Assembly (NCBI RefSeq): GCF_000255295.1
Contig: NC_017030.1
Location: forward strand, 4,216,001 to 4,280,000
DNA: 64,000 bases
Direction: 5' to 3'
From: Corallococcus coralloides DSM 2259
GTDB lineage: Bacteria > Myxococcota > Myxococcia > Myxococcales > Myxococcaceae
In this document: positions 1 through 64,000 of the stretch, in pieces
How positions within the stretch are numbered: the stretch's first letter is position 1
Layout of the letters: each line of letters starts with the position of its first letter
The notes under the pieces: model-generated
What the model saw: the letters and a program-made list of their open reading frames with translations, nothing else
The model's database searches: none
Told to the model about the DNA's origin: nothing
Position numbers and translations under genes: made by a program

Positions 1-2
1 GG

Positions 3-3000
3 AATCGGCTACGGCTGGAGCAGCCGCTGGTGTCCCGCTTCCGGACCAGGCGCGTCGAGACGCAGGCCCCGAAGCGCGTGGAGGCCAAGGGCGGTCCGAC
101 GATGGCGGAACTGGTCGCGCTGGTGCGTCGCGCGGCGGCGGAGTCGATGGGTCTGCCCGCGGGCGGACAGGTCATCGACGACGAACCGCTGATGGCCCAG
201 GGGCTGGATTCGCTGGGCGCGGTCGGACTGGCGCAGAGCCTCAGCCGCGAGCTGGGCCTGACGCTGGGCGCGGTGTTCGTGCTCAACCATCCGACGCTCG
301 AAGAGATGGCCGCGGCGCTCGCCGCACGGCTGGAGAACACGACGTCGACCCCGCCGGCTCCGCGTCCGCGGATGCAGCGCTCCGAGGAGCCCATCGCCAT
401 CGTGGGCACCGCCTGCCGTCTGCCCGGCAACGTCCGCTCCCCGGACGAGCTGTGGGAGATGCTGCTCGCGGGGCGGGACTGCGTGACGGAGATCCCCTCG
501 TCCCGCTTCGACATCGATGAGGTGTTCGACGCCAACCCGGACGTGGCGGGCTGCAGCTACACCCGGCGCGGCGCCTTCATGAGCGGGGTGGAGAGCTTCG
601 ACCTCGACTTCTTCGGCATCCCGGTCGCGGAGGCGCGGGCCATGGACCCGCATCAGCGCCTGTTGCTCGAAGTGGCCTACGAGGCCTTCCACGACGCGGG
701 CTACGACAAGAAGCGCCTGCGAGGCTCCGCCACGGGCGTCTTCGTCGGGGTCGCCAACCAGGACTGGATGATCGTCTGCGGGGAGACCGAGGCGAAGAAC
801 CCCTTCTTCGGGGCCGGCGTGTCGTCCTCCATCATGTCCAACCGCATCTCGTACCTGCTGGGACTCACGGGGCCCAGCATGACGCTGGACACCGCCTGTT
901 CGTCATCCCTGGTCGCGGTGGACCTGGCGGTGGAGAAGCTGCGCGGCGGCGTGTGTTCGACGGCGCTCGTGGGCGGCGTCAACGTGATGCTGCACCACCG
1001 CACCTTCGTCGGCTGTTGCTCCGCCAAGATGCTGTCCTCCGAGGGCCGCTGCGCGACCTTCGACGCCTCCGCAGACGGCTACTGCCGGGGCGAAGGCGTG
1101 GGCGCGGTCGTCCTCAAGCGGCTCAGTGATGCGCTGGCGGACGGCGATGAGGTGCTGGCCGTCATTCGCGGCACGGCGGTCAACCAGGATGGCCGTAGCA
1201 CGTCCCTGACCGCACCTAATGGCCTGGCGCAGGAGGCGGTCATCCGGCAGGCGCTGGACGTCGCGGGGCTGGAGGGACGCGACGTGGACTACGTCGAATG
1301 CCACGGCACCGGCACGTCGCTGGGCGACCCGATTGAAGTCGAGGCGCTCAAGACCGTCCTGGGGGAACGCCGCGAGAAGCCGGTGGTGCTGGGCGCCATC
1401 AAGAGCAACATCGGCCACCTGGAAGGGGCCGCCGGTGTGGCCGGTCTCATCAAGGCGGTGGAGGTGGTGCGCCGCCGGGAAGCACCCGGCAACGTGCACT
1501 TCCAGTCGCTGAATCCGAAGATCGACCTGAACGGCTTCCCCGCGGTGATCCCGACGGCGCCGACGGCGCTGGGCAAGAAGGGGGACACGCGACCGCTCGT
1601 GGCGGGTGTGTCGTCCTTCGGCTTCGGCGGAACCAACGCCCACGTGGTGCTGGAGTCGTACGCTGGCGCGGTGGCGGAGCGGCGTGCGCGCATGGAGTAC
1701 GCGCCGCGCTTCCTGCCGTGGCGGCGGCTGCCGCATCCGTTCCTGAGCCGCAAGGAGGACGGTGGCTTCGTGGCGGTGCTCGCGGGGGAGCAGGCGGAGC
1801 GCTGGAAGGACCACCGCATCGCGGAGCAGGTGCTGGTGCCCGCCGCGAGCCACCTGACGCTGCTGGGCGGCGCCACGCTGTTGAAGCAGGGCGCGGACGG
1901 CATCAAGGCCCCTGGCGTCCTGGTGGAAGACGTCATCATGCCGCGTCCGCTCGTGGTGAGCGCTGAAGGCACCCGGGTTCGTTGTGTCGAAAGCGGCGGC
2001 CAGTGGAGCGTGGAAGGCGGGCAGGGCGCCTTCCCGGAGAAGGTGGCGAGCTGCCGCTCCGCGCGGGTCCTGAACAGCATCGACCTGATGACCAGCGACG
2101 TGGACGTCGACGCCGTGCTCGACCGCTGCGCTCCGGAGGACGTGGGGGCGGTGTACGAGACGATGTCCCGGTTGGGAGCGAACTTCGGGCGTGGCTACCG
2201 CAACCTGACGCGGCTGCACCTGGGTGAAGAGGAAGCCATCGCGCGGATCGAGGTGGAGCACACCTCCGTGGTGGACCGGAGCCTGACGCTGTTGCATCCG
2301 GCGACGCTGGACGCGGGCATCCAGTTGCTGGGCCTGTGCGGTCTGAAGACCTGTGGCGTCTGTCTGCCGTTCAGCGTCCAGAGCGCCCGGCTGTTCTCCG
2401 TGGAGGAACAGCCGCGCAAGCTGTGGGCCTACGCCCGGGTGACGGAGCGCGGAGCCAGGAGCGTGGAAGGAACGGTGACGCTCTTCGGGGACACCGGTGA
2501 GGTGTACGCGGTCCTGGAGGGGCTGACCTGCCGGCAGGCGAACGTGGACACCCAGCTCCACGACAGCCTCTTCGAGACGGAGTGGACGCCCCAGGTGCCC
2601 GCGCCGAACCTGCTGCCCGTCAGGAGCGAGGGAACCGGGCTGTTGCTGTCGCGCGTGAAGCTCGAGGGAGCGACGCCGCCGGGATGGCAGGTGCTGGTGG
2701 CGGAGCATGAAGAGCAGTGGCTGCCGGTGGTGTCGGGCCAGCGCTGGACGACGGTGGCGCTCTGGAGCCATGGCGCGGAGGAGGACGTGGCGCTGGGACT
2801 GCGACTGCTCCAGACGGCCCAGACGGAGCGCTGGGTGTTCCTGACGGAAGCAGGCAGCGACGGCGACGCCGGACTGTGGGGCCTGGCCAGGACGGTGCGC
2901 CTGGAACGCCCGGAGGTGCGGCTGCGCTGCATCGAGCACGCGGGGAGCACGCTTGCGAAGGTGCTCACGCTCGCGACGAGCGATGACGTGGAGGACGAGC

Positions 3001-5498
3001 TGTCGGTGGATGGGGCGGGGGTGGTGCGGGTCCCCCGCCTGCGGCGCACCAGCGACATTGGTGCCGCCGAACGCCTCCAGGTGCGTCCGGACGCGACGTA
3101 CGTCATCAGCGGAGGGCAGGGTGGGTTGGGCAAGGTGGTGGCCCGGCTGCTGGTGGAGCGCGGAGCCACGCACGTGCTGCTGCTGTCGCGCACGGCGGGA
3201 GCAACGCTATCGCCGGAGCTGGAAGCGCTGCGCGCGAAGGCACGGGTGGCGAGCGTCGCGTGCGACGTATCGCGTGCGGAGAGCGTGCGCGAGGCAAAGG
3301 CCTGGCTGGAGGCCTCGGGCTGGCCCACGGTGGGCGGAGTCGTCCACGCAGCGGGAGTGCTGAGCGACGGAACGCTGCCAAACCAGTCCGTGGAGAAGCT
3401 GCGTCAGGCCTACGGAGCGAAGGTGCACGGAGCGAGGAACCTGCGGGAAGTCTTCACCCCGCCGGACTTCCTGGTGCTCTTCTCGTCCGCGGCGGCGGTC
3501 TTCGGCTCCTCCGGCCAGGGCAGCTACGCGGCGGCGAACGCGACGTTGGATGCGCTGGCTCGGAAGTGGTCGGCAGCAGGCGAGCCGGTGCTGTCGGTGC
3601 AGTGGGGCGCATGGTCCGACGGCGGCATGGCGGCAAAGCACGAGGCGTACAAGCGCGCTGAGGCGGGAGGCTTCGGCAGCATCAGTGACGCGCTAGGCAC
3701 GGCGGCGCTGGAGCAGTTGCTGGCGGCAGGCAAGCGAGGCGCGGTGTGCGTCTCGCCCATCGACTGGAACCGGCTGCGGCTGGAACTGCCGCTGGTGTCG
3801 CGCTTCCGGACCAGGCGCGTCGAGACGCAGGACCCGAAGCGCGCGGAGGCCAAGGGTGGACCGACGATGGCGGAGCTGGTCGCGCTGGTGCGTCGCGCGG
3901 CGGCGGAGTCGATGGGCCTGCCCGCGGGCGGCCAGATCATCGACGACGAACCGTTGATGGCGCAGGGGCTGGACTCGCTGGGCGCGGTCGGACTGGCCCA
4001 GAATCTCAGCCGCGAGCTGAGCCTCACGGTGGGCGCGGTGTTCGTGCTCAATCACCCGACGTTGAAGGAGCTGGCCACGGCACTCGCCGCACGGCTGGAG
4101 ACCTCGACGCCGAGCACGCCAGCCCCCCGCACGCGGACGCAACGGCAGCCGCGGCGCTCCGAGGAGCCCATCGCCATCGTGTCCCGTGCTTGCCGTCTGC
4201 CTGGAGACGTCCTGTCACCGGACGAGATGTGGGAGATGTTGCTCGCGGGGCGGGATTGCGTAACGGAGATCCCGTCGTCCCGCTTCGACATCGACGCGGT
4301 GTACGACCCCAATCCGAACGCGGTGGGACGCAGCTACACCCGGCGCGGCGCCTTCATGAACGAGGTGGAGAGCTTCGACCACGACTTCTTCGGCATCCCG
4401 GTCGCGGAGGCGCGCGCCATGGATCCGCAGCAGCGGCTGCTGCTGGAGGTCGCCTACGAGGCCTTCCATGCCGCCGGATACGACAAGGAGCGCCTGCGCT
4501 CGTCACGCATCGGCGTGTTCGTGGGCCAGATGAACCATGACTGGGCGCACATGAACGGCGAGGACCAGCTGTCGGATCCGTTCTTCGGCGCGGGGTCGTC
4601 GGCGTCCATCACGTCCAATCGCATCTCGTACCTGCTGGGACTCACGGGGCCCAGCATGACGCTGGACACCGCCTGTTCGTCGTCCCTGGTCGCGGTGGAC
4701 CTGGCGGTGGAGAAGCTGCGCAGCGGCGTGTGCTCGGCGGCGCTGGTGGGCGGCGTCAACGTGATGCTGCACTCCCGCTCGTTCGTGGGCTGCTCCGCGG
4801 CGAAGATGCTGTCCATCCAGGGCCGCTGCGCGACCTTCGACGCGGCCGCGGATGGCTACTGCCGGGGCGAAGGCGTGGGCGCGGTCGTCCTCAAGCGCCT
4901 CAGTGACGCACTGGCGGATGGCGACGAGGTGCTGGCGGTCATTCGCGGCACGGCGGTCAACCAGGATGGACGCAGTGCTTCACTGACGGCGCCCAATGGC
5001 CTGGCGCAGGAGGCGGTCATCCGGCAGGCGCTGGACGTCGCGGGGCTGGAAGGACGCGACGTGGACTACGTCGAGTGCCACGGCACCGGCACGTCGCTGG
5101 GCGACCCGATTGAAGTCGAAGCGCTCAAGAACGTGCTGGGGGCGCAGCGAGACAAGCCCGTGGTCCTGGGCGCGGTGAAGAGCAACATCGGCCACCTGGA
5201 GGGCGCCGCCGGTGTGGTGGGGCTCATCAAGGCGGTGGAGGTGCTGCGCCGCCGGGCGGCCCCCGGCAACGTGCACTTCAAGACGCTGAATCCGAAGATC
5301 GACCTGGCGGGTTTCTCCGCCGTCATTCCGACCCAGCCCACGGCGCTGGGCCGGAACGGTGAGCAGCGGCCGCTCGTCGCCGGTGTCTCGTCGTTCGGCT
5401 TCGGCGGCACCAATGCTCACGTCGTACTTGAATCCTGGGATGCGGCCGCGTCAGGCCGGGCGAATGCGTTCGCGAAGGAAGTGGGGGGCAGGGAATGA
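3..5498 (+). CDS. Modular type I polyketide synthase, ACP-KS-DH-KR-ACP-KS, 5' end outside window
   Basis: The frame is open at the left edge, and its first residues (NRLRLEQPLVSRF) match the KR-ACP linker found again near nt 3766, so the true start lies upstream. Domains in order: ACP with GLDSL (about nt 100-345); KS (383-1665) with DTACSSS, the HGTGT histidine and KSNIGH; DH (1720-2560) with an HxxxxxxxxP motif whose usual Gly is Glu (HRIAEQVLVP) and a later DAGIQ; KR (2560-3700) with GGQGGLG and a Ser-Tyr-Asn triad region; ACP (3840-4110); KS (4158-5440). No AT lies between the first KS and its DH. The second KS ends about 23 residues after its GTNAHV motif with no KS-AT linker. The stop overlaps the next start (ATGA). 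The protein should extend and beta-process a polyketide on carrier domains in the cytoplasm. Confidence 0.93.
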   Translation, partial: NRLRLEQPLVSRFRTRRVETQAPKRVEAKGGPTMAELVALVRRAAAESMGLPAGGQVIDDEPLMAQGLDSLGAVGLAQSLSRELGLTLGAVFVLNHPTLEEMAAALAARLENTTSTPPAPRPRMQRSEEPIAIVGTACRLPGNVRSPDELWEMLLAGRDCVTEIPSSRFDIDEVFDANPDVAGCSYTRRGAFMSGVESFDLDFFGIPVAEARAMDPHQRLLLEVAYEAFHDAGYDKKRLRGSATGVFVGVANQDWMIVCGETEAKNPFFGAGVSSSIMSNRISYLLGLTGPSMTLDTACSSSLVAVDLAVEKLRGGVCSTALVGGVNVMLHHRTFVGCCSAKMLSSEGRCATFDASADGYCRGEGVGAVVLKRLSDALADGDEVLAVIRGTAVNQDGRSTSLTAPNGLAQEAVIRQALDVAGLEGRDVDYVECHGTGTSLGDPIEVEALKTVLGERREKPVVLGAIKSNIGHLEGAAGVAGLIKAVEVVRRREAPGNVHFQSLNPKIDLNGFPAVIPTAPTALGKKGDTRPLVAGVSSFGFGGTNAHVVLESYAGAVAERRARMEYAPRFLPWRRLPHPFLSRKEDGGFVAVLAGEQAERWKDHRIAEQVLVPAASHLTLLGGATLLKQGADGIKAPGVLVEDVIMPRPLVVSAEGTRVRCVESGGQWSVEGGQGAFPEKVASCRSARVLNSIDLMTSDVDVDAVLDRCAPEDVGAVYETMSRLGANFGRGYRNLTRLHLGEEEAIARIEVEHTSVVDRSLTLLHPATLDAGIQLLGLCGLKTCGVCLPFSVQSARLFSVEEQPRKLWAYARVTERGARSVEGTVTLFGDTGEVYAVLEGLTCRQANVDTQLHDSLFETEWTPQVPAPNLLPVRSEGTGLLLSRVKLEGATPPGWQVLVAEHEEQWLPVVSGQRWTTVALWSHGAEEDVALGLRLLQTAQTERWVFLTEAGSDGDAGLWGLARTVRLERPEVRLRCIEHAGSTLAKVLTLATSDDVEDELSVDGAGVVRVPRLRRTSDIGAAERLQVRPDATYVISGGQGGLGKVVARLLVERGATHVLLLSRTAGATLSPELEALRAKARVASVACDVSRAESVREAKAWLEASGWPTVGGVVHAAGVLSDGTLPNQSVEKLRQAYGAKVHGARNLREVFTPPDFLVLFSSAAAVFGSSGQGSYAAANATLDALARKWSAAGEPVLSVQWGAWSDGGMAAKHEAYKRAEAGGFGSISDALGTAALEQLLAAGKRGAVCVSPIDWNRLRLELPLVSRFRTRRVETQDPKRAEAKGGPTMAELVALVRRAAAESMGLPAGGQIIDDEPLMAQGLDSLGAVGLAQNLSRELSLTVGAVFVLNHPTLKELATALAARLETSTPSTPAPRTRTQRQPRRSEEPIAIVSRACRLPGDVLSPDEMWEMLLAGRDCVTEIPSSRFDIDAVYDPNPNAVGRSYTRRGAFMNEVESFDHDFFGIPVAEARAMDPQQRLLLEVAYEAFHAAGYDKERLRSSRIGVFVGQMNHDWAHMNGEDQLSDPFFGAGSSASITSNRISYLLGLTGPSMTLDTACSSSLVAVDLAVEKLRSGVCSAALVGGVNVMLHSRSFVGCSAAKMLSIQGRCATFDAAADGYCRGEGVGAVVLKRLSDALADGDEVLAVIRGTAVNQDGRSASLTAPNGLAQEAVIRQALDVAGLEGRDVDYVECHGTGTSLGDPIEVEALKNVLGAQRDKPVVLGAVKSNIGHLEGAAGVVGLIKAVEVLRRRAAPGNVHFKTLNPKIDLAGFSAVIPTQPTALGRNGEQRPLVAGVSSFGFGGTNAHVVLESWDAAASGRANAFAKEVGGRE

Positions 5499-8400
5499 CT
5501 GCGCTTTGGATGTTCACCGGGCAGGGCTCGCTGGTGCCGGCAGCGGCGAAGGGCCTGTACGAAGCCAACCCCGTCTTCAAGGAGACGCTGGATCGCTACG
5601 CGGCATTCCTGGAGTCGAAGGTGGAGGTGCCGCTGCTGAAGCTGCTGCTCTCCGATGACAAGGACATGGCGGCGCAGGTGCAGGAGACGCAGTACGCGCA
5701 GCCAGCCATCGTGGCGCTCCAACTGGCGCAGGCGGCGATGTGGCAGGCGCGAGGCATGCGCCCCTCGGCGGTGCTGGGGCACTCGGTCGGTGAGTTCGCG
5801 GCGGCGGCGGTCGCGGGGGTGATGAGCGCGGAGCAGGCACTGGAGTTGGCCGCGCTGCGAGGCCGGCTGATGTCCGAGTGCCCGCGCGGTGGCATGGCGG
5901 CGGTGAGGAGTCCGGCGGAGCTGGTCCGGCCGTTGCTGCCACCGGAGCTGGTGGTGGCGGCGGAGAACGAGCGAACGACGACGGTGGTGGCGGGCCCGAA
6001 GGACGCGCTGCACCGGTTCGTCACGGAAGTGCTGGGCGTGGCCCACACGATGCTGGCGGTGTCGCACGCGTTCCACTCGCCGATGATGACTCCGGCGGCG
6101 GAGGCGTTCCGGAAGCAATTGGACGGGGTGGAACTGCGCGAGCCGCAAGGGATGCGGTTCATCTCCACGCTGACGGGCGCGGTGGAGACTTCGCGGCTGT
6201 GCACGGCGGAGTACTGGGCGGAGCAGCTGTTGAATCCGGTGCTGTTCCTGCGGGCGGTGGAGACGGCGTGGGCTGAAGGGGCTGCGAAGACCGTCGTGGA
6301 GCTGGGACCGGGCGCCACGCTGCTCAAGCTCGCACAGCGCATCGTGGGCGAGGCCGGGCCGCAATGGGTGGCATCGAGTCAGGCGCTCCGGTGGGGTCGA
6401 GGGCCCGGCTTGTTCCGGCACGTCCCCTTGGGATGGACCCGGCCCGGGGCGAAACCGGGAGCCGCCAAGGCCGCGCCGGTAGAGCAGGCAACGCCCGCCA
6501 CGTGTGTCTATGAGACGGCCTGGACGCCCGTCCCGCCAGTCGAGACACGTCCCGGCGGTACCGGTGCGCACCTGCTACTGACGCGACAGCCCCTGGAAGG
6601 AGAACTGCCCGCGGGCTGGCAGGCAGTGGTCGTAGAGGATGAGGCGCAGGCCGCGCTGTCCGACCAGCATTGGACGACGGTGGCGCTCTGGAGCCGTGGC
6701 GCGGAAGAGGACGTAGCGCTGGGGCTAAGGCTGCTACAGACGGCCCAGGCCGACCGGCGCGTGTTCGTGACGGAAGCCGGGAGCGAGGACGACGCGGGCC
6801 TGTGGGGCCTGGCGAGGACGTTCCGTTTGGAGCGTCCGGACCTCCAGGTGCGCTGCATCGAGAGCGCAGGGGGCACGCTGGCGAAGGTGCTCACGCTCGC
6901 GACGAGCGATGACGCGGAGGACGAGCTGTCAGTGGACGGGGCGGGAGTTGTGCGGGTCCCCCGCCTGCGGCGCTGTAGCGACGTCGGCGCCGTCGAACGC
7001 CTCCAGGTACGTCCGGACGCGACGTACGTCATCAGCGGAGGGCAGGGTGCGCTGGGCAAGGTGGTGTCCCGGCTGTTGGTGGAGCGCGGAGCCACGCACG
7101 TGCTGCTGCTGTCTCGGTCGGCGGGAGCAACGCTTTCGCCGGAGCTGGAGGCGCTGCGGGCAAAGGCTCGGGTGGAGAGCGTGGCGTGCGACGTGTCGCG
7201 TGCGGAGAGCGTGCGCGAGGCAAAGGCCTGGCTGGAGGCCTCGGGCTGGCCCACGGTGGGCGGAGTCGTCCACGCAGCGGGAGTGCTGAGCGACGGGACG
7301 CTGCCGAACCAGTCCGTGGAGAAGCTGCGTCAGGCCTACGGAGCGAAGGTGCGCGGAGCGAGGAACCTGCGGGGAGTCTTCACCCCGCCGGACTTCCTGG
7401 TGTTCTTCTCGTCCGCGGCGGCGGTGTTCGGCTCCTCGGGGCAGGGCAGCTACGCGGCGGCGAACGCGACGCTGGATGCGCTGGCGCGCAAGTGGTCCTC
7501 GGCGGGCGAGCCGGTGTTGTCAGTGCAGTGGGGCGCATGGTCCGACGGCGGCATGGCGGCGCGCCACGACGCGGCCCGGCGCGCGGAGACCGGAGGCTTC
7601 GGCAGCATCAGCGACGCGCTGGGCTCCGAGGTGCTGGAGCAGCTGCTGGCCGCTGGTAAGCGGGGCGCGGTGTGCGTCTCGCCCATCGACTGGAGCCGGC
7701 TGCGGCTGGAGCTGCCGCTGCTCTCCCGTCTCCGCCCCAAGGGCAGTGGGAGTCCGGCCCAGCCGGGGACCGAACCCGCTCCGAGCGCCACCCTCGTCGC
7801 GGCGGAGGACCTGCTCGCGATGGTCCGTCAGGCGGCCGCTGAGTCCGTGGGGAGGCCCGTCGCGGATGACGCGTCCCTGCTGGACAGCGGGCTGGACTCG
7901 CTGGGCAGCGTGTCCCTGCGCAACCGCCTCGCCTCGCGCCTGAACGTCGAGCTGTCGGCCGCCTTCGTCTTCGAATACCCGAGCATCAGCACGATGGCCC
8001 GTCACCTGGCGTCCCTGGCGCCCCGCGCCGCCGTGGCCGCGCGTCCCGTGGCCTCGGCGCCCCGGCCCCAGCTGCCGGTGCTGGTGATTGGCGCCGGGAT
8101 GGGCGGACTCAGCTTCGCCCGGCAGCTGGAGAAGGCTGGGACCTCCGTGGTCGTGATGGATGCGGCTCCTCGTGTGGGCGGCGTCTGGCGCACGCTGGCC
8201 AATGCCTCGTCCAAGCTGCAGATCGACTCGCCGGCCTACGACTTCGACAGCACCACGATGCCGTCGCCCGGGGGCCACAGCTGGAGGACGAGCTTCCCCT
8301 CGCAGCAGGAGATCCTCACCGGCTGCCAGGACATGGCCGGGTCCCTGCTGGGGCCCGTGTATCTGGAGTCTCGCGTCCAGGCCGTGCGCAAGGTCGCGGA

Positions 8401-10297
8401 CGCCGAATACGAAGTCACCTATCAGCGCGCCGGGCGGACGCAGCGGATGCGCGTGTCCGGCGTGGCCGCGATGACCGGCGGCCTGCACCGCCCCCGCCAG
8501 CACACGTTCCCGGGCGAGGACGTGTTCCAGGGGCACATCGGGTTGGGCATCTCCAACGACACGCCGCTGGCCTCGTTCCAGGGCGCCTCGGTGGTCATCG
8601 TGGGTCACGGCGCGTTCGCCGTGGAGAACATGCGCACCGCCCTGGAGAACGGCGCCCGGCACGTGACGCTGCTGTGCCGTCAGCAGCACATGGTGCTCTC
8701 CACGTTCTGCAACTGGCTGCTCAACTCGAGCAAGGGCGTCATGCCCGTGTCCGACGTGGTGAACGTGATGCGCCCCTTCTACGCCGCGTGTGGCGTGGAC
8801 GTGGAGTCCCTGGACTGCCTGGCGCGTGACGCGGCGGGAGAGTGGACGATGGACCAGTCCACCGTTCCCGCCGGCTCCGACCTCTACTTCCTCGCCCAGC
8901 GCATGGGCCGGCTGCGCATCGTCGTGGGAGAGACGGACCACCTCACCGCCGACGCCGTGGTGACCCAGGCGGGAGAGACGCTCAAGGCCGACGTCTTCCT
9001 CAAGTGCCTGGGCTCGCACACCGATGATTCGGTGCTGCTCGGCCTGTTCGGGGAGGGCAGCCGCGTGCAGGGGTTGTGGATCAACGGCGACCCGAACCTC
9101 ATCACCTACAACGATGGAGCGCAGGTGCCGCGCAGGGTCCGCTCCCTGATGTGCGCCAGCTATGCGTTCTTCGTGCAGGCCTTCGCGCCCGCCTACGTGC
9201 ACTTCCGGGACGACCGCGACGCGCATGCACGCGCCCTGGCCCGGCTCACCTCCGCGTCATCCACCAGCACCGACGCCGAGCGCGTGCTGCTGGAGCTGTG
9301 GGACTTCATCGAGCCGGCCAAGCGCGTGCTGTCCGAGCGCACCCTGGAGCTGCTCCCCTTCGAGCGCTTCCAGGTCGAGCGGGAAGCCGAGTGGGAGCGC
9401 TACAGCCGCATGCTGGGCGGCACCGGCGAGGAGGGCCGCGAGCTGTGGGCGCTGCTGGGCCCGGCGCTCTCGCTCGTGCACCGGCGCAACCCGCGCGCCC
9501 CCGTCGAGCAGCGCAGCCGCCACCCCCTGCTGGGCGACCTGTCGGTGTTCGTGCCGCGGCGCCCGAGGGTGTTGTTCCTTCCGGGGCAGGGGACCAACGC
9601 GCGCCTCGCGCGGATCCTGCTGGAGAGGACCGGGTGGATCGACCGCTCGCATCTGGACTTCGTCGTGCCGGACGCGCCGTATGAGATGCCGGCCTTCACC
9701 AACGCGCTGCAGCTGGAGCAGGTGGGCCTGAGCCAGCTGGTCAGCACGGGGCTCTACGACAAGGCGGCGCGCTACCGCGAGTGGCGCGCGGGCTTCGAGG
9801 CGCTCTACGCGCGGCACCACCACGGCACCGCGTTCGAGGTGACCCCGGAGCTCCGCGAGCAGTGGGCGCTGACGCTGGGCTACCTGCGCGAGGTGGTGCG
9901 GCGGTACGGCCCGTTCGACGGCATCGCGGGCTTCTGCGAGGGAGCGGCGGTGGCGTCCGTGGCGCTGCATCTCCAGGCGCGCGGAGAGGACCAGGGCTTG
10001 GGCTCGGTGCGCTTCTTCGTCGCCATGTCGCCCTGGCGCTCGCCGCTTCATCAGGAAGAGGGGCTGTTCCGCCCGGACCGGCCGCTGTCGCTCCCCATGC
10101 TGCAGATCGTGGGGGAGAACGACATGGACGTGTTCCTGGGAGCGGCGCCGCACTTCTATTCGGACTACGCGCGCGCCACCGAGTTCCGGCACGCGGGACA
10201 GCACGTCTACCCGCCGTTCACCCCGGGGCTGGAGGTCCAGCTGCGCCAGCTGGTCGACTCGGGCGCGGAGGGCTGGGACCGCCGGGCTGCGCCCTGA
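5495..10297 (+). CDS. Polyketide synthase, AT-KR-ACP-flavin monooxygenase-FSH1-like hydrolase
   Basis: The ATG overlaps the upstream PKS stop, so the two are translationally coupled and this AT follows that protein's terminal KS. AT (5505-6360) has GHSVGEF and the HAFH signature typical of malonyl-specific ATs. A KR structural plus catalytic domain (6500-7640) has GGQGALG and SYAAAN. ACP (7795-8020) has GLDSLGS. A fused flavin-dependent monooxygenase follows: FAD motif GAGMGG near 8090 and a second Rossmann motif (VVIVGHGAFA) near 8590. The last 240 residues (from nt 9565) resemble FSH1/serine hydrolases (RVLFLPGQGTN, late GENDMD and GQHVYP), but the nucleophile elbow is GFCEGA, so Cys1481 replaces Ser. 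There is no ordinary TE, so this hydrolase or the oxidase probably finishes and releases the product. Confidence 0.93.
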   Translation: MTALWMFTGQGSLVPAAAKGLYEANPVFKETLDRYAAFLESKVEVPLLKLLLSDDKDMAAQVQETQYAQPAIVALQLAQAAMWQARGMRPSAVLGHSVGEFAAAAVAGVMSAEQALELAALRGRLMSECPRGGMAAVRSPAELVRPLLPPELVVAAENERTTTVVAGPKDALHRFVTEVLGVAHTMLAVSHAFHSPMMTPAAEAFRKQLDGVELREPQGMRFISTLTGAVETSRLCTAEYWAEQLLNPVLFLRAVETAWAEGAAKTVVELGPGATLLKLAQRIVGEAGPQWVASSQALRWGRGPGLFRHVPLGWTRPGAKPGAAKAAPVEQATPATCVYETAWTPVPPVETRPGGTGAHLLLTRQPLEGELPAGWQAVVVEDEAQAALSDQHWTTVALWSRGAEEDVALGLRLLQTAQADRRVFVTEAGSEDDAGLWGLARTFRLERPDLQVRCIESAGGTLAKVLTLATSDDAEDELSVDGAGVVRVPRLRRCSDVGAVERLQVRPDATYVISGGQGALGKVVSRLLVERGATHVLLLSRSAGATLSPELEALRAKARVESVACDVSRAESVREAKAWLEASGWPTVGGVVHAAGVLSDGTLPNQSVEKLRQAYGAKVRGARNLRGVFTPPDFLVFFSSAAAVFGSSGQGSYAAANATLDALARKWSSAGEPVLSVQWGAWSDGGMAARHDAARRAETGGFGSISDALGSEVLEQLLAAGKRGAVCVSPIDWSRLRLELPLLSRLRPKGSGSPAQPGTEPAPSATLVAAEDLLAMVRQAAAESVGRPVADDASLLDSGLDSLGSVSLRNRLASRLNVELSAAFVFEYPSISTMARHLASLAPRAAVAARPVASAPRPQLPVLVIGAGMGGLSFARQLEKAGTSVVVMDAAPRVGGVWRTLANASSKLQIDSPAYDFDSTTMPSPGGHSWRTSFPSQQEILTGCQDMAGSLLGPVYLESRVQAVRKVADAEYEVTYQRAGRTQRMRVSGVAAMTGGLHRPRQHTFPGEDVFQGHIGLGISNDTPLASFQGASVVIVGHGAFAVENMRTALENGARHVTLLCRQQHMVLSTFCNWLLNSSKGVMPVSDVVNVMRPFYAACGVDVESLDCLARDAAGEWTMDQSTVPAGSDLYFLAQRMGRLRIVVGETDHLTADAVVTQAGETLKADVFLKCLGSHTDDSVLLGLFGEGSRVQGLWINGDPNLITYNDGAQVPRRVRSLMCASYAFFVQAFAPAYVHFRDDRDAHARALARLTSASSTSTDAERVLLELWDFIEPAKRVLSERTLELLPFERFQVEREAEWERYSRMLGGTGEEGRELWALLGPALSLVHRRNPRAPVEQRSRHPLLGDLSVFVPRRPRVLFLPGQGTNARLARILLERTGWIDRSHLDFVVPDAPYEMPAFTNALQLEQVGLSQLVSTGLYDKAARYREWRAGFEALYARHHHGTAFEVTPELREQWALTLGYLREVVRRYGPFDGIAGFCEGAAVASVALHLQARGEDQGLGSVRFFVAMSPWRSPLHQEEGLFRPDRPLSLPMLQIVGENDMDVFLGAAPHFYSDYARATEFRHAGQHVYPPFTPGLEVQLRQLVDSGAEGWDRRAAP

Positions 10298-10307
10298 GCG
10301 CGGGGGC

Positions 10308-10847
10308 TCACGCGGCGAAGAGCTGACGGATCCGGGCCTGTCCGGTGCCCACTTCGAGTGGCAGCGAAAGGAAGTACTGAAGCTGCCACTTCTGGGTCCG
10401 GATGGCCTCCTGCACCACGGGCTTGGACCAGGGCGGATAGACGCGGATGGCGCGTTTGCCGCCCTGCTGGGCGCGGGACATGACGCCCTTGTCCAACAGC
10501 GTCTTCCGGGGGAACACGAACTGCCCCCGGTGCGTCGCATCGGCCACGCTCACCACGACGATCGCCACGCCGTCATCGCCGTCGAGCGGGGCGATCTCCG
10601 CGCCAGGGGTGGGGCGCTTCCACAGCGTCACGAACTGGCCGATCTTGGTGGGGGTCGTCTTGGCCACACGGAAGACGACCTCCCGGCCGTCGAGCCCCAG
10701 GCGGCAGGCGCCATACTCGGCGCTCTCTTCTTCGCGCACCGCCTGGGTCGTGACGGTCATCCCGGCCGGCACGTAGGCATCCTGGATGGCGGCGAGCAGG
10801 TCCTGCGGAAGGTGACCCGAAGCGGGGTCATGGAGAAGCGGGCTCAT
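10308..10847 (-). CDS. MepB family protein
   Basis: A 179-residue protein resembling the MepB family (a small soluble family first named beside a staphylococcal efflux gene; molecular role unclear). Recognised from the overall pattern: a central segment with EYGACRLGLDGREVVFR, then FVTLWKRP, a DDGVAIVVVSV stretch, GQFVFPR and the C-terminal WQLQYFLSL. The start was placed at nt 10847 because AGGAG lies 4 nt upstream; a longer upstream reading has no such site. It converges on the PKS gene with a 10-bp gap and diverges from the phosphoesterase gene. Confidence 0.7.
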   Translation of the reverse strand: MSPLLHDPASGHLPQDLLAAIQDAYVPAGMTVTTQAVREEESAEYGACRLGLDGREVVFRVAKTTPTKIGQFVTLWKRPTPGAEIAPLDGDDGVAIVVVSVADATHRGQFVFPRKTLLDKGVMSRAQQGGKRAIRVYPPWSKPVVQEAIRTQKWQLQYFLSLPLEVGTGQARIRQLFAA

Positions 10848-10948
10848 GGGGCTCCTGAAGAGGCGTTGGCCCGCGGAGTTAAGAGGGCCAGGGGCCCGCC
10901 CTGTCAACCCCGGAGTCCTTCCTCCGATGAAGGGGTAGTCTGCCCGGC

Positions 10949-11746
10949 ATGCTGCTGAAGGTGATGACGCTCAACATCCTGATGGGAGGCGAGGAGCGGA
11001 TGCCGCTGCTCCTGGCGCTCATCACCCGTGAGAACCCGGACGTGCTCGTGCTGCAGGAGTGCCTGGGTTGGGAGGACGGCGAGCGGCTTCGTCAGGTCGC
11101 CGCCGCGCTCGGCCTCCCCGCCACCGACGCCCACGTGCGGCTGGGCACCGCGCGTCCCCGTCCCAGCGGCAGCCGCTACCATGTCGCCGTCGCCAGCCGC
11201 TTGCCCCTGCGCTCGGCCCGCGCCCACGCCAATGCCCACTTCATCGGCCACTGCCTCCTCGAATGCGAGCTGGAGACGGGTGCGGAGCCGCTGACCCTCT
11301 TTGCGGCCCACTTCGACGCGCACCAGGAGGCCCTGCGCTTCGTGGAGGCTCGCTACCTGCGCTCCCTGATCGACCCCGCGGCCTTCGGTGCGCGGGACTT
11401 CATCCTGGCCGGGGACCTCAACTCGCTGTCGCGCGCAGACCCCTATCCCGTGGACCTGGCCGATCACGTCCGCCGTGCCCGGGTGGACAAGTACGGCCAC
11501 CCGCCACGCTTCGACGTCATCGATGACCTGGAGTCCTTCGGCTGGCTGGACACGCTGCGCCTCAAGCCAGGCTCCTCCCAGTGGGTCACCGCCCGGCGCC
11601 AACGCGAGGGCGAGGCCATCGACTTCCGCACCGACTACGTCTTCACCTCACCCGCGCTGGCCCGGCGGCTCATCGCGGCTCACGTGGTGGACGTGGGCTC
11701 GGCCTCCGACCACCACGCCCTGACCGCGAGCTTCAGCGACGCGTGA
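10949..11746 (+). CDS. Endonuclease/exonuclease/phosphatase family protein
   Basis: A 265-residue EEP-fold metal-dependent phosphoesterase. The family motifs appear in order: MTLNI at the N-terminus, LQE near residue 37, the AAHFDAH metal/substrate segment, GDLNS, and a C-terminal DYVFTS plus SDHHAL with the catalytic Asp-His. No signal peptide, so probably cytoplasmic. The substrate (nucleic acid, phosphodiester or phospholipid) cannot be read from the sequence. Divergent from the MepB-like gene and convergent with the next gene. Confidence 0.85.
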   Translation: MLLKVMTLNILMGGEERMPLLLALITRENPDVLVLQECLGWEDGERLRQVAAALGLPATDAHVRLGTARPRPSGSRYHVAVASRLPLRSARAHANAHFIGHCLLECELETGAEPLTLFAAHFDAHQEALRFVEARYLRSLIDPAAFGARDFILAGDLNSLSRADPYPVDLADHVRRARVDKYGHPPRFDVIDDLESFGWLDTLRLKPGSSQWVTARRQREGEAIDFRTDYVFTSPALARRLIAAHVVDVGSASDHHALTASFSDA

Positions 11747-11755
11747 GGCACCCGC

Positions 11756-12142
11756 TCACGCCAGTTCATTGCGCTGGAGGGACTCCGCCTCCGCCACGAT
11801 GGCCGCGCGGATCTTCACCTTGAGGGCCGCCTCGTTCTTGAGCACCTCCTTGAGCGCGGCCGTCTTCCCGTAGAACACCCAGGTGGAGGAGTGACTACCT
11901 CCGCTGGGGGTGGAGACCCGCACCTCGAAGAAGCGCTCCAGCTTGCCCTTGTCCCCGCTCAGCGGGGCCACCCGGAGCTCGACGTCGCCCACGCCGTCCA
12001 CGAGCGCTCCGCCCGCGAAGCGCGTGCTCAGCGCGGTGAACGTCCCTGTGTCGGGCACGCCCTGGAGCGCGCCCCCCGACAGCTCGTGGAGCGCGGCGCC
12101 AATCGCCTGTTGCAGCTTCTGTTCGTTCAGGACGATCTGCAT
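11756..12142 (-). CDS. Hypothetical protein, candidate immunity partner of the upstream toxin
   Basis: I do not recognise this 128-residue protein. It has no signal peptide or membrane segment. The middle is rich in beta-prone residues (ERFFEVRVSTPSGG), and the C-terminus is an Ala/Lys/Glu-rich helix (KVKIRAAIVAEAESLQ). It starts 7 bp downstream of the stop of the RelA/SpoT-like polymorphic toxin on the same strand. That is the usual place for an immunity gene, so an immunity role is inferred from position only. It could instead be a chaperone or adaptor. Confidence 0.6.
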   Translation of the reverse strand: MQIVLNEQKLQQAIGAALHELSGGALQGVPDTGTFTALSTRFAGGALVDGVGDVELRVAPLSGDKGKLERFFEVRVSTPSGGSHSSTWVFYGKTAALKEVLKNEAALKVKIRAAIVAEAESLQRNELA

Positions 12143-12149
12143 GGGCTCC

Positions 12150-14516
12150 TCAGGGAGACTTGTATTTGGCCTTGATGGCCGCGATGGAGCGCTCGAGCGC
12201 CTGGATCCGTTCGATGCTCAAGACCGGACTCAGCCCCGGGGGCAGCGGGGGCGCGTTGGACGCTTGACCGAGCTCCATCATGCGGGCGTGGATGTAGGCC
12301 TGGTTGAGGTACTGGAGGTACTGCGCCTGCTGCGCCTCGGTCAGCGCGGACATGGCCGTCTCCACGGGCTTGACCAGGTTCTGGAGTTCGACCTCCGCGG
12401 CCTTCGGCACGTTGCGCACGAGCGGCTTGCCCAGCATCACGTCGTAGGGGATGTGCTCGGCGTTGGCGATCGCCAGCACGTCCTTGCCGATGATCTGCAG
12501 CTCACCCCGGACCCCGTTGCCATGCTTCAAGTAGGCGCACACCACCGTGTAGCCGCTGTCCATCAGCTTGGACTCGGTGATGCGCAAGGGGGGCTTTCCT
12601 CCTTCGAACGCCGCGATCTGCAACGCCTCCAGGTGCTCGGCGGTGAAGTAGGGCTTCCCGCCGGGCCCATGGAGGTTGTTGATCTCGATGACCTCCATCT
12701 CCCCCAGCCGGATGGCCTCCGCGAGCCGGTTCACCACCCGCGTCATCGCCGCCGGTGAGGTGTCCGACAGGACGAGCCGCGTCCCAATGGCATCCCAGAG
12801 GTTGGTGATGGCTTCCTGGACGGTGGAGACCTTCGCCCCGAACCTGTCGACCGCGCGCTGCAACCGGTTGGCCGCGGAGACGGGATCCTTCGCGCGCGCC
12901 TGCACCGAGCCCATCTCCTTGAACACCCGTGCAATCAGGTTGCGAGCGGGCGTCAGCTCCTTCTCGTAGAGGGGCGCGGCCTGCTCGGCGAGCTCCGCGA
13001 TGGTCGGCGAGGGAGGCTTTTCGCGCTCACGCAGGCGCTTGGCGACCTGCCTGGGACCGGGCACCTTGGACTTGCCCGCCGCGTGATTGGCGGCGCGCTC
13101 CTTGAGCCAGGAGGAAAGGCGGGTCGAGCCGAAGGCCTTCTCCACCGCGGTGCCCTTGAGCGCCTTGAGCGCGGCGCCCACCCCCTTGGCCGCGGCCCAC
13201 ATCGCCAGGACCTCGACCAGGACGCCCGCGAGGACCCCGATGGTCTCGGCCAGCTCTTGCGCCGCCTCGTCCAGCCGCTGGGCGTTCCCGCGCGCGTCCC
13301 ACACCTTGCTGAAGAACTTCCCGAACGCGGAGCCAATCTTCTTGAGCGAGTCGAAGATCCACTTGGCCAGGAAGGCCAGCCCCATCCACTCCAGGAGCGC
13401 GAGCCCCACCTCGAACCCCGCGGCCGCACCCGGCGCGGCACCCGCTCCGCCCGCGAGCGCTCCCAGCGCGGCGCCCACCGCCGTGCAGATGGCGAGGAAG
13501 AGGATGGCGCCCACCGCCATCTCGAGGAGCGCGATGAGGACGGTGCGCAGGGCCTGCTCGACGTGCCGGGTGACTGCTTCGGGGATGTACTTCAGCGACA
13601 GCTTGATGGCCTCCCAGATGTCGCTCAGCAGCTCGGACACCCGCTGGAAGCCGGAGGTGAACGCGTCCACCACGTTGGCGCTGTACGAGCCCGAGTTGAC
13701 GCTGCCGCGCAGCCCCTTGGCGAACTCCTTGCTGGGGATCCAGATGTACGTGTCGGCCTTGAACTCGAGCGACTTCCAGCCCGCGGTGGTGTTGGGAATG
13801 GCCCGCCGGTTGACCTGGGCGAGCACGGCCACGAAGAAGCGCAGGTCCGCGCCCCACGCGTGCGCGACGTCGCCGTAGTAGGCCTCCGCGATGGCGATGG
13901 CCGTGCCACTCACGCCACTGACGACCCGGTGGAGCCGGGCGTTCGGTTCGGGCATCGGGTGGCGCGGCGCGGACCAGACGTAATCCGCGGAGACGAAGCC
14001 CACGCGCCCGTCCCGCGTGCTCACCGACAGCCAGCCGCCGGGCATCTGCGCGATCACCTGCACGGGGGTGTTGAACGCCAGGCTCCCGAGGACGTTGTTG
14101 CCCTGCTCGGGGCTGGAGCGCAGTTGGAGGGGCGGCGACTTGTTCCACATGACGATGCCCACCCCATGCGCGGGCGGGGCATCCGCGTCCGGCGGACGCA
14201 CGGGGAGGGGAGACGCGGGCTTGATGACCGCTGGGGTGTTGGCGCGCGTCAGCCCCACGAGCTTCCCCGTCTTGAACGCATCCGACAGGCGCTGCTTCAT
14301 CACGGGGTCGGCCGGCCACGTCGCGGAGCCCGGGGTCGCCGCGCAGGCGGTGTACATCTCCCGGACGGCCTGCCGGTGCGTGCGCATCCACCCGTCGAGG
14401 CACATCTGCATCACGGCGGGAGCGACCCGGCGGCTCGCGTTCTTCGCCTCCGCGTCGCTCCACAGCACGACAACGTAGGTGGCCCCGCCGCCGGAAAGTA
14501 CCCACTGCTTCGACAT
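12150..14516 (-). CDS. Polymorphic toxin-like protein: SH3b, glycine-zipper region, RelA/SpoT-like C-terminus
   Basis: 788 residues. After an unrecognised N-terminal domain comes an SH3b-like region (about residues 115-185, GWLSVSTRDGRVGFVS). Then a LysM-like segment (YYGDVAHAWGADLRFF) and a hydrophobic Gly/Ala zipper around 335-385, layouts known from secreted toxins such as the DUF6861 type. The C-terminal third resembles RelA/SpoT nucleotidyltransferases: DAIGTR (nt 12780-12800) matches the DxxGxR block, SGYTVV the GYxS block, GELQI (nt 12490-12508) the conserved E-x-Q-I, and NAEHIPYD the following AExEH region. Toxins of this family make (p)ppGpp or ppApp, or pyrophosphorylate RNA. The start has GAAGGGA 5 nt upstream. 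Delivery route is unknown. A small gene follows after 7 bp. Confidence 0.75.
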   Translation of the reverse strand: MSKQWVLSGGGATYVVVLWSDAEAKNASRRVAPAVMQMCLDGWMRTHRQAVREMYTACAATPGSATWPADPVMKQRLSDAFKTGKLVGLTRANTPAVIKPASPLPVRPPDADAPPAHGVGIVMWNKSPPLQLRSSPEQGNNVLGSLAFNTPVQVIAQMPGGWLSVSTRDGRVGFVSADYVWSAPRHPMPEPNARLHRVVSGVSGTAIAIAEAYYGDVAHAWGADLRFFVAVLAQVNRRAIPNTTAGWKSLEFKADTYIWIPSKEFAKGLRGSVNSGSYSANVVDAFTSGFQRVSELLSDIWEAIKLSLKYIPEAVTRHVEQALRTVLIALLEMAVGAILFLAICTAVGAALGALAGGAGAAPGAAAGFEVGLALLEWMGLAFLAKWIFDSLKKIGSAFGKFFSKVWDARGNAQRLDEAAQELAETIGVLAGVLVEVLAMWAAAKGVGAALKALKGTAVEKAFGSTRLSSWLKERAANHAAGKSKVPGPRQVAKRLREREKPPSPTIAELAEQAAPLYEKELTPARNLIARVFKEMGSVQARAKDPVSAANRLQRAVDRFGAKVSTVQEAITNLWDAIGTRLVLSDTSPAAMTRVVNRLAEAIRLGEMEVIEINNLHGPGGKPYFTAEHLEALQIAAFEGGKPPLRITESKLMDSGYTVVCAYLKHGNGVRGELQIIGKDVLAIANAEHIPYDVMLGKPLVRNVPKAAEVELQNLVKPVETAMSALTEAQQAQYLQYLNQAYIHARMMELGQASNAPPLPPGLSPVLSIERIQALERSIAAIKAKYKSP

Positions 14517-14674
14517 GGCTTCCCTTCAGGTGACGGGGGCCATGGATGCTAGCCAGTTGGCCTGGGGCGGACCAGGGGAGGGGAGAGCGCCTGGCCCGCT
14601 GTCTCTTGGCGTCGGCGGTGCACCCTCCCCACCTGAGCCAGAGGGGAGGCGTTGTTCCCACCGTGGAGGTCACC

Positions 14675-15145
14675 GTGAGGCGCTTGATTCACATGCTGCT
14701 GGGGGCAGGGGCCTTGTGCCTCCTGGCGCCGTACGGAGCGGAAGCCCGGTTGCTCAAGAGCGCCCAGGGCGGCTACTGCGTCGGCGTGGACCCTGCGAGC
14801 AAGAAGGATGGCGCGGACATCAAGCTCTTCAAATGCGATGGCAAACCCAACCAGCAATGGACCCGCAAGCAAGTGGCGACCGGCGTCTACACCTTCGTGA
14901 ATCAGCAGAGCGGGAAGTGCATGGGGGTGCAGGACGCAATGGAGACGCCTGGCGCGAGCATCCAGCAGTACGCGTGCGACGGCTCCGAGAACCAGAACTG
15001 GGTGTTCGGTGCGTGCGGGAGCGACACCTGCACGGTGAACAGGAACAGCAACCTCTGCCTCTCGGCCCCGCGCCTGGGACACGATGTCCGGATGGAACAG
15101 CTCCAGTGCGAGGGCGGGAAGACCCAGGCCTGGTCCCAGTTCTGA
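14675..15145 (+). CDS. Secreted ricin-type beta-trefoil lectin domain protein
   Basis: 156 residues from a GTG start chosen because GGAGGT lies 4 nt upstream and because it puts a clean signal peptide first (RRLIHMLLGAGALCLLAP, cleavage near AEA). The mature part is one beta-trefoil with repeated QW-type motifs (NQQWTRK, NQNWVFG, QAWSQF) and paired cysteines (CVGVD, FKCDG, KCMGV, YACDG). Such domains bind sugars. It should act outside the inner membrane as a carbohydrate-binding protein. It is divergent from the toxin gene and has no attached catalytic domain. Confidence 0.82.
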   Translation: MRRLIHMLLGAGALCLLAPYGAEARLLKSAQGGYCVGVDPASKKDGADIKLFKCDGKPNQQWTRKQVATGVYTFVNQQSGKCMGVQDAMETPGASIQQYACDGSENQNWVFGACGSDTCTVNRNSNLCLSAPRLGHDVRMEQLQCEGGKTQAWSQF

Positions 15146-15192
15146 CGCAGAGATTGTTTGACGCGAGCGTCGAGGCTTGATCCTCTCCGCGG

Positions 15193-16167
15193 ATGAGCAC
15201 TCATCCCATCGACTTCGACCCTCAGCTGGCCGCCCTCCTGCCCGCGCTGGAGGGGTATGTGCCCCGGAAGATGACGCTGGAGCAGCTGGAGCACTTCCGC
15301 GGCTTGAGCCGTGTGACGCGGGAGGACCTGATTGGCGACGCGAAGGTCCACTGCGTCGATTACAGCATCCCCGGTTATCAGGGCGCCGAGATCACGGTCT
15401 CCGTCATTGCCCGGCAGGGCCATTCGGTTCCGGGGCCGGCCGTCTATCACATCCACGGCGGCGGCATGGTGATGGGGACCCGCTTCGCCGGAGCGAAGCC
15501 GCTCGTGGACTGGGCGCTCCGTCATGACGCGGTCTGCGTGACGGTGGAATACCGGCTGGCGCCCGAGCATCCGGCGCCGACCCTGGTGGAAGACTGTTAC
15601 GCGGGGCTGCTCTGGATGGCGGCGAACGCCGACCGGCTGCGGTTTGATCCGAACCAGCTCGTGATTTTCGGCGGGAGCGGCGGCGGCGGGCTCGCGGCGG
15701 GGACCACGCTCCTGGCGCGGGATCGGCAGGGCCCGAAGCTGTTGGGGCAGCTGCTGCAATGCCCGATGCTGGACGACCGCAATGAGACGGAGTCCGCCCG
15801 TCGGTTTGATGGTGTCGGGGTCTGGGATCGCACCAGCAACCTGACGGCCTGGCGGGCGGTGCTGGGCGAGCGCTGTGGAGGTCCGGACGTGTCTCCCTAT
15901 TCCGCGCCCGCGCGCGCCACGGACCTGCGGGGGCTGCCGCCGACCTTCATCGACGTCGCGGCAGGGGAGACGTTCCGGGACGAAGCCGTCGCCTACGCGC
16001 GCGGCATCCTCGATGCGGGCGGCGAGTGCGAGCTGCATGTCTGGGGCGGAGCCTTCCACGGCTTCTACGACATCGCCCCTCAGTCCGACGTGGCGCGCGC
16101 CTGCATTTCGACGCGCGACGCATGGCTGGGACGGATGTTCGCCCGACGTGCTCCGCCGGCCCCGTGA
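15193..16167 (+). CDS. Alpha/beta hydrolase, hormone-sensitive lipase (family IV) type
   Basis: 324 residues. The HSL-family oxyanion motif HGGGMVMG occurs near residue 93, the nucleophile elbow is GGSGGGG, and the catalytic Asp and His fit AGETFRDEA and GAFHGF. EYRLAPEHP is also characteristic of the family. No signal peptide, so probably a cytoplasmic esterase or lipase acting on short acyl esters. It ends 6 bp before a convergent gene. Confidence 0.88.
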   Translation: MSTHPIDFDPQLAALLPALEGYVPRKMTLEQLEHFRGLSRVTREDLIGDAKVHCVDYSIPGYQGAEITVSVIARQGHSVPGPAVYHIHGGGMVMGTRFAGAKPLVDWALRHDAVCVTVEYRLAPEHPAPTLVEDCYAGLLWMAANADRLRFDPNQLVIFGGSGGGGLAAGTTLLARDRQGPKLLGQLLQCPMLDDRNETESARRFDGVGVWDRTSNLTAWRAVLGERCGGPDVSPYSAPARATDLRGLPPTFIDVAAGETFRDEAVAYARGILDAGGECELHVWGGAFHGFYDIAPQSDVARACISTRDAWLGRMFARRAPPAP

Positions 16168-16173
16168 CCGCGA

Positions 16174-17208
16174 TCAGGGCTGCGCCACGCCCGTCTCGTA
16201 CGCCTTGAGGACGGTCTGGGCACAGGCGCGTGACTTCTCGCCCTCCTCGGTGCCGAGCTGACGGCTGCGGGCCAGGACCATGTACCGGGTCCTGGCGGCG
16301 TTCACCCAGGGGTAGAAGCCGAAGGCCCCCGCCGACGAGTGGCCCGTCACGGTCCAGGTGCCGTTGACGCGCTCTCCTTCAATCCAATGCCCGAGCCCGT
16401 AGTACGCCTCGCCCGCGCCGGACCACGGCGTGTAGGCCACGTTGGGGCCTCCCGACCAGGCAGGGACGGAGTCGACGGTCAGCTTGGAGGACAGCGCATA
16501 CTGGTTGTTGATCAGCTTCATCAGGAAGACGCGGTACTGCGCCGCGCTGCCGGAGAAGCCTCCCGCCACGGCGACGTCGCTGTCGGACTCCGGGAAGGTG
16601 GTGTCCAGCAAGGGGTTGAGCCAGTCCATGACGCTCAGGAGGCCCGTGCCCCTGCGCGCGCCGATGTCATCCAGGGCCAGCTTCTGCATGTGCCCGCCGT
16701 TGTAGAAGAAGCGGCCGTTCTGGAGCAGGCGGTAGGAGACGTCCTTGAAGGAAGGCCCGTAGCACGCGGAGACGGTCGTCCCGGCGGCGTCACACAGCGT
16801 GGTGTTCTCGTCGATGTAGCCGCTGGTGAAGTTGAGCTGTTTCTTCTCCTCCGCGGTGAGGTTCGCGTACCCCTTGGACTGCACGTAGGCCCCCGCGTAC
16901 AGCCACTTGCTCGCGGACGCGATGGGCATCACCGTCGAGGCCGTGACGCCGCTGCCTTTCGTGAAGCCGTAGAGCGGCCCTGACCCGTTGCCAATCTCCC
17001 AGTAGAAGTTGCCGAGCGGCTTGCAGCCCGCCGCGTTGTGGGCGGTGTCCAGCGCGGCCTGCTCGTACACGGTGAGGGCCGCCTGGGACGTTCCCCAGGT
17101 CACGCTCTCGCCGGAGTCGAGCGTGTCCTCCGGGGCCCCACATCCGGCACTGCCCAGGGCCCACACCGCGCACGCCCAGATGAACTGCGTCGTTCCGCTT
17201 CGCTTCAT
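16174..17208 (-). CDS. Beta-lactamase-fold serine hydrolase lipoprotein
   Basis: 344 residues, starting at the Met with GGAGG 8 nt upstream. The N-terminus is a lipoprotein signal (MKRSGTTQFIWACAVWALGS then a Cys lipobox AGC). The SxxK motif of class C beta-lactamases and penicillin-recognising hydrolases is visible in IASASKWLYA near residue 110, with later conserved-looking TGHSSAGAFGFYPW. Several members of this fold are esterases or D-amino-acid peptidases rather than beta-lactamases. Probably anchored in the cell envelope and facing the periplasm or surface. Substrate unknown. Confidence 0.78.
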   Translation of the reverse strand: MKRSGTTQFIWACAVWALGSAGCGAPEDTLDSGESVTWGTSQAALTVYEQAALDTAHNAAGCKPLGNFYWEIGNGSGPLYGFTKGSGVTASTVMPIASASKWLYAGAYVQSKGYANLTAEEKKQLNFTSGYIDENTTLCDAAGTTVSACYGPSFKDVSYRLLQNGRFFYNGGHMQKLALDDIGARRGTGLLSVMDWLNPLLDTTFPESDSDVAVAGGFSGSAAQYRVFLMKLINNQYALSSKLTVDSVPAWSGGPNVAYTPWSGAGEAYYGLGHWIEGERVNGTWTVTGHSSAGAFGFYPWVNAARTRYMVLARSRQLGTEEGEKSRACAQTVLKAYETGVAQP

Positions 17209-17263
17209 GGGGAATTCCTCCAGGAAAGCCTCCATGAACCCGGACCGCGCGCGGAAGTTGCGG

Positions 17264-18568
17264 TCAGAACCTGAAGTTCCATTGGGCAAGGTGCGTCAGG
17301 TCGCTCGCGCCTCCCGTGGGGATGCGCTCCGGCACGGGCTGGCGGTGCGCGGGGGCGGGCAGGTCCACCGCGATGCGTTTGACCCCGGTGGTCTTGTCGA
17401 GACCGCCGCACCAGCTCTGCCAGCGCTCGCCGTTCAGACGGTCGCGGAAGCCGAGTCCCGCCACCTGCTCCGCCGTGGGCGGAGTGGGGGAGAGCAGGTC
17501 GAGGTACTCCATCCGGCCTCGCAGGACGCCCCGGCCGTCGGTGCGCACCTCATGGCAATAGGCGGCGCCCCACAGGTCCTCGCGGAAGCGGATGGCGTAC
17601 ACGCTGCCCGGCGTCGGCGGGCCGGAGATGGACCTGGGCCGGGGGCCGGCCGGGCTGGCCGTCTTGCGGCGCGCGGCGGGCGTTGCTGGCGGCGGGGTGG
17701 GCTCCACCTGCGGTCGCTGGAGATGGCCGAACAGCGTGGCCACCAGCGTCTCCTGGAGTCCCTCCTTCGCGGACCACCACGCCAGCGGCGCCGGCACCTC
17801 CACGCGCACCGAGGGACGGCGGTCGCGCTCGATGGCGGTCGTGAAGCGGGTCATCAGGCCTGGATGCTCGGGTGTCTGGAGGATGCCGATGAACGCGAGC
17901 ACCTCCAGCACGGTCCCGCAGCGCGAGGGGCGGTTGGCGCTCAGAAGCCCGGCCTTGTGGAGCGCGGTGCGTGCCTGGCTGTAGCGCGCCGTGGCGGGAA
18001 GGGCACGCAGCAGGTCGAGCACCTGGTGGAACACCCAGACATCCCGCGGCGTGGGCCTGGGCCAGGAGGCAGGCGGGCTGTCGATGGCGGCGCTCAGGGC
18101 GAGAGCGCCGTTGACGGGTTGGGCGTCACCCCAGCCCGCGCCCTCCAGGTGACGGAAGTACGCGGCCTGGGTGGCGTCGATGGCGCCTGCCTCGAAGAAG
18201 CAGACGCGGCAGCTGCCGCCGCGCATGGACTCCTCGGCGTGGACCGGCATGGCACGGCCCAGGACGGCGGCGGGCAGCACGGTCAGCCAGGAGAGATCGG
18301 CTGACACCATCGAGGCCACGAACGCATCGGCCGCGGCGCGCAGGTCGACCTTGGAGGCGGCCTGGCGAAGCTTGTCGATGGCTTCGTCATGTCCCCACCG
18401 GATGAAGACATTGGGCACCAGACCGGCGTCCCGCAGTTGCTGATGCTCCGCCTCCGTGAAGGTGGAGGGGATCCGGTGGCTGTAGCGGCCCTCCGCATCG
18501 AAGAAGCTGTTGCGCGAGTTGTAGACGCGGGCCAGCAGGGCCATGACGGCGGGATCGGGATGGATCAT
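17264..18568 (-). CDS. Hypothetical protein (434 aa)
   Basis: I do not recognise a family. It has no signal peptide. A CRVCF pair of cysteines lies near residue 119 and a Pro/Ala/Arg-rich linker near residues 290-320 (PPPATPAARRKTASPAG) separates two parts. The C-terminal part begins with SVYAIRFREDLWGAAYCHEV and could be a small beta domain. Codon use fits the rest of the chromosome, with strong GC bias at third positions, and no other frame is better. No clear Shine-Dalgarno precedes the chosen Met, so the exact start is uncertain. Confidence 0.7.
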   Translation of the reverse strand: MIHPDPAVMALLARVYNSRNSFFDAEGRYSHRIPSTFTEAEHQQLRDAGLVPNVFIRWGHDEAIDKLRQAASKVDLRAAADAFVASMVSADLSWLTVLPAAVLGRAMPVHAEESMRGGSCRVCFFEAGAIDATQAAYFRHLEGAGWGDAQPVNGALALSAAIDSPPASWPRPTPRDVWVFHQVLDLLRALPATARYSQARTALHKAGLLSANRPSRCGTVLEVLAFIGILQTPEHPGLMTRFTTAIERDRRPSVRVEVPAPLAWWSAKEGLQETLVATLFGHLQRPQVEPTPPPATPAARRKTASPAGPRPRSISGPPTPGSVYAIRFREDLWGAAYCHEVRTDGRGVLRGRMEYLDLLSPTPPTAEQVAGLGFRDRLNGERWQSWCGGLDKTTGVKRIAVDLPAPAHRQPVPERIPTGGASDLTHLAQWNFRF

Positions 18569-18614
18569 CTCAAGGGAGCGGTGCGGGAAGAGCCTTCCGT
18601 TCTATCGTAGCGAG

Positions 18615-19163
18615 ATGGACTCCTCCCCTGAACACCAGAGACACACCTTGTGGAAGCTGAACTACGCGAGCTTCTTCCTGGCGGCCCTGAAGACCATCGG
18701 TCCGGTGACCCTCGTGTGCTCGGTGGGCTTTGGACTGGCGCAAGGCTGGCCGGGGTTCAACGTCACGGCCTTCGTGACCGGGTTGTTCATGTTCGGCTTC
18801 CTCTTCGGCCTGTTCGGAATCCTCTTCCTGGTCTTCAAGGTGGATGCTCACGGTTCGACCTATTGCAAGGACCCGCTGATGCATCTGGAGCCGTCGGGGC
18901 ACGACCTCTCCGCGCGAGATGCAGCCGGAGCACTCCTGGGAAGGGTCTCCAGCGGCACCTTGCGCGTGGTGCACGTGAACGTGATGCAGGGGAAGCGGGG
19001 CCTGATGGGCGCGCTGCGCCTGGATCACGCGAAGGGCTCGGTCTGGCTCAGTCCCTACCAGTGGATCGGTGCCTGGCCGGGACTGCGGTCCGAGTCCTTC
19101 TACGAATCAATTCATTACGTCGAGGATCCCCTGTTCGACGCGCTGTCGCGACTCGCGGAGTAG
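18615..19163 (+). CDS. Hypothetical membrane protein
   Basis: 182 residues. Two adjacent hydrophobic segments near residues 22-44 and 50-75 (VTAFVTGLFMFGFLFGLFGI) suggest a helical hairpin in the inner membrane. They are followed by a soluble domain of about 100 residues ending in YVEDPLFDALSRL. I started it at the Met before DSSPEHQRH because the upstream in-frame extension overlaps the divergent gene and has no coding character. Function unknown. Confidence 0.65.
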   Translation: MDSSPEHQRHTLWKLNYASFFLAALKTIGPVTLVCSVGFGLAQGWPGFNVTAFVTGLFMFGFLFGLFGILFLVFKVDAHGSTYCKDPLMHLEPSGHDLSARDAAGALLGRVSSGTLRVVHVNVMQGKRGLMGALRLDHAKGSVWLSPYQWIGAWPGLRSESFYESIHYVEDPLFDALSRLAE

Positions 19164-19170
19164 CGGGGAG

Positions 19171-20952
19171 TCACGGCCAGAAGCGGACCAGGCCCGGCTC
19201 CGGAAACGTGTGTGCGAGCAGACAGCCATTCGGCTCGCGGATGAAGCCAGACACGGAGGTCAACCGGCTGTCCAGCGGGACGAGACCGTTGGTGCCAAAC
19301 CCCATGTCCACCACCCCCTGCTGGGTGAAGCGCACCACCGCCAGCCCTCGACCCCCTTCGATCTGTCCCACCGTGTAGGGCGTGCTCGCGTCATCGAAGA
19401 ACAGCTCGCCGGCCGAACCGACGGCGAGCAGGCGCGGCGGCATCGGGTAGGTCCCCGCGGTGGAGATGCGATAGCCGTTCTCGTCGTACCACTGCACGAT
19501 GAGGTCGAACTTGGGGGCGGCCGTGTTGAGCATCGAGACGAACCGTCCGCGCCCGTCCGCGACGACGTTCTGATGGAGGGAGCGACTGCTTTCCATGTTC
19601 CATGAAGCCACGCCGGTCGCTCCGTTCAGGCCGACGAACCCCAGCCCGTGCCAGCCCGAGTCGCTGCGGTCGAAGAGCGTGACGGCGATGACGATGCTGC
19701 CATCCTTCCGCTGGATGGCCTCGTTGAGCTGGTCGAAGCGCTGCTCACTCTCAGGGAGCGCGAACGTCATCCGCCCCTCCGTTCCGAACCCCGCGGCGGG
19801 CCTGCCATCCGCCTCCCACCGCTGCACCGCGTAGACGTCCGCTCCCCCCTGGGCCGCGTCGTAGTACGACAGGACCAGCGATACCCGGCCCGCGGCGTCC
19901 GCGAGGAGTTTGACCCTGGAGCGGGGACTGGCGTTGAACGACGCCGAAGCGACGCCCTCGTCCCCGAAGCTCGTATCGAGCATGCCCGAGGCGAGAAAGC
20001 GCGAGACGAGGAGGGTGCAGGGGGGCGCGTTCTGGGAGTCGTGGCAGTCGGCGGCGGTGCCCGCCACGAGGCTCCCTCCCGTGGGCAGGGCCTTGATCGC
20101 GAGCAACCGCGCCACCGCCGGACGCGGGTGCGTCACCGTCCCGAGCATCCCGAACGTCAGGTCCGGGACACCGTCCGAGAGGTGGCGCTCGAGCACGAAG
20201 CCATCACCCCCCGGGAAGGAGCCGGAGGCGATGGCATGTGCCGTGAGCACCTTGCCGTCCGGGAGCACGTCGACGAACCGCGACGTATCCGTCCAGCCCA
20301 GGGGCACGACGGGGAAGGTGGGGTCGAGCGCGAAGGAGGGGCCCGCGACCCGCACTCGCAACGGACGCGAGATGGACCGGCCCTCCGCCGTGGCCACCAG
20401 CGTGGCGTCGAGGAGGGTCCCCGGCCCGACGCGCCCGGACACACTCACGACCAGCGCCGCCGCGTTCGTGTCCGCGGACACCGACCGGTCGGCCACGAAG
20501 ACCTCGGAGGGCAGGCCGCGGACGGAGAGGGTGACGGGGCCGGTGAAGCCCTCGTGCCGCTCGACGCCCACACGCAGGACCGCGAAATCGTCGCTGCGCA
20601 CGAGCAGCTCGGACGGGGCGCTCAGGTCCACAGGCAGGAGCAGGGGCACGTCCGGGCCGGCATCCGGTGCGCCGCCATCGGTATTGCCGCCATCCGTGGC
20701 GCCGCCATCCGCGGGGCCCGCGTCGGGTGGCACGAAGATGGTCCCTGCATCGCAGGTGGCGCCGGCACAGGAGGCGTCGGGAGTCGAGGTGGACGCATCC
20801 TGACCGCCCGCATCAGCCAGGGGGCCGACGGGGCCGGGCTTGACGGGATCTTCGTCGCCGCAGGCGGTGGCGAGCGGGAGGAGGAGGGCGAGCGCCACGA
20901 AGAGGGCGCGCCCGGACTGCGGAGGACGGGAGGGCTGGGACCGGTGGGTCAT
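19171..20952 (-). CDS. Lipoprotein with delta-60-type beta-propeller repeats
   Basis: 593 residues. The signal peptide ends in a lipobox (PLATAC) and is followed by a low-complexity Asp/Ala/Gly linker (ADGGATDGGNTDGGAPDAG), a style typical of myxobacterial surface lipoproteins. An Ig-like segment comes next. The rest carries repeats of the kind DTSFGDEG, DMGFGTNG and AAGFGTEG, the hallmark of delta-60 repeats, which probably fold as a beta-propeller. It should sit on the outer membrane. No enzymatic motif is visible. Confidence 0.8.
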   Translation of the reverse strand: MTHRSQPSRPPQSGRALFVALALLLPLATACGDEDPVKPGPVGPLADAGGQDASTSTPDASCAGATCDAGTIFVPPDAGPADGGATDGGNTDGGAPDAGPDVPLLLPVDLSAPSELLVRSDDFAVLRVGVERHEGFTGPVTLSVRGLPSEVFVADRSVSADTNAAALVVSVSGRVGPGTLLDATLVATAEGRSISRPLRVRVAGPSFALDPTFPVVPLGWTDTSRFVDVLPDGKVLTAHAIASGSFPGGDGFVLERHLSDGVPDLTFGMLGTVTHPRPAVARLLAIKALPTGGSLVAGTAADCHDSQNAPPCTLLVSRFLASGMLDTSFGDEGVASASFNASPRSRVKLLADAAGRVSLVLSYYDAAQGGADVYAVQRWEADGRPAAGFGTEGRMTFALPESEQRFDQLNEAIQRKDGSIVIAVTLFDRSDSGWHGLGFVGLNGATGVASWNMESSRSLHQNVVADGRGRFVSMLNTAAPKFDLIVQWYDENGYRISTAGTYPMPPRLLAVGSAGELFFDDASTPYTVGQIEGGRGLAVVRFTQQGVVDMGFGTNGLVPLDSRLTSVSGFIREPNGCLLAHTFPEPGLVRFWP

Positions 20953-21033
20953 GGACGTGAGCAGGGGTTGGGGTGCCTGCCTATACGTCAAGCCCACCGG
21001 TCCTTGGCTGGAGGCCCGGTCGATTCCGCCCGC

Positions 21034-24000
21034 CTACGGCTTCGGTGCGATGGAGACCTTCACGCCCTCGCTCCACACCTTGTGCTCGTCCGCGTAGTAC
21101 AGGTACGCGCGGCTGGAGGGGCCCGTGTAGGTGCCGGGCACCGCGGCCACCAGGGACAGCGGCACGTCGATGCGCTTGTGGGGCTCCATCCCACGCCAGT
21201 ACAGGACGACGTCGCGCCCGAGCACCTCGTACGCATCCACCACCTGCCGCTTCACCAGCTCCTTGAGCTGGTCGTGCCGCACTTCCAGTCCGCCCGGCAC
21301 GCCGAAGATGGCCACCGCCGTGGGAAGCCGCTGGCCCGTGCGGTTGGCCACCCTCACCCGCGCCTCCGTGGGCTCACCCTCGGTGAGTGCCGTCTTCGCC
21401 AGCGCCACCTCCAGCGTCACCGCCGTGTCCTTGGAGCTGTCCGGCGTCAGCATGTTGTAGGTGACCTCCACCGAATACGGCAGCTCCGCGCCCCCCTCCA
21501 TCCGCAGCTCCACGCGGCGCTCGCCCGTGCCGAGCAGCGCGCTCACGTCGGGCAGCTTGAGGGCCTCCTGGGACGAGCCGTCGAAGCGCACCGGTTCACC
21601 CACCGGGCGGCCATCCACGTAGACGCGCACGAGCCCCGGGGTGAGCTTGGACGCACGCGCCTTGTCGTAGGCGATGATGGCGCGCAGCGCGAGCACCGTG
21701 CTCTGCGTCGCGCCGTAGCGACCTCCGTCGCTGGATTCGGCGACGAACTTCATCGCGCGCTCCACGTTGCCCACGTAGGCGGGGTCGCGCATCCACGCCA
21801 GCGCCGCCAGCGCGGTGGTCTCGATGTTCAGCGTCTCTCCGGAGCTGCCCACGATGGACTGGGTCGCGCCGCCCACCACGCCGTCCTGCCCCTGCGCGGA
21901 GGCAAGCCGGCCCATCAGCTTCCGGGCTTCGGCGGTGTCTCCGGCGAGCGCCAGCGCGTTGGCCGCCAGGGCCACCACGTAGCTGTTGGGGCTCTTCGCC
22001 GCCGCGGCCTTCACCGAGGCCACCTCACGCGACAGCTCCTTCGCCTGCGAGGCCGGCTGGCCCGCGCTCTCCAGCAGCGTCCAGAGGATGTACGCGTTCG
22101 ACGTGTCCGCGTCCTCCACCCACACGTGCAGCGCGCGGCGCTTGCGGTTGAAGCCGCCCTGGCCGTCCCGCTGCTGGAGCAGCCACTCGCGCGTGCGCTC
22201 CAGCATCGCGGCGTCCACGTCGCGCACCTGGCGCATGTCCGTGAAGTGCAGCAGGCCGAACGCGGTCAGCGCCTCATGGCCCGGGCTCTGCCCGAACCAC
22301 TCGTAGCCCTTCTCGGACGTCTCGTAGCCCACCAGCCGCTGGTAGCCGCGCTCCAGCTTCTCTCGCGCGCTCGCCACCAGCTCCGGGTTCACGCCGGTGT
22401 GCGTCTGGAAGTACTGCTGCGCCATCGTCATGGGGTAGGTCGTGGAGCTGGTCTGCTCGAAGCAGCCGGAGGGCTCCTGGATGAGGCGGGCCAGCGACTC
22501 CGTCATGTTGGCCAGCGGGCCGGGGTACACGGCGATGGACGTGCGCACGCTGCCGGGCACCAGGCTCTGGGGCAGCATCACCCGGTGCTCCGCCGGTGCC
22601 TTCGAGGACAGCAGCCCGCCAAAGGACACGCGGCCCGGGAAGCCCCGGGGCTTGATGGACAGCGTGCGGGTGACGACGTCCGTGTACTCGCCCGCGCTCG
22701 CCGTGAGCTTCACGTCCACCGGCCGCGCCTTCTGGCCAATCTCCAGCGAGAAGAGCTGCCGGCCCCGCGCCTGCGACGCCAGCTCCAGCGTGGAGCCGCC
22801 GGAGACCTTCACGTCCCCCTTCAGCTCCACCTTCACGCCCGCGCCAGACAGCCGCGCCTCCGTCCCGTTCACCAGCGCCACCGGCAGTCGCACCACGTCT
22901 CCGGACGTCACCTCGAGCGGCAGCTTGGGCTCCGCGTAGAACGGCTGCACGGACTCCAGCTCCGCCACCGCTGAACCGAGCGCACCGTCACCGCCCACCG
23001 CTCCCGCGAACGCCTTGAACGTCGTCACCGAGTCGCTCATCGCGAAGGACACCCGCGCCTCACCGGTGCGGGCATCCGTGCGCACCCCGGCGTTCCAGTA
23101 GAGCGTCTCCGCGAAGTCGACCCGGTCTCCCGCCTTGCGGTTGGGCCGCGCGGTGTGCGCGAACTCGCGGAGGTAGATCATCTGCCCCTGGATGACCTGC
23201 TTGTCGGCGAAGCGCATGTCCCTCTTCGCGCGAAGGGCCCTCCGCTCCATCGGCGCCTCTTCCTCCTTCGCCACCTGGAGCACGGGGGCCGGTGCCTCCA
23301 CTTCCGGGGCGGCCTCCGCCGGGGGCAGGGGAGGCGGAGCCGCCGCGGCGACGGGGGCCATCTGGGGGACGGCCGCGCCCTCGGCCAGGCCGGCGAAGGC
23401 GTCATCCTCGTCCATGACGTTCCGGTCCATCAGGGGCCGTTCCGGTCGCTGCAAACCCGCCACGGCAGCGCCGCGTCCGGCCTTGCTGATGGACGACGGC
23501 CGGGGCTTGCGGACGGGCTCCTGCGGCCAGCGCACCGCGAGCACGCGCATCGCCGCGTCACCATGCCGGGCGAGGAAGTCCTTCGTGTCGGTCAGCGCGA
23601 AGCGCCGCCAGCCCTGCGTCCCCAGCAGCAGGTCCACCGCCAGCTTCGACTTCGGATTCTTCGCGTCGAGGTAGAGCTGCGCGTCGGCCAGCTCCTTCAC
23701 CTCCGGCTCCAGCAGCACCATGACCGGGAGCTGCGGCGCCTGGTCGCGCTTCTCCTGGAGCTCCAGCACCGCGTCATCCGTCACGGTGAGCATCACCAGC
23801 GCGGAGACCGGCTGGCCGCCGCGCGTCGTCCGGGCCGTGAGCCGTACCGGACCACCGGGCACGTAGCGCGTGCGGTCCGCCTTCAACTCCACGGACAGCT
23901 CCTTCGAGGGCTGGCGGAACACCAGCCGCTCCGCGACGGGCCGCCCGTCGTGGTCCCACACCGTGGCGACGAGCACGCCGTCCGCCTCGCCCGGATCCAG

Positions 24001-25185
24001 CGTCACCGGCCCGCCCTTCACGTCGCCCAGCACCGCGGAAGCGACACGCACCTCGCGCTGGCTCAGCGTCACCGTCGCGCGGCCGACGCTGTTCAAACCC
24101 ACGACGAGCTGCACCAGCTTGCCCGCGGGCACCACGTCCTCGCGCACGCGGATGACGGCGCCCCTCGGCTTCACCTCCGGCAGCGGGAAGCGCTTCCGGA
24201 TGCCTGACGGCGAGTCGATGCGCAGCGCGTACCGCACACCCGCCTGCGGGGTCAGCTCGAAGCGGCCGCGGCCCTCGTGCTCCGAGCGCACCTGGGCGAC
24301 CACCTTGCCGCTGTCCACCTCCACCACCTGGCCCACCAGGTCCGCCGGCTTGCGCGCGGGCGTGCGCGCCTCGAAGTAGACGCGCGAGGCGAGCCCCGCC
24401 ACCAGGTCGCCGCCCTCCGGGTACAGGGCCAGGTCCAGCGTCTGGAGGAGGATGGGGATCGTCTTCGCCGCGGACTCCACCACGCCGCCGTCCTCGATGG
24501 TGAAGGCCAGCGTGCCCTCGCCGCGCTCCATCGCCGAGGGCAGCGGGAAGCGCACCGTGCAGCGCCCCTTCGCGTCCACCGTGCAAGGCACCTGCGCCAC
24601 GGTGGCGCCATCCACGAGCGCATTGGCCGTCACCTTCGCGCCCTCCGGCACGCCGCCCTCCGCGCGCTTCACGTCCAGCGTGGCGGTGACGGTGTCGCCC
24701 GGGCCGTAGCCATCCCGGAGGAACTCAATCTGGGACTTGAGCCGGGGGGCCCGGTAGGCGCGCACGTCGAACTTCCGCTCCGCGGGGGCCGCGCCCGTCC
24801 ACGGGTAGGTGACGCGCAGGGTGTACTCGCCGCCGGGCTGGCCCGCGGGGATGGGCCAGGCGTAGCCCCAGACGGAGTCAGCCGTGGCCGCCGTGCTGGT
24901 GGTGACGACGTCTCCCTTGGGCCCGCGCACCTCCACCTGAGCCTGGAGCGAGCCCTCGTTGGGCTTGCGGCTCAAGGCCTCCAGCACCAGGCCCCGCACC
25001 AGCACCTGCTCCCCGGGCCGGTAGAGCGGCTTGTCGGTGGTGACATGGGTCAGGTAGCGGTTCTCGCCGCCCAGGGAGCGTGTGGTGGCCCGGGCCGCGA
25101 GGACCTGGGGCGACAACATCACGAAGACGGCGGCGAACCCCAGCGGCAGGAGCGCGCGCAGGGCAAACGGGAAGAGGTGGGCCAT
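21034..25185 (-). CDS. Alpha-2-macroglobulin family protein with thioester motif
   Basis: 1383 residues. I chose the Met at nt 25185: it has GAAGGT 4 nt upstream and begins a signal peptide (MAHLFPFALRALLPLGFAAV); the longer open frame runs on into the IS element. The N-terminal MG2-like domain shows TTDKPLYRPGEQV. A Pro/Ala/Glu-rich linker with methionines lies near nt 23270-23420. A bait-region-like zone precedes the thioester motif PSGCFEQTSS (nt 22450-22480), and a terpenoid-cyclase-like alpha/alpha barrel follows (repeated aromatic/Leu helices). Bacterial A2Ms trap external proteases. Probably periplasmic: the signal ends in LAARA with no lipobox Cys. Confidence 0.9.
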   Translation of the reverse strand: MAHLFPFALRALLPLGFAAVFVMLSPQVLAARATTRSLGGENRYLTHVTTDKPLYRPGEQVLVRGLVLEALSRKPNEGSLQAQVEVRGPKGDVVTTSTAATADSVWGYAWPIPAGQPGGEYTLRVTYPWTGAAPAERKFDVRAYRAPRLKSQIEFLRDGYGPGDTVTATLDVKRAEGGVPEGAKVTANALVDGATVAQVPCTVDAKGRCTVRFPLPSAMERGEGTLAFTIEDGGVVESAAKTIPILLQTLDLALYPEGGDLVAGLASRVYFEARTPARKPADLVGQVVEVDSGKVVAQVRSEHEGRGRFELTPQAGVRYALRIDSPSGIRKRFPLPEVKPRGAVIRVREDVVPAGKLVQLVVGLNSVGRATVTLSQREVRVASAVLGDVKGGPVTLDPGEADGVLVATVWDHDGRPVAERLVFRQPSKELSVELKADRTRYVPGGPVRLTARTTRGGQPVSALVMLTVTDDAVLELQEKRDQAPQLPVMVLLEPEVKELADAQLYLDAKNPKSKLAVDLLLGTQGWRRFALTDTKDFLARHGDAAMRVLAVRWPQEPVRKPRPSSISKAGRGAAVAGLQRPERPLMDRNVMDEDDAFAGLAEGAAVPQMAPVAAAAPPPLPPAEAAPEVEAPAPVLQVAKEEEAPMERRALRAKRDMRFADKQVIQGQMIYLREFAHTARPNRKAGDRVDFAETLYWNAGVRTDARTGEARVSFAMSDSVTTFKAFAGAVGGDGALGSAVAELESVQPFYAEPKLPLEVTSGDVVRLPVALVNGTEARLSGAGVKVELKGDVKVSGGSTLELASQARGRQLFSLEIGQKARPVDVKLTASAGEYTDVVTRTLSIKPRGFPGRVSFGGLLSSKAPAEHRVMLPQSLVPGSVRTSIAVYPGPLANMTESLARLIQEPSGCFEQTSSTTYPMTMAQQYFQTHTGVNPELVASAREKLERGYQRLVGYETSEKGYEWFGQSPGHEALTAFGLLHFTDMRQVRDVDAAMLERTREWLLQQRDGQGGFNRKRRALHVWVEDADTSNAYILWTLLESAGQPASQAKELSREVASVKAAAAKSPNSYVVALAANALALAGDTAEARKLMGRLASAQGQDGVVGGATQSIVGSSGETLNIETTALAALAWMRDPAYVGNVERAMKFVAESSDGGRYGATQSTVLALRAIIAYDKARASKLTPGLVRVYVDGRPVGEPVRFDGSSQEALKLPDVSALLGTGERRVELRMEGGAELPYSVEVTYNMLTPDSSKDTAVTLEVALAKTALTEGEPTEARVRVANRTGQRLPTAVAIFGVPGGLEVRHDQLKELVKRQVVDAYEVLGRDVVLYWRGMEPHKRIDVPLSLVAAVPGTYTGPSSRAYLYYADEHKVWSEGVKVSIAPKP

Positions 25186-25366
25186 GGCGACCTTCAACGG
25201 ACGGCCCCGCCAGAAGTTCTGACCCTCTCCTGGAGGTCCTGCCGGTTCCGCGGCGCTCCGAGGGGAGTGCCACGGAGGATCCGATCCTTCAGCGGCGTGG
25301 GCAGCGCGACGATGTCTCCACGTTCGGCCACGGTGGCGACATCCGCCCCTCTCACTTTGCGCGCAC

Positions 25367-26647
25367 TCAGGGCGTGAGAAAAAATGGGCCTTCAGACTCG
25401 TCGAGCCAGCCTTGCGCGATGGCGAGCAGGAGGTTGTGGGCGACGAGTGAGAGCAACCACGCAGCTTCGGCTCGCTTGCGACCTCGTACGTGAAGCCTGC
25501 GCAGTCCTTGTCGCTCCTTGACCTGCGCGTTGAGCAACTCCGCCGTCGGTGCGCGCTGGGCGTAGGTGCGCTTGCCTGCGGGTGTCTGCATCCGCGCACG
25601 CCACGCATTGATAGGGTCGCCTCGTCGGCCCCCGCTCCGCTCCTCCTGTGGAAGCAGGTTCTTGCGCGCCGGTAAGGGAGAAAAGACACGAATGCCCTGT
25701 GACTCGAGCGCGGAGAAGACCTTGAGATTCCGATAGGCCCCGTCCACCAACCAGGCTTCGGGCTTGAGTCCCAGGACGCGGGCGACCCAGTGCACCATCG
25801 GGAGCAGCTGTGCTGAGTCCGCCCCTTCATCGGTGACACGACCGGCCAATGCCAACCTGCTCTCGACGTCCGAGACCGCCTGCGCGTTGTAGGCGGGACG
25901 GAAGCCGCCGTCTGGCATGCGCATCACCTGGGCCTGTGGGTCGGTGAGAGAGGCTCGGGGTTCGCCATGAGCGACCCCCTTCGCACGTTTCTTACGTCGT
26001 GCTGCTGCCGGCAATGCAGCGAGCGCGAGTGCCGCCCGGGCCTGTAAATCGGCCCGAGCGCGTTCCCGTGCTGCACGTGCCTTGGTGCTCGCGCCCTGCC
26101 GGCACGGGCCGGCGGCAGCCGCCTCCGCTGCCCGCTTCCGCAGGGTGGCCTTGCGGTGGAAAGAGGCAGCCCCTGCGGAGGCACGCACACGCGTGCCGTC
26201 CTGCGCAAGTCGCCGTGGCCGGTGTACGGCGCCGCGGCTGCACAGGTCATCCAGCAGCTTGCCCAGCAACGCCCGGAAGGCAGGGCCTGAATGCGTCATG
26301 AAGGAAGACAGCGTATGCGCCGACACGCTGACGCCGCCGCACAACCACCAATACGCAACGTCCGTACGCAGCCTGGCCGCAATGGCGTGAGCACTGGAGA
26401 GGCCCTCCATCTGCCCATACACCCACAGCGCCAGCAGCAGCCGAGGGTCCACCGCCGAACGACCCGCGTGATGTGGACGCGAACGGATGGCGCGCTCGAA
26501 GTCCGACATGTCCAGCGCTTCGACAGCCGCCCAGACGGCGCGCACCGGATGACCTGGGTCAACCAACTGCTCGTAGGTCCGCGCCGCCAGCACCTGCGTC
26601 CGTTTCGGCCGGAGCACGCGCACTCGCGACCGTCTGCGCCCCGCCAT
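25367..26647 (-). CDS. IS1182-like transposase
   Basis: 426 residues. The N-terminal DUF772-like segment (SAVDPRLLLALWVYGQMEG) is followed by a split DDE domain: first Asp in LAQDGTRVRAS, second in AWLVDGAYRN, and a late Glu region in APTAELLNAQVK followed by GLRRLHVRGR and a terminal hydrophobic helix. A basic Ala-rich insertion lies between the first two acidic residues. The gene looks intact. Its TGA stop (25367-25369) lies in the flanking CTCAG copy rather than inside the element, so the element borrows a stop from its target. Confidence 0.9.
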   Translation of the reverse strand: MAGRRRSRVRVLRPKRTQVLAARTYEQLVDPGHPVRAVWAAVEALDMSDFERAIRSRPHHAGRSAVDPRLLLALWVYGQMEGLSSAHAIAARLRTDVAYWWLCGGVSVSAHTLSSFMTHSGPAFRALLGKLLDDLCSRGAVHRPRRLAQDGTRVRASAGAASFHRKATLRKRAAEAAAAGPCRQGASTKARAARERARADLQARAALALAALPAAARRKKRAKGVAHGEPRASLTDPQAQVMRMPDGGFRPAYNAQAVSDVESRLALAGRVTDEGADSAQLLPMVHWVARVLGLKPEAWLVDGAYRNLKVFSALESQGIRVFSPLPARKNLLPQEERSGGRRGDPINAWRARMQTPAGKRTYAQRAPTAELLNAQVKERQGLRRLHVRGRKRAEAAWLLSLVAHNLLLAIAQGWLDESEGPFFLTP

Positions 26648-26720
26648 GGCGACTCATGCTCGCACAGCAGCGCTTATGCATCCCCTGGACGCATCAGAAG
26701 CGTTAAATTTTTCTCACCCC
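25371..26720 (-). mobile_element. IS1182-like insertion sequence
   Basis: A 1350-bp element with imperfect terminal inverted repeats: GGCGTGAGAAAAAAT at the left end and the reverse complement of the right end, GGGGTGAGAAAAATT (13 of 15 identical). CTCAG directly abuts both ends (25366-25370 and 26721-26725), which I read as a 5-bp target duplication. It lies between the LVIVD lipoprotein gene and the A2M gene. It holds one transposase gene. Confidence 0.8.
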
Positions 26721-26721
26721 C

Positions 26722-28335
26722 TCAGGGCTCGTTGAAGATGAGCAGCCCGCGCGCGGTGTCCACCACGTAGACATACCCGTCGCCCGGGACGCGCATTCCA
26801 ATGGCGCCCTCGTAGACGAAGCCCAATCGTTTCGGGTCGGTCTCACGATAGGTGTTGAAATAGGCAATCTCCTGGGGGCGCGTGGGGTTGGCCACGTCGA
26901 ACACGCGCACGCCTTCCTGGTACCAGGCGACGTACAGCCGGGTGCCCTTCAAAATCATGTTGTGGATGGAGGTGGTGGGGCGCAGCCGGTGCTCGGCGAT
27001 GAGCTGGATGTGGGCCGGGTCGGTGACATCCAGCACGCGAAGGTGCGCGCCCTCCTGCTCACTGCCTTCGAACGCGATGGTGCGGCCCGCGAAGGTCCCC
27101 ACCGCGCTGGCATGGCTGTATTGCCGGTTGTAGTGGTACCGGCCCAGCTCCTTGACCTGCATGGGGTCGCTCGGGTCGGTGACCAGGAAGCCGATGTCCG
27201 TGTGGTTGATGTAGAGGCGGCCCTCGTAGGCGAAGGCGTCGTGCGGATAGCTGGTGACGAACTCCTCTGACGAGAAGGTGAAGCGGTTGAGCAGGACGGG
27301 GTTTTGAGGGGACGTGATGTCGAAGATGATTGTCTGCTGGGGTCGCAGCGCCATGGCGTAGAGCCGGTCGCCCTCCACGAACAGGGTGTGCACATCCAGG
27401 GGGGCGCCGCTGGGCACGCTGCGGAGGTAGGTCGGGTCCCCCGGATTCGAGATGTCATAGAGGATGACGCCGGAGGCGCGGGTGGCGATGTAGAGGACGT
27501 CGTCCTTGGCCCACGCGGCGTTCCAGTACCCGTCGTCCGGCAGGGCAATGACCTTCTTCAGCACGGGGTGGCGGCGGTCGCTGACGTCGAAGACCGTCAA
27601 ACCTCCCGAGGGCATGTAGTTCTTGAGCTGGATGGACACCACGTAGGCATGGTTCTTCGTCACGTAGACGTCCGCCGGAAAGCCAAGCCCGACGAAGGAT
27701 TCGGAGACGAGGTCCAGGCCCCCGGAGGACTCGGCCTCACCGCGGCCCCAGGTCATGCGCTCCGAGTCGAACGTGCCCTTCTCCGCGAGCACGCCGTTGC
27801 TGCAAAACGCATAACAGCCGGTGATGTGGTTGCGTTCGGGAGCGTCGCAGCCCGCCAGCGCATACTTCGTGACCACGCCCCGGGTCGTGGTGAAGATGCT
27901 CGCGAGGAACAGGCCCCGCTCATCGAACTGCTGTCGGGTGAGGGGCGTGAAGTTCAGGGTTCCGGCGCCGCCATCCTCCGGGAGCAGGATGCCGGCGCCG
28001 CCCCATGGGTACTCGCCGGAGGTCGAGCGCAGCTCCGTCTGGTAGATGCCGTGCCGTGCCACTGTGCGGAGCGCCCCGAGATTGCACTTCGACAGGTCGA
28101 AGAGGGCAGGGGTGTCGCAGTCGAGCGGGGTCCCGAGCGGGGGAGTGAACTCGCAGGGAGCGAAGACGCCGCGGTCAATCCAGTCGCCCTTCTCCTCGAT
28201 GGGAGTGGAGGTGCCATCCCACCCCACGACAGGGGGCGTGCCGGCATCCGGTGCCCCTCGGGTGTCAGCGCAGGCCGTCAGCAGCACGGGGCAGGCAAGC
28301 AACAGCACTCCCAGACCACGGGGAAGACAGGTCAT
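26722..28335 (-). CDS. LVIVD-repeat lipoprotein
   Basis: 537 residues. Starts at the Met with AGGGAG 7 nt upstream. Signal peptide with lipobox (LLTAC). Many LVIVD-type repeats of the form hxVhDVSxPxxP are visible: GLTVFDVSDRRHPV, GVILYDISNPGDPT, TIIFDITSPQNPV, LRVLDVTDPAHIQ, GVRVFDVANPTRPQ. These build beta-propellers on bacterial surface proteins. A Cys-rich N-terminal part (CEFTPP, CDTPA, CNLGA) precedes them. The final TGA is part of the CTCAG target copy at the right end of the IS element, so the protein is complete. Confidence 0.85.
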   Translation of the reverse strand: MTCLPRGLGVLLLACPVLLTACADTRGAPDAGTPPVVGWDGTSTPIEEKGDWIDRGVFAPCEFTPPLGTPLDCDTPALFDLSKCNLGALRTVARHGIYQTELRSTSGEYPWGGAGILLPEDGGAGTLNFTPLTRQQFDERGLFLASIFTTTRGVVTKYALAGCDAPERNHITGCYAFCSNGVLAEKGTFDSERMTWGRGEAESSGGLDLVSESFVGLGFPADVYVTKNHAYVVSIQLKNYMPSGGLTVFDVSDRRHPVLKKVIALPDDGYWNAAWAKDDVLYIATRASGVILYDISNPGDPTYLRSVPSGAPLDVHTLFVEGDRLYAMALRPQQTIIFDITSPQNPVLLNRFTFSSEEFVTSYPHDAFAYEGRLYINHTDIGFLVTDPSDPMQVKELGRYHYNRQYSHASAVGTFAGRTIAFEGSEQEGAHLRVLDVTDPAHIQLIAEHRLRPTTSIHNMILKGTRLYVAWYQEGVRVFDVANPTRPQEIAYFNTYRETDPKRLGFVYEGAIGMRVPGDGYVYVVDTARGLLIFNEP

Positions 28336-28606
28336 CGATGGGCTCCCTTGCGGGTGGAGCACGGCCGATGCGTCGGGACGCACCCGCAGTGCAGAATCGC
28401 TCTCCGACTAGAGAGCCCCGCGCCACCGCCGTGATGCATCCGGTTCCAGGATTGTGTCCTGGCGAGGTGTCACCGGGGGGCGCATGAGCACCAACGCGTG
28501 GGGGCGCGGCGGCTTCAGCGAGCCTTGAATCTTGTCTGGCTGTTTTTCACAATTAGTGTGAGCAATGAAATCCGGACGCTCAGGCACTTTGAGAGGAGCA
28601 GCGGCG

Positions 28607-29269
28607 ATGAGACTGTTCAGGTCGATGTGGGTTCTTGGCTGTGGCGTCCTGGTTTCATGCGGCGCCCCGATGCAGGACGAAGAGGCGGCGGTGCTCGGCA
28701 CGCAGCAAGCGGGCCTTGTCCAGGTCTTCACCCAGCAGACGGACTTCACGGCGGCCACTGGAGCCACCCTGCTCACGTTCCCCGCGAACGCGTTCGACGC
28801 GTATCCCGACCATCCGTCGGGCGCGGGGTCGAGCTGCGGCCCGACACTGCCGGGCATCGACCTGCCGTGGGGCTCCAGCGCGCCCACCGTCAACGTCCTG
28901 GCGCCTCGAGCCAGCACCTGGCTCTGCTTCATGGGGCCCGGCTGGAATCACAGCAACAACACGAACCCCCTGCCCGTGAAGTCCACCCTCATCGCAAACG
29001 GTGAGGACGACTTCGAAGTCGCCTTCCTGCGTCCCGTCTCCTCGGTGGGCCTGGAGCTGCTCACGAACAGCCGGGCCCAGCACAAGGTGACCCTGACCTT
29101 CACGGACGCCACCCAGGAGGTCTTCGAGGACGCGGTGCTCGATACGGGCGCCAATGCCTTCGACTTCGTGGGCTTCCAGTCCACCAAGCGCATCCGGTCC
29201 ATCTTCATCGACACGACGGGCGGCGCCTCGCAGAACGAGGGCATCGCCGCCATCTGGACCGCGCCGTGA
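28607..29269 (+). CDS. Hypothetical lipoprotein
   Basis: 220 residues, starting at the ATG 8 nt after GAGAGGAG. The signal peptide ends in LVSCG, a lipobox. The mature domain begins with VQVFTQQTDF and has the look of a beta-sandwich found in many secreted bacterial proteins (FDFVGFQSTKRIRSIFID, NEGIAAIWTAP at the end). I do not recognise a named family or an active site. Probably on the outer membrane. Confidence 0.68.
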   Translation: MRLFRSMWVLGCGVLVSCGAPMQDEEAAVLGTQQAGLVQVFTQQTDFTAATGATLLTFPANAFDAYPDHPSGAGSSCGPTLPGIDLPWGSSAPTVNVLAPRASTWLCFMGPGWNHSNNTNPLPVKSTLIANGEDDFEVAFLRPVSSVGLELLTNSRAQHKVTLTFTDATQEVFEDAVLDTGANAFDFVGFQSTKRIRSIFIDTTGGASQNEGIAAIWTAP

Positions 29270-29389
29270 CGGACTGAATCCGGCTCACCGGAGTCCCGTC
29301 ACCCAGCGGGCCTCCGGCCGGTCCTTGGAGAACTCCAGCTTCGCGCCCGGACCCAGTTCGTAGACGCGTGGCCCGTCGTTCCGCAGCAG

Positions 29390-29715
29390 CCGCTCTGGTT
29401 GGAAGAGTGGCCCCAGGAAGGCCCTCCGTAGCGTCCTCATCGACGTCCCGACGACCTGGGCGGACAAAGGTGTTGGCTTCGAGATGACCCGTCGCTCCAT
29501 GACGGAGCCATGGGAGATCCTGGTCGAGAAGAAGGAGGTCCCCTTCCCCGACCTCAAGGAAGCCCTCGAGCACTTCGCCCCCTCATCGTCGCGAGCTACC
29601 TCGGAAAGTGCGCGAGCGATGCACGCATGACCGCGAGATGGATCGACACCTGAACGAGCAGAAGCGCGAGGAGCAGGAGCGCAAGGAGCGCGCGAAGGAC
29701 TCCTATCCGGAGTGA
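29390..29715 (+). pseudogene. Frameshifted gene remnant
   Basis: A stretch that reads as protein only if one frame change is allowed. The first part gives VLIDVPTTWADKGVGF, EMTRRSMTEPWEILVEKK and DLKEALEHFA. After the C-run near 29577-29582 the sense continues in another frame as REMDRHLNEQKREEQERKER and ends DSYPE plus stop at 29713-29715. No start or ribosome site is visible, so the 5' end is probably lost too. Family unknown. The opposite strand of the left part (29288-29420) also reads plausibly (YELGPGAKLEF), so strand assignment is not certain. Confidence 0.4.
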
Positions 29716-29756
29716 CGCTTCCGTCGGAATCGGCCCACGGATCGAAAGATCCGCCG

Positions 29757-30566
29757 ATGCCACCTGAAGCCGCGCCCTTCCGGGGGCAGTTCGGGCTGCC
29801 TACCGTCGGTCGCATGGACAACGTTGCGACGATGACGGAGCGCCTGCTGGCGGACGCGGGCCTCGGGGCGGGAATGCGGGTGCTCGATGTCGGCTGTGGA
29901 AGGGGCGACGTGACCTTCATGGCCGCGAGCCGGGTGGGCGCGCAGGGACAGGTCGTGGGTGTGGACCGCGATTCTGGAGCGATTGAGCAGGCCCGCGTGA
30001 GGGCGCGGGAGCAGGGCCTGCCGAACGTCACGTTCGTGGAGGGCGACCTCCATCAGATTCCGAAAGAGCAGGGGCTGTTCGACGCGGTCGTGGGACGGCG
30101 GGTGCTCATGTACCAGGCGGACGCCGTTGAAGCCGTGCGGGTGCTCGCACGGGCCCTGAAGCCCGGAGGGCTGATGGTCTTCCAGGAGCACGACTCGACG
30201 GTGGGACCGGCGAGCCTCACGCCCTTGCCGCTTCACGCGCAGGTGCGTGAGTGGATCTGGCGCACGGTGGAGCGCGAAGGCGCGAACATCCACATGGGCT
30301 TCGACCTGGCGTCGGTCTTCACGAAGGCGGGACTCACGGTCGAACAGGTCCGGGCGGTGGCCGTCGTGCAGACGCCGACGCAGGCGCATCCCACGGGAGC
30401 CATCGTCCGCGCGATGATCCCCCGGATCGTGAAACACGGTGTGGCGACGGGGGCGGAGCTCGACGTGGACACGCTCGACCAGCGGCTCACCGAGGAGCGC
30501 GCGAAAGCGGGTGCGACCTTCATCGGGGAGCTGGCCTTCGGAGCCTGGGCGAGGGTGCCTGGATAG
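29757..30566 (+). CDS. SAM-dependent methyltransferase
   Basis: 269 residues from the Met before PPEAAPF; an alternative GTG start lies 45 nt upstream, overlapping the remnant's stop. Class I Rossmann methyltransferase: motif I is VLDVGCGRGDVTF, the acidic end of beta-2 is VVGVDRDS, and motif II/III region is VEGDLHQIP. GRRVLMYQ and LKPGGLMVFQEHD follow, as in methyltransferase family 11/25 proteins. Substrate unknown. No signal peptide. It stands alone between the remnant and the next small gene. Confidence 0.85.
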   Translation: MPPEAAPFRGQFGLPTVGRMDNVATMTERLLADAGLGAGMRVLDVGCGRGDVTFMAASRVGAQGQVVGVDRDSGAIEQARVRAREQGLPNVTFVEGDLHQIPKEQGLFDAVVGRRVLMYQADAVEAVRVLARALKPGGLMVFQEHDSTVGPASLTPLPLHAQVREWIWRTVEREGANIHMGFDLASVFTKAGLTVEQVRAVAVVQTPTQAHPTGAIVRAMIPRIVKHGVATGAELDVDTLDQRLTEERAKAGATFIGELAFGAWARVPG

Positions 30567-30601
30567 GCGTGCCTGGCTTCCCAGTTCTGTATGCTCGTGG
30601 G

Positions 30602-31045
30602 ATGTCCTCGTCATTCCTGGTGTTGGTGGTGATCGCGGTGTTCATGGGAGCCCTCATCGGCCTCTGGTTGCGCTCCTCCCATCGTGAGCAGCCCTCGGAG
30701 CCGCCCATACATCGGTCTCCCGAGGAGGGGCGGAAGAGCCTCGCGGAGTTGATTCAGGCCGGGCAGACGATCAACGCCATCAAGCTCTACCGGGAGCTCT
30801 ACGGCGTCGGCCTGAAGGAGGCGAAGGACGCCGTGGAGGCGATGCGGGATGGCCGGGCGCCCATGGAACTTCCGGAGCGCCGTGAGCTGTCCGACTCGGA
30901 AGCGAACGACGCCATCGAGCGCGCCATTCGAGACAACGATCTCATCCAGGCCATCAAGCTCTACCGCGCCCAGCACGGCGTGGGCCTGAAGGAGTCCAAG
31001 GACGCGGTGGAGGCGATGCGAGCCGACCTGCTCCGGAGGGGATGA
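30602..31045 (+). CDS. Membrane protein with two ribosomal L7/L12 C-terminal-like domains
   Basis: 147 residues. A single N-terminal transmembrane helix (FLVLVVIAVFMGALIGLWL) is followed by two copies, about 50 residues apart, of the L7/L12 C-domain signature: INAIKLYRELYGVGLKEAKD and IQAIKLYRAQHGVGLKESKD, each ending in AVEAM. In the ribosomal stalk this fold recruits translation factors; in stand-alone proteins its role is unclear. It should face the cytoplasm from the inner membrane. Confidence 0.8.
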   Translation: MSSSFLVLVVIAVFMGALIGLWLRSSHREQPSEPPIHRSPEEGRKSLAELIQAGQTINAIKLYRELYGVGLKEAKDAVEAMRDGRAPMELPERRELSDSEANDAIERAIRDNDLIQAIKLYRAQHGVGLKESKDAVEAMRADLLRRG

Positions 31046-31133
31046 GACGCCGCCGGGCGCAGGCGCTTCGCGTCGTAGGCGGTATGCTGCTCCGTGGATT
31101 TTCATGGGGCGTTGGCCCCAGGGAGCGCGTGTC

Positions 31134-33311
31134 ATGCCTTGGCGGAAGTCCATTCTCACGCTGGTAACGGCGGGTGTCCTGGTCGCTTGCCAGGGCGGGA
31201 GCAGTGGTGGCGATGGAGGCACCCCGCCCCCACCGGTGGATGGGGGAGGGGACGCAGGCGTGGAGGATGGCGGCGTGGACGCGGGTGCTTCCTACACCGC
31301 GGCCGTTGACGTCGCCGCGGCACGGACCGACAGCCGCCTGGCCTGCTTCAGGGGCAACGGCGAACCCGAGTGCGGTCTCCGCCTGTATCAGGTCATGGTC
31401 GAGGCCTTCGTCGATGCCGACAGCACCGCGGACTCCAACACCGGTTACGGCACCAGCCATCACAAGGGAGACCTGCAAGGCATCATCAACAGCCTTGACG
31501 CCATCAAGTCCACGGGCGTCAACGCCCTCTGGCTGACCCCTGTCTTCCACAGCGTACCGGTGAGTGGCCAGGACGACTGGGCCAGCCGCCTCGATGCCAC
31601 GGGCTATTTCGCCTCGGACTACTTCAACGTCGACCCGAAGTTCGGCACCAACGCCAAACTCAAGGAGCTGGTGGAGGGCGCCCATTCCCGGGGCCTGTAT
31701 GTCTTCCTCGATGGCGTGTTCGGCCACTTCAAGGTCAATGCCAGTGATTACACCTCACCGCTGGGCCGCAAGCTCTCCACCACGGGGGAGCAGGGTGGCA
31801 CCGGGCGGCGAGCGGTCTATCCGGACGACCTCGACTTCTTCAAGGAGGTCGCCACGCACTGGGTGACTGAATACAAGGTCGATGGATGGCGCCTGGATCA
31901 GGCCGCCCAGGTTCCGGTGCAGTACTGGGACGACCTGCGGAGCGCCGTCGCCAGCGCCGCGGCGGGAGTGAGCTACACGAACGCTGCCGGGCAGACAGTC
32001 CACCCGCTGGGGTACATGGTGGCGGAGATCTGGAGCGGGCCGGTGGACATCGCCACCACCGGCTATGGCACCACCGCGAGCCCCGCGCTGCTGTCCGCGT
32101 TCGACTTCCCGATGCGCTACAGCCTGGTGCAGACCCTGGCCGTCGAGGAGTCCGGCACGGGGAACCGCGGGGCGAACAACCTCCAGGCCGGATATCAAAA
32201 CCAGCTGGCGTACCCGGCCCACGCCATGCCGAACCTGATGCTGACCAACCACGACCTGGTCCGCTTCGGCGATCTCCTCCAGCGAGGTGCCCTGGCGGAG
32301 CCCGAGGACAACGCGTGGTGGGCGCGGCACAAGGCCGCCTTCAGCGTCATGGCCGAGTACAGCGGCCCCATCACGCTCTATTACGGGGATGAGGTCGGGC
32401 AGGAGCTGCCGGGCTTCGCGGCCAAGGAGGACAACGCGACCTGTGCCGTCCGGGGCGTCTGCGACGACCATGTCTCCCGGACCTCCGCCATCGTGGACGG
32501 CATCCCGACCACGGTGGGGGCGCCCGCCACGGTGCTCTCGCCCGCGCAGGCGGACCTGAAACACTACGTCGCTTCACTGATGGCGCTGCGCGACGCCCAT
32601 CCCGCGCTGGCGAATGGCAGCCGGACGCACATCTACTCGGACGAGAACGTCTACATCGACCGCAAGGACAAGGGCACCGACAACGTCTTGTATGTGTTGA
32701 ACGCGAAGGAGACGCCCGCGGTCATCACCGTGGCCGGGACGGCCATTGGCAGCGCGGGAGCCCTCGTCGGGCTGCTGGGAGGCGCGGATGTGGCGCTCTC
32801 GGACGGGCACCATGAGATTGCGCTGAAGCCGTTCGAGGCCCGGTTCTTCGACATCGCTTCGCCGACGGCGGAAGGGCCACAGACAGGACCGGGAGGAGGG
32901 CTCTCCGGTCAGGGACCGCTGGCGCGTTGCGACGCTCCGACGGTCGATGGGCTCGGCCCGCTGGGCAAGGAGCTCTTCATCCGGGGCAGCTATGTCGGTG
33001 GGGACAACTTCGGTGCGACGCCCGCGAACCGCCGGTTCGCCTACAAGGGCGACAACATCTACCAGGTGGTGGTCAACGAGCCGGACGTCACCGCCTATAC
33101 CTTCAAGTTCGCCAGCGCGGACTGGTCCACGGAGCTCGCGGTGTCGGGAGGGGCCCCGGTGGTGATTGCCTCGGAGCAGCCCATGTCGCTCGCCGCGGGC
33201 CCTGGCAAGGAGTCCTCCCTCGCCATTCCGGAGGCCGGCGACTACGTGTTCAGCTTCCGCATCAATGCCACGAACAACGGCGGCGAACTGATGGTGAGCA
33301 GGTGCCCGTGA
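31134..33311 (+). CDS. Secreted GH13 alpha-amylase lipoprotein
   Basis: 725 residues. Signal peptide with lipobox (VLVAC), then a Gly/Asp-rich linker. The GH13 barrel has the nucleophile Asp in VDGWRLDQAAQ (nt 31880), the acid/base Glu in YMVAEIWSG (32015) and the transition-state Asp in LTNHDLVRFGD (32240), with DGVFGHF for region I. A C-terminal beta domain follows the catalytic region, possibly starch-binding. It should hydrolyse alpha-glucans at the cell surface. An in-frame Met 30 nt upstream was not chosen because AGGGAG sits 10 nt before this one and the signal peptide is cleaner. Confidence 0.9.
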   Translation: MPWRKSILTLVTAGVLVACQGGSSGGDGGTPPPPVDGGGDAGVEDGGVDAGASYTAAVDVAAARTDSRLACFRGNGEPECGLRLYQVMVEAFVDADSTADSNTGYGTSHHKGDLQGIINSLDAIKSTGVNALWLTPVFHSVPVSGQDDWASRLDATGYFASDYFNVDPKFGTNAKLKELVEGAHSRGLYVFLDGVFGHFKVNASDYTSPLGRKLSTTGEQGGTGRRAVYPDDLDFFKEVATHWVTEYKVDGWRLDQAAQVPVQYWDDLRSAVASAAAGVSYTNAAGQTVHPLGYMVAEIWSGPVDIATTGYGTTASPALLSAFDFPMRYSLVQTLAVEESGTGNRGANNLQAGYQNQLAYPAHAMPNLMLTNHDLVRFGDLLQRGALAEPEDNAWWARHKAAFSVMAEYSGPITLYYGDEVGQELPGFAAKEDNATCAVRGVCDDHVSRTSAIVDGIPTTVGAPATVLSPAQADLKHYVASLMALRDAHPALANGSRTHIYSDENVYIDRKDKGTDNVLYVLNAKETPAVITVAGTAIGSAGALVGLLGGADVALSDGHHEIALKPFEARFFDIASPTAEGPQTGPGGGLSGQGPLARCDAPTVDGLGPLGKELFIRGSYVGGDNFGATPANRRFAYKGDNIYQVVVNEPDVTAYTFKFASADWSTELAVSGGAPVVIASEQPMSLAAGPGKESSLAIPEAGDYVFSFRINATNNGGELMVSRCP

Positions 33312-33335
33312 GCCACTGAGCCGGGCTTCTCGGGA

Positions 33336-33362
33336 TGGAGGCGGCGGGATTCGAACCCGCAC
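33336..33362 (-). pseudogene. 3' end of a tRNA (Ser-like) without the rest of the gene
   Basis: On the minus strand the sequence GTGCGGGTTCGAATCCCGC is a complete T-arm (GCGGG stem, TTCGAAT loop, CCCGC stem), followed by CGCCTCC and discriminator A, an acceptor strand seen in tRNA-Ser. The matching GGAGGCG 5' acceptor strand is absent from the next 100 nt and no anticodon arm can be folded. Such tRNA 3' ends are common integrase attachment sites, which fits the phage-like island to the right. Confidence 0.5.
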
Positions 33363-33442
33363 CGGGCGGTGCGAAACTCCCAGCAGGATCGCGCCCTTAC
33401 CTCGCTACCGCTCGGAGCGACCCGGATTCGATATCCCGCCGC
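33341..33442. repeat. Imperfect inverted repeat around the tRNA-like end
   Basis: GCGGCGGGATTCGAACCCG at the left is mirrored on the other strand at the right end (GCGGCGGGATATCGAATCCG, 33442 back to 33423), so a T-arm-like motif occurs in both orientations about 100 bp apart. This looks like a rearranged or duplicated attachment region. Confidence 0.45.
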
Positions 33443-33454
33443 ATGACCTGTTGT

Positions 33455-33511
33455 CCCGCCATGTTCCGCCCCATGCCGCAGCTTCATGCGACATACGTGC
33501 AACATGGCGGG
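33455..33511. repeat. Perfect 11-bp inverted repeat, possible terminator or att arm
   Basis: CCCGCCATGTT (33455-33465) and AACATGGCGGG (33501-33511) are exact inverted copies separated by 35 bp. They lie between the tRNA-like end and the stop of the pseudokinase gene. A long-loop terminator or a recombinase arm site are both possible. Confidence 0.4.
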
Positions 33512-33543
33512 ACTGGAGTTGAGCCTCTTCGCAGGCAGCGTGG

Positions 33544-34698
33544 CTAATTCGTGCTGATCTCGTCCTGGGACACCTGGAGGCCACGGGGGCGCCGCATGCC
33601 CAACTCGACCATCACCTCGCGGGATCGCTTCGCCATTTCGTGAAGCTCCGACACCGCTTCCTTCCGACCGTAGGCGTCTCCCTCTCCGAGCCAGCGGCGC
33701 AGGTCCGCCGCCAGTTCCCTCGCTGTCTGGTAGCGGGCTTCCGGGCGGGGCTGAAGCAGCTTGCGCAGTGCCAGGCCTAGCCCCTGCGGCAGAGGGGCAA
33801 CCAGCGCATCCAGGTCCGCTTGTGAGTAGGTCGCTGCCCGCCAGATCGCGTCCTCCACGCCAACAGGACTTCCAGCGAGCCGAGCCCGCCTGACGGCACG
33901 TCGGAGTCGTATGCGCTGCCTGATGGAAAGCGAGTCCTTCACCTCTTCGGTCAAGGCGTCCGGGGCATCCAGGAGGTTCTTCCCCGTAGCGAGTTCAAGC
34001 AGGACATTGCCAAGCGCGAAGAGGTCCGCTCTCGCATCCACCCGGCCCGTCAGGAGCATTTCCGGGGAGGAGTAGAACGCATCGCCCTGCGACTGGCGCA
34101 CCGTGGACGAAACGCGGCCGGGCAGGTCCGACAGGGCGAGCCCAAAGTCTGAGACCTGCACGTCGCCGTTCCAATCGACGAAGATGTGCTCAACGTCGAG
34201 CGCCCGGTGGACGATGTTGAGGGAGCGCCCCTGTTCGTCCTTCGCCTCATGGGCATGCTCCAGGGCCTCGGCGACGCGCGCCCCGACGTGGAGGGTGAAG
34301 AGGGGAGAGAACCGGCGACCGCACTCCCCCGAGAGCGTCAACAGGGTGTTGATGCTGTGCCCCGACGGATGCTCGGTGATGACGTACCAGCACCCCTCCG
34401 CCTTGTGCAGCCCATGGACACGGAGGATGCCTGGATGGTCGAGGTACGTCGCGAGGCGCACCTGATCTTCCAGCTTCGCCCGCGCCCGCTTGACGCGGGG
34501 CACCTCCAGTAACTTCGGAACACCCACGGCCTTGAGCAGCACCTTGCCCCGGATGTTGCCCTCGGAAGTACGGCGCCGGGCCAGCAGGAGACTCAACCCG
34601 TGGTGGACCTCTCCCAGGTCTTCGCGGAACTCGTACTGGAAGCCATCCCGCGTGAAGAGAATCGCCCCGCGTGGAAGCCTGAACTCACTTTCCGACAT
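33544..34698 (-). CDS. Protein kinase-like protein, probable pseudokinase
   Basis: 384 residues, start supported by AGGAGG 7 nt upstream. The fold of a Ser/Thr kinase is clear: GKVLLKAVG carries a Lys in the VAIK position, VSDFGLAL keeps DFG, and YSSPEMLL stands at the APE position. But the catalytic loop, HRDLKPEN in active enzymes, reads HRALDVEH: the catalytic Asp is Ala and the metal-binding Asn is His. No C-terminal transmembrane segment. It lies downstream of the broken kinase-DUF2381 operon and may act as a regulatory scaffold. Confidence 0.82.
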   Translation of the reverse strand: MSESEFRLPRGAILFTRDGFQYEFREDLGEVHHGLSLLLARRRTSEGNIRGKVLLKAVGVPKLLEVPRVKRARAKLEDQVRLATYLDHPGILRVHGLHKAEGCWYVITEHPSGHSINTLLTLSGECGRRFSPLFTLHVGARVAEALEHAHEAKDEQGRSLNIVHRALDVEHIFVDWNGDVQVSDFGLALSDLPGRVSSTVRQSQGDAFYSSPEMLLTGRVDARADLFALGNVLLELATGKNLLDAPDALTEEVKDSLSIRQRIRLRRAVRRARLAGSPVGVEDAIWRAATYSQADLDALVAPLPQGLGLALRKLLQPRPEARYQTARELAADLRRWLGEGDAYGRKEAVSELHEMAKRSREVMVELGMRRPRGLQVSQDEISTN

Positions 34699-34858
34699 GC
34701 TCTTTCCTCCTCTTCGCGCAGGCATCCGAAGGCCGACGCGTCGTGGGCGACGTTACCTGTGGGATGGGCCGTCGTGGAACGACCCTGGGAGGTCATGTCG
34801 CGTTTGAGGAGGAGGGGGCGAAATCAAGCACCTACCCATCACGTCGCCCCGGGGCCGC

Positions 34859-36666
34859 TCATGGCCAGCGATCCACCACTGTCCCGGAGCCCCGATTGGA
34901 TGCCTTCACCCTGCCGTCCTTGAACGCCACGACAGTCCCCTCGTGCACGAAGCAAATGGGTTGCTCGTCCTGCCCCGGGAGCTTCACGCGGTCGTACCGG
35001 ATGACGAGTGCCGGCCCATCCGCACGTCCCATCTTGTCGGAGAGGTAGTAGGCCTTGCCGTAGAAGCGCGTCCCACGAGGGGCGACCGCGCCCTGCCGGT
35101 CATCGTTGACGCCTTTGGGGACCACCCCCACCACCTCCGTGCCAGCGGTGAACCACACGTGTTCAAACATCGCTTGGCGGTCATCGAGGTGAAGAGTGAA
35201 TGTGTCCCCTTCCTCCCAGTGAAGTTGCTCCCTCATGGCCTCTTCCGCCCCAGCCGGCCAGGTGAAGCGCTCTGGACGGATCTGGGCACCCGGACAACCC
35301 GCCGCCAGCGCCGCGACGAGCGACAGTGACGCGCACTCGACGGCGGCAACGGACTTCTTCGGCAGGCGGAGCGCACGTCCTGGGGGCGAGGCTTCGGGGG
35401 CTGGGGTCTTCAAGGCGGATCCTTCCTTCGGGGCAGCGGCGATGGCTGGCCCCGGGACTGTCACGGACGAAGGGCCAGCAGGTGTCATGGCAGGAGGGGG
35501 TGTTTGGGGCGGTGCGGAATGGGTGGTGGCAGGAGGAGGGCGTGGGGCCGAGGCGTCGTGCGGCCCGGCAGGCCAGCCGGGGGCGCTCCCTGACGAGTGC
35601 CAGAGGGCCGCGGCCATGACGAGCGCGACGATACAAACGACGCCTGCAAGCCACCTCCCCGCGCGAAGCGGTCGCTCCATCATGGCCACATGTCGCTTGA
35701 GAGATTGCGGCGCGGAGGGCATCACCAGTGCCGCAGGTGTTGGCCCGCCGTGACGTTGTTCAGCGGGTGGATGGGCAGGCACGTCATGCTCCGTGGAGCG
35801 CGCGGTACGGAGATCCGCCAACTCGCGGCGTAGCGCCTCGGTATCGACCGGACGCCCCTTGGGGTCTCGGGCCAGGATGTTCTCGACGAGGTCGCTCAGT
35901 GCCGCTGGCACCCGCGCATTCGCCAATCGAGGGGGGGCGGCGGGAGGGCAGGGCTGTTCAAGTCGAAGCGAGGACGAAACTCCGTCGGGCGTGGGTCGGT
36001 CAGCAGTTCATGGAGCATGACGCCGACCGCGAAGATTTCGTCGGCGATCTGGAAGGCGTAGCGGGCCCGGTGCTCGTCCTTGTGCTCGCGCAGGAACTTG
36101 AACTGCTCGGGCGCGCGATAACGGTCTGTCCCTGGAGGCAAGCCCCCGTCCGTCAGGTCTTCGGCGAGTGTGTAGGTCGCGCAACTGAAATCGATGATGA
36201 CGGGTTCGCCATCGCTTTTGCGGATGAGCACATTGGACAGCTTCAGGTCCCGATGCAGGACGCCCCGGCGATGCATGTATGCCAGCGCCCCGGCAATCTT
36301 CTCGAAGACCCCGAGGATTTCGCGAACAGTCGGGTGCTTGCGCTCCGCCCACTCCGCGAGCGTCCAGCCGTCCACTTAGTCGAGTACGAGGTGCAGGTTC
36401 CCACTCTCCGCCAGGCCAAATCCTTGCGGCCGGACGATGTGGGGATGGTCCAGCATGAGCAGCGCCGTCAACTCCCTCAGCGTCCGGGCATGGGTCTGCT
36501 TGGGGTCGCCGCTGGACTCCCGATGCTGGGCCACCTTGATGGCCCGGTGCCTGCCGTTCTTTTCGCCAAGGAAGACGAACGCGAATCCTCCGTCACCGAG
36601 TGGCTTGGAAACCTGCCACCCGTCAATCAACGAACCGGGCGGAACGTGAAGTAGCGTCGCGCTCAT
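34859..36666 (-). pseudogene. Ser/Thr protein kinase with C-terminal extension, broken twice
   Basis: The first part has the glycine loop LGDGGFAFVF and AIKVAQ, then hits an in-frame TAA at 36376-36378 (LVLD-stop-VDGWTL, where relatives have an aromatic residue). Reading on gives HRDLKLSN, DFSCAT (DFG changed to DFS) and RYRAPEQ. A second lesion in the G7 run at 35931-35937 shifts the frame; the kinase tail LSDLVENILARDPKGRP continues in the other frame. That frame then has a transmembrane helix (LAGVVCIVALVMAAALWH), a Pro/Ala-rich linker and a C-terminal extracytoplasmic domain. The start overlaps the DUF2381 stop (ATGA). Confidence 0.8.
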
Positions 36667-37531
36667 TGGGCATCCTCCGCGGAGGGCTTCGGGAAGCGCA
36701 CGTCTGGAACCGTGAGCCGACGCTCCCCATCACCACGCACCTCCAGGGTGAAGATGAGGTCTGCTTTCGTCTTGGGTACTTCCACGACCGCCAGCACTCG
36801 CCCGTCCTCCCCCGGAAGGATTGCACCCGGCTTCTCGGCTACGAGTCGCGCCCGCAGGGGCATGCCGACTCGCCCCACGAATATCGCTTCTCGTGGTGTC
36901 CATGCGGGGCGTTCAAGGCTGTTCGCAATCGTCACGTCCGCCAGAATCCCCCCGTGCCCCGAAAGGCCACGAGCTTGTCCAAACTCAGCCCCTGCACAGC
37001 ATCAAGCGTGCCTTTGCGGCTGGACGTCGTGACGCCCTTCGCGTCCACGTAGCCGAGTAGCACGAAGTCTTCCGGCCTCGGCACCGGGGCTTGAGCCGTG
37101 GGCTGGCAGGCCGTGTTCGGCGGCTCCGGGCGTTGCACGTCAATCAGTGCATCAACGTCGCGCGGGTCTGTCACGAGCACGAAGGCGGCCCGGGTGGGCG
37201 CTCGGCCGTCGGCGAAGAAGACCCCAATCTCCTGACGCTCGCCGTCGGTAAGGTTGGCCACGGGCTGAACGATGATCGACCGCTCGCCCGCGTCCAGGAT
37301 GCGGATCCGGGATTCGTCGAAGGTGAGGGTCTTCCGCTGGATCGGCGCAGAGAACAGGAACACCGTCCGGGCCTCCGCCGCGACATGGACGACGGGCAGC
37401 GGTTCGGCGGGCGTGCTGGCGATGGTCACGGAGCGCTTATGATCAACGCGCGTCCCCGTGGCCGGCTCAGCCCCCGCAGCAGCTCCCGAGACAAGCACGA
37501 GCGCGAGAGCCAATCTGAACGGTTGGAGCAA
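36663..37531 (-). pseudogene. DUF2381-like secreted protein, frameshifted
   Basis: Resembles the myxobacterial DUF2381 paralogous family: signal peptide (FRLALALVLVSGAAAG), then beta-rich sequence (KTLTFDESRIRILD). In frame it stops right after GFWRT, but adding one base to the C6 run at 36948-36953 (G6 on the coding strand) joins it to GILADVTIANSLERPAW and on to DVRFPKPSAED at the end. I therefore read it as one gene with a one-base deletion. The start is a TTG with GGGAGGT 9 nt upstream. The stop overlaps the kinase start (ATGA), a typical pairing in this group. Confidence 0.75.
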
Positions 37532-37631
37532 TGGTGCATGACCTCCCGAATGGGAAGGCTACCATCGCGGACACCCGCGCAGTGGGGCTCTTTCCTACAG
37601 TCAGAGCGGCGTGCTGGGCCCCTGAAACGGG

Positions 37632-38390
37632 TCAAGGTGCTGCACGTCCGCCGATCTGCGGGAAGCGCTCATAGGCCCGAAGGAGCGCGTCCAGGTGGGC
37701 GGGGTTGTCCAAGTCGAGCGGCGCGTCGGTGAGCTGCACGACCCAGCCGCCCGATGCCGTGCGCCGCGCCCGTGAAAGCAGGTCCGCGTCCCGAGTCAGG
37801 TCTGGGAACCCGATGGCCCGTGCGGCAGCGGCAGACCAGTAGTTCAGCCATCCGAGGAAGTGCGGAACCTCAGGCGTGGACCTGTCCCATGGGAGCTTGA
37901 GCGATGGCAGTCCATGGGGCGGAACGTGCAGCGCATCGCCGGGATGGCGGAACTGTTGCGCCACGATCTCACCATAACCGCTCGGCGTCGCATGCCCCCA
38001 TACGGCGCGAGCGCCCTCCGCTACACCTGCAAGCACATCGGCAGCCCCCGCAAGGCCGACTGCGTCGAGTGGCAGGTCCGCATGGATTTCAAAATGCGGC
38101 GGGCTTCCTGCTGCAAGACCGTTTGGGTTTTCCTGTCCGGCCACCGTCACGAGCTGGTTGTCATCATCGTTGCAAAGGAACGGGAAACCGCCGTTTGTCA
38201 TATTGGCCGCGACCCACTCGTCGCGTTGAGGCAAGGCGACGAGGTCCCCCTTTTCCGACATCGTCCACCCCAGGCGTAAGCCGGGCAGCGCACGTTCCAT
38301 TGCATGGACAACTGCGGTCGGGCGGCCGTCATCATCCTGGAGCGCAGGCGCGTGGATGATGACGATGAGGGTTCTGTGAGCGGCCGTCAT
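37632..38390 (-). CDS. DUF5953-like protein, candidate immunity to the adjacent toxin
   Basis: 252 residues; I think it belongs to the myxobacterial DUF5953 group, from memory of the pattern (LVALPQRDEWVAANMTNGG, GYGEIVAQQF, LDLDNPAHLDALLRAYERFP). No signal peptide or membrane helix, so cytoplasmic. Its ATG follows the toxin's TGA by a single nucleotide, so it is translated from the same message. The tight coupling to a nuclease-like lipoprotein suggests an immunity role; this is inference from position. Confidence 0.7.
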   Translation of the reverse strand: MTAAHRTLIVIIHAPALQDDDGRPTAVVHAMERALPGLRLGWTMSEKGDLVALPQRDEWVAANMTNGGFPFLCNDDDNQLVTVAGQENPNGLAAGSPPHFEIHADLPLDAVGLAGAADVLAGVAEGARAVWGHATPSGYGEIVAQQFRHPGDALHVPPHGLPSLKLPWDRSTPEVPHFLGWLNYWSAAAARAIGFPDLTRDADLLSRARRTASGGWVVQLTDAPLDLDNPAHLDALLRAYERFPQIGGRAAP

Positions 38391-38391
38391 T

Positions 38392-39306
38392 TCAACACCA
38401 GTCCATGATGACAACTTGTAGGGTGGGATCTTCGTCGAGCAGCACGGCTTTATGCGCGGCGCTTCGCACTCCAATGACGAAGTTGTATCCGCAGTCTCTT
38501 GCGAGCTTGGCCTCGCGCCTCAGTTCAGGCAGCTTCATCCTGACAAAGAACCTTTGGGAGCGCGGTGGCTGTTTTTCAAAATCATCCGTCTTGATGTCCC
38601 ACAGCGTGCGATTGATGAGGACCAGCCCGTCGAAGTTCTTCCCATTGACGAGTACATCCCAACCAGGAAAGCTGTTGTTGGGGATCCTGTCAGCGCATTC
38701 GTTGTGTGGATCGTTGCCGCCCAAATGTCGCACCGGGACGGGCCTGCATTCGGAACGGCGCTCGCGATCCGGTGATTCGGGCGGAACCGGAGGGAGCCAA
38801 TCCTGCCCCGCTGGCTCGGGCTTCAGCTTGGGCTTGCGTTGCACTTCAGCTTCCTGGGATGACACCTTCGCTCCTCGTGAGGCCCCAGCCTCTTCGGGGT
38901 AGGCATGGCGGAGTTCATACGCGTCCAGCGCTTCTTTGATGGCGAAGCCGACCACTACCACGCCAAGCACGATCACGGCTCCCACGGCAATCTCAGGAGC
39001 CGCCAACACGCAGAAGCCGATTCCCACAGCTGCGGCGTCAGCGGACGCGACCGCGCATCTTCCCGTAGTGTCGTGGAACTCGATCCGGTCATGGTCAAGG
39101 GCTCGATAGCACCTCTCCACCAGAACCGACCAAGACTGCGACGCTTCGCGGACCACGCACCGTCCTCCGTCAGTCCACGGCAGCGCCGCCGCACGCTGGA
39201 GGTTGGCGATCCTCGGGTTCCGGGACGCGCGCGCCCTGGGGCTTGGTGCCGGCGTGGCGCAAGCCGCGAGGAAGAGCAGGAGTGCGGCGCAGGCGCGGAG
39301 TCGCAT
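38392..39306 (-). CDS. Lipoprotein with C-terminal restriction-nuclease-like (DUF6310-type) domain, candidate toxin
   Basis: 304 residues, start supported by AAAGGA 7 nt upstream. Signal peptide and lipobox (LFLAAC), a hydrophobic helical hairpin near residues 90-125 (VIVLGVVVVGFAIKEAL), a Pro/Lys-rich linker, and a C-terminal domain of about 130 residues. That domain contains FDGLVLINRTLWDIKTDDF; the D...(D/E)xK spacing (FDG then WDIK) fits a PD-(D/E)xK nuclease. A conserved-looking RMKLPELRREAKLARDCGY follows. This matches DUF6310-type proteins. Paired with the next gene at 1-nt spacing, it is probably a surface-delivered or contact-dependent toxin. Confidence 0.7.
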   Translation of the reverse strand: MRLRACAALLLFLAACATPAPSPRARASRNPRIANLQRAAALPWTDGGRCVVREASQSWSVLVERCYRALDHDRIEFHDTTGRCAVASADAAAVGIGFCVLAAPEIAVGAVIVLGVVVVGFAIKEALDAYELRHAYPEEAGASRGAKVSSQEAEVQRKPKLKPEPAGQDWLPPVPPESPDRERRSECRPVPVRHLGGNDPHNECADRIPNNSFPGWDVLVNGKNFDGLVLINRTLWDIKTDDFEKQPPRSQRFFVRMKLPELRREAKLARDCGYNFVIGVRSAAHKAVLLDEDPTLQVVIMDWC

Positions 39307-39318
39307 GGTCACGTCCTT

Positions 39319-40031
39319 TCAGTCGAACCAGCGAGCCAAGGGGTAAGGCTGGCCGACTGCGGAGTATGCCAGCATCCGAGAATATCGTGGATACCTGGAA
39401 GCACGCCGATGCGCGACAGCTCGGGCGCTCGCGAGGCGCTGACCTGCCGCGCGCTCGCGGTAGCTCACGGACCAATCCCCGAGGCTCTCGGCGGACACGT
39501 CGGCGTCACGCCCCCGGCCACGTTAGAGCGCGCACGCTTCCAGGATCGCCGCCTCTTCGATGTCAGCCGGCAGCTTGGCCGGGCCCGTCGACGCATCGAT
39601 CGCGACCTGCCCCGGCGTGACGTAGCCGGCGACGTAGGTCACGGACAAGGCATCGGCCCGCCCCTGCCTGAACTCCACCGTCGGCGTGACGAGCCCGCCC
39701 GCGTGGCCGGTGTCGGGCCACACGCCGGTCAGCCTGTAGACGAGCCCACCGTCGGCGAGGTCCCCCGCGATCGTGTAGCTCGCGGGATCGAGCACGGCGC
39801 CCCCTCCGTGATGGCCACGACATCCACCAGCGGCGGGCGCGCAAGTAGCAGGTACGGCCGGCCGTAGCTCGGCGGGTGCTCGGTCACGGTCGTGCGCTGG
39901 AATTCCCGGCCGCACAGGCGTGCTACCGCGCGACTTGCGGAGCTGACGCAGCGCTCGACGCTCGGGTCGATGGGCACGCCCAGGTCGGCCGCCACGGTCG
40001 AGGCAAGGCACAGGTCAGTCAGGAGGGCCAT
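39319..40031 (-). pseudogene. Phage head-tail connector protein, broken
   Basis: The first part (MALLTDLCLASTVAADLGVP...) has the helical look of HK97 gp6-like connectors and their AVARLCGREF segment. A frame change at the C5 run 39800-39804 is needed to join VAITEG to GAVLDPASYTIAGD. A TAA at 39523-39525 then interrupts the same frame, beyond which DADVSAESLGDWSVSYRE, a typical connector tail, continues to a stop at 39319. No Shine-Dalgarno precedes the start, probably because the oppositely oriented small gene was inserted there. Confidence 0.65.
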
Positions 40032-40126
40032 GGAAAGTGAACAGGGGTGTCCGCAACGGCTTGGATTGAGTGGCGTCTAGACCGCTGCTATGTCCAGCCT
40101 CACGCCTACGGCTAAAGGAGGCCGCA

Positions 40127-40450
40127 ATGGGAAATGCGGAGAAAACGCTGACTGGGCTTTACGCACTCTTGAAAGAGCAGAAGGTGCAGGAGGCAGTCGC
40201 CCTCTGTGCCACAGCATTCGGAGCAACTGAGGCCCAAGTGTGGGAGCTTGCAAAGCGGGTGAGCCTCGGCGGGCTCCATGACATCGCTCTCGCCATTGCG
40301 AGAACTCTTGATGCAAGTGACGAGGAGCGTCCCATGCAGGCGCTTGCGCTTTCGATGACAGGTCAGGCGGAATTCACGCTCGATCCCGATAACGCTAATC
40401 GGCCTATCGTGATCGAAGTGGCAAGGCGCCTCGCGAAACTCTCCCGGTAA
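40127..40450 (+). CDS. Small orphan gene inside the phage head block, opposite strand
   Basis: 107 residues, unknown family, soluble and helical (TLTGLYALLKEQKVQEAVAL, AKRVSLGGLHDIALAIARTL). An excellent AAAGGAGG lies 6 nt before the ATG. It reads against the surrounding capsid and connector genes and sits exactly between two of them. That is the position and style of a phage moron (an added gene with its own signals). Unlike its neighbours it has no frameshift, so it may still be expressed. Confidence 0.7.
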   Translation: MGNAEKTLTGLYALLKEQKVQEAVALCATAFGATEAQVWELAKRVSLGGLHDIALAIARTLDASDEERPMQALALSMTGQAEFTLDPDNANRPIVIEVARRLAKLSR

Positions 40451-40473
40451 TAGCTGCTGATCGGAGCTTTCGC

Positions 40474-40887
40474 TCAGACGGCCGGGATCTCGTCCGGGCC
40501 GCACAGAACGATCGTGCTGCTCGCGCCGATCGTCGGGGAGCTGCCGCCCGTGAGGCTCACCGTCTCGGCGACGCGCAGGTAGCGCTTCGCGGTGGGCAAC
40601 CGCACGTTGATGCGGGCAATCCCGTTCGCGGCGGTCAGCGGGTCGATCGCGGCGTCGGCGATGTCGGCCCATCCGGTCGCACCGTCGGCGCTTTCCTGGA
40701 GCTTCGCGGCGAGCGTCAGGGTCGTCGGAGCACCGGAAGCCGCGCCGGTCTGAGCCGCGAGCACGCACGAGTCGAAGCCGAGCCGGTCGACGGCGGCACT
40801 GTTGCGGGTGCCAGCTGCGACCGCGGCGGGCACGTTGCCCGAGCGGGGAGCGATGAGCACGCCCGCGTCGGTGGAATTGGCGTTCAC
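40474..40887 (-). CDS. Phage virion structural protein (small, next to capsid)
   Basis: 137 residues from a GTG with AAAGGA upstream. Ala/Thr/Ser-rich with beta-prone stretches (TTLTLAAKLQESADG, RINVRLPTAKRYLRV), no membrane segment. The order protease, capsid, this gene, connector is the normal order of HK97-type head genes, so a head decoration or completion role is likely. I cannot name the family. It appears uninterrupted, unlike the genes on both sides. Confidence 0.65.
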   Translation of the reverse strand: MNANSTDAGVLIAPRSGNVPAAVAAGTRNSAAVDRLGFDSCVLAAQTGAASGAPTTLTLAAKLQESADGATGWADIADAAIDPLTAANGIARINVRLPTAKRYLRVAETVSLTGGSSPTIGASSTIVLCGPDEIPAV

Positions 40888-40959
40888 TTGGGGAGTCCTT
40901 TCGGTTGGGGGAGCGGAGCCGGGGCACTGTGCGAGCTGCCCCGGCGTCACGCGGTCGGG

Positions 40960-42046
40960 TTAGTAGGTGATCGAGCTGAACGCCTTCGGCTGGCGCAGCC
41001 TGAAATCGCCCTTCACGATCGCGCGGATGGTCGTCTCGTCGTGCTCGGCGCGGGTGTCGTGCTCGGAGAGGAGCAGGTCCTCGTCGATCCCGTAGAGGAA
41101 TTGACGCCAGTCGCACGAGAACGTGATCCGCGACACGGGTACGCGCGTGGTCATCACGAACGGGAAGCCACGAATCGTCCCCTTGTCGAGCATCTCTCCA
41201 CGGAAGAGGAAGAGGCCAGACTCCTGGACCTGCATCAGCGCGGTTGCCCGCGTCGGGTGAATGACCCACGCCGCAGCCCCCATGCGGACGTGAGCGGTCA
41301 GCGGCAGCTCTACCGCCCTGTCGATGTCGGCGAGGTAGGCGGCAGCGGTCGTGCCTGTCGATGCGAACGAGTGCGCGGGGGTCGAGCTGCACGAAGAGCC
41401 CCTTCGGCGCGGCGCCTGTGCCGTCACCGTTGAACCCGGCATCGTCGAGACCATCGGCCACGGTGGCGCGGATGTCCTCTCCGACGCCCGCGTCTCCCAC
41501 GCCCGGCGTGCGCAGCAGGTCGTTGCTGATGTCCGTCAGCACCATGCCCTTGTGCGCCTTGAGCACGATCTTTCCGTACTTCGGCGCGCTCCTCGGGACG
41601 GTCTCCCCCTCGCCAACCCACTTGAAGACCGAAGTCCCCGTCTGCGTACCCATGTGCAGCTCGCCGCGAAACGCCTGGGTACGCACGCCGAGCTTGAGCA
41701 GGGCCGCGTCGGGCCGCAGGAACTCGATCACTTCGCCGCTCTGCTGGATGGGTACCAGCACGCCCGCCGAGTCGAACTTGCTGAGCTGAACCGCCTTCTG
41801 CACGTCGGCATTGCCGAAGCGCTTCGCGGCTTCGATCAGCTCGGTTGCACTCGTGCGGCGACCCAAGGAGATGACGCTCTTCGTGAACGCGCCGAAGTTT
41901 GCGACGCTCGCGTAGACGCTGCTCTCGCGCGTCGCCCTGTCTGTACCCATGCGGCCGGGGGCGCTTCGGGCCGCAGCGTTGACCAGCTCCCGCGCGACCT
42001 CAGGGCCAAGCGCCTTCACCATCTCAGTGACCTGCTCGCGAATCAT
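40960..42046 (-). pseudogene. HK97-type major capsid protein, frameshifted
   Basis: N-terminal segment MIREQVTEMVKALGP leads to a scaffold-like helix and the HK97 capsid body: GVLVPIQQSGEVIEFLRP, GTSVFKWVGEGETVP, VLTDISNDLLR, then NGDGTGAAPKGLF. One extra base in the G5 run at 41377-41381 throws the frame. In the other frame it resumes as ASTGTTAAAYLADIDRAV, WVIHPTRATALMQVQE, RGEMLDKGTIRGFPF and IVKGDFRLRQPKAF. The ATG overlaps the TGA of the protease gene (ATGA at 42043-42046). Confidence 0.85.
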
Positions 42047-42847
42047 TCCTTGTCACTCCCTTGAATGTACCGCTTGAACGCCTCGGCGAAGCGCTGCGCG
42101 GCTTCGGCAGCGTCGACCCCCTTCGCCTTGTCGCCTTCCTCGTCATCTGTCTTTGGCGCATCAATAGGCGTCGGCTTGCCCGTCTCGGGCTTGCTCTCGT
42201 TCGGGGCGCAGGCTCGTCGCCAGTATTTGGCTTTGCGCCCTGTTCGTCGCTCGCGTCAGGCTTGTCGTTCTCGTCGCTCTCTCTTCGACCAGCCCGACGA
42301 CACGCTTCGCGATACGCTCAACGAGGTCTTCACCTTCACCGTCGAGCGACTTATCGCGCAAAGCGCGAGCGTTCCCCGGGATCGTCACGATCGAAATTTC
42401 GAGTAACTCTTGGGCGTCGCAATCGAAGCCGCCGCGATCGTTCGCGCGATACTGGCCCGAAATCATCAGGTGACGGACTGAGACAGCGTTGAGGATGCCC
42501 TTCGCAACCTTGCGTGCGAAGTCGTCTTGATCGTCGAACTCGACGTCGATCATCAGCGCGTCGTTCTCGACGTAGACGCGCTCCTTGCCGATGGGAAGCG
42601 GCGGCTCAGCTCTCGTGAGTGCTGCCTGAGCGCCGTCGTCGTGATTGAAGAGAACGACGCCGTTCGCGTTGTATGCGTCAGTCCGCCAACCCTTGACGTT
42701 CATGCGGTCGGAGTAGCGATTGAAGTCGCCGTCGCTCGCCCTGAACGTGAAGACACGACGACCGCCCACTGATTCAACGGTGCTCAGGGCAGCCGCATCC
42801 TTGCGAACGGCGGCGAGCTGAAACGAGCGCGTAATCGGGAGGCGCAT
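42043..42847 (-). pseudogene. HK97-type prohead protease, tail frameshifted twice
   Basis: The protease core is intact: DRMNVKGWRTDAYNANGV, VVLFNHD with the catalytic-type His, ILNAVSVRH, and ELLEISIVTIPGNARAL. The charged tail is broken. After a change in the CT repeat at 42277-42284 it reads SDENDKPDASDEQGAKPNTG; after another at the G4 run 42203-42206 it reads NESKPETGKPTPIDAPK and ends AFKRYIQGSDKE plus stop, overlapping the capsid ATG. The ATG at 42847 follows GGGAGGT directly, a spacing shorter than ideal. No portal or terminase gene is visible upstream. Confidence 0.82.
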
Positions 42848-43127
42848 ACCTCCCGGTAAATGAGTGTGGTTTCTGCGCGTGGCTCAGTATGCCACGGAAG
42901 CGCACACCGCCATTCCGTGTATGTCTACAACATGAAAGCCAAGCAAAGACCGCAATGCCGCGTCCCAACACGATAGCAGCTGGAGATCCCAGAAAAACAG
43001 ACGTCCATTCTGTCCATCCGCTCTTGCCACCTCGCGGCCAGATTCTTAGGTTTGCCGGTACCACCGATTGGCCGGAAGCGGTGGGAGCCCTCGAGTCAGG
43101 CGCCCGAACAACCCGACTGGAGCCCCG
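42848..43127. other. Intergenic stretch between protease remnant and Cys-rich gene
   Basis: I see no convincing gene here. It is less GC-biased than the neighbours. A plus-strand reading (MPRPNTIAAGDPRKTD) is open but has no homology I can name. The portal or terminase expected upstream of the protease is missing, so this is probably where the prophage was cut. Confidence 0.4.
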
Positions 43128-43568
43128 ATGAGCACGTCCACGACCAAGTGGTACACGCCGTTCTTCAAGATTGCCGGAGGCTCGGCACTCCTGACTGGCC
43201 TCGCAGTGGGGGCGCTCTCCCTTCCAAGCGAGGCAACTCCGGCCTGCGGCAACGACTGGAACGAAGCGCCCTGCCTGACGCTGGCGGACGGCGACGTCAA
43301 GCGCGCCTATGACGGATGCAACAACGACGCATGCCGGGGGTGGGCTGACGGCGACTACCGCCGCCACCGTATTCAGCTCTGCCACGATGAGAAAAAGCTG
43401 GAGCAGGAAAAAATTAACGCCTGCTGGGCACGGCTCACCGCGATGAAGCCCAAGTACTCCAACACCTGCAACTGCGAGGATCCGACCGGCAGGGCCTACT
43501 CCTACGGTGCGAACTCCTGCACGGGATGCTGCGAAGGCACGACGTTCAAGGGCTGCTCGATTCACTAG
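43128..43568 (+). CDS. Secreted Cys-rich protein
   Basis: 146 residues; ATG with GGAG about 7 nt upstream. A signal-type hydrophobic segment (KIAGGSALLTGLAVGALSL) is followed by a mature part with twelve cysteines (ACGND, APCLT, DGCNNDAC, LCHDEK, NACWA, NTCNCED, NSCTGCC, KGCSI), so up to six disulfides. A Lys/Glu-rich helix lies between two Cys blocks. Function unknown; similar small Cys-rich secreted proteins occur elsewhere in this window. The TAG stop is the target of the IS5 element, which leaves the stop intact. Confidence 0.72.
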   Translation: MSTSTTKWYTPFFKIAGGSALLTGLAVGALSLPSEATPACGNDWNEAPCLTLADGDVKRAYDGCNNDACRGWADGDYRRHRIQLCHDEKKLEQEKINACWARLTAMKPKYSNTCNCEDPTGRAYSYGANSCTGCCEGTTFKGCSIH

Positions 43569-44445
43569 GGGCTGTCCCTGATCTCCGGCCCGAAAATTCA
43601 ACCTGCCGGATCGGAGACCCGGCTTGGACCCAGCTTCGGCCGCAGGAGGAGGTTGCCAGCCAGCGTCAGACATGATCAACGCTGGCTGTGCGCCGACATG
43701 AGCTGAGCGATGCCGAGTGGAGCCGCATCGAACCGCTGCTGGGTTCTCGCAGCGGCCCACCTTCGAAGCGTGGAGACCGCGACTTCATCAACGCGGTCAT
43801 CTGGCGCGTGAAGACGGGCGTGCAATGGCGTGACCTGCCCGAGCGGTTCGGCCACTGGAAGACGGTCTACAACCGCTTCCACCGCTGGGCGCAGGCCGGC
43901 AGATGGGAGGCCATCTTCAAGGCTCTGCGACTTGAAGTGGACGAGAAGGGCTCCCTCGCGGATGCCTCTGTCGTCCGAGCGCACCAGGATGCCTCGGGCG
44001 GAAAAGGGGGTCCGAAGAAATGCTCTGGGGCGTTCTCGAGGAGGTTTTCAACGAAAGTTCACGCCGTCACAACGACGAGCGGTAAGCCGCTCCACCTCGA
44101 GGTGACGCCCGGCCAGCAGCATGAGTCCACGATGGCCGAGGAACTCCTGGTGCACGCCGAGGGCAATGCCTTCATCGCGGACACCGGCTACGACGCCGAG
44201 CGCATTCGCGCCAATACGCTGAAGGTGGGGATGACGCCTGTCATTCATCCTCATCCCAGCAGAAAGCAACCGCCCGCGCTGGACCGCTCCCTGTATCGGC
44301 TGCGCTACCGGGTGGAGTGCTTCTTCCACGACCTCAAGCGCTTTCGGGCGGCCGCCACTCGCTACGACAAGACGGCGAAGAGCTACCTCGCCGTCCTGCA
44401 CGTTGCTTCTATGCTTCTCTGGCTGCGCTAATCAGGGACAGCCCC
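43568..44445 (+). mobile_element. IS5-family insertion sequence
   Basis: Perfect 15-bp terminal inverted repeats GGGGCTGTCCCTGAT (43568-43582) and its complement (44431-44445). The flanks are C-TA on the left and TA-G on the right, consistent with insertion into CTAG with a TA duplication, as in the IS427-type IS5 subgroup. It holds one transposase gene and looks complete. Confidence 0.88.
43688..44431 (+). CDS. IS5-family transposase
   Basis: 247 residues from a GTG start. N-terminal segment ELSDAEWSRIEPLLG and TGVQWRDLPERFG are typical of the IS427/IS1031-like branch. DDE residues fit SLADASVVRAHQ, IADTGYDAERIR and RYRVECFFHDLKRFRA. It is one uninterrupted frame, whereas many relatives are split in two and need frameshifting. 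Recently active by appearance. Confidence 0.92.
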   Translation: MRRHELSDAEWSRIEPLLGSRSGPPSKRGDRDFINAVIWRVKTGVQWRDLPERFGHWKTVYNRFHRWAQAGRWEAIFKALRLEVDEKGSLADASVVRAHQDASGGKGGPKKCSGAFSRRFSTKVHAVTTTSGKPLHLEVTPGQQHESTMAEELLVHAEGNAFIADTGYDAERIRANTLKVGMTPVIHPHPSRKQPPALDRSLYRLRYRVECFFHDLKRFRAAATRYDKTAKSYLAVLHVASMLLWLR

Positions 44446-44544
44446 TAGTCACGGCCCCTGACGCGCGATGACGTGACAGGCCTGGACAAGCAGGGAAGCA
44501 GGGGCTCATCCCGCTTCGCCTGCCTGGAGGCCAGGCCATCGGCG

Positions 44545-44781
44545 TCAGGGCTTCAGGGCGCGGAAGACCGCGTCCACGACCTCCTGCTCAGTGGGGAATG
44601 CCAGGCCGGTCTTCTTGATGACGACCTTCCCATCCACCGCCACTTCAAAAACTCCCGACCCGCCCTTCTTCAGCTCCGCATCCACTTCCAGCTCGTCCTT
44701 CAGCACGGCCGCCGCACGGGTGGCCCTGGGCAGGTAGCCTCAAGCAGTGCAGTAGGTGATGGAGACCTTCGCGTCGGCCAT
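44545..44781 (-). CDS. Rdx/SelW-like selenoprotein with CxxU motif (in-frame TGA)
   Basis: A 78-residue reading frame with one internal TGA at codon 14. It starts KVSITYCTA, then the TGA, then GYLPRATRAAAVLKDELEV, KKGGSGVFEVAVDGKVVI and TGLAFPTEQEVVDAVFRAL. That is the Rdx thioredoxin-like family (SelW/SelT/SelH): a CxxC or CxxU redox motif after the first strand, then the G-x-FEV-x-VDG strand pair and the FP turn. TGA stands at the second redox position, where the family has Cys or selenocysteine. AGGAGG lies 6 nt before the ATG. An 18-nt hairpin follows the TGA. The alternative is a Cys codon (TGC) mutated to TGA. It converges with the IS5 element and is transcribed divergently from the next gene. 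Confidence 0.75.
44722..44739 (-). promoter_or_regulatory. Candidate bacterial SECIS hairpin
   Basis: Directly after the TGA the message reads GGC-UA-CCU-GCCC-AGG-GCC: a six-pair stem with a UA bulge and a four-base loop starting with G. Bacterial SECIS elements lie just 3' of the Sec codon and carry a bulged U and a loop G. The stem is short, so this is tentative. Confidence 0.4.
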
Positions 44782-44930
44782 GGTGTTCCTCCTGACGGGA
44801 GATGGGACACCGCGCGAGGATGCGCGGCGCCTGCATCATCGTGACGCTCCGCCTCGCTCCGCGCCAGTCGCCTCCGGGACGGTCGAAGGCCTGCACCTCG
44901 GACAGACTGCGGCTGCTAGTGTTTCGGCGC

Positions 44931-47207
44931 ATGCGATGGAATTGGGTAGGGATCGTGGTCCTGGCGCTCGCGTGCGCGGGGCCCGAGCGAGGCGTGCGCG
45001 GTGCGGAAGCGACGCTGACGATCCAGGTGGAGGACGTGGAGGGCCGGCCCGTGCGTGACGCGCGCCTGCGGGTCCTGCGCACGAATGATCCGGAGGAGCT
45101 TCCCGTCCAGTCCGGGACCACGAACCGCCAGGGCCTGGCCCGGATGCACCCGACTCCAGGCCGTTATGTGGTGCGAGTGGACGCGAAGGACTTCGTCTCC
45201 CTCCTGCGCGCGGACGTGCGGGTCGCGCCGGGGGCGAGCCCCCACCTGGGCCTGCGACTGCGGCACGCGGTGCGCCTTGAGGGACGCGTGCGGGATGGCG
45301 CCGGGAAGCCCGTGGCGGACGCGCGGTGGTTGCTCATTCCGTCCGACGGAACCGTGCCCCGCTTGGAGACCCGGAGCGATGCCCAGGGCCGCTTCCACTT
45401 CGAGGGAGTCCTGCCAGGACCCGCAATCCTGCGAGGCATCAAGCCGGGACGCAGTCCGGTGCGCATGGAGCTCACGCTGCCACGCCCCGAGCTCGCCGTG
45501 ACGATGGGCGGTCTGGGATCCCTGCGCATCGAGACACGGGATCCACAAGGGCGGCCGCTGCCTGGGAAGCCCCAGGTCCTGCCGCCCGACGGCGAGGAAT
45601 TCGTGCTGTCCGTCGACTCACGCTTCGGAGAGTCCCAGGATCCCCTCATCCGTCCCGGGCTCCCGGCCGGCCGGTATCGCGTCAAGGCCTCCTACTCGCC
45701 CGTACCGGACTGCAAGTGGACGCGGACCGTCTCCGTGGACGTCCTTCCGGATCAGCAGACCCAGGTGACGGTGGGCTTCGAGGACGTGGCGCCCATGCCC
45801 TCCTGGCGAGGCCGCGCCGTGGACCGCGAGGGGCGAGGCCTGGGCGGCAGGACGCTGTCGTCCGAGCTGGGCCCTCGGGGCATCGAGGCCGAGGGGCTGA
45901 ATGCCTACTGCCAGAGCGTCACGGATCCGGAAGGACACTTCGTCCTCGCCGCGCCCCTTCCGGGACCCGTGGACCTCTACCTGGAGGGAGGTGGGCCGCG
46001 GAGCTGGGGCCTGGTGGAGCCACGTGAGGCCTGGAGCGATGCCCCCTGGGTGTTCCAGTCCCATGGGGGGACCCTGCGAGGCCGCGTCCTGGATTCCCAG
46101 GGGCGCCCCGTGAAGCGCTTCCGGGTATCGGACTGGCCCTTCGAGAACGCGGAGGGCCGCTACGTGATGGACACCTTCTACGAGCAGACCTACCAGTGGA
46201 TCATCGACGCGGAAGGCTTCGCGACCGCGATCCTGCGCGCGCAAGGACGGGCCCACGAGGACGCCTCCGCCCCGGACGTGATCCTCGACGCTGGCCGTCC
46301 CCTCCAGGGGCGTGTCGTCGCGGCGGATGGGCGCACGGGCGTTCCCCATCAGCGGGTCGTGATGCTGGATGACTCCGAGCACTACCTCCGGCCTCCGCCC
46401 GCTTCCGCGCGCTCGGTGACGACGGATGCCCGGGGGGACTTCCGCTTCGAGCACGTTCCGGCGCGGCGCCAGTTCCTCCTCGTGGAAGGGAAGGAGCGCG
46501 GAACGGCCCTGCGGAGGCTCGAGCCCGCGGAGGACACCGTGGAGCTTCGCCTCGCGCCCGCGGCCGAGCTCTCCGGCGTCGTGACCGATCACGCGAGGGT
46601 CCCGCTGGCCGGCATGGAGGTGGACGTGTACTGCGAAGGCGGCGTGAAGGAGAGCACCCAGACCGATGCAAGGGGGCGCTATACGCTGCGGGCGCCCGCC
46701 GAGCGCGAGTGCTTCGCCCACGTCAGTGAGCGCTCCTTCCTGAACACGCTGGTGGATCCTCCACGTCCGGTCGTGTTCTCACCCCAGCGAATCCAGCTGG
46801 CCGCCGGCTCCGGGGCGCGGTTGGATTTCGAGGCACGGCGAGGACCGGCCTCGCTGCACGTGCACTTCCCCTACGGCGAGTTCCACAAGCCGCTGCTGCT
46901 GCCAGGGGACGTCCCCATGCCGGAGACGACCCAGGCCCTGGACGCGCTGGAGCTGGCGAGCATCGACGCGGACCCCTTGCTCACGGAGGAGAATGCGGAG
47001 GTGATATCGGCCGCCAGTGTGTCGTCTTCGGCGCCGGATCTCATCTACAGCGAGATGCCCTTGGGTCACTACACGCTCTTCCTACTCAAGGATCTGAACG
47101 GTGGCTCGCACGTCTTGCGCGTGCCGGTGGACCTGACGCACACGGGAATGCATCCGCTTGAACTGACAGAGCCCATGATGGGGGGCGCCACCGTATTTCC
47201 GCGCTGA
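44931..47207 (+). CDS. Secreted protein of repeated carboxypeptidase-regulatory/CnaB-like domains
   Basis: 758 residues. The start gives a short signal peptide with a possible lipobox (VVLALACAG). The mature protein is a string of beta-sandwich repeats that begin with a G-x-V-x-D-x-x-G-x-P pattern: LEGRVRDGAGKPVADARW, WRGRAVDREGRGL, LRGRVLDSQGRPV, LQGRVVAADGRTG, LSGVVTDHARVPLAG. Each is followed by a TDxxGRF/Y strand (RSDAQGRFHFEG, TTDARGDFRFEH, QTDARGRYTL). Such domains act as structural or adhesive modules at the cell surface. No enzyme domain is visible. Confidence 0.82.
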   Translation: MRWNWVGIVVLALACAGPERGVRGAEATLTIQVEDVEGRPVRDARLRVLRTNDPEELPVQSGTTNRQGLARMHPTPGRYVVRVDAKDFVSLLRADVRVAPGASPHLGLRLRHAVRLEGRVRDGAGKPVADARWLLIPSDGTVPRLETRSDAQGRFHFEGVLPGPAILRGIKPGRSPVRMELTLPRPELAVTMGGLGSLRIETRDPQGRPLPGKPQVLPPDGEEFVLSVDSRFGESQDPLIRPGLPAGRYRVKASYSPVPDCKWTRTVSVDVLPDQQTQVTVGFEDVAPMPSWRGRAVDREGRGLGGRTLSSELGPRGIEAEGLNAYCQSVTDPEGHFVLAAPLPGPVDLYLEGGGPRSWGLVEPREAWSDAPWVFQSHGGTLRGRVLDSQGRPVKRFRVSDWPFENAEGRYVMDTFYEQTYQWIIDAEGFATAILRAQGRAHEDASAPDVILDAGRPLQGRVVAADGRTGVPHQRVVMLDDSEHYLRPPPASARSVTTDARGDFRFEHVPARRQFLLVEGKERGTALRRLEPAEDTVELRLAPAAELSGVVTDHARVPLAGMEVDVYCEGGVKESTQTDARGRYTLRAPAERECFAHVSERSFLNTLVDPPRPVVFSPQRIQLAAGSGARLDFEARRGPASLHVHFPYGEFHKPLLLPGDVPMPETTQALDALELASIDADPLLTEENAEVISAASVSSSAPDLIYSEMPLGHYTLFLLKDLNGGSHVLRVPVDLTHTGMHPLELTEPMMGGATVFPR

Positions 47208-47276
47208 GCCGCGCGAGGATAGATTCCGCATCCTGCACGGTTCCGCCACGGTTTGATCGTGGACGAGAGGTCCCTG

Positions 47277-48584
47277 ATGAAACGGATTGGAATGATCTCC
47301 TCGCTGCTCTGCGTCCTCCTCTGCGTGCCAGGGATTGCGCGTGCGCAGACGACCGCCTCGCTGTGGAACGGCACCACGGCGCCCTCTCCCGCGCAGCTCG
47401 ACCCGGACACCACGGCCGTGGAGGTGGGGGTGCGCTTCCAGAGCTCGGCGCCCGGTGTCCTCGACAAGGTGCGCTTCTACCGGGATCCGCTCGCGCCTCT
47501 CACCCGATGCGAGGTGCACGTGTGGAGCGCGAGCGGTGCACTGCTCGCCTCCAGCGTCTGGGTGGGGGAGGGCGGGCCGCACGTGGGTTGGGTGACGCTG
47601 GACCTCTACCCGGACATCCCCCTGGCGGCGGGCACTGATTACGTCGTCTCCTATTTCGCGCCCCAGGGGCGCTACACCGTCACCGACGGCTTCTTCGCCA
47701 GCGGCTACAGCGCCGGGGTGCTGTCAGTGCCCGCGGGCGGCGGGGTCTACGCGTACGGGCCGAGCGGCACCTTCCCAACCCAGACGTGGAACCACTCCAA
47801 CTATTGGGTGGAGCCGCTCGTCAAGCTGGCGCCTCCAGAGACGCCGCTGTTCGCGCGAGCCTATCCCGGCAACAACGCCGCCGCGGTGCGGTGGGATGCC
47901 GCGTCGGGGGCCCAGACGTATTCGGTCCTGCGCGCCACCTCGGAGGCCGGGCCCTACCAGCCGGTGGCGTCGGGCCTCACGCGCACGGCATGGCTGGACA
48001 CCTCCGCCATGAATGGCGTCGCGTACTTCTACCAGGTGCGCGCGTCCAACACCTACGGCACCAGCGCCGCGTCCTACCGGGCCCCGGTGACGCCCGCGCC
48101 CACCGCCTACAGCCTATGGCAGACGCCGGCACCCTCCGGCGTCTTCGCGTCCGACGACACGGCCGGCGTGGAGGTGGGGGTGCGCTTCAAGAGCGAGGTG
48201 CCGGGCATCGTCGACGCCGTGCGCTTCTACCGGGACCCTGGAGCGCCGCTGGAGAAGCGCGTGGTGCACCTGTGGGACGCGCAGGGCGTCCTGCTGGCCA
48301 CGGGCGTCTTCGTAGGGGAGGGCGGGCCGGGCAGCGGCTGGCAGACGGTGGACCTTTACCCGGACGTGGCCGTGCAGGAGAACACGGCGTACACCGTGTC
48401 GTACTACGCGCCAGCGGGTGGCTACACCGTGACCTCACAGGCCTTTGTCATCTCGCACTACGTCCAGCCGCTGCACGTGGAGGCGGACGGTGGCGTCTTC
48501 GCCTACGGGCCGGAGGGCACCTTCCCCACGCTGAGCTGGGAGAGCTCCAACTACTGGGTGGAGCCCGTCTTCCGCGTTCGCTGA
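47277..48584 (+). CDS. Secreted protein with two DUF4082 domains
   Basis: 435 residues, ATG after GAGAGG. Signal peptide SSLLCVLLCVPGIARAQ. Two DUF4082-like domains, each recognised by VEVGVRF, VRFYRDP, VHVW or VHLW, VGEGGP and GTFPT...SNYWVEP, are separated by a fibronectin-type-III-like domain (AAVRWDAASGAQTYSVL, AYFYQVRASNTYG). DUF4082 is usually a beta-sandwich in secreted and carbohydrate-associated proteins. No catalytic residues are evident. It follows the repeat-domain gene by 69 bp on the same strand, perhaps in the same unit. Confidence 0.82.
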   Translation: MKRIGMISSLLCVLLCVPGIARAQTTASLWNGTTAPSPAQLDPDTTAVEVGVRFQSSAPGVLDKVRFYRDPLAPLTRCEVHVWSASGALLASSVWVGEGGPHVGWVTLDLYPDIPLAAGTDYVVSYFAPQGRYTVTDGFFASGYSAGVLSVPAGGGVYAYGPSGTFPTQTWNHSNYWVEPLVKLAPPETPLFARAYPGNNAAAVRWDAASGAQTYSVLRATSEAGPYQPVASGLTRTAWLDTSAMNGVAYFYQVRASNTYGTSAASYRAPVTPAPTAYSLWQTPAPSGVFASDDTAGVEVGVRFKSEVPGIVDAVRFYRDPGAPLEKRVVHLWDAQGVLLATGVFVGEGGPGSGWQTVDLYPDVAVQENTAYTVSYYAPAGGYTVTSQAFVISHYVQPLHVEADGGVFAYGPEGTFPTLSWESSNYWVEPVFRVR

Positions 48585-48617
48585 AGTCGGAAGAGGGCCC
48601 CTCTCAGTGTTCCCAGC

Positions 48618-49310
48618 TCAGTAGATGCACTTGAGCGCGAGGTTCAGCACGAACGGGGTGCCGGTGTTGGAGTAGGTGTCCATCGTGCCCGTGGAGTAAC
48701 CGAAGTTCTGGCAGACGCGGGTGACGGCCGAGCGCAGCTGCCACCACGAGGCGAACGGCGGGTTCATGCCATTGAGGAACGGGAACCGGGAGTCATTGGT
48801 ATTGACCCCGCGAATCCCCACGAAGGGGCTCTGGACGCAGACCAGTCCAAAGAGATCCGTCGACATGTTCTGGAAGCCAGTGAAGTACCCCGTGTTGTAA
48901 TAGGAGCCACACTCGTTGTCCGCGATGGCTCCCGCGTTGAAGGCCGCCTGCGAACTGAGCGAGGTGGAACTGCCCTGCCACAGGGCCCATGCCCGCGCAT
49001 CACTGCCAGGGATGTCCTGCCAGGTAATCATGTCCGAGCTGAAGCAATGAATGCCCATCAGCTCACCGGACTGCTCCCCGTTATACATCCCTCGTGCATA
49101 ACCATAGTAGGCACACACTCCCTCCGCGCTCCGGTTCGCGTAGGCCCAGTCCACGTCGGTGCGGTTCGTGATGGGATAGCCCCCCGCGCTCCGCATCGCA
49201 GCCGTCGTGTCGAACCAGACCGTCCCTGCGAAAGCCGGGGCAGACACCAGCGCGACAATGGCGGATGCAAGGGCAGTCATGAACTTGGGAATTCGCACGG
49301 CTCGATACAT
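48618..49310 (-). CDS. Secreted hypothetical protein
   Basis: 230 residues, start supported by AGGAG. Signal peptide FMTALASAIVALVSAPAFAG. The mature part is rich in Tyr, Asn, Ser and has paired cysteines (GVCAYYGYARG, IHCFSSD, NECGSYYN, LVCVQSP, RVCQNFGYSTG, LKCIY). I recognise no family. It could be an extracellular binding or structural protein. Converges on the DUF4082 gene. Confidence 0.68.
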   Translation of the reverse strand: MYRAVRIPKFMTALASAIVALVSAPAFAGTVWFDTTAAMRSAGGYPITNRTDVDWAYANRSAEGVCAYYGYARGMYNGEQSGELMGIHCFSSDMITWQDIPGSDARAWALWQGSSTSLSSQAAFNAGAIADNECGSYYNTGYFTGFQNMSTDLFGLVCVQSPFVGIRGVNTNDSRFPFLNGMNPPFASWWQLRSAVTRVCQNFGYSTGTMDTYSNTGTPFVLNLALKCIY

Positions 49311-49459
49311 GCTTCTCTCTCCTGGAAGGAACATGGGCTGACGTAGCCAGGAGATATACGAAGCCCTGGCGTATCCTGGTCGTCGCCGGATGTTCATTTC
49401 CAGGCAGGTGCGCGGCGTGCTGTATGATTTTTATGGGGTTGGATTCACGGACGCGCGCG

Positions 49460-51172
49460 TCATCTCGGGCCTGCCAGCGGCAGCTCGACGAGGAAGCGGG
49501 CGCCGTCGCCCAAGCTGCTCCGCACGTGGATGCGCCCCCCGTGCGCTTCGACGATGTGGCGGGCGATGTGGAGGCCCAGGCCAAGCCCGCTCACCTCGCT
49601 GGCGCTGCCGAGCCGCTCGAAGCGCTCGAAGATGCGGTGTTGATGCTCCGGCGCGATGCCGGGCCCGCGGTCCTCCACCTCCAGCACGGCGTGGTCCTCC
49701 CGGGCCGTGAGGCTCACCGTGAGCGGCGTCCCGGGCGCGTACTTGAGGGCGTTGGTCAGCAGGTTCGCGAGCACCTGCTCCAGCCGGATCCGATCCCACC
49801 GCCCGACCACCCCGGGCGCGAGCCGCACCGTGAGCGCGTGGCCCGCCTCGGTGAGCTGCTGCTCGAAGCGGTCCATCACATCGCGCGCGACGTCGCTCAG
49901 GTCCACCGGCTCCAGGTGCAGCTGCAGCCGGCCCGCGGCGATGCGTGAGATGTCCAGCATGTCATCCACCAGCCGGGCGAGCCGGTCGATGGAGCGCTCC
50001 GTCTGGTCCACCATCCGGGTGACGCGCTCCGGGGTGAAGGCCGCCGGGTCGTTGGCGTGGATGCGCTTGCGCATGTGCTGCGACAGCAGCTTCATGGACG
50101 TGATGGGCGTGCGCAGCTCATGCGAGGCGATGGACAGGAAGGTGTCCCGCGACGTGACGGCCTCCTGCACCCGTTGGAAGAGCCGGGCGTTGTCCATGGC
50201 CACGGCGACCTGCGCGGCCAGCCCCGCCACCAGTCGCTCCTCGCGCGCGGTGAAGACGCCGGGGGTGGGGTGGCCGAAGAACAGCCCGCCAATCACTTCA
50301 CCGGAGCGCGAGGTCACGGGCACCGCCAGGTAGCTGCGCACCGGGAGGTGGCCTTCGGGCATCCCCCGGCGGGGGGCGTTGTGGCCGTAGCGCGGATCCT
50401 TCGTGATGTCGTCGCTGCGGATGATGCCCTCGCCCTTGAAGGTAGGCTCGAAGACACGGGTCGCGCGCGGCATGGGGAACTTCGCGAAGGACTCCCGGGG
50501 CACGCCGCTGAGCGTGTAGAGCATGTATGCCTTTCCCCGCTCATCCAGCACGTTGTAGAAGAACGCGCCGAACGCGGCCCGGGAGAGCTGGGTGGCGGCG
50601 TCCGTCACGCCCTGCACCAGCCTCTCCAACTGCAGCTCCGCGCCCAGCGCCTGGCCCGTGCTGTTGATGAGCTCCAGATTCTGGAGCGAGTCGTTCTTCT
50701 CGATGAGCGTCTGGCGCAGGGACTCCTCGAGCTGCCGCTCGGGGGTGATGTCCCGCGTGATGCCCTCGAAGTGCCGCGCGCGTCCTGCCGCGTCGTGGAA
50801 GACGGAGCCGGTGACGTGCAACCACTTGATGGAGGCGTCTTTGCCCGGGTGGATCCGGAAGCGCAGCTCGAAGGGCACCCGCTCCTCCAGCGCGCGCCGC
50901 GCCGCGGCCCACACCTGCTTCCGGTCCTCCGGGTGGATGCGCTCCTGGAGGTGGGCGGAGGTCACCTCACCGTCCGGAGGCAGGTGGCAGTGCACGCGGC
51001 AGATGGCGTCGCAGACGAGGTGGGCTTGCGACAGGTCGCGGGACCAACGGCCGATGCCCGCCGTGGCGAACACCTTCTCGGAGCGCTCGTACTCCTCCAG
51101 CCGCCGCAACGCTCGCTGAAGCTGCTCGTCGGAGGAGGAGGGGAGCGTGACGGGAGAAGGCTGGTCGGGCAT
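49460..51172 (-). CDS. Sensor histidine kinase, PAS-GAF-HisKA-HATPase
   Basis: 570 residues; another Met 51 nt upstream is possible, and neither has a strong ribosome site. PAS domain near residues 35-150 (IHPEDRKQVWAAARR, FEGITRDITPERQ), then a GAF domain (LERLVQGVTDAATQLS ... LAVPVTSRSGEVIGGLFFG). The HisKA helix has the phosphoacceptor His in FLSIASHELRTPITS. The ATPase domain has the N box QVLANLLTNALKYAP, G1 DRGPGIAPE and G2 GLGLGLHIARHI. No transmembrane helix, so a cytoplasmic sensor. No response regulator adjoins. Divergent from an ECF sigma gene. Confidence 0.93.
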   Translation of the reverse strand: MPDQPSPVTLPSSSDEQLQRALRRLEEYERSEKVFATAGIGRWSRDLSQAHLVCDAICRVHCHLPPDGEVTSAHLQERIHPEDRKQVWAAARRALEERVPFELRFRIHPGKDASIKWLHVTGSVFHDAAGRARHFEGITRDITPERQLEESLRQTLIEKNDSLQNLELINSTGQALGAELQLERLVQGVTDAATQLSRAAFGAFFYNVLDERGKAYMLYTLSGVPRESFAKFPMPRATRVFEPTFKGEGIIRSDDITKDPRYGHNAPRRGMPEGHLPVRSYLAVPVTSRSGEVIGGLFFGHPTPGVFTAREERLVAGLAAQVAVAMDNARLFQRVQEAVTSRDTFLSIASHELRTPITSMKLLSQHMRKRIHANDPAAFTPERVTRMVDQTERSIDRLARLVDDMLDISRIAAGRLQLHLEPVDLSDVARDVMDRFEQQLTEAGHALTVRLAPGVVGRWDRIRLEQVLANLLTNALKYAPGTPLTVSLTAREDHAVLEVEDRGPGIAPEHQHRIFERFERLGSASEVSGLGLGLHIARHIVEAHGGRIHVRSSLGDGARFLVELPLAGPR

Positions 51173-51365
51173 GGGTTTCGTCCAGAGGCGAGTATCCGTT
51201 GATGCTACGGCCCGAGTCCCCATGTCTGGAGCAACCCCGCCGCCTGTTCAAGTGGCACGGCACGGACTGTCCGCCGCTGACCTCAAGGGAACAGTCGAGG
51301 GAGCGCCCAACACACCCAACACCGTCATCCCGTATCTTTTTCCGCCCGTCGCGTGTCTCTCCGGC

Positions 51366-52307
51366 ATGAGCACTGAGTCACAAGACCCGCTGGGAGACGC
51401 CATCAGGGCGTCCTGGCGCCGGTTTCTCGATACCTACGAGCCGCTCCGCCCGGACCTCTACCGGTACTGCCGGCAGCTGACGCGCAGCCCCTGGGATGCC
51501 GAGGACATGGCCCAGGAGACGATGGCCCGGGCGTTCGCGAGTCTCGGCATCATGGCGGAGCCGCCGCGCAGCCCTCGAGCGTGGCTCTTCCGGGTCGCGA
51601 GCAACCTGTGGCTCAACCGGATGCGGCAGGCGCGGGAGGTACCGGCCCCCGACGGCATCGAGGTCCCGGATCCGGCGACGCACGCCGAGCCTCGCGCGAC
51701 GCGTGAGGCCGCGGGGACGCTGCTCTCTCAGCTGTCGCCGCAAGAGCGAGCCGCGGTCGTGCTCAAGGATGCCTTCGGGCTGTCACTCGATGAGACCGCG
51801 GAGGCGCTCTCCACCACGACCGGTGCCATCAAGGCCGCCCTGCACAGGGGGCGGGCGAAGCTGGTGACACCGGAACCGGATGAGCCGGCGCCGGTGGCTC
51901 CCGCCGTCCTCAACGCCTTCTGCGATGCCTTCAACGCGCGGGACCTTGATCGGCTCACGGCGCTCCTGCTCGATACGGCGACCCTGGAGTACCCGGGCTT
52001 CAAGATTGAATCCGGGGCCCAGGCGGTCCGGGACGGCTCGTTCAGGGGAACGCTCTTCGGCTGTCCGGAGGGCGGCTACGTGCTCGTGGCTCCGCCGCGT
52101 TGTGAGCTCCGCGCGCACCGCGGCGAATCGCTCTTCCTCTGGTGGTCGGGAGACGAAGTGCATGCCGTCGTGCGGGTCGAGCTGGACGGCGACCGCATCG
52201 TGCGGCTGCGAAACTACTACCACGCGCCCGAGGTCCTGACCGAGGTCTGTCGCGAACTCGACGTCCCCTTCCGCACGCACGGCTACCAGCCTGCTGCCTC
52301 GCACTGA
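51366..52307 (+). CDS. ECF sigma factor with C-terminal SnoaL-like domain
   Basis: 313 residues. Region 2 is LYRYCRQLTRSPWDAEDMAQ ending in ETMARAFASL, region 4 is LLSQLSPQERAAVVLKDAFG with a helix-turn-helix LSLDETAEAL. After residue 180 a SnoaL/NTF2-like domain follows (LNAFCDAFNARDLDRLTALL, YPGFKIESG, VHAVVRVELDGDRIVRLRNY). Fusions of this layout (groups such as ECF41 and ECF56) use the SnoaL domain to control the sigma part instead of a separate anti-sigma factor. The next gene starts 10 bp later and is likely its partner. Confidence 0.88.
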   Translation: MSTESQDPLGDAIRASWRRFLDTYEPLRPDLYRYCRQLTRSPWDAEDMAQETMARAFASLGIMAEPPRSPRAWLFRVASNLWLNRMRQAREVPAPDGIEVPDPATHAEPRATREAAGTLLSQLSPQERAAVVLKDAFGLSLDETAEALSTTTGAIKAALHRGRAKLVTPEPDEPAPVAPAVLNAFCDAFNARDLDRLTALLLDTATLEYPGFKIESGAQAVRDGSFRGTLFGCPEGGYVLVAPPRCELRAHRGESLFLWWSGDEVHAVVRVELDGDRIVRLRNYYHAPEVLTEVCRELDVPFRTHGYQPAASH

Positions 52308-52317
52308 AGGAGCTGCC

Positions 52318-53115
52318 ATGAAGATCCACACCGTCACGTCCGTGGATGGAACGTCCATCGCGTTCGAAACCACCGGCAAGGGTCCACCGCTCATCCTGGT
52401 GGGCGGAGCGTTCTGCGACCGCACGGCGCCGACCTCGGGAACGCCGCTGGCGGCCCTGCTGGCCCATCGCTTCACCGTGTTCAGCTATGACCGGCGCGGC
52501 CGTGGGGACAGCGGGGACACACCGCCCCATTCGCTCGAGCGGGAGGTGGAGGACCTCGCGGCGCTCATCATGGCCGCTGGCGGATCCGCCGCCGTGTTCG
52601 GCAACTCGTCGGGGGGCCTCCTGGCCCTCGACGCCGCGGCTCGAGGGCTCTCCATCCCGAAGCTGGTCGTCTATGAGCCTCCCGTCATCCTCGATGCGGG
52701 CCGGGCCCGGGCGTTTGAAGCGCTCGCGACACAGCTCGACGAGGCGGCCAGGGAGAACCGGCGTTCGGAGGCCGTCGAGCTGTACTTCACGAGGGTGATG
52801 CAGATGCCCGAGCCCGCCGTCGCGCAGATACGCAAGGCGCCGATGTGGGCGGGGCTCGAGCACATTGCTCACACGCTGAGCTACGATCTGCTCATCACGG
52901 CCCGCGGCCCCTCGCGTCTTGAGCAGATGTCGGCCGTCCGAGCGGCGACGCTCGTCATGGATGGAGGTGCGAGCCCGGCCTGGATGCGCGAGGCGATCCA
53001 GACCCTGGCACAGGCCATTCCCAGCGCACGCCACCGGACGCTGGAAGGGCAGACGCACGCCGTCGACCCCAAGGCGCTCGCCCGAGGGCTGGAGGAGTTT
53101 CTTGTCAATCTTTGA
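52318..53115 (+). CDS. Alpha/beta hydrolase, partner of the ECF sigma factor
   Basis: 265 residues; ATG preceded by AAGGAG. Nucleophile elbow GNSSGG near residue 98, acid Asp in VMDGGASP, His in GQTHAVDP, early YDRRGRGDSG. Typical soluble esterase-like fold with an oxyanion loop at LVGGAF. Substrate unknown. The 10-bp gap and shared orientation indicate an operon with the ECF-SnoaL sigma gene. Confidence 0.86.
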   Translation: MKIHTVTSVDGTSIAFETTGKGPPLILVGGAFCDRTAPTSGTPLAALLAHRFTVFSYDRRGRGDSGDTPPHSLEREVEDLAALIMAAGGSAAVFGNSSGGLLALDAAARGLSIPKLVVYEPPVILDAGRARAFEALATQLDEAARENRRSEAVELYFTRVMQMPEPAVAQIRKAPMWAGLEHIAHTLSYDLLITARGPSRLEQMSAVRAATLVMDGGASPAWMREAIQTLAQAIPSARHRTLEGQTHAVDPKALARGLEEFLVNL

Positions 53116-53177
53116 GCGGGGGAGGGCGCCTCGTAGGATGGGAGCCTCGTCGACAAAGACGATTCCTGGGAGGAACC

Positions 53178-53510
53178 ATGTCGAAGATGCTCAAGGGGTT
53201 GTTCGCGGCTGTCCTGCTGGTGGGCTGTGGTGGCACGGAGGCGGAGGTGGATTCGCCGGCCGAGCTCGCGTCCAGGGAGGACGCCATCAACGTCTGTCTC
53301 GTGGGGGCCGCGCCCTATTCACTCTGCAATGGGGGCAACGGCGTCTGTGTCTATCCCTCGGCGAGCAGCCGCACCGCGGATTGCCGTCCGAAGTGTGGCG
53401 TCGCGTGTGGAACCAGCGCCAGTGAGTGTTGCATCGGGTATGGCCCCATGAACTTCTGCGAGATGAACCGGGGCTGCGGCGGCGCGCTGCCGCCCCCCGT
53501 CATCGACTGA
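53178..53510 (+). CDS. Cys-rich lipoprotein
   Basis: 110 residues, ATG preceded by GGGAGGAACC. Signal peptide with lipobox (VLLVGCGG). After a short acidic linker there are ten cysteines in a compact block (NVCLVG, SLCNGG, GVCVYP, ADCRPKCGVACG, SECCIG, NFCEMN, RGCGG). This spacing resembles small disulfide-knot proteins. Surface-located; function unknown. It is one of several unrelated-looking Cys-rich small secreted proteins in this window. Confidence 0.7.
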   Translation: MSKMLKGLFAAVLLVGCGGTEAEVDSPAELASREDAINVCLVGAAPYSLCNGGNGVCVYPSASSRTADCRPKCGVACGTSASECCIGYGPMNFCEMNRGCGGALPPPVID

Positions 53511-53558
53511 GCGCTTCCGCGCTGGCTTGGAGTGCGGCTCATGGGTGCTGGCCCGACG

Positions 53559-53592
53559 TTACGTCGCCGGGTACAGCACCTGGCGCCCCCGC
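53559..53592. repeat. Left copy of 34-bp direct repeat (remnant of a DUF488 3' end)
   Basis: TTACGTCGCCGGGTACAGCA and the next 14 bases match 58326-58359 with one mismatch. On the minus strand it encodes GRQVLYPAT plus TAA, the C-terminus of the DUF488 gene, but no such gene continues here. Confidence 0.75.
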
Positions 53593-53658
53593 GAGGGCGG
53601 CAACATGTGGCCGAGCCGATGAGTCTGCCTGCGCCGTCACACCGGTGACCGAGCGCGC

Positions 53659-53690
53659 TGACACGTCAATGCCACGTCAGTGACACGTCA
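53659..53690 (+). promoter_or_regulatory. Three 11-bp-phased TGACACGTCA boxes (activator-site candidates)
   Basis: TGACACGTCA, TGCCACGTCA and TGACACGTCA start at 53659, 53670 and 53681, exactly 11 bp apart, so on one face of the helix. Each has TGAC..GTCA dyad symmetry (one copy imperfect). They lie 51-82 bp upstream of the sigma-54-like -24 element, the usual place for an enhancer-binding protein. Confidence 0.6.
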
Positions 53691-53740
53691 GCCGGGGTGT
53701 ATCAGCCGGTGCTCCCGAGGCGCTTCGGTGCTCCCGGCAG

Positions 53741-53756
53741 TGGCACGGGCCCTGCT
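53741..53756 (+). promoter_or_regulatory. Sigma-54-type -24/-12 promoter
   Basis: TGGCACGGGCCCTGCT fits the consensus TGGCACG-N4-TTGC(A/T) with one mismatch, and the GG and GC doublets have the right spacing. It lies 53 bp before the cassette's GTG start. Confidence 0.65.
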
Positions 53757-53808
53757 GTCTCACCCAGATGTTTCAGGTGAACGCACCCTCGCCTCAGAAG
53801 GATTCTTC

Positions 53809-55245
53809 GTGTCCACGTCCCACACCGCCCGCTCGAACAACACCATGACCTTCACGAGGGGTTTGAGCTCGCCAATACAATCCGTCGCTGCTCCCGAAAC
53901 GAGCATGCCTGGGGCCTCTGGAGCCGCACAGCCCCTTCATCCAGGGACATGGGGCCTGACGCGAGCCGAAGGCGGGTTGTGTCTGGAGGGAAGGTCGCTC
54001 GCGAGCCTGGCGCAGCGCTGGGGAAGCCCGCTCTTCGTCGTCCATGGCGCCCGGCTCGCGGAGAACGTCCGGCGCTTCCAGCAGACGCCCGAGGGCCGGC
54101 TTCGGGGGGCCGAGATCTTCTATTCGTACAAGACCAATCCGATTCCCGCCGTGCTCCAGCGGCTGTCACAACTCGGGGTCGGAGCCGAGGTCGTCTCTCC
54201 GTACGAGCTGTGGCTCGCCCAGCGGCTCGGGGTCGCGTCCGACCGGATCATCTACAACGGTCCGGGCAAGACGCCGAGCGTGGCCCGCACGGTGGTCCAG
54301 AGCGATCTCCTGCTCACCCACCTGAACCATCGCGAGGAGATTGCGCTCGTCGCGGCGGCTGCCGCGGAGCTCGGGAAGCGCCCCCGGGTGGGCATGCGCG
54401 TGGCCACCTCGGACAGCTGGTCCGGCAAGTTCGGCATCCCGATCGCCGGAGGCCAGGCGCTGGCGGCCTACGAGGAGGCGATGATGCATCCCTCGCTGCG
54501 GGTCGTCGGGCTGCACGCGCACCGGGGCGTGGCCATCGAGGATGCCCAGACGCTGGAGCGCTTCGTTCAAGAGGTGTTGGCGTTCTGCGACGCGCTGCAC
54601 GACCGGCTCGGACTCGACGTGGAGATGCTCGACCTTGGTGGGAGCCTCGCGGTCCCGACGGTGCTGCCTCTCAACGACTCACCCGTGCCGCTCGCGGAGC
54701 GGGTCCAGCAGAGGCTCTCCATTGAACGGTACCTGGCGCTGCTCATCGGCAGGGTCGAGGCCCACTTCCGTCGCGCCGGCCGTCCCGCGCCTCGCATCTT
54801 CCTGGAGCCCGGACGCGCGATGACCGGGAACACCCAGCTGCTGCTCTGCCAGGTCAGCAGTCTCAACGCGGCCGGAGCCGGGCCCGCGCACGCCATCCTG
54901 GATGCCGGCGAGAACATCGCTCACATCCTGCACCGCGAGTATCACGAGATCTTCCACGTCGAGCGATGGGGGGAATCCCCCAGCCAGACGTACTCCCTCG
55001 ACGGCCCCACCTGCAGCCCCATGGACCGCCTTCGGACGGAGATCGAGCTCCCGCGGCTCCAGGTGGGGGACACGCTCGCGGTCATGGACGCGGGGGCCTA
55101 CCTGGTCTCCTTCTCGAACTCCTTCTGCTTCCCACAGCCCGGCATCGTGATTCTGGACGAGGGCCGCGCGACGCTCGCCCGTCGCGCGGAGACCTTCGAA
55201 GACATGATCGACCGCGACCTCGCCGCGAACGACGCCTCCCGATGA
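53809..55245 (+). CDS. Fold-III PLP-dependent decarboxylase (Orn/DAP/Arg decarboxylase type)
   Basis: 478 residues from a GTG with AAGGA 7 nt upstream; earlier in-frame codons lie across the promoter. Alanine-racemase-like barrel: the PLP lysine is in FYSYKTNPIP (nt 54119), GLHAHRG is the usual His/ring-stacking loop, DLGGSLAVP the glycine-rich phosphate loop, EPGRAM the conserved turn. The C-terminal sheet has the catalytic Cys and Asp of GPTCSPMDRL and the Tyr of DAGAYLVSFS. Family members decarboxylate lysine, ornithine, arginine, diaminopimelate or related amino acids; substrate not readable. The stop overlaps the next start (ATGA). First gene of a three-gene biosynthetic cassette. Confidence 0.9.
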   Translation: MSTSHTARSNNTMTFTRGLSSPIQSVAAPETSMPGASGAAQPLHPGTWGLTRAEGGLCLEGRSLASLAQRWGSPLFVVHGARLAENVRRFQQTPEGRLRGAEIFYSYKTNPIPAVLQRLSQLGVGAEVVSPYELWLAQRLGVASDRIIYNGPGKTPSVARTVVQSDLLLTHLNHREEIALVAAAAAELGKRPRVGMRVATSDSWSGKFGIPIAGGQALAAYEEAMMHPSLRVVGLHAHRGVAIEDAQTLERFVQEVLAFCDALHDRLGLDVEMLDLGGSLAVPTVLPLNDSPVPLAERVQQRLSIERYLALLIGRVEAHFRRAGRPAPRIFLEPGRAMTGNTQLLLCQVSSLNAAGAGPAHAILDAGENIAHILHREYHEIFHVERWGESPSQTYSLDGPTCSPMDRLRTEIELPRLQVGDTLAVMDAGAYLVSFSNSFCFPQPGIVILDEGRATLARRAETFEDMIDRDLAANDASR

Positions 55246-57197
55246 ACGCCAGGCCCTTGTTGGCGCACCCGCTGCGGGACGAGCCGTCCTGCGTGCTGAG
55301 GGGTGCTGTCGTCGCGCTCTCGCACGGGCGCATCGAAGTGACGTATCTCGCGCCGGGGGAACCGCCGCGGATCGCCGTCGCCGGCAAACCCCTGGCGCTC
55401 GAGGCCGCGCTGCCTGCCCAGGGGACGGCGGCGTACGCCCTGTTCGCCGGCCTGGACAGCATCCTGATCTCGGATCGCGATGCGCGGCTGGCGATCCTCG
55501 TCCCACGCGATGGCATGTCGCTGCTGGAGGAGCAGGCGCCGCTCTATGTCACGGGCCCGGATCCCAGGCTCGCGGGCCGCTTCCGCGTGGAGGCCCACTG
55601 CGCGCCGGCTCCCACGAGCGTGCTGTACGTCGCGCAATCCTTCGGGCACACGACGGGCTGGGTGCCGGCCGTGCATGGCGCCCTCGCCAGGCTCCCGGAC
55701 CCGATCCCGTTCACCGCGGCGATCCGCCGGCAGGAGGACGCGGCGTACGCGCGCCGGAAGGTCGGGGACGCCGCGGGGTTCCACGTCGTTCCGCTCCATT
55801 ACAGCGACGCGGAGTCGGGGACCGTCACGCCGGACGATGTCGCCAACGTCTCGCGGCCGGAGTTCCTGAACCGCGAAGCCGCGCTCCTGTGGCTCGCGGC
55901 CAACCGTGAGCTGGCCCGGGCCAGCGCGGGCGCGGTCGTCATCGTGAACGACTGCCGGCCGGAGACCTGGATCCTCCACCAGCTCGCGGAGCATGCGCAG
56001 CGGAAGGAGATTCCCCTGCACGCCGTCCGGTACGCGTTCGCGGAGTTCGACTGGCTCCGCCAGCGGGTTCGCCAGACGGACGTGGCGAGGGCGCCGGGGA
56101 TGGCCGAAATCGTGGCCGCGTCCGCTCCAGCGGTCCACACACGGCGCGAGCTGCGGGACGCGCTGCGGGCCTCGGGCATCGAGCCGCGGCGCAACCCCTC
56201 GGTCGATTTCGAGGCCTTGAGCCGGGAGCTCATGGCCGCCGTGCCGGAGAGCGGCACCCTCTGGTATCAGGCCATCAACTGGCGTGACTGGCTGTCGCTG
56301 GAGTCGGGCCGGCAGCCCTACGTGGTCATCCCGCCGCTGGGCCAGGCCAGCGCGCTCTCGCCGGAGCAGGCCGCGGAGCGGGCCGGGGCCGTCCTGGCCC
56401 AGCGTTCGCCAGCGCTCCAGCACCTCTTCACCCAGAAGGATTCGCGCGGCGTCGTGCTCGTGTCGCAGGGCAACGGCTTCTCCACCTGCAGCCGCCGGCA
56501 CTGGCGCGCGATGCTGGCGATGGCGGCGAGGATGGACGGGGTGCACTTCCTGTTCGCGGGCGGGAGCGCGGAGGATCGCGCGTGGCTGGCGCTCGAACTC
56601 GAGCGCTCGCGGCCCGGGAACGTGACGCTGCTCGGGTGGATCGACGAGCACTGGAGCACGTTCCTCCGGGCCCTGGCCGCCAAGCCCCAGGCGACCTTCG
56701 TCTGCCGCCCGGGCCTGAGCAGCATCGGCGCCGCGCTGGTGAACGGCATTCCCCCCCTTCTCATGCCGCCCGACCCCCTGGTGGGACCGGACGGCACCGT
56801 GGACGCGATCACCGCGGAGGTGGCCATGGAGCGCGCGCTCTACGCGTTCCAGCTCGAGCGGCTGTATGCCAGCCAGTGCGCGACGCACCGGGACTCGCCG
56901 CTGCCGGTGCTCGTCGACACACTCGGTGGCGAGCCGGATCGGGCGCTGGCCACGCTGCGACGTGCGGTGGACCCCACCATCCAGTCGCGCCAGCGGGCAG
57001 CCATCCATGGGTACTGCCATGGGTCGCGCGTCGCGCACCTCATCGCGAGCGTGCTCGCGCGCGAAGCGGCCTCCGGCGCGCTGCCCATCCAGGTCAAGCG
57101 CCGGATGCGCGACCAGGAACTCTCCAGCCCTCGGGTGCCCTTCGGCGCACTCCCATCCACAGACGCCCTCGCTTCGCGGGAGCTCGCACATCCGTGA
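55242..57197 (+). CDS. Glycosyltransferase-like protein of unknown specificity
   Basis: 651 residues, ATG overlapping the previous stop. The N-terminal half is unrecognised (PRIAVAGKPLALEAALPAQG, VEAHCAPAPTSVLYVAQSFG). The C-terminal half looks like the nucleotide-binding half of a GT-B enzyme: GVVLVSQGNGFSTCSRR, VHFLFAGGSAEDR, NVTLLGWIDEHWSTFLR, FVCRPGLSSIGAALVNGIPP and LLMPP. This resembles MurG/UGT-type architectures. No signal peptide or membrane helix. Together with the decarboxylase and thioesterase it suggests assembly of a small modified amine or peptide-like product. Confidence 0.6.
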   Translation: MNARPLLAHPLRDEPSCVLRGAVVALSHGRIEVTYLAPGEPPRIAVAGKPLALEAALPAQGTAAYALFAGLDSILISDRDARLAILVPRDGMSLLEEQAPLYVTGPDPRLAGRFRVEAHCAPAPTSVLYVAQSFGHTTGWVPAVHGALARLPDPIPFTAAIRRQEDAAYARRKVGDAAGFHVVPLHYSDAESGTVTPDDVANVSRPEFLNREAALLWLAANRELARASAGAVVIVNDCRPETWILHQLAEHAQRKEIPLHAVRYAFAEFDWLRQRVRQTDVARAPGMAEIVAASAPAVHTRRELRDALRASGIEPRRNPSVDFEALSRELMAAVPESGTLWYQAINWRDWLSLESGRQPYVVIPPLGQASALSPEQAAERAGAVLAQRSPALQHLFTQKDSRGVVLVSQGNGFSTCSRRHWRAMLAMAARMDGVHFLFAGGSAEDRAWLALELERSRPGNVTLLGWIDEHWSTFLRALAAKPQATFVCRPGLSSIGAALVNGIPPLLMPPDPLVGPDGTVDAITAEVAMERALYAFQLERLYASQCATHRDSPLPVLVDTLGGEPDRALATLRRAVDPTIQSRQRAAIHGYCHGSRVAHLIASVLAREAASGALPIQVKRRMRDQELSSPRVPFGALPSTDALASRELAHP

Positions 57198-57205
57198 GAA
57201 ACACC

Positions 57206-58300
57206 ATGCCCCAGCGCTATCTCCCCCCTCGTGACGCCTACGAGCTGCGAATCTCGAGGATCTGGGCGAACCGCCTGCACCGGGATGCTCCCGGAATCGG
57301 GATGCAGGATGACTTCTTCGACCTCGGCGGCGACCGTGCCGGGGCGGAGGCCGTCCTCGCCGCGATCTCGGCGCGGTTCAATGCCCCGCTCTCCCTGGAG
57401 GCGTTCCTCGAGGCGCCGACCATCGAGCGCCTCGGCTGCCTGTTGCGCGCGCGGTCCCGGAAGCTCAACGCGCAGCCCCTCGTCCCGCTCCAGCCAGACG
57501 GCTCGAAGCGCCCCTTCTTCTTCCTGCCGGGCGGGGAGGGGGCCCCGCTCAACGCCTATGCGCTGGCGCGCTGGATGGGGCCGGATCAGCCCCTCTACGG
57601 CCTTCAGACCCGCGGCCTCCATGGCGAGCGCCCGCCCTTCGAGCGCATCGAGGACATGGCGGCCGACCACATCGCGACCCTGCGTGTCGTGCAGCCGCGC
57701 GGCCCCTACCTCCTGGGGGGCCATTGCTCCGGCGGCATGGTCGCGCTGGAGATGGCCCTGCAGCTTCAACGCAAAGGGGAACAGGTGGCCGTGCTCGCCG
57801 TGTGCGACGCCTGGTCCCCCGCCAAACTCAGCCTCCGCATGCCGAACGAGACCTTCCTGGACGACCTGGTCGAGTTCTACTCCATCGTCGCGGCGGGCTT
57901 CCGGTACTGGTTCGACGTGGACGTCGGGCTGAAGAGCGACGAGCTGCGTGCCCTCGATCCACGCCAGCGCATCACGCACTTCATGGAGCTCGCCAGGAAG
58001 CACGGGGCCTATCCACCGGACGAGCCCGACGCGCGCATCGAGCACATCCTGGCGCTCTATCGCGCGGCCAGCGACTCCGCCTACGTGCCGGCCGAACGCT
58101 TCCGGGGGCCCATCACGTTCCTGCGCGCGATCGACAGCAAGTTCTGCGAAACGGTCACCGAGGGGTGGGAGGACCTCACGACCCAACCGCTGCGCCTGCG
58201 CATGGTCCAGGGCAACCACGTCTCGCTGCTGACCGAGCCGCACGTGCAGGAGGTGGCGAACGAGCTCCGCGCCGCCATCGCGGAGGCACGGGTGTCGTAG
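57206..58300 (+). CDS. Degenerate carrier domain plus thioesterase with Cys nucleophile
   Basis: 364 residues; ATG 57206, or GTG 57194, which overlaps the upstream stop. Residues 1-85 are a carrier-protein fold (DDFFDLGGDRAGAEAVLAAI), but the phosphopantetheine Ser of the LGGDS motif is Arg44. Residues 95-360 are a type I thioesterase (PLVPLQPDGSKRPFFFLPGG, ALARWMGPDQPLYGLQTRG) with GGHCSGG, so Cys174 is at the nucleophile position; the late His is in QGNHVSLL. Cys-type TEs can form strained lactones or release amines. Last gene of the cassette. Confidence 0.85.
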   Translation: MPQRYLPPRDAYELRISRIWANRLHRDAPGIGMQDDFFDLGGDRAGAEAVLAAISARFNAPLSLEAFLEAPTIERLGCLLRARSRKLNAQPLVPLQPDGSKRPFFFLPGGEGAPLNAYALARWMGPDQPLYGLQTRGLHGERPPFERIEDMAADHIATLRVVQPRGPYLLGGHCSGGMVALEMALQLQRKGEQVAVLAVCDAWSPAKLSLRMPNETFLDDLVEFYSIVAAGFRYWFDVDVGLKSDELRALDPRQRITHFMELARKHGAYPPDEPDARIEHILALYRAASDSAYVPAERFRGPITFLRAIDSKFCETVTEGWEDLTTQPLRLRMVQGNHVSLLTEPHVQEVANELRAAIAEARVS

Positions 58301-58325
58301 GCGGTGAGCCAGTCCTGAGCTGCCT

Positions 58326-58359
58326 TTACGTCGCCGGGTACAGCACCTGTCGCCCCCGC
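58326..58359. repeat. Right copy of the 34-bp direct repeat
   Basis: Forms the 3' end of the intact DUF488 gene; one mismatch to 53559-53592. The two copies bracket the three-gene cassette. Confidence 0.75.
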
Positions 58360-58880
58360 ACTTGCGCGAAGGCGGTAAGCCGGTGCGGCTCCACGCGGGT
58401 GGGGCTCGTGATGTGCTTCACCGGGACGCCCCTTGCCCAGAGCGCATCCGCCACCAGCGAGCGATGGCAGCGCCAGCGCAGCGCCTCCGCGCACATCAGG
58501 GCCACCGGCCCCCGCAGCGCCACCTCGCGCAGTGCCTCCAGTCCCTGCGCGAAGTCCTCCGTCAGCATGTAGTCCGCGTAGCCGCGAAAGCTCAGGTTGC
58601 GCCAGGCCGCGTTGGGCGAGTCCTTGCGCGCACGCCGCAGCCCGCCGAGCGCCGGCAGGTGCAGGTGTTCGACCCCCACCCATGCCAGCGTCCTTCCCAG
58701 CACGTCCACGTTGAACTGCGGGTTCGTGCGGGAGCGCGGCACCGTGCGGATGTCCACCAGCGTCCGCACGCCGTTCACCCACAGCATCTCCACCAGCTCC
58801 TCGATGGTGCGCGTGGAGTGGCCCAGCGCGAACACCTGGACGCCGCCCCATCCTCGCGCCCGCCTCGGCATCCCCATCAT
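58326..58880 (-). CDS. DUF488 family protein
   Basis: 184 residues, GAGGA 4 nt before the ATG. DUF488 hallmarks: FALGHSTRTIEELVEML, TLVDIRTVPRSRTNPQF, LGGLRRARKDSPNAAWRNLS, FRGYADYML, and the Cys/His motif LMCAEALRWRCHRSLVADAL, ending HRLTAFAQVRGRQVLYPAT. The role of the family is unclear; it is sometimes next to nucleic-acid enzymes. Its last 34 bases are repeated at 53559, marking both edges of the decarboxylase cassette. Confidence 0.9.
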   Translation of the reverse strand: MMGMPRRARGWGGVQVFALGHSTRTIEELVEMLWVNGVRTLVDIRTVPRSRTNPQFNVDVLGRTLAWVGVEHLHLPALGGLRRARKDSPNAAWRNLSFRGYADYMLTEDFAQGLEALREVALRGPVALMCAEALRWRCHRSLVADALWARGVPVKHITSPTRVEPHRLTAFAQVRGRQVLYPAT

Positions 58881-58973
58881 CGGTCCTCAGGCCCGCCAGG
58901 TTCAGTCCCTTCAATATTGGACGTGGGCCAGCGCCCGACAAGGCATCCCGCCGCCCGGGTAGGGCAATGAAAA

Positions 58974-59003
58974 CGGGCTGGAGACCTCGCGGTCTCCAGC
59001 CCG
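58974..59003 (-). terminator. Rho-independent terminator
   Basis: CGGGCTGGAGACC, loop TCGC, GGTCTCCAGCCCG: a perfect 13-bp stem. On the minus strand it is followed by TTTTCATT, so it terminates the small Cys-rich gene at 59038. Confidence 0.85.
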
Positions 59004-59037
59004 TCGTCATTTCAGGCGTTCTTCAATGCCTTGGGGC

Positions 59038-59268
59038 TCAGCAGCTGTAGTTGCACCGCGACCAGCAGAGCGCCTCATCCTGCTCGCATTTCGCCTCGCA
59101 CGCCGGGTCGCCATTACAGGAGTAGAACGAGCACCTCTCAGCCCAGTCGTCACACAACGAGCAGCAGGGAGCGGCGACCGTCTCCTCCGCGCCCAACGTC
59201 GCGCTTCCCACAGCCACGGCAGCTCCCATCACGAATCCGATGAGCCCCATCTTCAAGGTCTTCTTCAT
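59038..59268 (-). CDS. Secreted Cys-rich peptide
   Basis: 76 residues, start with GAGGGA 6 nt upstream. Signal peptide (KMGLIGFVMGAAVAVGS) then a mature peptide with nine cysteines in a tight block (APCCSLCDDW, ERCSFYSC, PACEAKCEQD, LCWSRCNYSC). The terminator follows 35 bp after the stop, so it is probably monocistronic. Function unknown; possibly a bacteriocin-like or structural peptide. Confidence 0.75.
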   Translation of the reverse strand: MKKTLKMGLIGFVMGAAVAVGSATLGAEETVAAPCCSLCDDWAERCSFYSCNGDPACEAKCEQDEALCWSRCNYSC

Positions 59269-59373
59269 CCAGCTTCCCTCGTCGTGGTTGTTTGACCTGG
59301 GACGGTCCAAGGTCCGTCCCATGGGCGAGTGTATGGACTTTCACGAATCACCCAAGCGAGTAAGTTCGGACTC

Positions 59374-59919
59374 ATGAGCACTCATGGACAGCCCCCTCCC
59401 TCCCACACGCGAGGAAGGCTCATCTGGGTGGGTTCACTGCTTGTGTTGGCGTTGCTCTTGCGCGGCTTCGTTGTCCAGCCGCACCACATCGTCTCCGGCT
59501 CGATGATGCCGACACTGGCCGTGAGAGACCGGCTGGTGGTGGACAAGCTGTCCTACCGCCTCCATCCACCCCGGGCCGGGGACATCGTCGTCTTCGAGCC
59601 GCCTCCCGAGCTCGTACGCTCCGGCGATCTCTCAGGGCACTCGTCCATCAAGCGGGTGATTGCCCTGCCGGGACAGGAGGTTCGCGTACACGACGGACAG
59701 GTGTTCGTGGATGGCACGCCCCTCCAGGAGCCCTACGTCGCGGAGGCGCCAGCCTACGAGTGGGGGCCCGCGCGCGTGCCCGAGGACAGGCTCTTCGTGC
59801 TCGGAGACAACCGGAACGGGAGCAGCGACTCGCATGTCTGGGGTGTCCTGCCCATGCGCGCCGTCACCGGCCGGGCCTGGCTGCGCTTCTGGCCACCGGC
59901 GCGGATGGGGGCGCTGTGA
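59374..59919 (+). CDS. lepB: Signal peptidase I
   Basis: 181 residues, short for the family (usually about 250-320 in Gram-negatives), with a single N-terminal transmembrane helix (WVGSLLVLALLLRGFVVQ). Catalytic Ser in VSGSMMPTL, general base Lys in SSIKRVIALPG, box E GDNRNGSSDSHVWG. It cleaves signal peptides on the outer face of the inner membrane. No strong ribosome site is visible before the ATG at 59374. It is a stand-alone gene near several small secreted Cys-rich proteins. Confidence 0.9.
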   Translation: MSTHGQPPPSHTRGRLIWVGSLLVLALLLRGFVVQPHHIVSGSMMPTLAVRDRLVVDKLSYRLHPPRAGDIVVFEPPPELVRSGDLSGHSSIKRVIALPGQEVRVHDGQVFVDGTPLQEPYVAEAPAYEWGPARVPEDRLFVLGDNRNGSSDSHVWGVLPMRAVTGRAWLRFWPPARMGAL

Positions 59920-59957
59920 GTGTCACAGCGCCCCGCGAACTGCCCGTCGGGGTTCCG

Positions 59958-60244
59958 CTAGACGGGGTTCTCCTCGCTGCAGGTCAGCGAAGCTTCCTCG
60001 GCCTGGCGGGCCTCGTCAGCGGACACGGAGGCCGTGGGCTCGGAGGGCTCGGCCGGCGCGGTCAGGCAACCGGTGCCGTAGTACTCACCACACGTCACCC
60101 AATAGCCGGGACCAATGTTACAGAGGTCGTGGCATAGAGCGTAGTTACAGACTTCAATGCACTGGGGGGCCCGGCCAGCGCCGCCGTGGGCGCGAAGGAG
60201 AGGACAGCAGAGACCATCAGCAGGAACTTCGTCCGCTTGCTCAT
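59958..60244 (-). pseudogene. Secreted Cys-rich protein with frameshift in a G-run
   Basis: From the ATG at 60244 there is a good signal peptide (FLLMVSAVLSFAPTAALAG), then the frame is lost. Adding one base to the G6 run at 60164-60169 restores PPQCIEVCNYALCHDLCNIG, YWVTCGEYYGTGCLTAP and an acidic tail ending EENPV. Without the repair the product is short and Cys-free. Either a one-base deletion, a phase-variable state, or a sequencing error. Confidence 0.65.
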
Positions 60245-60258
60245 GCTTGTTCCAATCA

Positions 60259-60268
60259 GGGGGGGGGG
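60259..60268. repeat. Ten-G homopolymer upstream of the Cys-rich gene
   Basis: G10 lies 15 bp upstream of the ATG at 60244. The last six Gs plus CCCGGCCAG (60263-60277) also occur at 60164-60178, inside the gene at its frameshift, a 15-bp direct repeat. Confidence 0.6.
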
Positions 60269-60344
60269 CCCGGCCAGTGTGGGCCGCTTCCCCTGACAAG
60301 TAAATGCATGTCATTGCCGCACCTGGCGCCCTCGGGTTTCGTGT

Positions 60345-60596
60345 TTGCTATTGGGAAACTTTCCGCCCGGGCCGGAGCTCTCGCTGGCGGACCAGGAACA
60401 GGCGAGCTGGGGTGGGTACACCACGTCGGTGGAGCTGGCCCCGGCGAAGTGCTCCGGGAACGCGCTGGCCTATGGCGCGTCCTGCAGCCACGGCTGGTGC
60501 GACAACGTCCGGCTGGGCTGCAACACCCCGCCGAGCGGCACCACGAAGGGCTATCCGACCTGGACGCCGTCCTTCTCCGAGGAGTCCACGCTCTGA
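60345..60596 (+). pseudogene. 3' fragment of a secreted Cys-rich domain
   Basis: An open stretch without a signal peptide or ribosome site reads LSLADQEQASWGGYTTSVEL, KCSGNALAYGASCSHGWC and DNVRLGCNTPPSG, ending SFSEESTL. The pattern GxxCxHxWCDNxxLxC resembles C-terminal parts of myxobacterial secreted proteins. The start is a TTG only and the 5' part seems to be lost. Confidence 0.45.
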
Positions 60597-60687
60597 GCGC
60601 GACCGTCCCCGCCGCGTCCTCACGCGGCGGGGACCGCCTGCGAGGCTTCAGGCATGATGACGGCCTGCCCGCCCTGGAGCTGCGCGC

Positions 60688-61493
60688 ATGCCTCCGTTCG
60701 ATGATCACCAACGCCTGGGTCTCGAAGTCGAATGCGCGGACGTCCTGCTCAACATGGGGGCCACCGCGGGGGACACCTACGGCATCGCCGTCATGGAGAC
60801 CCAGGAGACGCATGCCGAGACGGGGCTGCCGTGGTTCTCCGTCGTCCTCAAGAAGCACAAGGCCTACATCAACAAGGTGGTGAGCAGTTCTACTCCGAGC
60901 CGGACCTCATCCAGACGATGTTCACCGACGCGCCCCGCAAGGCGCTGTACACCGCGAGCCGGACCTGCGCGAACACCTGGGCGAACTCGGCGCACTTCGC
61001 CGCCATCGCGGACCGTGACGAGCTCCGGGGCCTGCTCACCCTGGCCCTCTACACGGCGCTCTGTGAGAAGCGGTTCGGCGGAATGCCCGGCTCCCTGGGC
61101 AAGGACCGCACCCAGCCGCTGCCCAAGGTGGGCGTGGACGACCTGGCCCGCCTGGTGCTGCCGGCCCCTGAGCAGGCCGGGCTCGTCGCCTGCATCCAGC
61201 AGGTCGCCACGAGCGCCCGGGGCATGCCCGCTTCGCTGCGCACTCTCGCTCGACCAGCAGCCGAACGCCGACGCCGTCGAGGACCTCAAGACGTCCTACC
61301 TGACGCCATGGTTCCGCACGCCCCGCACGCGCTACGTGATTGACCTGGATCCCACGCAGATCAACTCACGGGTGGGGCGACGCCTACCGGCAAGCCCGTC
61401 TTCCCCAAGCGCGTGGCCGGACGTGCGCTCTTCGTCGCGGAGGTGCGCAACAGCAAGAGCGCCTTCTGCAAGAAGTACTACGGCGACCTCTAA
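60688..61493 (+). pseudogene. Unrecognised gene with three frameshifts
   Basis: Coding sense moves between frames but continues smoothly if three indels are allowed. It opens LEVECADVLLNMGATAGDTY and KKHKAYINKVV. After about 60888 it reads EQFYSEPDLIQTMFTDAPRK and KVGVDDLARLVLPAPEQAG. After about 61245 it reads SLDQQPNADAVEDLKTSYLT and RTRYVIDLDPTQINS. After about 61372 it reads GKPVFPKRVAGRALFVAEVR and ends KKYYGDL plus TAA. Family unknown. Probably a recently inactivated gene. Confidence 0.6.
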
Positions 61494-61591
61494 GGGAGGC
61501 GCCCCTCGCTCCCGGAGCACCAGGCGGTCGCTCTCCTTCCGCCACTGCGGTTGCGCCTCCGCGCCCCGGGCGCCAGCGTCAAGGACTGATC

Positions 61592-63454
61592 ATGAGGCAT
61601 TGGGGAGCCAAGGCAATGGCGGAACAAATCACGCAGCAAAAGAAGGCCCAGGAGCCTGTCATCCCTGCGCAGCTGGGGGTCCAGGCGAACCGCAAGATCG
61701 AGGATCATGCGCTCATCGGAAACCTGCGCTCGGCGGCATTGGTCGCCCGGGACGGGACCATCGACTGGTTGTGCTTGCCAGACTTCGACTCGGACGCCTG
61801 CTTCGCGAGCCTGCTCGGCACGGAGGAGAACGGCGAGTGGGCGCTCGCACCAAGGGAGCCCATCCAGAAGATCACCCGCCGCTATCGGAAGGACACCCTG
61901 ATCCTCGAGACGGAGTTCACCTGCGCCTCGGGCTCCGTCCGGTTGATCGACTTCATGCCCGTCAGCCAGGAGTTCCCCAGGATCGTCCGGACCGTCGTGG
62001 GGGTGAAGGGGAGGGTGGCGATGCACTCGAAGCTGACGCCACGCTTCGCCTTTGGCCGCTCCATTCCCAGGGTGGAAAGCGTGGACGGCTCGCTCCGAGC
62101 GTTCGCCGGCCCGGACGCGTTGTTCCTCCGGCGCACGGACAGGGATACCGCGTCCCCGCTGGTCTCGAACTTCGAGGTGACCGAGGGCCAGCGGTTCTCC
62201 TGGGTGATGAGCTGGAACTACTCGTGGTTGGATCAGGTCCCGCCGCATCTGGATGCGGACAAGGCCGAACAGGAGACCGACCGCTACTGGACCCAGTGGG
62301 TGTCGAAGATCGTCCCGCCGCCGAGGTACCGCGACGAGGTCGTCCGCTCCCTCATCACCATCAAGGCCTGCAGCTACGAGAGCACGGGCGGAATCGTGGC
62401 CGCGCCCACCACGTCGCTCCCGGAGACGCCGGGAGGCGAACGCAACTGGGACTACCGCTTCACGTGGCTGCGCGACGCCGTGCTCGCGCACAACGCCCTG
62501 AACCGCGCGGGCCTGAGCGATGAGGCGTCCTCGTTCTGGAAGTGGGTGATGCGTGCCATCGCGGGAGACCCCGCCCAGATGCAGATCATGTACGGAATCC
62601 GAGGCGAGCGCCGCCTCACGGAGTCCAATCTGGACTGGCTCAACGGCTACGGTGGCGCGAAGCCCGTGCGCATCGGCAACGGGGCCTACAACCAGTTCCA
62701 GCTCGACGTGCTCGGCGAGGTGGCCGCGGTGCTCTACGCGGGCGCGAAATACTTCGGCGAGGTCGGCCCCGTCGCGCAGCGCGCGCTGCTCAACGTCGCC
62801 GAGCACGCGATGAAGGTCTGGCGGAATCCCGACAAGGGCATCTGGGAGATGCGCGGACCCAATCGCCACTTCACCGCCTCCAAGGTGGCCGCGTGGGCGG
62901 CGCTCGACCGGGCCATCAAGGCCTCGGATGAGACGAAGATGGCGGCCCCGATGGAGCGGCTGCTGGAAGCCCGGGAGAGCATCTTCGAGGAGGTCTGCGC
63001 GCAGGGGTTCAATCCCGAGCTGAACAGCTTCACGCAGTACTACGGCGGCAAGCAGATGGACGCGAGCCTGCTCTACATCCCCCTGACCGGGTTCCTTCCG
63101 GCAACGGACCCGCGGGTGGTGGGCACGGTGGAGCGCATCGAGCGCGAACTGATCCAGGACGGTCTGGTGCTCCGCTTCAAGCCGGACGCCGCCGGCTCCG
63201 TGGACGGGCTCAGCGGAGAGGAGGGCACCTTCCTCGCGTGCTCGTTCTGGCTCGCCGACGTGTACCAGATGATGGGGCGCTTCGAGGATGCCCGGCGGCT
63301 GTTCGAACACCTGCTGTCCTTGAGCAACGACCTGGGCCTGCTCGCCGAGGAGTACATGCCGAAGCTGCGCGCGCAGCTGGGCAACTTCCCGCAGGCGTTC
63401 AGCCACTTCTCGCTCGTCAACGCGGCCTACATCCTCACCGAGCCCCGCGCCTGA
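61592..63454 (+). CDS. Glycoside hydrolase family 15 protein (glucoamylase/trehalase type)
   Basis: 620 residues; ATG at 61592 with AAGGA 6 nt upstream, or 61616. N-terminal beta-sandwich (IEDHALIGNLRSAALVARDG, TIDWLCLPDFDSDACFASLL) followed by an (alpha/alpha)6 barrel with the family signature ERNWDYRFTWLRDA, ESNLDWLNGYGG and the likely catalytic Glu region GTFLACSFWLADVY. Bacterial GH15 proteins of this branch hydrolyse alpha-glucans, isomaltose or trehalose. No signal peptide, so cytoplasmic. A hairpin terminator follows. Confidence 0.9.
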   Translation: MRHWGAKAMAEQITQQKKAQEPVIPAQLGVQANRKIEDHALIGNLRSAALVARDGTIDWLCLPDFDSDACFASLLGTEENGEWALAPREPIQKITRRYRKDTLILETEFTCASGSVRLIDFMPVSQEFPRIVRTVVGVKGRVAMHSKLTPRFAFGRSIPRVESVDGSLRAFAGPDALFLRRTDRDTASPLVSNFEVTEGQRFSWVMSWNYSWLDQVPPHLDADKAEQETDRYWTQWVSKIVPPPRYRDEVVRSLITIKACSYESTGGIVAAPTTSLPETPGGERNWDYRFTWLRDAVLAHNALNRAGLSDEASSFWKWVMRAIAGDPAQMQIMYGIRGERRLTESNLDWLNGYGGAKPVRIGNGAYNQFQLDVLGEVAAVLYAGAKYFGEVGPVAQRALLNVAEHAMKVWRNPDKGIWEMRGPNRHFTASKVAAWAALDRAIKASDETKMAAPMERLLEARESIFEEVCAQGFNPELNSFTQYYGGKQMDASLLYIPLTGFLPATDPRVVGTVERIERELIQDGLVLRFKPDAAGSVDGLSGEEGTFLACSFWLADVYQMMGRFEDARRLFEHLLSLSNDLGLLAEEYMPKLRAQLGNFPQAFSHFSLVNAAYILTEPRA

Positions 63455-63458
63455 CCCG

Positions 63459-63490
63459 GCTCCCGGGCCTTCTTCGGGAGGCCCGGGAGC
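63459..63490 (+). terminator. Hairpin after the GH15 gene
   Basis: GCTCCCGGGCC and GGCCCGGGAGC form a perfect 11-bp stem with a 10-base loop, 5 bp after the GH15 stop. No T-run follows, so it may act with Rho or only stabilise the message. Confidence 0.6.
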
Positions 63491-63563
63491 TCCAGGGCGC
63501 GAACCTCGTTCAAGCAGCGCGCGCTCGAACTGCCTTTGCGTGCCAGCTCTCCGTGTGCTAGAC

Positions 63564-63583
63564 ACTGAACCACATGGTTCAGT
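63564..63583 (+). promoter_or_regulatory. Palindromic operator overlapping the ArsR start codon
   Basis: ACTGAACCA-CA-TGGTTCAGT: perfect 9-bp arms. The ATG (63574) lies inside it. A possible promoter TTGCGT-N17-TAGACA (63536-63564) would start transcription at or near the ATG, giving a leaderless message, and there is no Shine-Dalgarno. Confidence 0.6.
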
Positions 63584-63939
63584 ATTCAAATGCCGGCCTC
63601 GATGCTTCGTTCGCCGCGCTCTCCGACGCCACCCGACGCGGTGTTCTGGAGCAGCTGGGGCGTGCGGAGGCCTCGATCACGGACCTCGCCGAGAAGTTCA
63701 ACATGACCCTCACGGGCATGAAGAAGCACGTCGGTGTCCTGGAGCGGGCCGGGCTCGTGAGCACGGAGAAGGTCGGGCGCGTGCGGACCTGCAAGATCGG
63801 CCCGCGCCGGCTGGAGGAAGAGATGGCGTGGCTCGAGCGGTACCGCCAGCTCTGGGACGCACGCTTCGACGAGTTGGACAGGGTTGTCGAGGAATTGAAA
63901 CGGAAGGAACAGGTCGATGGACGCAAGAAGAGAGAGTGA
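63574..63939 (+). CDS. ArsR-family transcriptional repressor
   Basis: 121 residues. Winged helix with ALSDATRRGVLEQLGRAEAS, recognition helix TLTGMKKHVGVLERAGLVST and wing GRVRTCKIGP. No cysteines for metal binding, so it belongs to the non-metal ArsR branch that pairs with AHSA1/SRPBCC proteins. The next gene starts 10 bp later and is that kind of protein. A palindrome over the start codon suggests self-repression. Confidence 0.9.
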   Translation: MVQYSNAGLDASFAALSDATRRGVLEQLGRAEASITDLAEKFNMTLTGMKKHVGVLERAGLVSTEKVGRVRTCKIGPRRLEEEMAWLERYRQLWDARFDELDRVVEELKRKEQVDGRKKRE

Positions 63940-63949
63940 GCCCACACCC

Positions 63950-64000
63950 ATGAAGAACCGCACGACCGTGGAGCGGAAGTCCGAGCGTGAGACCGTCGTC
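63950..64000 (+). CDS. AHSA1/SRPBCC-family protein, 5' part only
   Basis: The ATG at 63950 opens a frame to the window edge reading MKNRTTVERKSERETVV, the usual start of AHSA1/SRPBCC (START-like) proteins that follow ArsR genes. Only 17 codons are visible. Probably co-transcribed with the repressor. Confidence 0.7.
   Translation, partial: MKNRTTVERKSERETVV

Follow-up and report, generated by a model that had tools for sequence, protein, structure and literature searches.

A predicted SelW-like selenoprotein gene with an in-frame TGA in Corallococcus coralloides

Within the complete genome of Corallococcus coralloides (10,080,619 bases), a stretch of 64,000 nucleotides (positions 4216001-4280000, here referred to as the window) contains a short minus-strand frame of the Rdx family with a TGA at its fourteenth codon. 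The question raised by this locus is whether the TGA is read as selenocysteine (Sec) or is a lesion in an ordinary cysteine-type gene. SelW-like selenoproteins of Deltaproteobacteria were described in 2006 (PMC1794560), where Anaeromyxobacter appears with other selenoproteins. The family, with its CxxU motif, was the commonest selenoprotein family in an ocean survey (PMC2398784), and SelW-like proteins were later counted in 35 organisms (PMC5029168). The main texts of these three papers name no myxobacterial SelW-like member, nor was a myxobacterial distribution or a correlation with Cys or selA found in them, though their supplements may hold any of these. No literature treating selenocysteine and Corallococcus together was found. 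The family, the CxxU motif and the bSECIS type are already known and the mechanism is standard, and general knowledge of selenoproteins is unchanged by the result presented here. Possibly new are only the systematic myxobacterial distribution, the correlation of Sec, Cys and SelA, what looks like a leftover hairpin in a single Cys copy, and synteny on the scale of one gene in Corallococcus.

The reading frame, its product and its fold

The features that define the gene are the following.

44545..44781, minus strand: predicted selenoprotein gene of the Rdx family, selW-like, with 78 codons when the inner TGA is read and the final TGA after them
44740..44742, minus strand: in-frame TGA, codon 14, at the Sec position of CxxU, from the sequence and its relatives
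44788..44793, minus strand: Shine-Dalgarno AGGAGG, 6 nt 5' of the ATG, from the sequence, cAGGAGGaacaccATG

The frame starts with an ATG at 44781-44779 and closes with a TGA at 44547-44545, confirming from the sequence the 78-codon minus-strand frame with an AGGAGG site and a single TGA at codon 14 of which a preliminary description of this DNA had spoken. The product has 78 residues, MADAKVSITYCTAUGYLPRATRAAAVLKDELEVDAELKKGGSGVFEVAVDGKVVIKKTGLAFPTEQEVVDAVFRALKP, in which the inner TGA is the second redox residue of YCTAU and the remaining Rdx/SelW domain is intact. With U given as C, it scores 48.2 bits against Pfam Rdx PF10262 (cut-off 22.6), bearing out the earlier placement of the TGA at the second redox position of CxxU with the Rdx pattern beyond it, and 46.2 bits against TIGR02174 CXXU_selWTH (cut-off 34.2). 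The best NCBIfam match is NF041051 SelTWH_Campy at 68.1 bits, but this falls under the equivalog cut-off of 88 and the product is therefore left outside that equivalog. The frame is the sole Rdx match in the C. coralloides genome, and the nearest named relative of its protein is that of C. exercitus, with 99% identity over the protein.

An AlphaFold2 model of the product, computed with 56 relatives in the alignment and Sec modelled as Cys, reached a pLDDT of 82 and a pTM of 0.66, with secondary structure in the order E-H-E-E-E-H. Residues 11 and 14 are invariant among the 56 sequences, as C and C/U respectively. Foldseek comparison of the model returned bacterial SelW-family crystal structures with TM-scores of 0.72-0.80 and mouse SelW with 0.62, thioredoxins being weaker, and a profile search led to the same families. 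Mouse SelW (2npb) and the bacterial structures 3dex, 2fa8, 2obk, 2oka, 2ojl and 2p0g share the fold and family of the product, although identity in the structural alignments is just 24-39%. Both the profile scores and the CxxU motif, which ends strand 1 of the thioredoxin-like fold, place the product in the Rdx / SelT-SelW-SelH family. By analogy with this family, it is most likely a cytosolic thiol/selenol oxidoreductase that would cycle through a Cys-Sec bond.

The TGA codon and the selenocysteine machinery in Myxococcota

Rdx is present in 74 of 96 Myxococcaceae genomes, and in all 74, belonging to 19 genera, the gene holds exactly one TGA. Across Myxococcota the gene was found in 99 of 195 genomes, with TGA in 97 of the 99. 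When the DNA was re-read in the Rdx-bearing relatives, the TGA stood at the same codon throughout, and this conserved in-frame codon aligns with the Cys of homologues. The preliminary description had recognised that TGA confined to this strain, with TGC in all close relatives, would speak against Sec; the close relatives carry TGA. The SelW-like proteins of the three earlier papers (PMC1794560, PMC2398784, PMC5029168) have the same CxxU, Rdx-type domain and in-frame UGA followed by a bSECIS, also in Deltaproteobacteria; the difference from those papers is that the SelW-like form is here the common one in Myxococcaceae. Gene calling is corrected for a gene that most Myxococcaceae carry.

The codons 3' of the TGA are under purifying selection, which bears out the earlier view that a lesion-free downstream part favours Sec. 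In comparison with the five closest species, synonymous substitutions in this part number 8 to 12.5 and those that change an amino acid 0 to 6.5 (pN/pS of 0 to 0.19), and the median pN/pS over 115 pairs of 85-98% identity is 0.21. Such low values are not what a frame ending at codon 14 would give.

The distribution of the codon follows that of the machinery. In C. coralloides itself selA (E 1.5e-170), selB (1.1e-97, above cut-off), selD (7.3e-116, no inner stop) and the tRNA-Sec gene selC (70.5 bits, with the anticodon TCA according to ARAGORN) are all present, so that the absence of sel genes, which had been named as an observation that would tell against Sec, does not apply. The remaining RF01852 matches in this genome reach at most 47.6 bits and are probably cross-matches to other tRNAs, because genomes without selA also reach 47.6 bits. 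Among the TGA genomes of Myxococcota, selA is found in 94 of 97. Two that lack it (G106 and G009) are incomplete assemblies with tRNA-Sec at 72.7 and 68.1 bits. The third, G083, is a fragmented assembly of about 900 contigs (87% complete) in which tRNA-Sec as well as selA escaped detection. The only genomes with Rdx solely in a Cys form, G110 (TGT) and G151 (TGC), are without selA and have no match of the tRNA-Sec class (39.7 and 45.4 bits at most). The nearly closed genome G035 has neither Rdx, nor selA or selB over the cut-off, nor tRNA-Sec. This amounts to a natural experiment in one phylum, with TGA where selA and tRNA-Sec are present and Cys or no gene where they are absent. The gene is missing from 4 of 16 Corallococcus genomes and is hence dispensable.

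Outside the window, at about 9.999 Mb of the C. coralloides genome (L143:430-4000; G000:C1:9998929 onwards), a formate dehydrogenase-like frame also contains one TGA, in the context ENQARIUHAST, which is the canonical FdhA Sec site (RI-U-HA). Judged from its sequence, this frame is likely a second selenoprotein gene. SelW is then probably not the sole selenoprotein of the genome, and the canonical site suggests that Sec decoding is probably in use in C. coralloides.

A hairpin downstream of the TGA

In contrast to SelW of eukaryotes, where the SECIS lies in the 3'UTR, the gene described here has a hairpin within the frame.

44707..44725, minus strand: bSECIS-type hairpin, arms 44725-44719 and 44713-44707, loop 44718-44714 (CGUGC), supported by compensatory changes, by shuffling of synonymous codons and by codon bias in the loop

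The hairpin comprises nt 15-33 after the UGA, with nt 15-21 pairing with nt 27-33 (7+7 nt) around a 5-nt loop. That a hairpin exists, as had been described, is upheld by comparative evidence, but the conserved hairpin begins at nt 15 and not directly after the TGA as first stated. In the C. coralloides strain the middle pair is an A.C mismatch, and the folding energy of this single sequence is no better than that of shuffles (z -0.06); single-sequence folding was accordingly dropped as evidence.

The comparative test used 84 distinct TGA sequences, in which synonymous codons were swapped within column and amino acid so that every protein was kept. Standard pairs fill 94% of cells compared with 88% in the shuffles, all seven pairs form in 76% of sequences compared with 47%, and covariation is three times the shuffle mean, with none of 2000 shuffles reaching the observed values. 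In a thinned set of 35 sequences all seven pairs form in 63% compared with 24% and double changes number 30 compared with 12.6, again with 0/2000, although the exact shuffle figures are not to be read as probabilities since shuffling does not preserve relatedness. Sliding the partner arm by one to three columns destroys the signal. The covariance analysis envisaged in the preliminary description thus supports the hairpin on sequence comparison, its arms showing more compensatory change than the constraints of the protein explain.

The second base of the loop is G, and in some distant members the loop starts with GG. All 71 of 71 sequences use CGT or CGG for the Arg in the loop and none uses CGC, although CGC accounts for 41% of the Arg codons of five genes in the window. 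According to the bSECIS model as quoted in PMC13188914, the apical loop has 3-9 nt with G in position 1 or 2 and lies 16-37 nt from the UGA; the present hairpin agrees with the model so quoted, since its 5-nt loop lies 21 nt from the UGA and carries G at position 2.

Two Cys-type copies can be set beside these. The Cys-type Rdx gene of G151 (L051, 1501-1704; TGC) forms seven hairpin pairs, G.U counted, around a GGTCT loop, possibly a relic SECIS after a change from Sec to Cys, part of the hairpin being constrained by the protein sequence. In G045 (L091, 2998-3578) a TGA copy and a TGC copy of Rdx stand in tandem, and the TGC copy is without the hairpin (3 of 7 pairs).

Decoding of the TGA and the surroundings of the gene

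An insertion sequence adjoins the gene.

43564..44449, plus strand: IS4/IS5-type insertion sequence bounded by perfect terminal inverted repeats of 19 nt, with an apparently intact DDE transposase at 43688-44431

The presence of this element, together with other genes in the window that had earlier been described as broken, is what could be said in favour of a pseudogene, in which a recent TGC-to-TGA mutation would have struck an ordinary Cys-type Rdx gene. However, the TGA is common to all Rdx-bearing relatives in the 19 Myxococcaceae genera and beyond, selection acts on the codons after it, and no Cys orthologue was found within the genus, which makes this explanation extremely improbable. 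Damage by the element was itself ruled out, as its terminal repeat ends 95 bp past the stop codon and selW is uninterrupted. Sec UGA codons can serve as selenium-dependent stops, and the sequence taken alone is also compatible with a UGA that is decoded without selenium by a near-cognate or suppressor tRNA (as Trp or Cys) or that is mainly a regulated stop. This alternative is only slightly less improbable than the pseudogene: Cys alone replaces the TGA just in genomes that lack selA and tRNA-Sec, the hairpin shows compensatory changes as well as the loop features of a bSECIS, and the Sec tRNA and SelB are present in the genome.

The reading as Sec proposed in the preliminary description is supported by the sel genes and by the TGA shared among relatives, and 44781..44545 is considered, with a probability of about 0.96, a functional gene whose product is a SelW-like selenoprotein. 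From what is known of the family, the ribosome would arrive at the UGA of codon 14, where SelB with Sec-tRNA-Sec, bound to the hairpin (apical loop from 21 nt after the UGA), would insert selenocysteine. Translation would then run on to the second TGA, yielding the 78-residue product with its thioredoxin-like fold and a C-x-x-U site just ahead of the first helix.

In one Corallococcus group the match to the window spans only some 260-330 bp at selW (44529-44867 against L066, L067, L158, L160 and L162), at 91-95% identity and in differing neighbourhoods of closely related species; a second group has about 3 kb of common context around the gene. Homology between Corallococcus species starts at about the AGGAGG (44788..44793). 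Alignments of this kind suggest that selW may move from one neighbourhood to another, unrelated one as a unit no larger than the gene (about 270 bp, the ribosome site and stop included), or that the region may be hypervariable with selW as its constant part. In G021 and G017, which lack selW, a search beside the conserved kinase gene found no decayed copy. A flanking gene for a carboxypeptidase regulatory domain was useless as a synteny marker, other genomes having only paralogues of about 40% identity. A wider proposal for Myxococcota, that the Sec form is the rule, that genomes with Cys-only forms have lost the Sec machinery (in one case with a relic SECIS hairpin) and that the unit of about 270 bp moves within Corallococcus, is, taken jointly, rather doubtful.

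On the far side of the insertion sequence, an ORF at 43068-43568 ends within its left repeat, and the insertion may have truncated that gene. Further away, phage-like frames at 40112-42847 look frameshifted, with a capsid-like protein split between frames and a prohead-protease-like ORF, giving from the translations the impression of a possible decayed prophage.
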